Shown piece by piece: positions 1 through 30,742 of a DNA stretch of 30,742 bases. The notes under the pieces are model-generated. The model was given only the letters and a program-made list of their open reading frames with translations, ran no database searches and was not told the DNA's origin. The translations under genes and the position numbers were made by a program. Position 1 is the first letter of the stretch, and each line of letters begins with the position of its first letter. The stretch is from the IMG/VR virus record IMGVR_UViG_3300039449_000045, positions 1-30,742 of that record. One strand, given 5' to 3'. Source of the DNA: a virus.

Positions 1-183
1 ATGAGCGATTTAACCAAGTTTGACAACCCTAACTACACGATAGCTGCTAAAGGCCACTGTGTAGCGATTAGAACTAACCAGCTAGGCAAAGTTATGCACC
101 TCACTGCTAACGAAACGCTAAGGCTCATTGCGGAGCTAGAATCAATCCTTAATGAACTGGCAGAGGTGAAAGCTAATGGGTAG
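1..183 (+). CDS. small hypothetical phage protein (60 aa)
   Basis: A 60-residue protein whose ATG is the first base of the window, so its upstream signals are not visible and a longer gene cannot be excluded. No family was recognised. The C-terminal half (LTANETLRLIAELESILNEL) looks like an amphipathic helix. There is no membrane segment or signal peptide. Its stop lies inside the next gene (8-base overlap), and the strong Shine-Dalgarno of that gene (AGAGGTGA, 162-169) is within its last codons, so the two are probably translationally coupled. Position directly before a replication initiator suggests an early gene. Function unknown. Confidence 0.6.
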   Translation: MSDLTKFDNPNYTIAAKGHCVAIRTNQLGKVMHLTANETLRLIAELESILNELAEVKANG

Positions 184-1069
184 TCAGGCAGAAAATGTTT
201 ATCAACTTCACGAGGGTAAAAATTCTATGCCCAGCAATAACGGGTACGTAAACCTGTGGAGGGATATTAACAAGCAATCATGGGCCAGTGATGAATTGGT
301 GTATGGCGTATTTGTTAAGCTGCTATCAACTGTCCAGCACAAGCCACGCAGTGTAGTTTACAAAGGCGTTTCTGTAAATCTTGCCGCTGGTGAGTGGGCG
401 ATTGACTACCCTCAAATTGTTGAAATGTTCAAAGGCATTAAAGACAAAGATCACGCCCGTAGAATAATCAAAAAGTTTAAAAACTTATCTCAGGTTTACA
501 CGAAAACCCTTAAAGATAAGGGTGTTCATATAGGGTTTATTATCGGTTTTAATGGCTGGGAAAAGTGGCAAAATTGCACCACACCCAAGACCACACCCAA
601 GACCACACCAGAAGCCACGAATATAAAGGCGTTCAAGGGTAGTGAAACCACACCCCAGACCACACCCCAGACCACACATATAAACAATAATGATCTTAAC
701 AATAAAAAAGAATATGCAGACCCAGAGGCTCTGCGTGTCGAAAAAATCAATGAAGTTCGAGTGAAAGGGTTTGAGCATTTTTGGAAGTCATGGCGCGAAG
801 GAAAGAAAGCCATTGGTGTAAATCAAAGACCACCCAAAAACGACACCTATCGAAAGAATTTTCTGAAAGCATTTCCTGATAGCTACATGAAAAAAATAGG
901 GCACAAGGGGTTTGTAAAAGAAATTAACGACATGCTAGACCTGATGAACGAAGCATTTTCTGATATCGAATCATGCCAAGCGCACGGCAAGCGTTCAGAT
1001 TTTGAAAACTACGTGAGCATGTTTCCAGCGTTGTTCCTCACTCGTAAGCAGTGGAGGGAAGAAGCGTGA
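176..1069 (+). CDS. phage replication initiator / helicase-loading protein (lambda O-like, DnaD/DnaT-like)
   Basis: A 297-residue protein. Residues about 22-130 have the pattern of phage replication-initiator N-terminal winged-helix domains: a WRDIN start, a LAAGEW turn, and an R-I-I-K helix followed by a GWEKW end. A low-complexity linker rich in TTPK and TTPQ (about 135-165) is encoded by short tandem DNA repeats, and an AT-rich stretch follows. The C-terminal domain (about 195-297) is basic and aromatic and may contact the helicase. The gene overlaps the DnaB-type helicase gene by GTGA, which fits an initiator/helicase pair. ATG 176 has a good ribosome site; ATG 227 (SD GAGGG near 212) is a plausible alternative start. 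It is inferred to bind the origin inside its own gene and recruit the helicase. Confidence 0.75.
   Translation: MGSQAENVYQLHEGKNSMPSNNGYVNLWRDINKQSWASDELVYGVFVKLLSTVQHKPRSVVYKGVSVNLAAGEWAIDYPQIVEMFKGIKDKDHARRIIKKFKNLSQVYTKTLKDKGVHIGFIIGFNGWEKWQNCTTPKTTPKTTPEATNIKAFKGSETTPQTTPQTTHINNNDLNNKKEYADPEALRVEKINEVRVKGFEHFWKSWREGKKAIGVNQRPPKNDTYRKNFLKAFPDSYMKKIGHKGFVKEINDMLDLMNEAFSDIESCQAHGKRSDFENYVSMFPALFLTRKQWREEA
578..715 (+). other. ori: candidate replication origin: iteron-like repeats plus AT-rich stretch
   Basis: Two clusters of 12-base direct repeats lie inside the initiator gene. ACCACACCCAAG occurs at 578-589 and 590-601 with a degenerate third copy from 602. ACCACACCCCAG occurs at 647-658 and 659-670 with a partial copy from 671. 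Immediately after comes a 38-base stretch with only 5 G/C (678-715). Iterons followed by AT-rich DNA within the initiator gene is the layout of lambdoid origins. The 12-base period also encodes a TTPx linker, so a purely protein-level explanation is possible. Confidence 0.5.
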
Positions 1070-2472
1070 ACCACACTGAAAACCTTCGCATACCACCGCA
1101 CAGCCAAACAGCAGAGCAAGGCGTTATCGGTTCGCTTCTCTACAGCAATGAGCTGCTTGACGCGGTATTGCCAGTTCTTAACGAAGATGACTTTTACAGC
1201 CGTTCGCACCGACTGATGTTTAAGGCCATTGTTGAAATGAACAACTCCGGTCGAGCTGCCGACATTGCAACGCTACCAGACTTTCTACTTCACAAGCAGC
1301 AACTTGAAGACGTTGGCGGCGAGTTCTACGTGTATGAACTAGCCAGAAGCGTTCCGTCAACCGCAAACTTGATGACTTACGCGAACACCGTTCGTAACCG
1401 TTCATTACAGCGCCAAGCCATTGCTGCCGCGCAAGACATTCAGGAACAGTGCTACAACTCAGACGGCTCAGACGTAATTGAAATTCTTGGGAACGCAGAA
1501 AAGCGCCTTGGCGATGTGTCTGAAAAGCTTTGCACAAATGAAACTGATTATTCTATTCATGCTGCTTTGCAAACAGCCATTGACGAGCTTGAAACGCGCA
1601 TAAACTCAGGTAGTGAAATTGCCGGCATCTCAACTGGACTTAGCGATCTAGATAACAAAATTAACGGGCTAGAGCCTGCCGATATGATTGTGTTGGCAGC
1701 AAGGCCATCAATGGGTAAAACCACTCTAGCAATGAACATGGTAACAACGGAAGCCGTCAGCGGTGGTAAACCAATTGTTTTCAGCATGGAAATGCCGCGT
1801 CAGCAGCTTATCTACAAAATGCTTTCATCCCTTGGTCAAGTGTCTATTTCAGATATTCAGCGCCCTAGTAACTCATCTGGAGGCATGACAGACGAAAAAT
1901 TCTCGAAGGTTTCATCTGTAATGAATCAGTTGAAACGCACGCACCTTTCAATTGTTGATGATGCCTACATGACTATCCCCAGAATGCGCCTAGAGCTTCG
2001 TCGTTATCAAAAATTACACGGTAGGCCCACGCTCATAATGGCTGATTATCTTCAGCTGATAAGAGGCTATTCGAAAACAGAAAACCGCGTTAACGAAATA
2101 AGCGAAATAAGTCGAGGTATTAAAGCCTTGGCTAAAGAGTTTAACTGCCCTTTCTTAGTGCTCAGCCAACTATCTCGCTCATTGGAAAGCCGCAACAACA
2201 AAAGGCCCATTAACTCAGACCTTCGCGAGTCTGGCCAGATTGAGCAAGACGCAGACAAGATCATATTCATCTATCGCGATGAGGTTTACAACGAGAACAC
2301 TCAGGACAGAGGTTTAGCCGAAATCATTATAGGCAAATGCCGAATGGGTGAGATTGGCATGGTAGGCAGTGTTTTCCGAGGTGAGTTCAGCGAGTTTAAG
2401 CCACTAGTTAACCGTCAGATTGTAGGTGATGTGCCCAAAGCTAAAAAGTTTTCAGATAAGTTTGAGGGGTAA
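1066..2472 (+). CDS. dnaB: replicative DNA helicase, DnaB family
   Basis: A 468-residue DnaB-type helicase that unwinds the fork on the lagging-strand template as a hexamer. The N-terminal helical domain (IPPHSQTAEQGVIGSLL, about residues 9-25) is typical of the family. The RecA-like C-terminal domain has the P-loop ARPSMGKTT at 212-220, then a Walker B-like stretch (IMADYLQLI) and a glutamine/arginine region (LSQLSRSLE). The length matches cellular DnaB (about 470). GTG at 1066 is preferred over the GTG at 1051 because it forms a GTGA overlap with the initiator stop and is preceded by GGAGGGAAG at the right spacing. A self-encoded DnaB means this phage need not hijack the host helicase with a P-type loader. 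Confidence 0.95.
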   Translation: MNHTENLRIPPHSQTAEQGVIGSLLYSNELLDAVLPVLNEDDFYSRSHRLMFKAIVEMNNSGRAADIATLPDFLLHKQQLEDVGGEFYVYELARSVPSTANLMTYANTVRNRSLQRQAIAAAQDIQEQCYNSDGSDVIEILGNAEKRLGDVSEKLCTNETDYSIHAALQTAIDELETRINSGSEIAGISTGLSDLDNKINGLEPADMIVLAARPSMGKTTLAMNMVTTEAVSGGKPIVFSMEMPRQQLIYKMLSSLGQVSISDIQRPSNSSGGMTDEKFSKVSSVMNQLKRTHLSIVDDAYMTIPRMRLELRRYQKLHGRPTLIMADYLQLIRGYSKTENRVNEISEISRGIKALAKEFNCPFLVLSQLSRSLESRNNKRPINSDLRESGQIEQDADKIIFIYRDEVYNENTQDRGLAEIIIGKCRMGEIGMVGSVFRGEFSEFKPLVNRQIVGDVPKAKKFSDKFEG

Positions 2473-2478
2473 GGGAAT

Positions 2479-3015
2479 ATGTCAAACGATTTATGGTCAA
2501 CACCGCCAGAGGTGTTTCACGCATTAGATTTAGAATTTGGTTTTGGTTTTGACGTATGCGCAGAGTATGAGACAGCGAAATGTCCAGATTATTGGACTAT
2601 CGAAGATGATGCACTTTCGATGAGCTGGGCTAAAGATGCGCTATCTCGCATACCTGGCGCTGGCCTGATTGAATTGGGCGCGATTTGGTGTAACCCACCG
2701 TATAGCAACATTACCCCATGGGTAGAAAAAGCGATTGAAGCACAAGCGAAAGGGCGAATGACAGTGATGCTCGTTATGTGCGACCCATCAGTTAAGTGGT
2801 TCAGCTTGGCTCAGAAATACGCCAGCGAGATACGCTTTATCACTAATGGCCGCATTGCTTTTCTCAAGAACGGCGTTCCCCAGAAGGGCAACAACAAAGG
2901 TTCAGTGATATTCGTATTTGACCCACACCGCATTTGTGGCGGTCACGTTTCATTTATTGAAAGAGATACGCTTTTAGCTAAAGGTGCCATAGATAACAAA
3001 GAGCAAGCAGCATGA
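2479..3015 (+). CDS. dam: phage DNA N-6-adenine methyltransferase (Dam family)
   Basis: A 178-residue protein of the phage N6-adenine-methyltransferase family. It starts with the usual LWSTPPEVFHALD block (residues 5-17), has an FDVCAEY segment for the cofactor region, and carries the catalytic NPPY at 72-75, where the target adenine is handled. The usual length is about 150-180. It methylates adenine in DNA with S-adenosylmethionine; the target (GATC in several relatives) cannot be read from sequence. It begins 6 bases after the helicase gene with AAGGGAAT before ATG, and its stop overlaps the next gene (ATGA). Likely roles are protection from host restriction or control of replication and packaging. 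Confidence 0.9.
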   Translation: MSNDLWSTPPEVFHALDLEFGFGFDVCAEYETAKCPDYWTIEDDALSMSWAKDALSRIPGAGLIELGAIWCNPPYSNITPWVEKAIEAQAKGRMTVMLVMCDPSVKWFSLAQKYASEIRFITNGRIAFLKNGVPQKGNNKGSVIFVFDPHRICGGHVSFIERDTLLAKGAIDNKEQAA

Positions 3016-3188
3016 ACCGAATTCAGGAAGAAAACAGAAAATTAAAACTTGCGCGAGAGACTAACAGCGAAATTTTACAGAAAAAATCCGATGCTCGTAA
3101 AGCAATCGAAATAAGACTCGAAAACCAAGAGATTGAACTTTCAGACAAGGACCATTTTGAAAGGCTTTTTAAGGAGCTTATAGCGTGA
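3012..3188 (+). CDS. small charged coiled-coil protein (58 aa)
   Basis: A 58-residue reading frame that starts at the ATGA overlap with the methyltransferase stop and ends in a GTGA overlap with the next gene, so it is exactly framed between two real genes. It is strongly charged and helical throughout (NRIQEENRKLKLARE at the start, RLENQEIELSDKDHFERLF near the end) with a heptad-like leucine/isoleucine pattern, suggesting a coiled coil. No family was recognised. In lambdoid phages many small nin-region proteins sit in this kind of position. Function unknown. Confidence 0.75.
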   Translation: MNRIQEENRKLKLARETNSEILQKKSDARKAIEIRLENQEIELSDKDHFERLFKELIA

Positions 3189-3655
3189 GTTGGCAAAGTT
3201 GCACAGTTGCGAACCTGCAGCAATTTGAATCAGTTAATCAAGCAGTATGTGAATGGTTCCGCGCTGGCAAGATGGTTGATGTGAAGGTGCGCGAAAGTGC
3301 CCCTTCACGCATCGATGCTATGAAAGCACTGCAGCATCATTGGTACAACGAACTGAGCAGGAAAACAGGCAAAAGCGCAAAGTACATGAACGCTTACTGC
3401 AAGTTGGTGTTTGGTGTTCCTATTTTGAGAGAGTCAGATTCAGAGTTTAAAAAAACTTATGATCAAGTGATAAAACCGCTAAGCCAAAAACAGAAGTTGC
3501 GCTTCATGGCCCCGCCAATGTCAATGGCCGTTACCAGTAACTTCAATGTTAAGCAGATGCACCGCTATTTGAATGCAATTAAAGCCTGGGCAGATAAGAA
3601 AGGTTACAGGTTAACAACCAGCAATGATCTTTACCTTAAAGCGATGGGTGGTTAA
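3185..3655 (+). CDS. NinB-like recombination protein (putative)
   Basis: A 156-residue protein starting at a GTG that overlaps the previous stop (GTGA). Residues about 32-60 (VDVKVRESAPSRIDAMKALQ, then HHWYNEL) and about 118-146 (TSNFNVKQMHRYLNAIKAWA, then DKKGYRL) follow the pattern of lambda NinB/Orf. That family ends in a TS-x-hydrophobic-x-V block, a helix and a G-V/Y turn. NinB-type proteins bind single-stranded DNA and help RecA-independent recombination with RecF/O/R-like function. The nearby RusA resolvase supports a recombination module. The match is by motif memory and is moderate; it may instead be an unrelated nin-region protein. Confidence 0.55.
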   Translation: MSWQSCTVANLQQFESVNQAVCEWFRAGKMVDVKVRESAPSRIDAMKALQHHWYNELSRKTGKSAKYMNAYCKLVFGVPILRESDSEFKKTYDQVIKPLSQKQKLRFMAPPMSMAVTSNFNVKQMHRYLNAIKAWADKKGYRLTTSNDLYLKAMGG

Positions 3656-4879
3656 ATGAAGTCTATCGCTACCCAGATAAACGACACTGCAATCAAGGCT
3701 CATGCTAAAGACAATGAGATAGGGGAAATGCGCGATATTAGAAGCCCTTTATCGCTTAAGTTTCACAAAAGCAGAGAAAAGGCAACGTGGTGCTACCTTC
3801 ACTTTATTGGTGGCGTTACCAAAAGAACCCGCATTGGCTACTGGCCCACGTTGAAAACAAAAGAAGCGCTAGCAATAATCCCCACTATTATTGAAAACAT
3901 TCATAAAGGTAAGGAAATACAAAGTACCAGCTTTAAAACCGTTGGTGATTTACTTACCTGGTATGCAGCCAGAACAGAGAAAGAGGCACTGAAAAGCAAA
4001 AGCCGCCGTAAAGGTGTGTTGAGTGCAATTAATAAGCATCTGTTTCCGAGGTTAGAGAACGTAACCATAAACGCATTACGTAAAGTGGTTATCGATGAGA
4101 AGTTAATACTGCCACTTCAAAGTCAAAATCTTAAGCCCTCAACCATTCGCCAGCACTTTGCCATTCTAAAGAGAGCGTTCGCCAGCGCTAAAGAGTTGGA
4201 GCTTATATCGGTAAACCCAATGGCTGGCATGAAGTTCCGCGATCACGTACAGCGAAGAATAGAGCCCAAGCAAGGCAAGTTACTTGTTGAAGATGCAAAG
4301 GACGTAGTACAGCAGCTAATGCTCCTAACAGAAAGCACTAAGGTAATGCTGTTATTCATGCTGATGTTCGCTACTCGTATTGGTGAAACTCGCCAACTTA
4401 AATGGCGGTATATCGATTTGCAAAGCGGTGTAATAACTCTGCCAGAGTCGGTAACTAAGACGGGCTCCATTCATACTTTGCCTATTACCAAGCATGCCTA
4501 CCAGTTACTAACCGATTACAAACAGCGCTGTAAGGGTGAATACCTGTTTGGCGGTAAGTCGCCAATCAGCGCCAGTACAGCAGACCAAATTGTGAGAACA
4601 ACATCAAAGCGTAAATGGTCTGCCCATGACCTAAGAAAGTTAGCACGTAGCACCTGGGCAACGATAGGTATTGATTACTGGGTATCTGAGAGATTGCTTA
4701 ACCACAAGCAAAAGGGTTTAGATTTGGTGTATATCAAAGCTGACTCAATAACAGTTAAGCGTGAAGCATTAACCCAGTATCACAACTGGTTATTTGGTGA
4801 TGATTTTACATGTTCTAAGCATGTTTTAGAAAATCCAAAGAATGCCAAAATGCACAGTGATTACAAAAAGATAGCATGA
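3656..4879 (+). CDS. int: tyrosine recombinase integrase
   Basis: A 407-residue site-specific recombinase. The N-terminal part (about 30-90) resembles the arm-binding domain of P4-type integrases, with the TRIGYWPTLKTKEA block. A core-binding helical domain follows (about 92-195). The catalytic domain shows the complete set: R241 (TRIGE), K268 (beta-hairpin TKTG), H324 and R327 (HDLR), H350 (LLNH) and nucleophile Y359, nine residues after H350. It therefore looks active and would insert the phage into the host chromosome and, with a directionality factor, excise it. ATG follows the previous stop directly. It lies in the middle of a co-directional early operon, unlike most integrases, which flank attP at a module edge. 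No attP or tRNA-like sequence was recognised near it. Confidence 0.95.
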   Translation: MKSIATQINDTAIKAHAKDNEIGEMRDIRSPLSLKFHKSREKATWCYLHFIGGVTKRTRIGYWPTLKTKEALAIIPTIIENIHKGKEIQSTSFKTVGDLLTWYAARTEKEALKSKSRRKGVLSAINKHLFPRLENVTINALRKVVIDEKLILPLQSQNLKPSTIRQHFAILKRAFASAKELELISVNPMAGMKFRDHVQRRIEPKQGKLLVEDAKDVVQQLMLLTESTKVMLLFMLMFATRIGETRQLKWRYIDLQSGVITLPESVTKTGSIHTLPITKHAYQLLTDYKQRCKGEYLFGGKSPISASTADQIVRTTSKRKWSAHDLRKLARSTWATIGIDYWVSERLLNHKQKGLDLVYIKADSITVKREALTQYHNWLFGDDFTCSKHVLENPKNAKMHSDYKKIA

Positions 4880-4930
4880 ATATCGGGTGTTCTAATATGG
4901 AATACATAAACAAGCAAATAGGGGTGTTAA

Positions 4931-5293
4931 ATGGATAAGTACGGTTTCTGCGGGTATGTAAGAAATTTAGTAAACAGGGCATCTGATGATCTTAGAGGAA
5001 CAGGAAGAACAACATTAATGCTTGAGCGGATGAAAGAAAATGATGTTGGCGTGTTTGCTAGTCATGTTGAAGCTAGAAGGTTTGTTGCATTGGCTAAAAG
5101 CTGTGGGAAAGATGTTTTAGTTACAGTAGTAGACCCTAAAGAGCCAGTGGAGTTTAGCCGCCCTCTCTCAAGAGACACCCAGTTTGTTCTAGATCACAAT
5201 TGGGTTGAAGAATATTTACAAAACACAATTCAGTACGTTTCTGAGCGCATTGGGGATATAGAAGCATCACCAGCATCAAAAGCAAAAAGATAG
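4931..5293 (+). CDS. small protein with P-loop-like motif (hypothetical)
   Basis: A 120-residue soluble protein. Residues about 20-31 read DDLRGTGRTTLM, a short P-loop-like sequence (GTGRTT) seen at the start of many small phage proteins. It is followed by a helix and an alternating strand/helix region (GVFASHVEARRFVALA, then VLVTVVDP) that could be a partial RecA- or Rossmann-like fold. No Walker B or further ATPase motifs are convincing, so nucleotide binding is a guess. GGGGTG before the start is an acceptable ribosome site. A 20-codon reading frame (4876-4938) bridges the integrase stop and this start and may couple their translation. Function unknown. Confidence 0.6.
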   Translation: MDKYGFCGYVRNLVNRASDDLRGTGRTTLMLERMKENDVGVFASHVEARRFVALAKSCGKDVLVTVVDPKEPVEFSRPLSRDTQFVLDHNWVEEYLQNTIQYVSERIGDIEASPASKAKR

Positions 5294-5302
5294 GCGGATT
5301 AA

Positions 5303-5668
5303 ATGATTGAACTAGAGCTTCCTTATCCGCCGACCGCGAACCACTACTATGGTCAAAGGCCCAGGGGTGGAAGGTTCATTAAACCAGCGGGTAAAGCGTT
5401 TCGGGTTGAGGTGAAAGCCACGGCCATGGAACGCAAAGCATGCAATTACTTAACTGGCTCAATTCATTTAGAGATAGATGCTTACCCGCCAGATAATAGA
5501 AAGCGAGACCTGGACAACATCAACAAGGCATTACTTGATGCGCTAGAAGAAGCAGGAGTATTTAAAGACGACAGCCAAATAATAAAGCTAACCAGCACAA
5601 AGCATGAGCCAATAAAAGGCGGCAAAGTAGTTGTGAAAGTTATAGAAGCAAATAAGGATGTAGCGTGA
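5303..5668 (+). CDS. rusA: Holliday junction resolvase, RusA family
   Basis: A 121-residue RusA-type endonuclease, close to E. coli RusA (120). It begins with the family signature LPYPPTANHYYG. The acidic cluster that binds Mg2+ is present: D69 and D71 in RDLDN, K75 in NINK and D90 in KDDSQI, corresponding to the Asp70, Asp72, Lys76 and Asp91 of E. coli RusA. It cuts four-way DNA junctions that arise during phage replication and recombination, so that concatemers can be resolved before packaging. The RBS is AGGCGG-like, 10 bases after the previous stop. The stop overlaps the next gene by GTGA. Confidence 0.95.
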   Translation: MIELELPYPPTANHYYGQRPRGGRFIKPAGKAFRVEVKATAMERKACNYLTGSIHLEIDAYPPDNRKRDLDNINKALLDALEEAGVFKDDSQIIKLTSTKHEPIKGGKVVVKVIEANKDVA

Positions 5669-5946
5669 CATTTATGATCATATTCATCAGCCAGTTCGCC
5701 GTAGTTTTCTTGCTGGGCATTCAAAGCCAAATGGTAAGAGATGCAAATTGCATTGGCGCTGCAGTTAGTAGTTTACTGATTGGTTTTAGCCAGTTCTTTG
5801 TATTTTCAATTATTGGCGGTTTGGCGGCAACGGATATGCTCACCGCTGAAGGGTTTGCGTTTATGACTTCAGGTCCTCTCGCAATAGTGGCATCTATCAA
5901 AACTCACCCATACATGGTGAAGCACATTTTTAAGGGGCGTAAATAA
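5665..5946 (+). CDS. small inner-membrane protein (hypothetical)
   Basis: A 93-residue hydrophobic protein. Membrane segments are predicted at about residues 3-19 (MIIFISQFAVVFLLGIQ), 32-53 (AAVSSLLIGFSQFFVFSIIG) and 66-78 (a shorter GPLAIVAS-containing segment), with a basic C-terminus (KHIFKGRK). The GIQSQMV turn after the first helix recalls a family of small phage membrane proteins found near early genes, but no function is known for it. The start is GTG 5665 (GTGA overlap with rusA); ATG 5674 is an alternative. It overlaps the next gene by TAATG. It might affect the cell envelope or exclusion, which is only speculation. Confidence 0.65.
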   Translation: MTFMIIFISQFAVVFLLGIQSQMVRDANCIGAAVSSLLIGFSQFFVFSIIGGLAATDMLTAEGFAFMTSGPLAIVASIKTHPYMVKHIFKGRK

Positions 5947-6470
5947 TGATCATCGGTTTAACAGGCAAAGCACGAAGCGGCAAAGATACGGTCGCGGCCC
6001 ACTTACAAGAAGCATACAAGTTTCATCACTATTGGTTCAGTAAGCCAATGAAAGATGCATGCCGTAGCATGTTTGGTTGGGGTGATGAACATTTGTATGG
6101 AGAGTTGAAAGAAGAAGTCGATCAGCGCTACGGAATTTCACCTCGTGTTGCCCTTCAGACTCTAGGAACTGAATGGGGCCGCAATACTATCAATTCAGAC
6201 TTATGGATATTGCGTGCCCAAAAAGAAATAGAGCAGCACGAAAATATTGTGATTAGTGATTGCAGGTTCGATAACGAGGCCGCCGCGGTAATATCATCTG
6301 GCGGTATAGTTATCGAAATAGTAAGGCAAGACATAAACCAAGTGGCCGCGCATTCATCTGAAAGCGGTATCAGCAGCAGCTTAATAAATTATCAAATTGA
6401 AAATAACGGAACGCTTCAAGAATTATACCGTTCAGTGGATAAATTTCTTATTGACGCTATTGCAGCATAA
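5946..6470 (+). CDS. deoxynucleoside monophosphate kinase (T4 gp1-like)
   Basis: A 174-residue P-loop kinase. The Walker A GLTGKARSGKDTVA lies at residues 4-17. FSKPMKDACRSMFGW (about 32-46), a GTEWGRNTI block (about 74-82) and the strand DCRFDNEAAA (about 104-113) follow, which match phage dNMP kinases of the T4 gene 1 type. It phosphorylates dNMPs to dNDPs with ATP and so raises the nucleotide supply for phage replication. T4 gp1 is longer (about 240), so this is a compact version. It starts by TAATG overlap with the membrane protein and belongs to the early operon. Confidence 0.85.
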   Translation: MIIGLTGKARSGKDTVAAHLQEAYKFHHYWFSKPMKDACRSMFGWGDEHLYGELKEEVDQRYGISPRVALQTLGTEWGRNTINSDLWILRAQKEIEQHENIVISDCRFDNEAAAVISSGGIVIEIVRQDINQVAAHSSESGISSSLINYQIENNGTLQELYRSVDKFLIDAIAA

Positions 6471-6481
6471 GGATAAACGTT

Positions 6482-6706
6482 ATGGCAAAAGGCAGACCCA
6501 CACAAGGCGGCATTATAATAAAAGAAGCCCGTAACCGCCGCGGTTATTCAAGAGTTGAGCTTGCAAAACTAACAGGCTTTGCAGTTAATACGCTTTATAA
6601 CTGGGAGTGTGGGCTTTCGCGACCGCCTTTTGATGATGTTATACTTATTGTTGAAACGCTTCATTTCTCTTTGATGGAAATCGAGGGCCTACGCCATGCC
6701 GCTTAA
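6482..6706 (+). CDS. small helix-turn-helix transcriptional regulator (XRE-like)
   Basis: A 74-residue protein made almost entirely of a Cro/CI-type helix-turn-helix: IKEARNRRGYSRVELAKLTG is helix 1 and 2, and FAVNTLYNWECGLSRPP (about 33-49) contains the recognition helix and turn. There is no extra domain for dimer cleavage, so it is not a full CI repressor. AAGGATAAACGTT precedes the ATG. It overlaps the Q-like gene by 11 bases, placing it at the end of the early operon just before the late switch. It may regulate the late promoter region or an unseen immunity region. The operator is not assigned, though the GATATT repeats at 7044-7085 are a candidate. Confidence 0.75.
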   Translation: MAKGRPTQGGIIIKEARNRRGYSRVELAKLTGFAVNTLYNWECGLSRPPFDDVILIVETLHFSLMEIEGLRHAA

Positions 6707-7037
6707 AACAATAAAGCAAGTAAGAAAGGATCTTAGAATTTGGGGTTCGTTCTGGGCAAGAGCCGAGCAGGGGCAGGGTTATGCCAGGCAATCGGTAACA
6801 GCAAGAATATGTGAGATGTTGAGAACTCAAGTTGTTTCATCATCTGATTTGCACTTATATTCGAACCAAGCTGATAGTTTGTTTGTGCCGTTGCACATTG
6901 AAGAAATTGGTAACGTGGTTGATAAGCTGCCCCACAACTTCAAGCTTGCATTAAAAGATAAGTATATAAAGAACAAAGTGCGCAATGACTACTACCTAAG
7001 AGAAGCCGAAAACCTGTTAATTTCCCGATTGCACTGA
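6696..7037 (+). CDS. Q: antitermination protein Q-like (late gene activator)
   Basis: A 113-residue protein with the RIWGSFWARAEQGQGYARQ and SVTARICEM blocks of phage antiterminators of the Q type, followed by a helical C-terminal domain (IEEIGNVVDKLPHNFKLALK, then YYLREAENLLISRL). Q proteins load onto RNA polymerase paused just after the late promoter and make it read through terminators. The gene is placed as expected: last of the early genes, with a promoter-plus-terminator cassette and the lysis genes directly downstream. Terminators within the late region (7134-7164, 17035-17096, 28018-28039) would need such an activity. Family assignment is by motif and context. Confidence 0.7.
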   Translation: MPLKTIKQVRKDLRIWGSFWARAEQGQGYARQSVTARICEMLRTQVVSSSDLHLYSNQADSLFVPLHIEEIGNVVDKLPHNFKLALKDKYIKNKVRNDYYLREAENLLISRLH

Positions 7038-7043
7038 CTAAAA

Positions 7044-7085
7044 CACCAGATATTGCATTAAAAGCACCAGATATTGGGAAATATC
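7044..7085 (+). promoter_or_regulatory. direct and inverted repeats, candidate Q-binding or operator site
   Basis: CACCAGATATTG occurs twice, at 7044-7055 and 7065-7076, with a 21-base offset (two helical turns). The second copy also forms an inverted repeat, GATATT/AATATC, at 7070-7085. The elements end just upstream of the extended -10 at 7098. This suggests a protein bound on one face of the DNA next to the late promoter, either the Q-like protein or the XRE-like regulator. Confidence 0.55.
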
Positions 7086-7097
7086 GACCCTTAAAAA

Positions 7098-7113
7098 TGG
7101 CATAATATTTATA
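7098..7113 (+). promoter_or_regulatory. putative late promoter (pR'-like)
   Basis: TGGCATAAT at 7098-7106 is an extended -10 (TGn plus CATAAT, five of six to consensus). There is no recognisable -35 at the right spacing, which is compatible with an extended -10 promoter helped by a bound factor. Transcription would start near 7113. TATCTT at 7112-7117 looks like a weak second -10 and could hold sigma for a promoter-proximal pause, as Q proteins require. Confidence 0.5.
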
Positions 7114-7133
7114 TCTTAGCGAAAGTTTACCCG

Positions 7134-7164
7134 AAGCCCTGACTTAATTAGTCGGGGCTTTTTT
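7134..7164 (+). terminator. intrinsic terminator before the lysis genes (tR'-like)
   Basis: A 10-base stem (AAGCCCTGAC at 7134-7143 with GTCGGGGCTT at 7151-7160, one T-G wobble) closes a 7-base loop and runs into T7159-T7164. It lies about 20-50 bases after the predicted late start and 17 bases before the endolysin ATG, so late genes are off unless it is antiterminated. Confidence 0.85.
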
Positions 7165-7180
7165 ATGCCTGGAATAAATC

Positions 7181-7567
7181 ATGTTTAAACTAAGCCGCCG
7201 AAGCAACAGACACCTAAAGGATGTTCATCCTGATTTGGTGAAAGTTGTAAGGAGAGCACTAGAAATAACAAAAATTGATTTTGGCATTCCGTTTACTGGC
7301 GGTTATAGAACTGCAGAACAGCAAAACGCGCTATTTAAAGCGGGTAAATCTCAGCTTGACGGTTACAACCGTTCATCCAGGCACCAGTTCGGCGATGCTG
7401 TAGACGTTTTCGCCTATGTCGATGGTGAAGCATCATGGGATGAAGACCATCTTACCCATGTAGCAACGGCAATGTTAGCCGCCGCATCAGAACTAGGCGT
7501 TAAAATACGTTGGGGCGGTCACTGGCGTTCATTCGTTGATATGCCACACTTCGAGGTCATTAAATGA
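7181..7567 (+). CDS. endolysin, M15-family L-Ala-D-Glu/D-Ala-D-Ala-type peptidase
   Basis: A 128-residue peptidoglycan peptidase like the T5 endolysin. It carries the family core SRHQFGDAVDV with zinc ligands H68 and D75, and a third ligand H123 in DMPHFEV near the C-terminus. GGYRTAEQQNALF (about 40-52) is the usual substrate-side block. There is no signal peptide or membrane segment, so it should need a holin to reach the wall. It cleaves stem peptides in peptidoglycan at the end of the infection cycle. It is the first gene after the late terminator and overlaps the next gene by ATGA. Confidence 0.9.
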   Translation: MFKLSRRSNRHLKDVHPDLVKVVRRALEITKIDFGIPFTGGYRTAEQQNALFKAGKSQLDGYNRSSRHQFGDAVDVFAYVDGEASWDEDHLTHVATAMLAAASELGVKIRWGGHWRSFVDMPHFEVIK

Positions 7568-8100
7568 ATTGGTCAGAAGTAGGCGGATTTCTAAAAGAAA
7601 ACAAAACAGGCGTAGCCGGTCTCGTTGGTTCACTGCTAACGGGTAATGTGGTTGGCGCAGTAAGCGCAGGGGCCTCAATGGTTGCTCAAGCTACTGGCAC
7701 TACGAACCCTGATGAAGCGTTAGCGACACTGCAAAGTAATCCTGAAGCGATGGTGAGGCTAGAAGAAATTGCCGCAGCACGCGAAGCGGAAGTAAACAGG
7801 CACCTCGAATCAACGCTTAAAATTGAGCTTCAGCACAAAAAAGCTGAATTTGAAGATGCACAGCGTAGCCATTCTGAGACACAGCAAACTATTCGTAATG
7901 GCGATAATGCAGAGGGCGCGGTTAAGTACGTAAGACCTACACACGCCACGTTATCATTAATAGCCGCTATCTATTACGGGCTTTTCACTGAATCACCAGA
8001 CTTGCTAGTCATCAGCGCGTTCCTCACTCTGCCCACGGCCTACGCTGGGTTAAGAGAGATAGGTAAGCGCAATATGCTCGCTTTCATGAGTAAAAAGTAA
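7564..8100 (+). CDS. holin-like membrane protein (GTA 3TM holin type)
   Basis: A 178-residue membrane protein. A hydrophobic glycine/alanine-rich region occupies about 15-42, a long charged helical stretch about 48-110, and two further membrane segments lie at about 124-141 (THATLSLIAAIYYGLF) and 146-164 (DLLVISAFLTLPTAYAGLRE). The KYVRPTHATL entry and the AGLREIGK exit match the 3TM holin family of gene transfer agents. It would form membrane lesions that release the endolysin. It overlaps the endolysin gene by ATGA. A second holin candidate follows, so one of the two may be an antiholin or a pinholin. Confidence 0.75.
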   Translation: MNWSEVGGFLKENKTGVAGLVGSLLTGNVVGAVSAGASMVAQATGTTNPDEALATLQSNPEAMVRLEEIAAAREAEVNRHLESTLKIELQHKKAEFEDAQRSHSETQQTIRNGDNAEGAVKYVRPTHATLSLIAAIYYGLFTESPDLLVISAFLTLPTAYAGLREIGKRNMLAFMSKK

Positions 8101-8170
8101 CCTTTCGTCTAATCCCTATGGAACACAAATTGAATGATCATACTGTTATAACTCACAGGGGAATAACAGC

Positions 8171-8443
8171 ATGAATCTACACTCACCAGCAATAGATAAT
8201 AAATTAATGGCAGACAAAGCATCTATAACAACATATATCGGGGGCGGTATCTCAGCAGCTTGGGGGCTAGTAACCTCTCAAGAGTTTGGAATACTCATCG
8301 GTATGCTAGTGGGTATTGCTGGTTTGTGTGTTAACTATTACTTTAAAAAGCGCGAAGACTCTTACAAGCGAGCAGAAGAGCGAAGAAAACAAGAGCTGTA
8401 CGAAATCACGCTTAAAACGATGGCAGAAAACCAAAAGGAATAA
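8171..8443 (+). CDS. putative holin (class II, small two-TM protein)
   Basis: A 90-residue protein with two predicted membrane segments (about 21-36, TTYIGGGISAAWGLV, and about 39-58, FGILIGMLVGIAGLCVNYYF) followed by a strongly charged tail (KKREDSYKRAEERRKQE). The MADKAS start of many phage-21/HP1-type holins appears at residue 13, where a second ATG (8207) could give a shorter form, but that ATG has no clear ribosome site. ACAGGGGAAT precedes ATG 8171. It stands in the lysis module about 70 bases after the first holin-like gene. Confidence 0.75.
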   Translation: MNLHSPAIDNKLMADKASITTYIGGGISAAWGLVTSQEFGILIGMLVGIAGLCVNYYFKKREDSYKRAEERRKQELYEITLKTMAENQKE

Positions 8444-8445
8444 AC

Positions 8446-8733
8446 GTGGCATTCACCACCGTAACTACTACGGATGGTCTAGAAGTCGAATCCGAATTAA
8501 CAGGCGCTACGCTCAAGGTATACAGCCCACACCGAGCAAGGCGCCTTTTTACTGTCAACGTTTCACACAACGGCCAAGGCAAAGCAAGGCTCACTAACGG
8601 TTATGGTAACTATAACTTTCACGTTAGACGCGCAATAAGTGCTTGGCTAAAACTAAACAACTTCAATTCATATACTTTTGAGCGTGGCGCACCTCAAGAT
8701 GGGCAGCGCTTATTGAGTGGTGTGGTCTCATAG
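8446..8733 (+). CDS. hypothetical protein between lysis and gpZ genes
   Basis: A 95-residue protein starting at GTG 8446, with AAGGAAT nine bases before it, and ending directly before the gpZ-like ATG. No family was recognised. It appears beta-rich (TTTDGLEVESEL, ATLKVYS, RLFTVNVSH, YNFHVRRAI) with no membrane segment or signal peptide. It is too small and too soluble in appearance to be a spanin, although the spanin position in many phages is near here. Tight spacing to the gpZ-like gene suggests a shared transcript and possibly a virion-assembly role. Confidence 0.6.
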   Translation: MAFTTVTTTDGLEVESELTGATLKVYSPHRARRLFTVNVSHNGQGKARLTNGYGNYNFHVRRAISAWLKLNNFNSYTFERGAPQDGQRLLSGVVS

Positions 8734-9384
8734 ATGCAAATCAGTTTTAAAGACGATATAGCTGCACTAACCAAAGAACTCAAACAGGTTAAAGAGTCAG
8801 CCATACCAAAGGCTACTGTTCAAGCACTGAATAGGACAGGCACCGGCACAAAGACTGATGCCGTTCGTGAGCTTAGCCGTATCACCGGCATAAAGCAGAA
8901 AGATGTTCGGCCTAAGATCGATGGGCCATCTGATAAGTTCAAACACAAAGCCACCAAGAATAAGATGATGGCAACGGTTGATTCGTCAGAGGGTAGAGCA
9001 TCCAACCTTATTAACTTTGTATCACCCTCATTACGTAAGCCTAATTACTTCAACCAACGCAAAGTATTGAAGAGTGGCAAGCGCGGCAAGTACAAAGCGA
9101 AAGGTGTTAAGGCAAGAGCCTGGCGCAATAGCAAAACATACGATGGTACATTCATTGGCAAGGGCAAAGACTCAGGTAAATATCTAGTCTTTGCTAGAAC
9201 CAGCAGTTCGCGAACGCCAATCAAATCTATCTCTGGCCCATCGATAAGAAATGAATTCAAAGCCGCAGCAATGCAAGCAAAGTTGAAGAGCATGTCAACC
9301 GTTCGCTTTCAAAAGAACATGGCCGCTGCAGTGAAGAACCAGTTGCGCCGAGCAACCGCGAACAGTTCAAGCGCTCAACGTTAG
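8734..9384 (+). CDS. Z: minor tail protein Z-like (gpZ family)
   Basis: A 216-residue, very basic protein. The N-terminal block (AIPKATVQALNRTGTGTKTD, then AVRELSRITGIKQKDVR, about residues 24-68) is the hallmark of the lambda minor tail protein Z family, which helps form the tail end that joins the head. The middle is rich in K/R/G (GKRGKYKAKGVKARAWRN). In lambda Z lies between the FII and U genes. Here it precedes the cos candidate and the terminase genes, at the far side of the predicted genome end. The gene abuts the previous one. Family assignment is good; its job in assembly is inferred from lambda. Confidence 0.8.
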   Translation: MQISFKDDIAALTKELKQVKESAIPKATVQALNRTGTGTKTDAVRELSRITGIKQKDVRPKIDGPSDKFKHKATKNKMMATVDSSEGRASNLINFVSPSLRKPNYFNQRKVLKSGKRGKYKAKGVKARAWRNSKTYDGTFIGKGKDSGKYLVFARTSSSRTPIKSISGPSIRNEFKAAAMQAKLKSMSTVRFQKNMAAAVKNQLRRATANSSSAQR

Positions 9385-9473
9385 CCCTTACACAAGTAAT
9401 TTATAATCGAGAAACCACGATGAACTTTGTTCCCCAAAAAACAGCGCGCGACAGCAATCGCACCAAAAAAAAT

Positions 9474-9517
9474 GGGTCCTTCTGCGACGAATGACATACG
9501 GGTTCGCAGCAGCGCAG
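9474..9517 (+). other. cos: candidate cos site (cosQ- and cosN-like)
   Basis: GGGTCCTTC at 9474-9482 matches the core of lambda cosQ (GGGTCCTTT). Eighteen bases on, TACGGG (9497-9502) and CGCAG (9513-9517) align without gaps to the flanks of lambda cosN. By that alignment the staggered cut would fall after 9500 and after 9512, giving 12-base ends GGTTCGCAGCAG. The site lies just before the Nu1-like gene, as in lambda. Comparison is to lambda sequence from memory. Confidence 0.65.
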
Positions 9518-9566
9518 TATTCGCCTTGTGCGAGCATTTTCAAATCAGAGTCAACGACAACACCCC

Positions 9567-10055
9567 ATGAACAAAAGACACGTTAGCCAAAGCAGTTGCG
9601 CAGAGATCTTTGGAGTTCATCGGAACACTGTTGCCAATTGGCTTAAACAAGGTTGCCCGTTTGTTCAAAAGGCAAATAAAAAACAGGGTAAAGATTGGGT
9701 TTTAGATACGGCTGATGTTGCACAGTGGCGAGCTGATAAAGCTGTTCAAGATACAGTTGGTAATACTGAAACAGCCAGCGAAGATGAACTTCGCCGCCGC
9801 AAGCTTGCAGCTGACACACAACTTGCTGAATTGGAGGTTGGGAAAAAACGAGGCGAGCTCATACCCAAAGAAGAAATAGAACGAAATCTTTCTGCTTTAG
9901 CCATAGCAACCAGAACACGGTTACTCTTGGTGCCAAGGCGTTGTGCAACTCAAATTATTGGCATGACGAATGAAGCAGAGATAAAAGAGATTATCGAGGG
10001 TGAGCAGTTAGAAGCGCTGAGTGATGTTTCTCAATTAGTCATAGATGATGATTGA
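9567..10055 (+). CDS. nu1: terminase small subunit, Nu1-like
   Basis: A 162-residue DNA-packaging protein. The N-terminal winged helix-turn-helix (SSCAEIFGVHRNTVANWLKQ, then GCP) matches lambda Nu1, whose N-terminus reads ADIFGASIRTIQNWQEQGMP. A charged helix follows (EDELRRRKLAADTQLAELEV, then GKKRGELI), as in Nu1 where it links DNA binding to dimerisation and gpA contact. The ATG at 9567 is chosen because the alignment to Nu1 starts there; an upstream GTG (9528) would add 13 residues without family support. The ribosome site is poor. It binds the cos region and directs the large subunit. A cos candidate lies 50 bases upstream. Confidence 0.85.
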   Translation: MNKRHVSQSSCAEIFGVHRNTVANWLKQGCPFVQKANKKQGKDWVLDTADVAQWRADKAVQDTVGNTETASEDELRRRKLAADTQLAELEVGKKRGELIPKEEIERNLSALAIATRTRLLLVPRRCATQIIGMTNEAEIKEIIEGEQLEALSDVSQLVIDDD

Positions 10056-11901
10056 TGATTATGACTATACACCGATTCTTAGGAATATAGGCCGCAACTA
10101 CTTTGCACATTACAAGCCGCCCGAAGCGTTGCTTCCATCTGAATGGGCTGAACAGCATTGTAGAATACCAGCGGGTAATGCATTGCCCGGACCTATTCGA
10201 TTTGCGAATGCGCCTTATCAGGTAGAGCCATTAAATAAAACGGCTGATCCAAATTGTCATCGCATTACTGCAATGTGGGGCGCACAGGTTGGTAAAACAC
10301 AAATGCAACTTATGGCAATTGGCTACTTCATAGCCCATGAGCCTAGCAGCATTATGCTTATGCAGCCTTCTCAATCAGACTTTAATACTTTCCTGAATGC
10401 CAAGTTCGATCCCATGGTTGATGGAACGCCAGCCTTATCAGAAAAGGTTGCAAAGCCCCGTTCTCGTGAGGGTGTCAATAATCAGACAATGAAGTCTTAC
10501 CCTGGCGGCTTCCTAATGGGCGCATGGTCAGGTTCACCAAAAACAATGCGAGGCCGTTCAGCTCCGAAAATCATTTGTGATGAAACGGACGGTTACGAAC
10601 GGACACAAGAAGGCCACCCAGTAAGCTTGATTTGGCAGCGTGCAGCAACGTTTGGTGATCAGCGCTTATTGTTTGAAACGTCTACGCCAACTATAAAAGG
10701 TGAATCTCATATTGAAACCAGCTTTGAAGCTGGGGATAAACGCCGCTGGTTTGTGCCGTGTGGCGATTGCGGCCACAAGCAGTATTTAAAGTGGGGCCAA
10801 GTAAGTTGGCACAAAGACGAAAATGGCGAGCATGACCCAAACACAGCTGTCTATGTTTGCGAAGAATGCGGAAGCGCTTGGGATGATGGCGCTAGATATG
10901 TGGCAATAAGAAAAGGTGAATGGATAGCGGAAAAACCTTTTAAGGGCCATGCAAGCTATCACTTGCCGGAACTGGCGAGTGCGTTTAGAAAATTAAAAGA
11001 CATTGTTGTTTCTTTTCTTGAAAAGAAGGCAATGGGTGATTTGCAAACCTTTACCAACGTATCTCTGGCAGAAACTTGGGAAACTGAAGGCACTAAGCAA
11101 GACCCAGAATTATTGTTTGCTCGCCGTGAACATTATGCTGCCACGGTTCCCAATGGTGCCGTTATCGTTACTGCGGCGGTTGATACTCAAGATGACCGAC
11201 TAGAAATACAGTATGAAGCTTGGGGTGAGGGTCAAGAGAACTGGAAGATTGATTTTGAAATTCTGCGTGGAGACCTCAACAAGCCCGAAATATGGCGGCG
11301 CCTTGATGCCGCATTAGATAGACGATTTGAGCATGAAAGTGGCGTAATGCTGGAAGTCTCCGGTACTGCTATTGATACCGGCGGCCATTTCACCCAGCAG
11401 GTTTATGATTATGTACGCCAACGTGGTTATGGCATTTTCGCCATTAAAGGTTCAAGCACAAAAGATGCGCCTTTAGTTGGCAGGCCCAGCAAAAACAACT
11501 TGGGCCGCGTCAATCTGTTTCAATTAGGCACGCACAAACTCAAGCAGCAAGTAATGCAGCGAGCGGCAATATTAGAGCCCGGCGCTGGATATACTCATTT
11601 TCCAATTAGCGATCAATTCGACAAAGAGTGGTTCTTACAGTTTACATCTGAAGAACTCGTTACCCGCTATGTGAAAGGCGTTCGAAAAGAAGAGTGGCGC
11701 AAAACCCGACCACGAAACGAGGCTTTCGATTTAAGCGGTTATAACCTTGCGTGCCTTTACATTATCAACCCTGACTTTGAACAGTTGAGGGATGAGATTG
11801 AACGCAAGCAATACAAAAATTCAGAACCTAAACCGCCACCAAGTTCAAGCAACAACAACGGCGGGGGCTGGTTAAACACTTCAGGTGGCAGTTGGCTATG
11901 A
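10045..11901 (+). CDS. terL: terminase large subunit, GpA family
   Basis: A 618-residue packaging motor and cos nuclease of the lambda gpA type (641 in lambda). The ATPase domain has the Walker A WGAQVGKTQ (78-86) and Walker B KIICDETDGYE (175-185). A four-cysteine cluster, C239/C242 and C272/C275, looks like a zinc-binding insert common in this family. The C-terminal half is the nuclease domain, opening with AAVDTQDDRLEI (about 374-385) and AIDTGG. It cuts concatemers at cos and pumps DNA into the prohead. The gene overlaps nu1 by 11 bases; ATG 10045 and 10048 are both possible. A glycine/asparagine/serine-rich tail ends the protein. Confidence 0.95.
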   Translation: MMIDDYDYTPILRNIGRNYFAHYKPPEALLPSEWAEQHCRIPAGNALPGPIRFANAPYQVEPLNKTADPNCHRITAMWGAQVGKTQMQLMAIGYFIAHEPSSIMLMQPSQSDFNTFLNAKFDPMVDGTPALSEKVAKPRSREGVNNQTMKSYPGGFLMGAWSGSPKTMRGRSAPKIICDETDGYERTQEGHPVSLIWQRAATFGDQRLLFETSTPTIKGESHIETSFEAGDKRRWFVPCGDCGHKQYLKWGQVSWHKDENGEHDPNTAVYVCEECGSAWDDGARYVAIRKGEWIAEKPFKGHASYHLPELASAFRKLKDIVVSFLEKKAMGDLQTFTNVSLAETWETEGTKQDPELLFARREHYAATVPNGAVIVTAAVDTQDDRLEIQYEAWGEGQENWKIDFEILRGDLNKPEIWRRLDAALDRRFEHESGVMLEVSGTAIDTGGHFTQQVYDYVRQRGYGIFAIKGSSTKDAPLVGRPSKNNLGRVNLFQLGTHKLKQQVMQRAAILEPGAGYTHFPISDQFDKEWFLQFTSEELVTRYVKGVRKEEWRKTRPRNEAFDLSGYNLACLYIINPDFEQLRDEIERKQYKNSEPKPPPSSSNNNGGGWLNTSGGSWL

Positions 11902-12098
11902 CAGACGCACAAGTAATGCTCGATCTTTATCTTCAGGCTGAGAAAGATGTTCTCGCTGGTAAGAACGTTACGTTTCGCGGTGAGACAGTGGGCATGGAAG
12001 ATCTTGATTCAATACGTTCAGGCCGTAAAGAATGGCAGCGTGTTGTAAGTGATCAGGCGAATGGCGGCAAACCTTATTCATTAGCGAGCTTTTCATGA
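11898..12098 (+). CDS. W: head-tail connector gpW
   Basis: A 66-residue protein of the gpW family (68 in lambda), which seals the portal after DNA packaging and lets the tail join. It shows the expected helix (DAQVMLDLYLQAEKDVLAG), a short hairpin (VTFRGETV) and a second helix (MEDLDSIRSGRKEWQRVV). ATG 11898 forms an ATGA overlap with the terminase stop, preferable to the TTG two codons upstream. The stop overlaps the portal gene by ATGA. Order A-W-B is the lambda order. Confidence 0.85.
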   Translation: MTDAQVMLDLYLQAEKDVLAGKNVTFRGETVGMEDLDSIRSGRKEWQRVVSDQANGGKPYSLASFS

Positions 12099-13588
12099 AT
12101 TGGCTTGATAAAACAATCTTATCTTTTGCGCCTAAGTGGGGCGCTGAGCGTGCTAGGAATAGAGTTCTCGCTGAGCAATTTTTAAGTTACGACGCTGCGC
12201 AGCCTGGAAGAACCCGTAAAATGAAAGCAGACCATAGAAGTGGTGATACGGCTGTTCATACGGCTGGTCGTTCAATTCGCGGTCAAGCTCGTTATCTAGA
12301 TGAAAACCACGATTTGGTTGTTGGCCTACTAGATAAGTTAGAGCAAAAAGTTGTTGGTCCTCGTGGCATATCGGTTGAACCAATGCCGTTAACCGTTACG
12401 GGTGAAAAGTCTGAGGACTTTGCAAAAGAAATATCTATGTTCTTTGATGAGCTTTCCATTGCGCCCGATACTACAGGTGAATACTCTCGAGCCGAAATGG
12501 AACGCTTAGTTTGCCGTTCATGGCTCCGTGATGGTGAGGTCTTCGGCAAGTTTGTAGAAGGCAATGTTTCGAGCTTCAACCACAATACATCTATACCCTT
12601 AAGTGTGGAATTATTGGAAGCAGATTTTTTGCCGTTTGACGATTTCCCTAGAAACAAAATAATCCAGGGTATTGAGCGAAATGATTGGGGTCAGCCTAAA
12701 GCTTATCACTTTTATAAACAGCATCCCGGCAATACATGGAAAGTTAACACGCAAACTGTTCCTGTACCTGCTGACCGTGTGATGCACTTAAAACATACGA
12801 ACCGACTAAGACAATCACGCGGCATTTCCATTCTTCACGCGGTTATCACTCGCCTAGAAGATTTGAAAGATTATGAAGAATCAGAGCGTGTTGCGGCACG
12901 TATCTCTGCGGTTTTGGCGGCATATATCAAAAGACCTGATGGACCAGGATTAGGTGGGAAACCAAATGGCGATCGCACTTTTCAGATGGCTCCGGGAATG
13001 GTTTTTGATGGGCTTATGCCCGGCGAAGAGGTGGGAACGGTGGAAAGCAACCGCCCCAGCACATTGTTGCAGCCCTTTAGAGATTCAATGTTACGCGCTG
13101 TAGCCAGCGGAACACGAAGCACATTTTCAAGCATTTCTGGTCAGTACGATGGCTCTTACTCTTCGCAACGACAGGAAATGGTTGAAGGCTATGCTGGTTA
13201 CGAGGCACTTCAGGAAATATTCATTTCCAAATGGTCAAGAAAGTTCTATCGCCGAGCACTTCAAATTGGCATAGCTACTGGCCGACTAAACCCACCTTTG
13301 GATATTGATGAAAGAACTATTTTTAACGCCGTTTATATCGCTCCAGTAATGCCTTGGATCGACCCAGATAAAGAGACGAAAGCGAATGAGCGGCAAGTTA
13401 AAGCAGGATTTAACACTGAGGCTAATATCATTCGTTCTAAGGGGCTTAACCCGCAAGAGGTTAAGAAACAGCGTGAGCAGGAAGTTAAAGAGAACTTAGA
13501 TCGAGATCTAATATTTAGTTCAGACGCTCGCCACGAAATACAACAGCAACAAACACCAAAAGGGGCGGACAATGCCACAGACAAATAA
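12095..13588 (+). CDS. B: portal protein, lambda gpB family
   Basis: A 497-residue portal protein (lambda B is 533), the dodecameric ring through which DNA enters and leaves the capsid. Family features include the early SYDAAQPGRTRKMKADHRSG block (about residues 30-50), VVGLLDKLEQKVVGPRGISV (about 74-93), and the WLRDGEVFGKFVEG strand pair (about 143-156). The C-terminal stem and crown region includes SSQRQEMVEGYAGYEALQ. The C-terminus is charged and glutamine-rich. It overlaps gpW by ATGA and the protease-capsid gene by 17 bases. Confidence 0.95.
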   Translation: MNWLDKTILSFAPKWGAERARNRVLAEQFLSYDAAQPGRTRKMKADHRSGDTAVHTAGRSIRGQARYLDENHDLVVGLLDKLEQKVVGPRGISVEPMPLTVTGEKSEDFAKEISMFFDELSIAPDTTGEYSRAEMERLVCRSWLRDGEVFGKFVEGNVSSFNHNTSIPLSVELLEADFLPFDDFPRNKIIQGIERNDWGQPKAYHFYKQHPGNTWKVNTQTVPVPADRVMHLKHTNRLRQSRGISILHAVITRLEDLKDYEESERVAARISAVLAAYIKRPDGPGLGGKPNGDRTFQMAPGMVFDGLMPGEEVGTVESNRPSTLLQPFRDSMLRAVASGTRSTFSSISGQYDGSYSSQRQEMVEGYAGYEALQEIFISKWSRKFYRRALQIGIATGRLNPPLDIDERTIFNAVYIAPVMPWIDPDKETKANERQVKAGFNTEANIIRSKGLNPQEVKKQREQEVKENLDRDLIFSSDARHEIQQQQTPKGADNATDK

Positions 13589-15674
13589 AAGTTGGTACGA
13601 GTTTAATGCGCTTGCTAATGGCAACGCTGAAATCTACGTATACGACGAAATTGGATTTTGGGGTATTACGGCAAAAGATTTTGCCCGCGACCTAAAAGAA
13701 ATCGATCCGAAAAGTGAAATTAACCTACGCATTAACTCACCGGGCGGCTCAGTAACAGACGGTATTGCTATCTTCAATTTACTGAAAAACCACAAAGCCA
13801 CAGTGAACGTTTACGTTGATGGGCTTGCGGCTTCCATGGCATCTGTTATTGCAATGGCCGGTGACACGATCACCATGCCGGAAAATGCATTGATGATGAT
13901 TCACAACCCTTGGGGCGGTGCAATGGGAGATGCTGATGAGCTGCGTAAAACAGCCGACGTTCTCGACAAAATGAAGGTTGCACTTATATCTGCTTACTCA
14001 TCCAAAACTGGTCTGGACGCTGATGCTATCGCTGAAATGATGACAGCAGAAACATGGATGACCGGATCGGAAGCATTAGAAATAGGATTCGCCACACAGG
14101 TTGTTGATGAAGTGCAACTTGCAGCTTCTTTTGATCTCGACAAGCTAAACCAGTTCCAAAGCGGCGTTAGAGAAAAATTCAACTCTGCTAAAGAAACCAG
14201 TTCAACCATGACGATTGACGTTAAGGTTGCTGGCTTAGATGACGCTGAAAAGCGGCTCAAAGACTTCCACCAAAACGTTATGAAATCGGCCCCAGCCGAC
14301 AAACCAAAAGAGGAAATTAGTATGCCAGAAGCTACTAACACTCCGGCTACAAATGTGGCCGATAAAGAAGCCCTGCAAGCTAAAGCAATTGCAGACTACA
14401 AAGCAAAAGAGGCAAAGAGAAAAGAGGGTATCAATTCTCTGTTTGCTTCATTCAAGCACCAGTATCCTGAATTACTTGCTTCATGCCTTGAAGATGAAGA
14501 ATGCACCAAAGAGCAGGCATCAGCAAAGTTGCTTGATGAACTTGGTAAAGAACAGGAGCCTCAGCAAGGTGGTTTTAACGCAGCCGTTTACGCTGGTAAC
14601 GGCGACATTGTTAAAGAGTCAATGTCTGCCGCAATCAAAGCAAAAGCGGGTATCAAGGTAGAACAGAATGAACTTACCCACGATAACCCTTATCGTGCAA
14701 TGAGTCTTATGGAAATGGCCCGGGCTGCTTTAAATGAAAAGGGTGTGGGAACTGCGGCTTACGGAGACCGCATGTCTCTCGTCGGTGCAGCTTTTACACA
14801 CGGGAATAGTGATTTTCCTCATGTTCTTGCTGACGTAGCAAACAAGTCTATGCTCCAAGGCTTTGAGGAGGCTAACGAGACTTTTCAACTTTGGACTCGC
14901 CAAGGCTCTTTGTCCGATTTTAAGGTTTCAAAGCGTGTAGGTCTTAATGACTTTGCCTCTCTTCCTGAAGTTCGTCCAGGCGCTGAGTATACTTATGGAA
15001 CTGTCGGTGAACGCGCGGAGAACATTGCACTGGCTACCTACGGCAAGCTTTTTTCAATCAATCGTCAAGCTATTATCAACGACGACTTGGCCGCCTTTAC
15101 GCGCATCCCTTTCCTTATGGGTCAGGCCGCCATTCGCACTGTCGGTGATCTGGTTTATGCGATTCTGACAAGTAACCCTACAATGTCAGATGGAAACTCA
15201 CTTTTCCACGCGGCCAACCATAAAAACCTACAAACAGGTGCAGGTTCAGCTTTGCAAGTTTCGTCGCTAGAGGCTGCTCGTACGGCCATGCGCAAGCAAA
15301 AGCTTGATAAAGGTAACGCGCTCGGTATTCGTCCTGAGTTCTTACTTGTTCCTGCAGCACTTGAAAGCAAGGCTACAAAGTTAATGCGTGACACGGTTCT
15401 TCCTGGTGCGTCTAACGGTGAAAGCAATCCGGTTTCAGGTATGGCACAAGTTATCTCTGAGGCTCGCCTAGATGATAGCAGCGCCACTGCTTGGTATCTT
15501 GCTGCAGGCGCTATGTACGACACTATTGAGGTTGCATATCTTGATGGTAATAACTCTCCATTCCTTGATCAGATGGATGGTTTTACTGTTGACGGTACTA
15601 CTATGAAGGTTCGCATTGATGCAGGTGTAGCCCCACTTGAGTATCGCACCCTTTACAAAGGAGTAGGCGCTTAA
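13572..15674 (+). CDS. ClpP-like prohead protease fused to major capsid protein
   Basis: A 700-residue fusion. Residues 1-185 are a ClpP-type serine protease: INSPGGSVTDG (54-64), nucleophile S88 in GLAASMAS and H111 in MMIHNPWG. Residues about 186-340 are charged and helical, like a scaffold or delta domain. Residues about 345-700 are an HK97-fold major capsid protein of the Mu gpT kind, with YGKLFSINRQAIINDD and NPVSGMAQVISEARLDD blocks. The protease would remove the scaffold region during prohead maturation. An in-frame ATG at 14322 with GAGGA seven bases before it probably also starts a shorter scaffold-capsid product, much as Nu3 is made inside lambda C. Similar protease/capsid fusions are known in other phages. 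Confidence 0.92.
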   Translation: MPQTNKSWYEFNALANGNAEIYVYDEIGFWGITAKDFARDLKEIDPKSEINLRINSPGGSVTDGIAIFNLLKNHKATVNVYVDGLAASMASVIAMAGDTITMPENALMMIHNPWGGAMGDADELRKTADVLDKMKVALISAYSSKTGLDADAIAEMMTAETWMTGSEALEIGFATQVVDEVQLAASFDLDKLNQFQSGVREKFNSAKETSSTMTIDVKVAGLDDAEKRLKDFHQNVMKSAPADKPKEEISMPEATNTPATNVADKEALQAKAIADYKAKEAKRKEGINSLFASFKHQYPELLASCLEDEECTKEQASAKLLDELGKEQEPQQGGFNAAVYAGNGDIVKESMSAAIKAKAGIKVEQNELTHDNPYRAMSLMEMARAALNEKGVGTAAYGDRMSLVGAAFTHGNSDFPHVLADVANKSMLQGFEEANETFQLWTRQGSLSDFKVSKRVGLNDFASLPEVRPGAEYTYGTVGERAENIALATYGKLFSINRQAIINDDLAAFTRIPFLMGQAAIRTVGDLVYAILTSNPTMSDGNSLFHAANHKNLQTGAGSALQVSSLEAARTAMRKQKLDKGNALGIRPEFLLVPAALESKATKLMRDTVLPGASNGESNPVSGMAQVISEARLDDSSATAWYLAAGAMYDTIEVAYLDGNNSPFLDQMDGFTVDGTTMKVRIDAGVAPLEYRTLYKGVGA
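14310..14324 (+). promoter_or_regulatory. internal ribosome binding site and in-frame start in the fusion gene
   Basis: GAGGA (14310-14314) is followed after seven bases by ATG 14322, in frame with the fusion gene at Met251. Initiation here would give a 450-residue scaffold-plus-capsid protein without the protease, allowing many capsid copies per protease. Confidence 0.55.
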
Positions 15675-15701
15675 TAGCGCCTCTTGAAAGAGGATTAAAT
15701 T

Positions 15702-16025
15702 ATGAAGAATTTCGTTCAAGAAGGTAAGGTCTTAACGTTAACCGCCCCAGCGGGCGGCGTAGTGGGTGGCAAGCCTGTAACAATTGGCTCAGTTGTTGTG
15801 GTTCCAGTTTCTGACGCCGAGGCTGGTGATTCTTTTGACGGTCATCGTTGTGGTGTTTTCAGTATTGATACTGCTGATACACCCACGGAAGGTGCAAAGG
15901 CATACATCACAGGCGCAGGCCAAGCAACAGGAACCGCAACAGGCAATACGCTTGTTGGTGTGTTTGTTAGTGCTAAAGATTCCAGTGGCAATGCTGATGT
16001 ATTGTTTACGGGTCAAATAGCGTAA
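15702..16025 (+). CDS. capsid decoration protein, DUF2190 family
   Basis: A 107-residue beta-rich protein. It opens with MKNFVQEGKVLTLTAPAGGV, has the GKPVTIGSVVVVPVSDAEAG block, and ends with FVSAKDSSGNADVLFTGQIA, all features of DUF2190, a small decoration/cement family that trims capsid surfaces. AAGAGGATTAAATT precedes the ATG. It sits directly after the capsid gene, where lambda has D and E in the opposite order. It overlaps the next gene by TAATG. Binding to the capsid is inferred from the family. Confidence 0.85.
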   Translation: MKNFVQEGKVLTLTAPAGGVVGGKPVTIGSVVVVPVSDAEAGDSFDGHRCGVFSIDTADTPTEGAKAYITGAGQATGTATGNTLVGVFVSAKDSSGNADVLFTGQIA

Positions 16026-16309
16026 TGGCAAACATCAGTAAAGTAAAAGGCCGCATGCGTGATGTGGCCCTTTCTCGCTTTGGCGAAGAGGTTTTTATTA
16101 ATGGCATCTCTGTTAAAGCGATCTTTGCTGATGAATTATTTGAAGAAGAACAGGGTACGTTTAGAAAAACTACCCTTTCTATTAAAAAAGAAGATCTTCA
16201 ATTTTTTAAAGAAGGCGATGGTATTGTGGTTCGCAATCGTAATTTTGTCATCACTTACATACCAGATATTCACGAGCCGCTCATAGATTTGGAGCTAAAA
16301 GATGCATAA
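16025..16309 (+). CDS. FII: head-tail joining protein, gpFII-like
   Basis: A 94-residue protein, predicted beta-rich (VFINGISVKAIFADELFEEE, then GIVVRNRNFVITYI and IDLELKDA), which resembles the small head-completion proteins of the lambda FII type. They bind below the portal connector and form the site for tail attachment. Its place between the decoration protein and the tail terminator supports this. It overlaps both neighbours (TAATG before, 8 bases after). The sequence match is modest and rests partly on position. Confidence 0.65.
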   Translation: MANISKVKGRMRDVALSRFGEEVFINGISVKAIFADELFEEEQGTFRKTTLSIKKEDLQFFKEGDGIVVRNRNFVITYIPDIHEPLIDLELKDA

Positions 16310-16730
16310 AGCTCTAGAAATAAGAAACACTGTTTTTGCTAAACTTCAAGCGCTAGAAGGCACGGGCCAAGTCAAAAAGGTAACAAAAGGCGCTCAGCCT
16401 GCCAATGATTACCCATCGGTAAGCGTATTGATTGGGGATGATACCCCAGCCACAAAAGACAGTACGTTTACCAATTGGGATTTAACGGTTTACACTGATG
16501 TATTTATCCGCTCAACGTCTGAAGATGTTGATGCACAAATGCTAGATATTAGAAAAGCGGTTGAATCACAGTTGCTTTCTGACCCTTCACAGGGTTTGAA
16601 CTTTGTTTTTCAAACTGATGCACTAGGCCAGCAAGACCCAGAGCGAAGTGATGCATCAGACCAATACACAAGCGCAACCCGTTTAGCTTGGCACATTAAA
16701 TATCGTGCGCCCACCGTTCCGAGTTTGTAA
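16302..16730 (+). CDS. U: tail terminator, gpU-like
   Basis: A 142-residue protein like minor tail protein U, which caps the tail tube when it reaches its final length and contacts the head. It has an N-terminal helix (ALEIRNTVFAKLQALEG), the strand DYPSVSVLIGDDTPA, the block WDLTVYTDVFIRS and a C-terminal RLAWHIKYRAP strand, a pattern typical of the family. The lambda protein is 131 residues. The start overlaps the FII-like gene. The last bases (TTGTAA, 16725-16730) also form a candidate -35 of a separate promoter for the next gene. Confidence 0.75.
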   Translation: MHKALEIRNTVFAKLQALEGTGQVKKVTKGAQPANDYPSVSVLIGDDTPATKDSTFTNWDLTVYTDVFIRSTSEDVDAQMLDIRKAVESQLLSDPSQGLNFVFQTDALGQQDPERSDASDQYTSATRLAWHIKYRAPTVPSL

Positions 16731-16753
16731 GTATTTAGGCGTTGTCGTATATT
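16725..16753 (+). promoter_or_regulatory. putative moron promoter
   Basis: TTGTAA (16725-16730, four of six to the -35 consensus, overlapping the gpU stop) is 17 bases from TATATT (16748-16753, five of six to the -10). Transcription would start near 16760, right in a 17-base palindrome. It would drive only the small membrane-protein gene. Confidence 0.5.
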
Positions 16754-16758
16754 GTTTA

Positions 16759-16775
16759 CTTGATTATTAATCAAG
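16759..16775 (+). promoter_or_regulatory. palindromic operator candidate
   Basis: CTTGATTA-T-TAATCAAG is a perfect 8+8 inverted repeat around one base. It overlaps the predicted transcription start of the moron promoter. It could be a repressor operator. In RNA a 7-base stem with a 3-base loop would run up to the AAGG that is the only ribosome-site candidate. Confidence 0.45.
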
Positions 16776-16786
16776 GCCTTTAAATT

Positions 16787-17020
16787 ATGAACTCTGTAGT
16801 TATAACAATTTGCGTGGGTATTTTAATAATTGCCCTCATTCTTGGCGTATTAAAGGTTGTAGCTAGTGTGATTTTTCAGGTGGGTCGGCGCATTGAACTC
16901 ATGGAAAAACAGTGCAATCAGAACGTAAGAATAATTAACGAGTTGGTTGATTTGCGCCAAAGCATATTTGATGTAGCGGCTATCGAAAGAGAAGCCCAAA
17001 ACAACGAAAAAGAAACGTAG
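16787..17020 (+). CDS. moron-like small membrane protein
   Basis: A 77-residue protein with one strong membrane helix (about residues 4-31, VVITICVGILIIALILGVLK) and a soluble, helical, charged C-terminus (GRRIELMEKQCNQNVRIINE, then LVDLRQSIFD). No family was recognised. It is set off from the tail operon by its own promoter-like sequence, a palindrome, and two terminators just after its stop. This is the arrangement of morons, genes often expressed from prophages. Known single-span morons act in superinfection exclusion or host fitness, but nothing here shows which. The ribosome site (AAGG, 16773-16776) is weak. Confidence 0.7.
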   Translation: MNSVVITICVGILIIALILGVLKVVASVIFQVGRRIELMEKQCNQNVRIINELVDLRQSIFDVAAIEREAQNNEKET

Positions 17021-17034
17021 ATAAGATTAACAAG

Positions 17035-17058
17035 AACCCGCCCTTGAGCGGGTTTTTT
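17035..17058 (+). terminator. intrinsic terminator 1 after the moron
   Basis: AACCCGC (17035-17041) pairs with GCGGGTT (17048-17054) around CCTTGA and runs into T17053-T17058. It ends the moron transcript 15 bases after its stop codon. Confidence 0.9.
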
Positions 17059-17072
17059 ATTACCCTAATCAT

Positions 17073-17096
17073 ACCCGCCATTGAGCGGGTTTTTTT
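17073..17096 (+). terminator. intrinsic terminator 2, near copy of terminator 1
   Basis: ACCCGC (17073-17078) pairs with GCGGGT (17085-17090) around CATTGA and is followed by T17090-T17096. Stem and loop differ from terminator 1 in only one loop base, so one probably arose by local duplication. Confidence 0.9.
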
Positions 17097-17108
17097 GTAG
17101 GTGTGAAA

Positions 17109-17189
17109 ATGAAAAGACGCGAATTTAAGACCCGTAAGGGTGGAAGCAAGACGGTTCAGAAGCCAAAAAAGCAGAGTAAAGAGGATTAA
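17109..17189 (+). CDS. possible basic micro-protein (26 aa)
   Basis: A 26-codon frame from ATG 17109 to TAA 17189 lies between the terminators and the tail tube gene. The product is very basic (MKRREFKTRKGGSKTV at the start, a lysine-rich end). AGGTG is a weak ribosome site about seven bases before. The Shine-Dalgarno of the tube gene (AGAGGA) is within its last codons, which would allow coupling. It may also be untranslated leader. No family was recognised. Confidence 0.35.
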   Translation: MKRREFKTRKGGSKTVQKPKKQSKED

Positions 17190-17191
17190 TC

Positions 17192-18115
17192 ATGCTTACG
17201 ACTAAAGAAGCAATAGCGCTCAAGATTGAGACAACACAAGGTACAGAGAACGCGCCGAATCCTGCACTTGATGCCATTTTGGTTTCTGAACTTAGCGAAT
17301 CAAATGAAGGTTTGCGGATGGTTGAGCGGCCACTTATCAAGCCTACGATTTCAACCGAGCAATCAATTTTTGCGGGTACGTTGAAAAAGCTCACTTTCAC
17401 CGCTGAACTAAAAGGTTCAGGCGTGGCGGGTACGGCCCCAGAAATTGGGCAGGCGTTACGCTGTTGTGGTCTTGATGAAACTATTGTTGCTTCAACATCA
17501 GTTTCTTATAAGCCTGTTAGTGATTCACATGAAAGTTGCACTATTTATTACTACCAAGATGGCCGCATGCGCAAAATATTGGGCGCTAAGGGCACAGCAA
17601 CTATTAATGCTGAAGCTGGCGGTTTAGGTACCGTACAGTTTGAATTTACGGGTAAAGATGGCGGCTTAGTTGATGCATCTTTCCCGGCTATTTCCTACAA
17701 CGCCACAGTTCCCCGCCCATTTATTAATGTGCCTTTTGAAATTGACGGTTACGGCGCAATTATTAATTCTCTTTCACTGGCATTTAGCAACACTATTTCA
17801 ATGCCGGGTAATGTGCGCGAAGTAGACGGTTTTGCTCAAGTTGAAATCACTCAGCGCGACCCGAACGGAACCATTGACCCTGAAGCGCAAACAAAAGCCG
17901 TTATTGATTTTGAAACCAAATTCAAAAATGGCGCATTGATGCCAATGACAACGGGTGATGTTGGCTCAACACCGGGCAACATTTGGAACTTGAGCCAAAC
18001 CATTGCCATTCGAGATATTGCCCAAGGCGAACGTGATCAGCGCAGAACCGATGATTTGACTTACGGCGCTCACGAAACCAGCGGTGATGATGAATTCACG
18101 CTCGTATTTAAGTAA
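17192..18115 (+). CDS. V: major tail tube protein
   Basis: A 307-residue protein with the layout of siphophage tube subunits. It opens with TTKEAIALKIETTQGTENAP and LVSELSES (about residues 2-38), contains the KLTFTAELKGSGVAGTAPEI block (about 66-85) and an RMRKILGAKGTATI hairpin, and ends in a strand-rich domain (TSGDDEFTLVFK). This pattern matches the Phage_tube_2-type family. Subunits stack in hexameric rings to build the tail. AAAGAGGATTAATC gives a strong ribosome site. It stands where lambda has V, after U and before G. Confidence 0.85.
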   Translation: MLTTKEAIALKIETTQGTENAPNPALDAILVSELSESNEGLRMVERPLIKPTISTEQSIFAGTLKKLTFTAELKGSGVAGTAPEIGQALRCCGLDETIVASTSVSYKPVSDSHESCTIYYYQDGRMRKILGAKGTATINAEAGGLGTVQFEFTGKDGGLVDASFPAISYNATVPRPFINVPFEIDGYGAIINSLSLAFSNTISMPGNVREVDGFAQVEITQRDPNGTIDPEAQTKAVIDFETKFKNGALMPMTTGDVGSTPGNIWNLSQTIAIRDIAQGERDQRRTDDLTYGAHETSGDDEFTLVFK

Positions 18116-18125
18116 GGGTTAATTG

Positions 18126-18470
18126 ATGCAAGCATTAGCAGTTGAAGAAGTGTTTTTGAATAGCCAATACCAGAAAGACGAAGATGGCAATTTAATCACT
18201 GATGAAAATAATGAGCGCATTTTGATGCCTGGCGAACAGGGATTCAAAGTAAAAACGTTAAATTCTTTGCAGTTTTGCGAAGTCATGACTGACGGTTTTG
18301 AAGTGCGCGGCGGTAACCATGTAATGAAGTTTGCAGGCACTCAGCTTTTACTTCGCTATGGTCTCGAAAACCCGTCAATCGTTAACAAACTAAGTGCTTT
18401 GAAAATGACTGAGTTGGCTTATGCTATTTATCACAAATCAGCACTGGCCGAGGCCGAAATAAAAAACTAA
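18126..18470 (+). CDS. G: tail assembly chaperone gpG-like
   Basis: A 114-residue protein before the frameshift region, in the lambda G position between tube and tape measure. It has a beta-rich start (ALAVEEVFLNSQYQKDEDGN) and a helical C-terminal half (GNHVMKFAGTQLLLRYGLEN, then a KMTELAYAIY helix). It is predicted to coat the tape measure before the tube forms. ATG 18126 is preferred over the TTG one codon earlier. The last codons, ATA AAA AAC TAA, carry a slippery heptamer, so a fraction of ribosomes would continue into the -1 frame. Confidence 0.8.
   Translation: MQALAVEEVFLNSQYQKDEDGNLITDENNERILMPGEQGFKVKTLNSLQFCEVMTDGFEVRGGNHVMKFAGTQLLLRYGLENPSIVNKLSALKMTELAYAIYHKSALAEAEIKN
18461..18467 (+). 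other. -1 ribosomal frameshift site A AAA AAC
   Basis: The heptamer AAAAAAC is in the right phase: ATA AAA AAC TAA in the 0 frame, with the stop next to it. It fits the X XXY YYZ rule. Slippage allows entry into the long open -1 frame. Lambda uses G GGA AAG in the same gene pair. Confidence 0.88.
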
Positions 18471-18772
18471 TCATCGCAGTAGAGGTTGCAAAAGAACGAG
18501 ATAAGTTTGACTGCAACCAATGCAAATGGGGTAGGCACTGCGACTCCACAAACCCCGCACCATACCCATATTGGGAAATCAAAATTGATGGCAAGCCAGA
18601 AGAGTTTATAACTTGCCCTCTCGCAATGGTTACCCAGCAATCAAACGGCTTTTTAAATCTTTATGAATTCTATAAGAAGGGCCAGTTGTGCCTTTCTGGT
18701 GGGGTGCTTGAGCAACCCGTTAAATACTTAGAAGCCATGAAGATTATAGACCATCAGGTGAACAGTGAGTAA
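18467..18772 (+). CDS. GT: gpT domain, made as gpGT by -1 frameshift
   Basis: An open -1 frame of 101 codons follows the slippery site A AAA AAC (18461-18467) and runs to TAA 18770, 8 bases into the tape measure gene, which starts at GTG 18765. The fusion would be 215 residues. The T part has four cysteines arranged CX2CX5C and a fourth in FITCPL, which suggests a metal-binding fold, then WEIKIDGKPEEF and a helical end (EQPVKYLEAMKIIDHQVNSE). It has no start codon of its own near the frame entry. gpGT would link the tape measure to tube subunits, as in lambda. Confidence 0.85.
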   Translation, partial: LIIAVEVAKERDKFDCNQCKWGRHCDSTNPAPYPYWEIKIDGKPEEFITCPLAMVTQQSNGFLNLYEFYKKGQLCLSGGVLEQPVKYLEAMKIIDHQVNSE

Positions 18773-20822
18773 GTACGAATTTATAATCTCAGCTAAAGAT
18801 AAAACGGCCCAAGCGTTTGGCTCTGTAAAGTCGGGGCTTGGTGGCCTGAAAGAGAATGCGCTTAAAACCGCCACCGCCGTTGCTGGGGTAACTGCAGCTT
18901 TCGGCGCACTGATGGTTACATCAGCGAACAATGCAAAAGAGTTAAAATCTCAATCACAGTTGGCTGGTGAAAATGTAGAAACATTTCAATCTTTAGCTTA
19001 TGCGTTTGGAATGTTTAACATTGAACAAGAAAAGTTTGCTGATATATCGAAAGATGTTCAGGATAAACTAGGTGATTTCATCGCCACTGGCGCTGGCCCA
19101 TTCAAAGACTTCTTTGAACAGGTTGCACCAAAAGTTGGCTTAACAGTTGATGCGCTAAAAGATCTATCAAGTACCGATGTTCTAATTGCCGTAAAAAAGG
19201 CGATGGATGATGCAAATGTATCAGCCAAAGAGCAAGTGTTTTACATGGAAGCCATTGCAAACGATGCAACGCTTCTATTGCCAGCGTTAAAAAATAACGG
19301 GCAAGCAATAAAGGAATACGCCGAAGAGTTTGAAAATCTCAACTTGGCAATGAGTGAAGCCGAAGTTGATAAAATGGCAATGCTTGCAAAAGAGTTTCAG
19401 CGAATAGAAGCCACCGCAACAAGTATAGGCAATAAACTTGCCGCTAACTTTGCAGAGCCGCTTGGTGATATTCTCGAGATAATTGAGGACGAATTACCAG
19501 AGCACCTAATGAGAGCTGAAATAGCTTTCAAAGGAATGGCCGCAGGTATATTTGAAGTTTCCGCCGCATCAGCCCAGTTCGTTAAGTACAACCCATTTGC
19601 GCTACTCGCCTCAGGTATGAGCCCAGATGATGCGCAGAAGCAATACGATGATTTTAAAGGGACTGCAAATTTACTTTATGACGACATCAATAAACTCCAA
19701 GCCAAGATACAGGAGCTAAATAGCCCAAATTCAGGCGGAGAAGTAGAGATTATCTCTAACGAAGGTGTAAAAAAATTAGAGAATTCCTTTCTTAAATCCC
19801 TTGATATGATCGATTATATTAATGCTAATGCGTTTAACTTTGATGCAATTATGGCAGCCAATGCCTCTCAATATTGGGATGATTTCGGGGAAAGTGGGTT
19901 CTCAGCATTTGAGAAGGCAAGGGAAGGAGCTGACAGCTTTTTAAATAGTTTAGCTCTTATAGATGAAATAAACGCTAATTCGTTTGTTTTTGATGAGGCC
20001 ATGGCCGAAAACGCTACTGCGTTCTGGACCAACTTTGAGCAAAGCGGCTTCACTGCTTACGAAAACCTTCAAGCAGGTAATGAATCGTTTTGGAACCAAT
20101 GGCTAGAAGCGGCCCAAACCAACCTAACAAGCTTTGATGAACTATCAGCGTTTACGATTGAAAGCTTTTCTAACCAAATGGGGAATGCCTTAGAATCAAT
20201 CATCTTTGATTCTGAATCATTAGGTGAAGCTTTTCAGGGGGTAATGCAAAATATGGCGCGTGGAGTGGTTAACGCATTGGGCCAAATGGCCGCGCAATGG
20301 TTAGCCTATAAGATTGTTCAAATGACGGTGGGTAAGTCTACCGCCATTGCAGGCGCTGCAAACATGGGGCTAAATGCTCAAGCCGCATCATTACAAGCAG
20401 GTATAAACGCATACGCCAGTACAGCAGCGATTCCCGTTGTTGGCCCACCAGCCGCCCCGTTCGCTATGAAAGCAGCTTTAGCAGCAACACAGCCTATGGC
20501 ATTTGCAATTAAAGGGCTGTCAGCAGCTAGCGCGGCCGCTTCATTTGACGGTGGTGGTTATACATGGGACGGGGCTAGAATAGGCGGCATGGACGGAAAA
20601 GGGGGTAAGTTGGCCATGCTTCACCCTAGAGAAAAGATAATAGATCTTACAAAGAATAAGGCCGAAGAAAACCGAGTGAGCAATCAGAACATTGTGCAAT
20701 ATCAGATTGACCAAAGAGTAACAGTTAACGCAAACGGAGCAAATGCTAAATCATTTGTTAGGCCATTAAGAAAAGAGCAGCGCAAAAATATGCGTGAAAT
20801 AGAAAGCGTGGTAAGCAGATAA
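18765..20822 (+). CDS. H: tape measure protein
   Basis: A 685-residue tail-length ruler. The N-terminus (YEFIISAKDKTAQAFGSVKS) is typical of tape measures, with a hydrophobic helix at about 36-55 (TATAVAGVTAAFGALM). The middle is helical and contains two 50-residue tandem repeats (344-393, 394-443). A second hydrophobic region, rich in alanine, lies at about 525-595. The end has the FDGGGYTWDG and MLHPREKIIDL blocks common to the family. At about 1.5 angstrom per residue the tail would be near 100 nm, an inference from other siphophages. GTG 18765 overlaps the end of the T frame. Confidence 0.92.
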   Translation: MSKYEFIISAKDKTAQAFGSVKSGLGGLKENALKTATAVAGVTAAFGALMVTSANNAKELKSQSQLAGENVETFQSLAYAFGMFNIEQEKFADISKDVQDKLGDFIATGAGPFKDFFEQVAPKVGLTVDALKDLSSTDVLIAVKKAMDDANVSAKEQVFYMEAIANDATLLLPALKNNGQAIKEYAEEFENLNLAMSEAEVDKMAMLAKEFQRIEATATSIGNKLAANFAEPLGDILEIIEDELPEHLMRAEIAFKGMAAGIFEVSAASAQFVKYNPFALLASGMSPDDAQKQYDDFKGTANLLYDDINKLQAKIQELNSPNSGGEVEIISNEGVKKLENSFLKSLDMIDYINANAFNFDAIMAANASQYWDDFGESGFSAFEKAREGADSFLNSLALIDEINANSFVFDEAMAENATAFWTNFEQSGFTAYENLQAGNESFWNQWLEAAQTNLTSFDELSAFTIESFSNQMGNALESIIFDSESLGEAFQGVMQNMARGVVNALGQMAAQWLAYKIVQMTVGKSTAIAGAANMGLNAQAASLQAGINAYASTAAIPVVGPPAAPFAMKAALAATQPMAFAIKGLSAASAAASFDGGGYTWDGARIGGMDGKGGKLAMLHPREKIIDLTKNKAEENRVSNQNIVQYQIDQRVTVNANGANAKSFVRPLRKEQRKNMREIESVVSR
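19794..20093 (+). repeat. 150-bp coding tandem repeat in the tape measure
   Basis: Residues 344-393 and 394-443 align: both contain I-D-x-I-N-A-N-x-F-x-F-D, M-A-x-N-A and a W-x-x-F-x-x-S-G-F-x-A-Y/F-E core. The DNA has diverged much more than the protein, so the duplication is old. Confidence 0.75.
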
Positions 20823-21436
20823 TGTTTTTAGATATTCGTTTTCCCGATGATATAAGCCAAGGTTCTTCAGGCGGCCCATCATATAAAACAAGTGTGGTTG
20901 AATCGCTGAACGGTAAAAGAAAGAAAAATATCATCTGGACTTACCCGCTGCACTCCTATGATGTTTCTTATGCGGTAAGAACTAAGGCAGAGCTTGAAGC
21001 GGTGTTGTATATGTTCCATATATGCGAAGGCCGCGCTCATGAATTCCGTTTTAAAGATTGGTCAGACTTCAAGTCTTGCAACACTTATCAAACCCCCAGC
21101 GCATCAGATCAGATTTTAGGCTCTGGTGATGGCACAGCAACGGACTTTCAATTAATAAAAACGTATAGCATGTACGGCATTAGTAAAACGCGAAAAATTA
21201 CTAAGCCTGTTGCTGGAACGCTTAAAGTTGCCATTGATGGGGTTGAAACATCAGCCTTTACCTTTGATGAACTAGGTATGATTACATTTGATTCTGCCCC
21301 CGCACCAGGCACCACTGTATCGGCCGGTTATGAATTTGATGTTCCCGTTGAATTTGAAGATGATGAGCTTGAAGCTTCACTTGATAGTTACGCGGTTCGC
21401 TCTTCAAGCTTAGTGCTTCGCGAGGTTAGGCTTTGA
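20822..21436 (+). CDS. distal tail protein, DUF2460 family
   Basis: A 204-residue tail-tip protein. It opens with FLDIRFPDDISQGSSGGP, contains YAVRTKAELEAVLYMFH, then the GRAHEFRFKDWSDFK block (about 75-89), all diagnostic of DUF2460. This family corresponds to the distal-tail ring in gene transfer agents. It starts by TAATG overlap with the tape measure and is the first of four GTA-like tip genes in the usual order. Confidence 0.9.
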   Translation: MFLDIRFPDDISQGSSGGPSYKTSVVESLNGKRKKNIIWTYPLHSYDVSYAVRTKAELEAVLYMFHICEGRAHEFRFKDWSDFKSCNTYQTPSASDQILGSGDGTATDFQLIKTYSMYGISKTRKITKPVAGTLKVAIDGVETSAFTFDELGMITFDSAPAPGTTVSAGYEFDVPVEFEDDELEASLDSYAVRSSSLVLREVRL

Positions 21437-22278
21437 GAATTTTAGATGATGCTTTAATTCAGCATTTAGCGCTCAGCACTACAACGCTTTGTACTTGCTG
21501 GCGCATAAAGCGAAATGATGGGGTAGTTGAAACGTTTACTTCTCATGATCAGCCTTTCATCATCGATGGCAACACATACAAGCCAAGCGGTATATCTGAA
21601 ACTGAAACTCAGAACAGCATGGACTTAAAGGCTGACTCTGTTGAACTTAACGGCCTAGTGGAAAACGAAAGTGACCTAAGCGCTCAAATATTTTCAAAGC
21701 TTTACGACAAAGCGCAGATTGATATTTTCCAAACGGACTACACGAACCCACCTAACGAAGTTACAGCTTCATCGGTTATTTGGATAAAAACAGGTGTTAT
21801 CGGTGATATAGACCGAGAAAAAGGTAAGTGGGTGGTTGAAGCGAAAAGCTTAATTGATCTGCTCGAGCAAAAAACCATGCTGAAAACATCTCGCTTGTGT
21901 CGTGCTGAATTTGGTGATGAAAACTGCCGCGCCGATTTAACGCAATATCAAAAAACCGGCACAGTAACAGGAATATCAAACCGAACGCTTACCTTTGATA
22001 TTGGCAGTTTATCAACGGGCGATTTGGAGCAAGGAAAAGTTGAATTTACGAATTACGGTATTAGCTTTGACATTCTCAACAATTCAGGTTCAAGAGCAAC
22101 GCTTTCTGATTACATAGAGTTCAACCCAGTTGGTGAGCCTGTTGTGATCACGTTCGGTTGTAATAAGTGGCTGGATGATTGCGAGAAGTACGGCAACGTA
22201 ATTAATTTTTTTGGTGAACCTTATATACCGGACGAAGATGATTGGGCAGCGGGATATTTCAATACGATCAGCGTGTAA
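21433..22278 (+). CDS. tail hub protein, DUF2163 family
   Basis: A 281-residue protein of the DUF2163/BR0599 family, the gpL counterpart in GTA-like tips. The N-terminal domain has the LCTCWRIKRNDGVVETFTSH block (about 17-36). The C-terminal domain has four cysteines in the family pattern: two in SRLCRAEFGDENCRADL and two in FGCNKWLDDCEKYGNV, followed by NFFGEPYIP. In related hub proteins these ligate an iron-sulfur cluster. It starts at TTG 21433 in a TTGA overlap. It overlaps the next gene by 41 bases from ATG 22238. Confidence 0.88.
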   Translation: MRILDDALIQHLALSTTTLCTCWRIKRNDGVVETFTSHDQPFIIDGNTYKPSGISETETQNSMDLKADSVELNGLVENESDLSAQIFSKLYDKAQIDIFQTDYTNPPNEVTASSVIWIKTGVIGDIDREKGKWVVEAKSLIDLLEQKTMLKTSRLCRAEFGDENCRADLTQYQKTGTVTGISNRTLTFDIGSLSTGDLEQGKVEFTNYGISFDILNNSGSRATLSDYIEFNPVGEPVVITFGCNKWLDDCEKYGNVINFFGEPYIPDEDDWAAGYFNTISV

Positions 22279-22669
22279 GGCGGCCCATAGTTTTATTGGT
22301 ACGCCATACCGCCACCAAGGCAGGGCGCCGGGCGCGGGTTTAGATTGCATCGGTTTAGTTGTGGCATCACTTGAAGCTGCAGGCATAGATATTTCAGGCC
22401 TACCAAGTGACTATTCACACATACCAAAACCCAAAGTGATTCTTTCTAACATTGCTCGTTATTGTGATGTTGTTACAGAGTTGGCCCCTGGCGATATTTT
22501 AGTAATGGCCCTACGCACTCACCCTCAGCACTTAGCCTTATATGTTGGCGATAACCAAATTATTCATAGTTACATGGCCGCTGGCAAAGTAGTTAAGCAC
22601 GACTTAACCGACAACTATAAAAACAAGATACATTCAATTTACAGGATGAAAGATGGGCTTTTTATTTAG
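22238..22669 (+). CDS. tail peptidase, NlpC/P60 family
   Basis: A 143-residue cysteine peptidase. The catalytic cysteine is in GLDCIGLV (residue 37), the histidine in PQHLALYVG and a third polar position at IIHSY. NlpC/P60 tail proteins cut peptidoglycan during DNA entry. ATG 22238 is chosen as the start because the family begins close to the helix that follows; an in-frame TTG/GTG at 22211-22216 would add eight or nine residues. Its start is well inside the DUF2163 gene and its end overlaps the hub gene by 17 bases. Confidence 0.85.
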
Positions 22670-25600
22670 CGTAGACTTACCCGATCAAGAGGGCGAACGC
22701 CTTGATGATTTATCATCATCGCCCATTGGCTACGGTAAGCCAATCAACTTTGTAAAAGGCTTAAAGCGTGTTTCATGTACGCTTATTCATCAGTTCCCGC
22801 TAGTTGAAACGGTGCATGAAGAAGAAGTTGAGTCAGGCGGTAAGGGTGGTTCGTCTAGTTACACCAATACCACTTACACCTATTCAGCCACGTTTGCAGT
22901 GATGATATGCGCCCAAAGAATAAAAGGCATTCGCCGCATTTGGCTCAATAGCAAACTTTTTTATGAAAACCGCCCTTTTATGAGCGGTGATATTGCAGAG
23001 ACAAAGCAGGCCGCTGAATCAGTGTTTAATATTTACCATGGCACTGATGATCAACCCGTAGACCCTATTCTTCAATCAAAATTCGGGGCAAGAACGCCAG
23101 CTTATCGGGGCCGCGCTTATATTGTTTTCAATAATCTGCAACTTGCAGAATTGGGCAACCGTGTTCCAATGGTGGACGTTGAAGTGGTTGAAAGTGGCAC
23201 TGGCTCAACTTCAAACACCCCGATACCTTACCCGCTTTATTTGCGTGATTTGGTCGGTGATATTTGTGTACGTTCTGGCATTCCAGAAAGCCGCGTTGAT
23301 GTGTCTGAACTTGATGATGTGATTGATGGTTATTCTGTCAGTAAAGACACAAAAGGCAGTGAGCAGTTAAAGCCATTAATGCAGCTTTATAATTTTTACC
23401 CAAGTGAGCAGGGTGAAAAGCTGGTATTCAAAAAGAACCCGATACCTGTTAGCCGCCAAGAGCATGAAGAAAACTGTCTCATTAATGAAGATGGCCTAAT
23501 ATCGAATGCTTATCATCAGGTGCTTGGCCGCCAAGGTTATTTCCCACCGGAAGCAGGCACCAGTGAAGGGCAGTTTTTAATGCTTCGCGCTGCTTGTTTG
23601 GCTTATTTGCAAACCAATAATGAGAACTGGCTCAAAATTGTAAATACGCTAAGAGCGCCAATTGATAACTTATTTTTGAAAGCGCCCCCAGCGGATCCAA
23701 ATACGCTGTATATTCCCCACTGGCTGTTTGTTGTAAAGAACCCGGTTCAGTCTCAATCTGAAAACTTAAACATGCTGGTAACGCTGACCAAAAACGGTGA
23801 TACCTATGAAGGTTTTATTGCGCCAGGCTTCCCCAGTTACGGCGATAAAATAAAAACGGTTACGCGCTTATACTCAGATGAAGCCAGCTTTGTGGATTGG
23901 TACAACCCATACGCGGGGATTATTGGCACCGATTACGGGTTACCCGCTGAAGTTGTTACCAATGAGACAGGCACAACCATTAAGATCCCCGCATCACAGG
24001 TTGGCTTTGCAGCGAATATCAATGCAAATGCTATTGTGGTTTATGACTTTGGTTCAATTCTCGATGTGTCTCAAAACATGGAAGCCTGGCCTTATTGGCG
24101 GCCAATGTTGCCCGGTGAAATATCGTGCGCGGTGGATTCTATACCGTGGGCCATTGAAGCGTTTGATTTGTTGCACCAAGTAACGGGTGAGCAGCAATAC
24201 CTTGATGCTAAGAACGCATCAGTGCAAACCGCTTATAAAACCTTTGATGTTGATGATGGCCGTGGCTGGATAAGGCCAATTAACGGCGATGCTTTCAGCT
24301 TGTCGGGTACCTACATAAGCACAAGCCGTTCAGGGTTTAACGATGGCTCTTTGGTCAGAAACAGAGACTTAACGTTAAAAATACAAATTCCAGAAGCCGA
24401 AGGCGAAGCGCAGTATGGGCGCGGTGTAAAAGATGAAATACGCGCATCAGATACACACATACGCCTAGATTTTGGCATTAAAAATAATGTAGTTGGTAAC
24501 ATAAATTTCTTTGTTCAAAGCGGTAACGATGTAACCACCGCAACAAGATATTACAAAGAATATGTGGTTTTACCCAATACTAAAGATGGCCAATTTGATA
24601 TACCGCTCAGCGAGTTTGAGGCAAAAACGCTTAGGGTTGACGGTTGGTTTGCAACACCGGGTGCATTAACGCCAGGCACTGAAATTGATGTTGTAGGGTT
24701 TACGGTTGATACGCCTGAAGGCATGGAGATTGAATTAAGAGAAATTCGCCCAATCCCCGTGATTCAATTGCCTTATACGCCGTATATTGCCCCTTATACC
24801 GCCAATGCAATTAATGATTCTTTGATTGATTGGCGAGGTGCGCCCGGTGTGGGCTATCAAGACCCTGTATTATGGGCCGCGCTAAATGATTCAACTGCCC
24901 TTGCGGGTATGCTGGATTTTATTGAAGATAGCCAAGCTGAGTATGCTTTACGCTACACGGAAACGGGCCCGTTCGTACCTTCTTATGTGTGGAATAGGTT
25001 TGACCGCCAGCAAGTGACTGATGCAAACCCCAATACCTGGACGTTTGAATGGGTGGATCCAAACAGTGAATGGGTGGGTTATACCGCTCGCGTCATTGCG
25101 GCATGTGGCTGGGCTGGTGATTTAGCAGCGGGTAACGGTGATTCAGCGAATGCAACGCGCTGCCTTAATGTTGCCGCGCAATTCATCACCTACTTAAACA
25201 GCGTGTGGACTGACTCAAACAAGTTTATACCCACGAACTTTCCTGAAACAATTCCAGTTATTGGAAGAAATGAAACGGTTGAGACTAGATCCATCGGCAC
25301 AATTTACAATGGTTTTGTTTATCGAGCAGACACAGGCGGCACCACTGGCACATCAGCGCCAACGTTCCCTACATCGCTAGGGCAAACCGTAACTGATGGT
25401 AGCGTGGTTTGGCGTTGTGCGGGTTACAGTTACGGCACAAGCCCAGTATATGGTGAATACGATGAACCCCATGCCGCCGCGCTATTCATGCGAGGGGCCG
25501 CGTTCTGTCATAAGAACAACGTAAACCAAGCCAATTCACTGGCGATTGTTCAGCGTTGCTGGGATTACCTTTCACGACTTTGGAATGATGCCTATGGTGA

Positions 25601-27185
25601 TGTTGCTGATACTTGGTCACATAACCCCGATTCAGCAGAATGGTTTGGCTTTTGGTCTGGTGAAATTGTTACTACGATTTCACAGTTACTTAATGAGCTT
25701 TCAAGCGTTCGCATCGCTGCAGGCATACCATCAGCAACCATTGAATCATGGTTAGCAGCCCATTCATCATGGTTAATATCTAAAACAAGAACATTGTCGT
25801 TTCAAGATATTGATGATTTTGTGATGAAAGATGGATATTCGCAAAGCCGCATAAAAGAAGCTAAGTTACCCAAGCAAGTTGAAGTTCAATATGCCAGCAG
25901 CGTAAGGAATGATTCTGATGATACCCGTTCAGCGGTATCAAGAAGTGCCAAAAGTGAAAAGACAGAAACCATAAAAAGCCCGGTCAATATGGACGGAGAC
26001 GAAGCCCTAAACCGCGCTTTTAAGTTGTTAATGCAAGCCTGGACGCAGAGAACATCATGGGAGTTTTCAACCATTGGCCGTATTTATCAGCCGGGTGATG
26101 TAGTTGAAAAGCTAGTTGATGGCGTAGTTCGCCAGATGCAATTTACTGAAGTCACTCAAGACCCAGAAGGCTTTCAAGAAATCAAAGCGGTTTCTTACGA
26201 TGGCAGCGTATTCACAAGTGGCCTGTTAAGCTCAGGCGACCCAAGAACGGCTTCAGGCATTAAAGCAATATCTTCATCGCTGGGTGTGTTTGTCGATATA
26301 CCGCTTTATCGTGATGATTATGATTCGTTTGGGTTTACTTCTTATGTCGTGGCTCAAGGTGACAACTGGCGAGGTGGGCGACTTCTTAAAAGTCCAGATG
26401 ATGGCGTTTATTCAAAAGTTGCTGAATATATTACTCAACCCACTTACGGCATTGTAGTTTCATTGGTGCCTGTTAAATCATATTATGTTCCCGATCTTAC
26501 TTCGCAAATCAGTGTGAGCATTACCGGCGGTGAACTTTCATCATGTAGCGCCGATGCTTGGTATCGTGGCGCTAACATGGGCCTATTTGGACAAGAAATT
26601 ATTTATTTTAAAGATGCTCAGTTGCAGTCCGATGGCACCTATACCCTAAGCAACTTATTGCGTGGCATGCGTGGCACACGAAACCAGATAAACACCCACG
26701 CCACCAATGAACGCTTCTTATTGTTATCAGGTGAAGGCTTAGTTAACGTTCCGCTAAACCGCGCTGATGTTGGCATTCCTTACTTTTACAAGTCCGTTTC
26801 AAATGGTCAGACTGAAGCAGGTGTTGAACCCATTCAGGCAACCATCAATTCAGTAAGAAAGAAACCACTTCAGCCGGCACACATAGCAATACGCCGCTTA
26901 GCTGATGGCCTTCACATTACATGGAAGCGTCAAACAAGATTAGGCGCAGCGTGGATTGATTCGGCTGATGTTCCACTTGGAGAGTCGATCGAGTCTTACT
27001 TGATTGAATTACGGAATGAATCTGGCGCAGTGTTAACAACGTTCAATGCAAGCCAGCCTAGCCAATTCATCAGTAACAGTGAATTAAACACACATTATGG
27101 CGATGTTAACGCATTGGCCTATGTTGCCGTGTGCCAAGTTAGCCCAGAGTTTGGTAATGGCGATTACATAGAGAGAACCGCATGA
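22653..27185 (+). CDS. J: central tail hub / host-specificity protein (GTA gp15- and gpJ-like) with large insert
   Basis: A 1510-residue protein. Residues 1-281 match the hub N-terminus of GTA- and lambda J-type proteins, with [20 protein letters not shown] and the [19 protein letters not shown] block. Residues about 1050-1510 match the C-terminal hub domains: [32 protein letters not shown], and [20 protein letters not shown]. Between them is a roughly 770-residue insert that is not part of the usual hub and looks like a carbohydrate-active domain. The protein would form the tail tip, contact the receptor and open the envelope. It overlaps its neighbours by 17 bases (peptidase) and ATGA (DUF2793). 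Confidence 0.88.
23493..25800 (+). other. glycosidase-like domain inserted in the hub protein
   Basis: Residues about 282-1050 interrupt the hub fold. The pieces are: a helix-rich start with paired aromatic helices ([36 protein letters not shown]), a beta-rich part (about 553-700), more paired helices (about 700-880), a small APTFPTSLG-type beta module (about 881-927) and a final helical part with [17 protein letters not shown]. Repeated helix pairs with W/H/D/E-rich turns suggest an alpha/alpha-barrel like those of many glycosidases and lyases. No catalytic pair could be assigned. Confidence 0.5.
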
Positions 27186-27976
27186 CAACATCAAGATTAA
27201 AAATGCCGTTGATCACAGAATCACAGGCCCAGAAGCACATCACGCACAACGAAGCCTTGCAGATGCTTGATGTATTTGTGAACGGCTCATTGAAAAGCAT
27301 AACAGTTACCACGCCGCCAGGCTCACCCACTGAGGGTGATGCGTATTTTATACCAGGCGGTGGCTCTGGCGATTGGGCCGCTTATGTGGGTTACATTGCT
27401 CACTGGTTCAATGCGCAGTGGTACTTTTACGAGGTGCCCACCAACATCATTTTATATATCGAAGATGATGCAGCCCCTAAACGCTACGATGGCACAACAT
27501 GGAATGTTGAAGGCTCAGGCGGCAAAGTATACGTTGATGCTGCAGGTGGCAACGCAACACTTACTGCCCAGCAATCAAGCGCTGATGTAATTCAAATTGG
27601 CGGCTCTGGATCAGCGTTAACGCTTACCTTAGATTCGCTTGAAAAAACATGGACGATTTTGAACGACTCGAACGCAAACGTGACAGTTTCAACGGGCGCA
27701 GGTGGAACGGTATTTGTTGAAGCAGGCTTTCAAGCCAATGTGGTTGGTGATGGTACTGGTATTCGCCCAGCATTCACCATTGCCCCCGATGGCTTGAAGG
27801 TGGGTAACGTATTAAACCCGCCACTTTATTCAACTAGCAGCACCCCCAGCGCTTCATCAAATTATGGAGCAGTAATATTTGTAACTGATGGCGATGCCGG
27901 TTCTCCATGTTTGGCCGTTTCAGATGGCGGCACATGGAAACGGATTACACTTGGCGCAACAATAGCGAGCGTTTAA
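27182..27976 (+). CDS. tail protein, DUF2793 family
   Basis: A 264-residue protein. The N-terminal domain (about 8-110) is DUF2793, with [20 protein letters not shown], the [14 protein letters not shown] block and YDGTTWN near its end. DUF2793 proteins attach to the tail tip of GTA-like and marine phages. The C-terminal part is a beta-rich, glycine- and threonine-rich region (about 115-264), likely a trimeric fibre or receptor-binding module. ATGA overlap with the hub gene places it directly after. Receptor unknown. Confidence 0.85.
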
Positions 27977-27979
27977 CCA

Positions 27980-28333
27980 ATGACCTGGCTTAAAGCAAAA
28001 CTTCTCCTTCTATCAGTGGCCCTTATATGGGCCTTTTTTATTTGCATTTCATTGCCTGTTCAACTGCCTATCACGCTTGCTAGCTTTCTTGTAAGAAATG
28101 AGCGCTTGAAAAGATACGTGTGGGGCTTTTGGATATGGCAAGACCAAGCGGTGAACGCCATTCTTGGCGGCAACCCTGATGTAACAGTTTCAAGCAAAGT
28201 CGGCTATATGGCAGAGCAAGGCAGCAAGACAGCGCAAGCCATGACGGTTGTTATAGATTTATTATTCAAGTTAGCAGTGGGGCAAGAGAACCACTGTCAA
28301 GCATCGATTGAGCGTGACGAGGAGCATTATTAA
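27980..28333 (+). CDS. phage membrane-anchored protein (hypothetical)
   Basis: A 117-residue protein with a long hydrophobic N-terminus (about residues 5-38, LLLLSVALIWAFFICISLP and on) and a soluble helical rest. The GFWIWQDQAVNAILGGNPDV and TVSSKVGYMAEQGS stretch resembles a recurrent family of small phage membrane proteins with the consensus D-x-x-x-N-x-x-L-G-G-x-P-D-x-T-x-S-S. Their function is not known. An intrinsic-terminator-like hairpin (28018-28039) lies inside its coding region about 40 bases after the start. It overlaps the next gene by TAATG. Confidence 0.7.
   Translation: MTWLKAKLLLLSVALIWAFFICISLPVQLPITLASFLVRNERLKRYVWGFWIWQDQAVNAILGGNPDVTVSSKVGYMAEQGSKTAQAMTVVIDLLFKLAVGQENHCQASIERDEEHY
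28018..28039 (+). terminator. terminator-like hairpin inside coding sequence
   Basis: GGCCC (28018-28022) and GGGCC (28029-28033) enclose TTATAT, followed by six T (28034-28039). It comes 42 bases after the DUF2793 stop. It may lower expression of the genes that follow, unless antiterminated, or be a chance result of encoding a hydrophobic helix. Confidence 0.5.
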
Positions 28334-28932
28334 TGAAAACACTAGCAGAATTTGACACGCTTGCAGAAGCCAAAGCATACACGCAAACACGCGGCAAGAT
28401 GATTCATCGTAACAGTATGAATGCTTGGTTATCTCAGGCTGGCAAATATCGCAGACTGAAAGAGATTGCAGCAGATGCGGTCAATCCGCTTGGTGATGGT
28501 GCAGCGGCTTTTCTTGACTCTACCGAGTACAATCTAATCCAAACCAGCGAGACAGGGCAAGGTGTTATTCAGTTGATGCAAGCGCTAATTTCCGCAGAAG
28601 GTAACGACCCTGCTTTACAGGCTGTATTGGATAAGGGGGTTGCAGCAGCTAACGAGGTTTACTACCCACACGCCAACGCTACGGAGTACGACTTCAAACG
28701 CGCCAAGGGATTACCGATTGCACAGAAAGAAGTTGCACCCGTTAACGGCTATATAAAAATCACACTAACACAAAACGTAGAGCCACACAGGCCGCAAGTG
28801 TACGTGGATATTCAAGGTGTTAAGCAGCGTATTACAGGCTTCGGGCTAGTTGATAAAGCGGGTGATTATCTTGCGCCAGTGCCAAGGGGTTACTCAGCCT
28901 TTTACGTTGATGACGCTTACGGTGTGATGTGA
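28333..28932 (+). CDS. hypothetical tail-associated protein
   Basis: A 199-residue soluble protein. The N-terminal half is helical (EFDTLAEAKAYTQTRGKMIH; MNAWLSQAGKYRRLKEIAAD; a QALISAEGNDPALQAVLDKG helix pair). The C-terminal half is beta-rich (GYIKITLTQNVEPHRPQVYV, DIQGVKQRITGFGLV). No family was recognised. The overlap with both neighbours (TAATG before, TGATG after) puts it in the fibre operon. It may be a fibre connector or chaperone; this is a guess from position only. Confidence 0.6.
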   Translation: MKTLAEFDTLAEAKAYTQTRGKMIHRNSMNAWLSQAGKYRRLKEIAADAVNPLGDGAAAFLDSTEYNLIQTSETGQGVIQLMQALISAEGNDPALQAVLDKGVAAANEVYYPHANATEYDFKRAKGLPIAQKEVAPVNGYIKITLTQNVEPHRPQVYVDIQGVKQRITGFGLVDKAGDYLAPVPRGYSAFYVDDAYGVM

Positions 28933-30353
28933 TGGCGTTTTTATTGCGGTTTGACGGGGTTAATGATTATGTGGATATACCAGCATGGACACCAGACTCT
29001 TTAAGTTTTAACTATGAACTTATTACAACATTCTCAGACGGGGATGTAGTATTAGGCAATATAACTGCACAGAACGATGGGTTCGTCTTTTTCATAGGTG
29101 GTTTAAGGGTTAGACATGGCGGCGGTTTTGATAAGACCGCCCCACTCCCTGCTGGCACTGTTTTTGGTGATAAATTAAAAATTGAGGTTTTTTCCACTCC
29201 GTCTGGAACAGACATAAATATAACTAATTTGGACAGCGGCGAAACATCTACTTTTTTGGATGCGGCTTTTGATATTCCAACATTCAATGTAATAGGTAGA
29301 TTTCAAAATGGAAGAAACTTTGACGGTGATTTATATTCTGCAAGCCTAACTTCAGGTAGCGATAATCGAAACTACGACCCAAGCGCATCAAACGGCACAG
29401 GGCAAATACTACCTGATACAGTTGTCGGAAACGACGGAACACTTGTTAACTTCCCGACCGATAACAGCCAGTGGATATTCTACGACGATGGTGGCGGGGC
29501 GGTTACGCAGCCGGTTGTGTCTGTCAGCGCCGAAGAAGTTCACCAAGCTAACACGCTATCAATATCAGCATTTAATTCAGTTTCATCTATCATTGCTGAA
29601 CAAGTTGAAAGTGCTAACCTGATTGATGTTTTTCTGTCTCAACTTGCATCAAGCATTCAAGCGCAAGAAAGGCATGATGCAACTGCGCTGAATATTGAGC
29701 AAAGCGCATCGCAGGCAGTTAATTCACTTACCGCTGAACAAATTGAGCAAGCCAATTTGATTGGTATATCTCAATCATTGCCGGTTAACTCAGTGCAGGC
29801 GCAAGAGAATCAGCAAGCGAATACACTGACAATTGAGCAATCAGCCGGGCAATTAATAGCCCTAAACACTGCTCAGCAAGTTGAGCAGGCCACAGTGCTT
29901 TCGCTGGCTCAACAGCAAGCATTGGCGCATATAGTTGCCGAACAGATATCAGCGGCAAGCGTTACTGATGTAAGTAATCTTCAAGCAGTTACTATGATAA
30001 TTGCTGAAGAATCTCATCAGGCCAGCACGCTTAACGTTGAACAATACACTGGCCAGTTAGTTACGCTCATTACTGCAGAGCAGAAAAACGAAGCGCAAAC
30101 ACTTTTAATCAGTGAAGTAAGCGCGATTGATGTTTTGCAAGCCGAGCAAGTCATGAACGCTGAAACTATTGCATTCAGCCAAGTACAACGGCTTACGCAG
30201 ATAACAGCGGAGCAGCTAACAGAGGCCCAGTTATTAACCATTCTTACCAGTGGTGATAATACTGATTTGTCTGGTTTGCGCTTAATCCCTGTTACTTCGA
30301 AATACACAATCAACCCCACGAACACAACCCGATACTCTTTACAAAAGGTATAA
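28932..30353 (+). CDS. tail fibre with LamG-like head and 22-residue repeats
   Basis: A 473-residue protein from ATG 28932 (TGATG overlap; a GTG one codon earlier is possible). The first 170 residues look like a concanavalin/LamG-type beta-sandwich (FLLRFDGVNDYVDIPAWTPD; NVIGRFQNGRNFDGDLYSAS), a fold that often binds sugars. Residues about 195-440 form eleven degenerate repeats of 21-24 residues around AEQxxxAxxL. A short tail (LRLIPVTSKYTINPTNTTRY) ends it. The repeats are expected to make a long fibrous shaft. It likely extends from the tail tip as an adhesin. Confidence 0.75.
   Translation: MAFLLRFDGVNDYVDIPAWTPDSLSFNYELITTFSDGDVVLGNITAQNDGFVFFIGGLRVRHGGGFDKTAPLPAGTVFGDKLKIEVFSTPSGTDINITNLDSGETSTFLDAAFDIPTFNVIGRFQNGRNFDGDLYSASLTSGSDNRNYDPSASNGTGQILPDTVVGNDGTLVNFPTDNSQWIFYDDGGGAVTQPVVSVSAEEVHQANTLSISAFNSVSSIIAEQVESANLIDVFLSQLASSIQAQERHDATALNIEQSASQAVNSLTAEQIEQANLIGISQSLPVNSVQAQENQQANTLTIEQSAGQLIALNTAQQVEQATVLSLAQQQALAHIVAEQISAASVTDVSNLQAVTMIIAEESHQASTLNVEQYTGQLVTLITAEQKNEAQTLLISEVSAIDVLQAEQVMNAETIAFSQVQRLTQITAEQLTEAQLLTILTSGDNTDLSGLRLIPVTSKYTINPTNTTRYSLQKV
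29513..30250 (+). repeat. eleven degenerate 66-bp coding repeats in the fibre gene
   Basis: Units of about 66 bases encode S-I-x-A-E-Q-x-x-x-A-x-x-L-x-I-x-Q-x. Clear unit cores include AEQVESANLI, AEQIEQANLI, AEESHQASTL, AEQKNEAQTL and AEQLTEAQLL. Units ending IEQSASQ, IEQSAGQ and VEQYTGQ recur at two- or three-unit spacing, which shows a higher-order duplication. Confidence 0.8.
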
Positions 30354-30355
30354 CT

Positions 30356-30742
30356 ATGTTTACTAAAGCAACAATTAAGCAGAATGGTTACCAGTATCTA
30401 AAAGATAACGTAACAATTGCGTACTTATGCAAGAACCCACTGGCCGCTGATAATTTGGCAACCATTCAATCAAAATCCATTGCTAATGCTACCATTGCTG
30501 GCACTGATGTTTCTTTCTCAGCATCCGGTAATGATTTATTAGTCACTATCAACGGCAAATCAGGAATCGACCCAAGCGGCACCGCGTTGGGTACGGATAA
30601 TATTCAGGTTGTTTACTGCTCATTAACCGAGGTTTTGGTGAGCGTTGATGCAACTGATAGAGTGATAACCAACGCCACGGGCGATACGGTTGATATACCA
30701 GCTGCTCAGATTTACGTTCGCGAACTGGCCGCGGTGGCATAA
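30356..30742 (+). CDS. hypothetical protein after the fibre
   Basis: A 128-residue beta-rich protein ending at the last base of the window. It begins with MFTKATIKQNGYQYLKDNVT and contains the strands DVSFSASGNDLLVTING and IQVVYCSLTEVLVSVD, with an aliphatic C-terminus (QIYVRELAAVA). No membrane segment, signal peptide or family was recognised. It is two bases after the fibre stop and appears to be in the same operon. Candidates are a fibre tip, a chaperone or a decoration protein; there is no direct evidence for any. Confidence 0.6.
   Translation: MFTKATIKQNGYQYLKDNVTIAYLCKNPLAADNLATIQSKSIANATIAGTDVSFSASGNDLLVTINGKSGIDPSGTALGTDNIQVVYCSLTEVLVSVDATDRVITNATGDTVDIPAAQIYVRELAAVA

Follow-up and report, generated by a model that had tools for sequence, protein, structure and literature searches.

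In lambda-like phages the CG flanks of the nicks at cos are conserved, and most of these phages possess a complex cosB consisting of R3, R2 and R1 together with an IHF site, N15 being an exception (PMC4669245). R3 is located at bp 50–65 in lambda and at bp 48–60 in N15 (PMC9026076). A stretch of 30,742 nucleotides (the window; positions 1 to 30,742 of IMG/VR virus record IMGVR_UViG_3300039449_000045) was compared with these systems, following an earlier note which had suggested a lambda-type cos with 12-base ends at positions 9474–9517. The region 9474–9565 can be regarded with high confidence as the cos of a temperate-type tailed phage which would package its DNA in the style of lambda, with 12-nt 5' overhangs. 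The elements and genes given below for 8734–11901 of the window are on its + strand.

Elements of the cos region and neighbouring genes

The packaging-termination signal cosQ, GGGTCCTTC, can be read directly at 9474–9482 and is identical across 8 bases with GGGTCCTTT of lambda and N15. The last top-strand bases of the right arm are CATACG at 9495–9500, including the TACG of cosN (9497–9500), and the top-strand nick is predicted after 9500. The cohesive end of cosN, GGTTCGCAGCAG at 9501–9512, is the predicted 12-nt 5' overhang, as judged from the ends of contigs L006, G013 and G014 (see below). CGCAG at 9513–9517 stands right after the predicted bottom-strand nick (after 9512); another CGCAG is present inside the 12-mer (9505–9509). 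Both predicted nicks are flanked by CG dinucleotides (ACG^...^CGC). The proposal of a lambda-type cos at 9474–9517 is borne out, since all its elements are in place and the strict pattern tested (cosQ + ACGGG + 10 nt + CGC) occurred once in the window, whereas 1000 dinucleotide shuffles had no copy; for a loose cosQ-cosN pattern the expectation is 0.016 per shuffle. GGGTCCTT alone, found once with 0.49 expected per window, is not significant.

A Nu1-like gene had been claimed directly downstream, and is indeed present: terS (9567–10055) encodes a terminase small subunit of 162 aa (PHROG 57, E=2.6e-30), which scores 31.1 bits with Pfam Phage_Nu1 (cut-off 30) and matches structures of lambda gpNu1 (PDB 1j9i, E=5e-5). 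Between the predicted left end at 9501 and the start of terS there are 66 bases. The next gene, terL (10045–11901), encodes a gpA-like terminase large subunit of 618 aa (PHROG 15, E=6e-218) with the Pfam domains GpA_ATPase and GpA_nuclease; gpA-like TerL proteins are the nicking and translocation enzymes. Beyond terL follow genes for a lambda-family portal, a ClpP-protease/capsid fusion, decoration and tail proteins; the fusion is a single gene of 700 aa (13572–15674), in which a ClpP-like head protease is joined to the major capsid protein. Upstream of cos are replication genes, an integrase, endolysin, holin and, as the last gene of the right arm, a gene for a lambda gpZ-like tail completion protein (8734–9384; Pfam Minor_tail_Z, E=7e-28; also PHROG 27, tail completion/Neck1). 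This gene would lie at the virion end opposite to the other head and tail genes, and a homologue is found at the same place before cos in Alteromonas phage P24. The gene order is that of lambda: cos follows the lysis end and precedes terS.

The gap between cosN and cosB contains an I2-like spacer core, TTGTGCGAGCATTTT at 9526–9540, which is invariant in seven left-arm relatives and shows 1–2 changes in the cos of the probable satellite described below. A candidate for R3, the single TerS site of cosB, is GTCAACGACAACACCC at 9550–9565, i.e., +50 to +65 from the left end. The seven relatives which share the TerS of the window (window included) have an invariant run of 22 nt from +50, GTCAACGACAACACCCCATGAA; this invariance alone is no proof of a site, since longer invariant runs occur inside genes. 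Contig L050 and the satellite contigs remain similar from +1 to +47 but have T-rich sequence in place of +48 to +65, a replacement which accompanies a swapped DNA-binding half of TerS. The stretch 9550–9565 is thus a probable R3, i.e., the TerS-binding site, its position being drawn from lambda and N15. Lambda-style repeated R sites were searched for in the window and not found, and the 66 bases between left end and terS contain no repeated R-like motif of an R3-R2-R1/IHF cosB. The cosB of the window would probably be N15-like, with one R3-like site, as opposed to the three R sites of lambda. Sequences resembling GGTTGTTTA are found at the R3 position in N15, P24, Marinomonas and others; a reverse-orientation match in the window at +51 (6/9) was considered too weak to claim. 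A reverse R3-like motif, TAAACAACT (8/9), was seen in Acinetobacter phage Alexa (L018) at about +52 to +60 from its predicted left end.

Conserved frame and ends of related phages

The nick served as the anchor for a manual alignment of 34 cos sites, ranging from those of lambda and N15 to those of marine prophages; the following counts therefore describe the frame and are no test of it. cosQ is always upstream of the nick, as GGGTCC or AGGTAC, mostly followed by TT, and 25–30 bases separate it from the nick (30 in lambda). The "27 bases" of the earlier note are this same distance in the window, from the first base of cosQ to the top-strand nick before 9501. The top nick reads G^GG in 34/34 sites, with C preceding that G in 24/34; the overhang spacing is 12 or 13 nt (one site can be read as 11 or 12); and the bottom nick is followed by C (34/34), G (32/34) and C (33/34). 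In the two cosQ alleles (9474–9478 in the window) positions 1 and 5 are coupled, with G..C in 25 and A..A in 9 sites. TACGGGTWCGCAGCAG was found in 37 IMG/VR contigs: with cosQ upstream 12 of 12 continue with CGC, without cosQ 1 of 25 (Fisher 7e-9).

A DNA similarity search of 9000–10300 in phage records had P24 as its sole match, in the right arm only. The TerL alignment search of GTDB genomes yielded 18 relatives, none near enough for naming the host; of 395 genomes in the family to which a Thalassotalea MAG belongs, two contain the cos 20-mer. In the literature searched, no description of the cos of Jilinvirus or Foxunavirus was found.

The ends of IMG/VR contigs stood in for read pile-ups. 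The contig of the window continues through cos. Its sister contig L006 starts exactly at the 12-mer of the window (GGTTCGCAGCAG|CGCAG), and another sister, L003, which has a different 12-mer, starts at the homologous base (GGTAATTTGCAC|CGCAG); both starts agree with the earlier prediction of a virion left end at about 9501. Contigs L167 and L181 start exactly at GGTACGCAGCAG|CGCA; their start sequences are identical and may represent one phage met twice. GGTWCGCAGCAGCGCA is present in 58 contigs, of which three (L006/L046, L167, L181) begin at its first base (0.004 expected, P 9e-9), all with a cos-like flank. Among the 21 contigs of TerL relatives whose first base lies upstream of terL, GGT is the start of six, L003 and L006 among them (P 4e-7).

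Two of these six, G013 and G014, are nearly complete by length. G013 (43,303 bp) begins with GGTAATTCGAAC|CTCG and ends with ...GGGTCCTCC...CACG|GGTAATTCGAAC; G014 (45,902 bp) begins with GGTGCGGGACGC|CGCG and ends with ...GGGTCCTTCC...TGCG|GGTGCGGGACGC. Their 12-bp terminal repeats adjoin cosQ and CG^...^C. End repair of a 12-nt 5' overhang leaves a 12-bp repeat at both ends, and the repeats of G013 and G014 therefore fit filled-in overhangs of this kind. The 12-base end GGTTCGCAGCAG that had been predicted is supported by these repeats, which stand at the same place, and by the identical 12-mer at the start of L006. Contig ends on the right-arm side were looked for in the closest IMG/VR group (right-arm patterns, ...GCAGCAG), and none was found.

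The record ends of lambda and N15 show the same frame, as do the isolate records of PPpW-3 (GGGGCATAGACTC) and FoX2 (GGTCACCTGAACC), here with 13 bases. Isolates with a related terminase thus appear to have 13-nt ends, and a length of 12 is not universal. The deposited ends of Arya, KA2-1, MQ-4 and Mano (KX231828, PQ571296, ON853583, MT708550) are a few bases off the frame, have extra sequence after the overhang or carry a 7-base annotation; ends of 13 bases fit all four records. For Mano, the annotated cohesive end of 7 bases is at odds with the frame of its family (13 bases by alignment) and was excluded as evidence.

Arm exchange, packaging and alternative explanations

Identity between the window and L050 is 92% from -767 to +38 and about 61% thereafter; for L002 and P24 it is 92% from -762 to +20, beyond which they cannot be aligned; L004 and L005 are 96% identical from -1 onward and unalignable just upstream. 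In these comparisons (9467–9540 of the window with L050, L002, L004, L005 and P24) homology switches within tens of bases of cos, and left and right arms are therefore exchanged there. Common sticky ends could join the arms of different phages in a mixed infection; the same outcome would be expected if the short conserved block recombined or if packaging took place between tandem prophages, and the three routes fit the data equally.

In the proposed packaging scheme, every step of which is modelled on lambda and N15, the Nu1-like TerS would bind the R3-type site at about 9550–9565 and position the gpA-like TerL on cosN. The predicted nicks of TerL, after 9500 on the top strand and after 9512 on the bottom strand, would leave 5' overhangs of 12 nt; the cut of the window itself and the strand polarity of its overhang are predicted from the ends of relatives and from lambda and N15. 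The virion left end would be GGTTCGCAGCAG on the top strand and the right end ...CATACG with the complementary overhang. Packaging should proceed from 9501 through terS and terL to the head and tail genes, and should stop at the next cos on the concatemer, recognised through cosQ at 9474. On infection, the ends would anneal and the genome would circularise.

A cos of the same kind with one nick displaced by one base would have an end of 13 nt (GGGTTCGCAGCAG or GGTTCGCAGCAGC), like Jilinvirus, PPpW-3 and FoX2, and would be in keeping with the nearest isolates by TerL (~50% identity), which have 13-bp terminal repeats or a 13-base spacing. This appears quite improbable for the window: L006 and L003 both start with GGT, not with GGGT, in the window and its group the 12-mer is immediately followed by CGC, and the repeats of G013 and G014 are 12 bp long. 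Even less probable is the explanation that the contig ends are assembly breaks at a mosaic junction and the conserved block a recombination joint. It draws on the switch of homology within tens of bases of the nick; since arms were exchanged there, an assembler could break contigs at cos without a physical end. The 12-bp repeats at both ends of the nearly complete G013 and G014, the fixed ends of isolate records and the adjoining Nu1/gpA terminase would all be left unexplained, and such a joint is more readily understood as something that cos brings about.

Headful (pac) packaging, with the likeness to the cos of lambda a decayed relic or due to chance, is extremely improbable. The window does continue through the site, and a lone GGGTCCTT would be expected about once in two windows; against this stand the absence of the full pattern from all shuffles, the spacing and flanks kept across dozens of phages, a terminase of the cos-cutting Nu1/gpA kind and the fixed contig ends in relatives. 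The preferred reading is still a lambda-style cos with 12-nt ends.

A probable satellite and comparison with known systems

A near copy of this cos was found in a probable phage satellite, L060 105–10187 (IMG/VR 3300026101_000025), with further representatives in L087, L056 and L079. In L060 and L087 the element measures about 10.1 kb and is bounded by 17-bp repeats, one of which is at the 3' end of tRNA-Leu; a tRNA-Leu(TAA) at the insertion was called in L060 and L079. Its genes include an integrase, an AlpA/excisionase-like gene, a capsid protein (385 aa, 32% identity to the capsid half of the fusion in the window), a full-length tape-measure protein (61–65% to that of the window; in L087 it is split), cos and TerS. 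A TerL, a portal and the other head and tail genes sought gave no match, either in family scans or in tblastn with 15 proteins of the window. Between the cosQ-cosN of the satellite and that of phage L002 there is about one base of difference. Its TerS has 38% identity with that of the window in residues 1–60 and 60% in 81–157; with L050 the values are 62% and 43%, respectively. It is probably a hybrid of a re-targeted DNA-binding half and a window-like C-terminal half, as far as sequence identities indicate, and such a compatible C-terminal half with a different DNA-binding half fits a redirection of the TerL of a helper.

The layout described for Gram-negative PICI consists of a helper-like cosQ-cosN, a different R3 and a TerS/Rpp-type protein by cos, with no TerL (PMC9026076), and L060 and L087 have this layout. 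The described layout is without a capsid or tape-measure gene of its own, whereas L060 and L087 have both. That this tRNA-Leu satellite of about 10.1 kb copies the cos of the group, redirects the TerL of a helper and supplies its own shell and tail ruler is a proposal for which belief and doubt are evenly balanced; induction and packaging would be driven by the helper. No satellite with this gene set was described in the literature searched, whose scope took in neither journals behind a subscription nor the principal paper on marine virion-packaged elements. It would appear to be a novel lead, of uncertain novelty. Possibly another satellite is L174 (IMG/VR 3300044262_000078), about 11,900 bases into which a cos is found on the - strand (GGGTCCTTCC...GTGCG^GGTACGCAGCAG^CGCA); a Toprim/DUF5906 primase gene follows, and the available stretch has no TerL.

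The ends of an uncultured marine phage group can thus be fixed to the base from sequence alone, and the ends of public virome contigs can confirm such predictions without reads. The general frame (GGGTCCTT or AGGTACTT, 25–30 bases, G^GG, 12/13 nt, ^CGC) should be usable for finding ends in other records. Comparison of relatives located an arm exchange at cos, and the probable satellite, which is the part of specialist interest, makes the roles of cosN, R3 and both TerS halves directly testable.

The cos of the window is ordinary in kind and well supported, with its own overhang and probably an N15-like cosB. Jilinvirus, PPpW-3 and Foxunavirus, which have the closest isolate TerL (~44–52% identity), share cosQ and the CG^...^CG frame, but possess 13-base ends (e.g. 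GGGGCATAGACTC, GGTCACCTGAACC) instead of 12. P24 (MK241539; record circular, ends unmarked) reads TTACG^GGTACGCAGCAG^CGCA, and over the 1.1 kb that end at the nick its right arm is ~68% identical with the window; it differs in a terS/terL left arm of another lineage and in the cosQ allele AGGTACTT. With lambda the window has in common the order of cosQ and cosN, CG at both nicks, the 12-nt spacing, a TTCGC...ATTTT I2-like segment and the Nu1/gpA terminase. The alignment to lambda given in the earlier note holds for the 8 bases of cosQ and for the frame; it does not extend to the overhang, where only 5 of 12 bases are common (GGGCGGCGACCT in lambda, GGTTCGCAGCAG in the window), which means a lambda-type cos with its own sticky-end sequence. 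For the IHF-bent cosB of lambda with three R sites there is no room between cosN and terS. N15 (Ravinvirus) resembles the window in cosQ (GGGTCCTT), in CG^12 nt^CG, in a terS that starts less than 100 bases from the left end (at base 89 in N15 and at base 67 in the window) and in one TerS site of the R3 type around +48 to +65, which in the window is the candidate; it differs in the overhang (GGGCGGCGTCCG, in the window GGTTCGCAGCAG), in the sequence of R3 (GAGGTTGTTGTTTA at +48) and in the distance from cosQ to the nick (30 bases, in the window 27).

Follow-up and report, generated by a model that had tools for sequence, protein, structure and literature searches.

What is the long extra stretch in the middle of the central tail hub encoded by this marine phage record, and what might it do at the tip of the tail? 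The window, which is the whole record of 30,742 bases, presents the genes Dit, hub, NlpC/P60, megatron and fibre in the order found in RcGTA-type baseplates (Table 1). On the megatron itself, Pfam detects Phage-tail_3 at residues 1054-1152 (profile positions 44-147) and Rcc01698_C at 1264-1355, both above their curated cut-offs. The sole solved relatives returned by phmmer are RcGTA gp15 (6tba) and the R4C megatron (8gtc), which cover residues about 12-187 and those after about 1100, with RcGTA additionally covering 197-262. By alignment to RcGTA and R4C, residues 1-264 comprise the adhesin-like region and the first strands of the central domain; residues 1047-1510 hold the rest of Phage-tail_3 and the fibre-binding region Rcc01698_C. 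The window hub is an RcGTA-type 'megatron' carrying a foreign module. An earlier, sequence-only reading had taken both hub termini to be normal for GTA gp15-type proteins and had placed an NlpC/P60 peptidase next to the hub, and the flank alignments and the Pfam match bear it out on both points.

Table 1 Positions of the tail genes and of the hub features in the window
Feature	Position	Strand	Basis
DUF2460 distal-tail protein	20822-21436		
gp13-like hub	21433-22278		
NlpC/P60 peptidase gene adjoining the hub	22211-22669	+	PF00877, E 1e-13
Central tail hub ('megatron', RcGTA gp15-like)	22653-27185	+	1510-aa ORF
Hub chassis, N-terminal part (residues 1-264)	22653-23444	+	Aligns to RcGTA 55-210 and 766-829, and to R4C
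Inserted glycosidase-like module (residues 272-1046)	23466-25790	+	Homologue-defined boundaries; AF2 model
Unnamed module feature	23562-23672	+	AF2 model
E305 codon, TSEGQ motif; proposed catalytic acid	23565-23567	+	Invariance; motif as in GH8 BcsZ (E55) and GH48
First beta insertion of the barrel (residues 358-477)	23724-24083	+	AF2 model
D495 codon, [NC]AxD motif (here CAVD); proposed catalytic base	24135-24137	+	Invariance
Nested CBM11/CBM30/CBM4-like beta-sandwich (residues 533-705)	24249-24767	+	VIA-align
GYQDP motif (residues 734-738)	24852-24866	+	Co-linear with GH48 GYQNP
Motif at residues 800-810	25050-25082	+	Co-linear with GH48 DPPSNxWFGxQAW
Nested 46-aa APTFPTSLG mini-module (residues 883-928)	25299-25436	+	Module comparison
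Hub chassis, C-terminal part (residues 1047-1510)	25791-27182	+	Pfam; alignments

At its N-terminus the hub departs from those of RcGTA, R4C, RcBaka and Tetraselmis virus S20, all of which possess a hydrophobic iris/penetration segment (about 45 aa); alignment to these four finds no such segment in the window hub, which starts about 40 aa later than the segment-bearing hubs. Because an in-frame stop lies two codons upstream of the start, the segment is truly absent. The R9Y2 hub begins where the window hub begins (window 22653-22700).

The extra stretch had been placed at 23493-25800; it is real, and homologues show these limits to be accurate to within about ten residues at each end. The hubs of the Alteromonas siphophages R9Y2 and R7M align with the window hub from end to end (52% and 48% identity, respectively). 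H4/4 gp41, a protein of a T7-like Alteromonas podovirus, matches residues 274-1046 only, at about 50%, and in Klebsiella phage N133 the module is the start of a protein whose residues 3-726 match hub residues 272-1040. Because the N133 protein starts with the module and the Alteromonas podovirus fibre fuses it, the module limits are fixed independently. Pfam finds no domain within them. In RcGTA, R4C and RcBaka, an enzyme-like TIM domain follows the adhesin-like region, at a point equivalent to window residue about 180; the RcGTA structure assigns 230-744 to the peripheral domain and 745-984 to the central domain (PMC7296036). At the same site the window, R9Y, R7M and L017 hubs have only about 10-15 residues, and the window hub gives no Pfam match to the peripheral TIM-like domain GTA_TIM (PF13547). 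The module lies some 80 residues further on, as a loop within the Phage-tail_3/central domain of this RcGTA-type hub. These alignments show that bulky inserts are tolerated at two distinct places in GTA-type hubs. An AF2 model of hub residues 1-1191, built on four sequences, reached a pLDDT of only 43, and the position on the axis of DNA delivery that the sequence-only reading gave the module is conjectural. Other inserts, of about 350-480 aa, occupy the RcGTA-TIM site in the hubs of the Microcystis phage Mwe-JY26, Lacusarx and Kikimora (L038, L039 and L040).

It is highly improbable that GTA-type hubs carried the module ancestrally as a standard component, or that it is a chimera produced by assembly. 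Every Alteromonas hub relative found does carry it, but the hubs of RcGTA, R4C, RcBaka, Mwe-JY26, Lacusarx, Kikimora and S20 are without it at this site. The S20 hub, at 772 aa, has no insert, and its flanks run contiguously against the joined flanks of the window hub, in which the insert is extra. The hub alignments thus refute this reading: the region is standard within the Alteromonas subgroup only, which answers an objection that the sequence-only reading had raised against itself. An assembly artefact or chimera is ruled out because the composition equals that of the flanks (GC 0.46 in the module versus 0.44, with GC3 likewise matching) and the same hub-module join recurs in independent phages. 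A recent import of the module was also considered and is unsupported, GC and GC3 being equal to those of the flanks.

An AF2 model of the module, built on 13 homologous sequences, reached a pLDDT of 80.7 and a pTM of 0.75 and consists of paired helices with beta insertions. In module numbering, the helix pairs are 33-50/53-69, 223-240/243-260, 476-497/537-556, 560-580/668-683 and 688-708/728-740, plus 756-772, and the beta insertions fall at about 87-206, 262-457 and 610-654. The module is accordingly predicted to fold as a six-hairpin (alpha/alpha)6 barrel in which a CBM11-like beta-sandwich is nested. In VIA-align searches, the barrel matches GH48 Cel48F (1f9d) with Z 22.2 (rmsd 3.5, 382 aligned, 13% identity), GH76 (6u4z) with Z 22.1 and GH105 (3pmm) with Z 21.7, and ranks 1-22 are exclusively GH48, GH76, GH105, GH88 or a polysaccharide lyase. 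Because families within Z 1 of one another are tied, as several unrelated (alpha/alpha)6 families are here, the family cannot be named from the fold by itself. The beta-sandwich (module 262-434) matches CBM11 6r31 with Z 14.2 (rmsd 3.5, 157 aligned); CBM11 entries as a group score Z 12-14, and CBM30 and CBM4 also match. Among BFVD structures the nearest are those of R8W and N133. The AF2 model contains no beta-helix, the right-handed trimeric fold of classical tailspike depolymerases. The barrel of aromatic helix pairs and the beta-sandwich-like insert perceived from the letters are both recovered in the predicted structure. The nested APTFPTSLG-type unit is likewise present. The modules of N133, Parlo and VAP7 lack it, and it turns up by itself in other phages, for example in Microbacterium 'major capsid hexamer protein' genes, Caulobacter and Gordonia phages and a cyanophage, as a small travelling decoration. 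A match to PHROG 20658 'head decoration' was set aside, being confined to this mini-module.

Sequence profiles point towards one of the tied families. With hhalign, the module alignment matches a profile of three GH48 sequences (Paenibacillus, Streptomyces and Persicobacter) at E 8.7e-5 over 244 columns, including two co-linear motifs; a 42-residue segment that we took to be a cellulase motif served only to fetch GH48 sequences from the database. The score was 42-47 (41.9 with query-anchored columns), whereas none of 200 column-shuffled GH48 profiles exceeded 27.4 and the reversed profile scored 16.2. Neither a GH8 profile nor the hub control gave a significant hhalign match to the module. With a deeper profile of 19 rows, the significant GH48 match is still confined to the C-terminal half and does not extend to the N-terminal half. 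The C-terminal half of the module therefore bears real profile similarity to GH48, which suggests a remote relationship of the module to that family (clan GH-M). At the level of family models the module stays below threshold: the GH48 model PF02011 gives no match above cut-off, phmmer and hmmsearch of PDB sequences return no glycoside hydrolase, and the HMM search for such families that the sequence-only reading had proposed brought up nothing above threshold in Pfam or NCBIfam.

Conservation singles out two acidic residues. In an alignment of 19 divergent relatives, 16 columns are invariant, and the only acidic ones are E305 and D495 (module E34 and D224), unchanged in all 19 rows; E733 is Glu in 18 rows and Asp in one. 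In Cel48F, the catalytic acid is E55 and the base D230 (PMC4055089), the latter located in our GH48 alignment through its T226-N227-x-x-D230 spacing. By eye and without gaps, the TSEGQ region of the module can be laid against ETTSEAYSYW of GH48 and ITTSEGQSYGM of GH8, and its Asp motif against NAPDADARAVQA of GH48, NASDAExW of the phi92-type proteins and NSASDGDVW of GH8. The resemblance of these motifs to GH48/GH8 lies only in pattern and position; neither is aligned significantly by hhalign. We propose E305 as a candidate counterpart of the catalytic acid of GH48 and GH8, and D495 as one of the base of GH48.

On this evidence, we think it probable that the module is a virion-borne (alpha/alpha)6 glycoside hydrolase, distantly related to GH48 and equipped with a CBM11-like domain and an accessory module, that clears host surface glycan. 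Most likely it would act as an inverting endo-glycosidase on host surface polysaccharide; here we infer catalysis, inversion and substrate. The glycosidase suggested from the letters is thus supported by structure prediction and GH48 profile similarity, with enzymatic activity as the inferred step. On contact of the tail tip with the cell, a polysaccharide chain of an Alteromonas-type surface would be held by the CBM-like domain together with the cleft of the barrel. E305 would donate a proton and D495 would activate water in a single-displacement, inverting reaction, and the chain would be cut. Cutting would let three hub copies work down to the outer membrane, where the NlpC/P60 peptidase could next open the cell wall. 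By analogy with RcGTA and R4C, there are probably three copies of the module per virion, at the tail tip. The R9Y paper describes plaques with a turbid halo (PMC9430817); the R9Y hub module is 53% identical to that of the window, so the halo lends the depolymerase reading indirect support, and another enzyme could cause it.

The module might instead be a catalytically silent receptor-binding module, its barrel and CBM-like domain only binding surface glycan reversibly. We regard this as unlikely: both acids are strictly invariant at about 20% identity across Streptococcus, Klebsiella, Vibrio and Salmonella phage relatives, and binding modules usually lose catalytic residues. Speaking for it, the RcGTA and R4C papers treat the barrel and CBM domains of those hubs as binding sites (PMC7296036, PMC10276861). 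Alternatively, the barrel could host another chemistry, that of an unsaturated glucuronyl hydrolase (GH88/105-like), a lyase or an epimerase, and the fold comparison gives some ground for this, with GH105, GH88, GH76, polysaccharide lyase and D-glucuronyl C5-epimerases at comparable or lower Z. Yet GH48 lies far above its shuffled controls in a profile comparison that covered GH48 and GH8 only, and the TSE and NAxD motifs fit GH8/GH48, so that another chemistry seems distinctly unlikely and a GH48-related hydrolase remains the preferred reading.

The module also has relatives far from Alteromonas. A 13-row HMM matches phi92 gp141 (E 5e-80), SPLA10, brorfarstad, KLB24, SPN3US and Atoyac13 over nearly the full length of the HMM, with E from 5e-80 to 3e-68; VAP7 is a member of the HMM and so matches by construction. 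The phi92 gp141-like proteins show both a full-length profile match and the shared invariant residues. By tblastn, relatives occur in 245-353 phage records, found mainly through the 435-592 core, and those with the invariant acids include phages of Streptococcus, Klebsiella, Vibrio and Salmonella. One report, which cites Schwarzer et al. 2012, tabulates phi92 gp141 as a 'glycosidase' (PMC5380687); KLB24 bears the annotation 'glycosyl hydrolase' and Atoyac13 that of 'glycosidase'. The sources consulted report no enzymatic activity for any member. In a maximum-likelihood tree, the H4/4 module falls inside the Alteromonas clade (support 100/99) and groups, at 92/92, with those of the window and R9Y, a suggestive value that is not starred. 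The placement of H4/4 therefore suggests that the module is a cassette that moved between siphophage hub and podophage fibre. We see an even chance that the module and the gp141-type proteins belong to a single glycoside hydrolase family, unclassified so far, that descends from clan GH-M, extends across phages and acts on bacterial surface glycans. It would be a portable cassette, carried in the hubs of siphophages, the fibres of podophages and further tail proteins, and in Alteromonas phages it would sit at a second plug-in site of GTA-type hubs.

Three database observations stand beside these results. In Pseudomonas phage Skulduggery (L044, 3338-4762), a 474-aa ORF carries the C-terminal half of the module alone (profile 397-741), without the N-terminal half that bears the proposed catalytic acids. 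PBFM01000045.1 (L019, from a Neomarinimicrobiota MAG) and IMG/VR 2785511424 share the size 42,718 and match the same R9Y-like phage, and the former is probably a phage genome mis-binned into that MAG. The fibre genes adjoining the megatron in R4C (vBDshSR4C_017) and R7M (L035, 9194-9886; L006, 9735-10556) are labelled 'ribonuclease III' in GenBank, likely an annotation error; the R4C paper reports _017 in the virion as a fibre.

Among known systems, the megatrons of R9Y1/2/3 (vB_AmaS-) and vB_AcoS-R7M share hub, module, site and neighbours with the window, and the available text of the R9Y and R7M papers leaves the module undescribed (PMC9430817, PMC8265664). The modules of the podoviruses vB_AspP-H4/4 and vB_AmeP_R8W are about 50% identical to that of the window, and the R8W copy has the mini-module too, but in these T7-like phages the module is fused after the N-terminal part of a putative long tail fibre and not in a hub. 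The proteins phi92 gp141, SPN3US, brorfarstad, KLB24, Atoyac13, SPLA10 and VAP7 are full-length homologues that share the invariant acids and the motifs; the gp141-type relatives are separate proteins of 926-1209 aa from fibre or spike-like genes and are not part of a hub. GH48 cellulases (Cel48F, CelS; clan GH-M with GH8) give the best structural match and have co-linear motifs as well as catalytic motifs of similar pattern, whereas the module is below the PF02011 threshold and its accessory domains differ. The literature searched, which had most subscription journals outside its scope, yielded no phage GH48 depolymerase. The analysis links the phi92 gp141-type family to cellulase-type enzymes and offers a testable catalytic pair for this large family of phage proteins. 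If active, they would be depolymerases of unusual fold and could allow phages to exchange carbohydrate specificity across tail machines that are unrelated. RcGTA gp15 (6TBA) and the R4C megatron (8GTC) have the same hub chassis with an enzyme-like barrel inserted in the hub, but their barrel is TIM/mannanase-like and enters earlier, after about residue 210, at a site that is empty in the window. RcGTA carries its peripheral domain in the hub (PMC7296036), and the mannanase-like barrel of the R4C megatron contains a CtCBM11-like insert (PMC10276861). Since R4C sets this precedent, the combination of a sugar-enzyme barrel and a CBM in a GTA-type hub is already known. What the window adds is a barrel of the unrelated (alpha/alpha)6 type, a second point of insertion, the link to GH48 and, for the phi92 gp141-type family, a candidate pair of catalytic residues.
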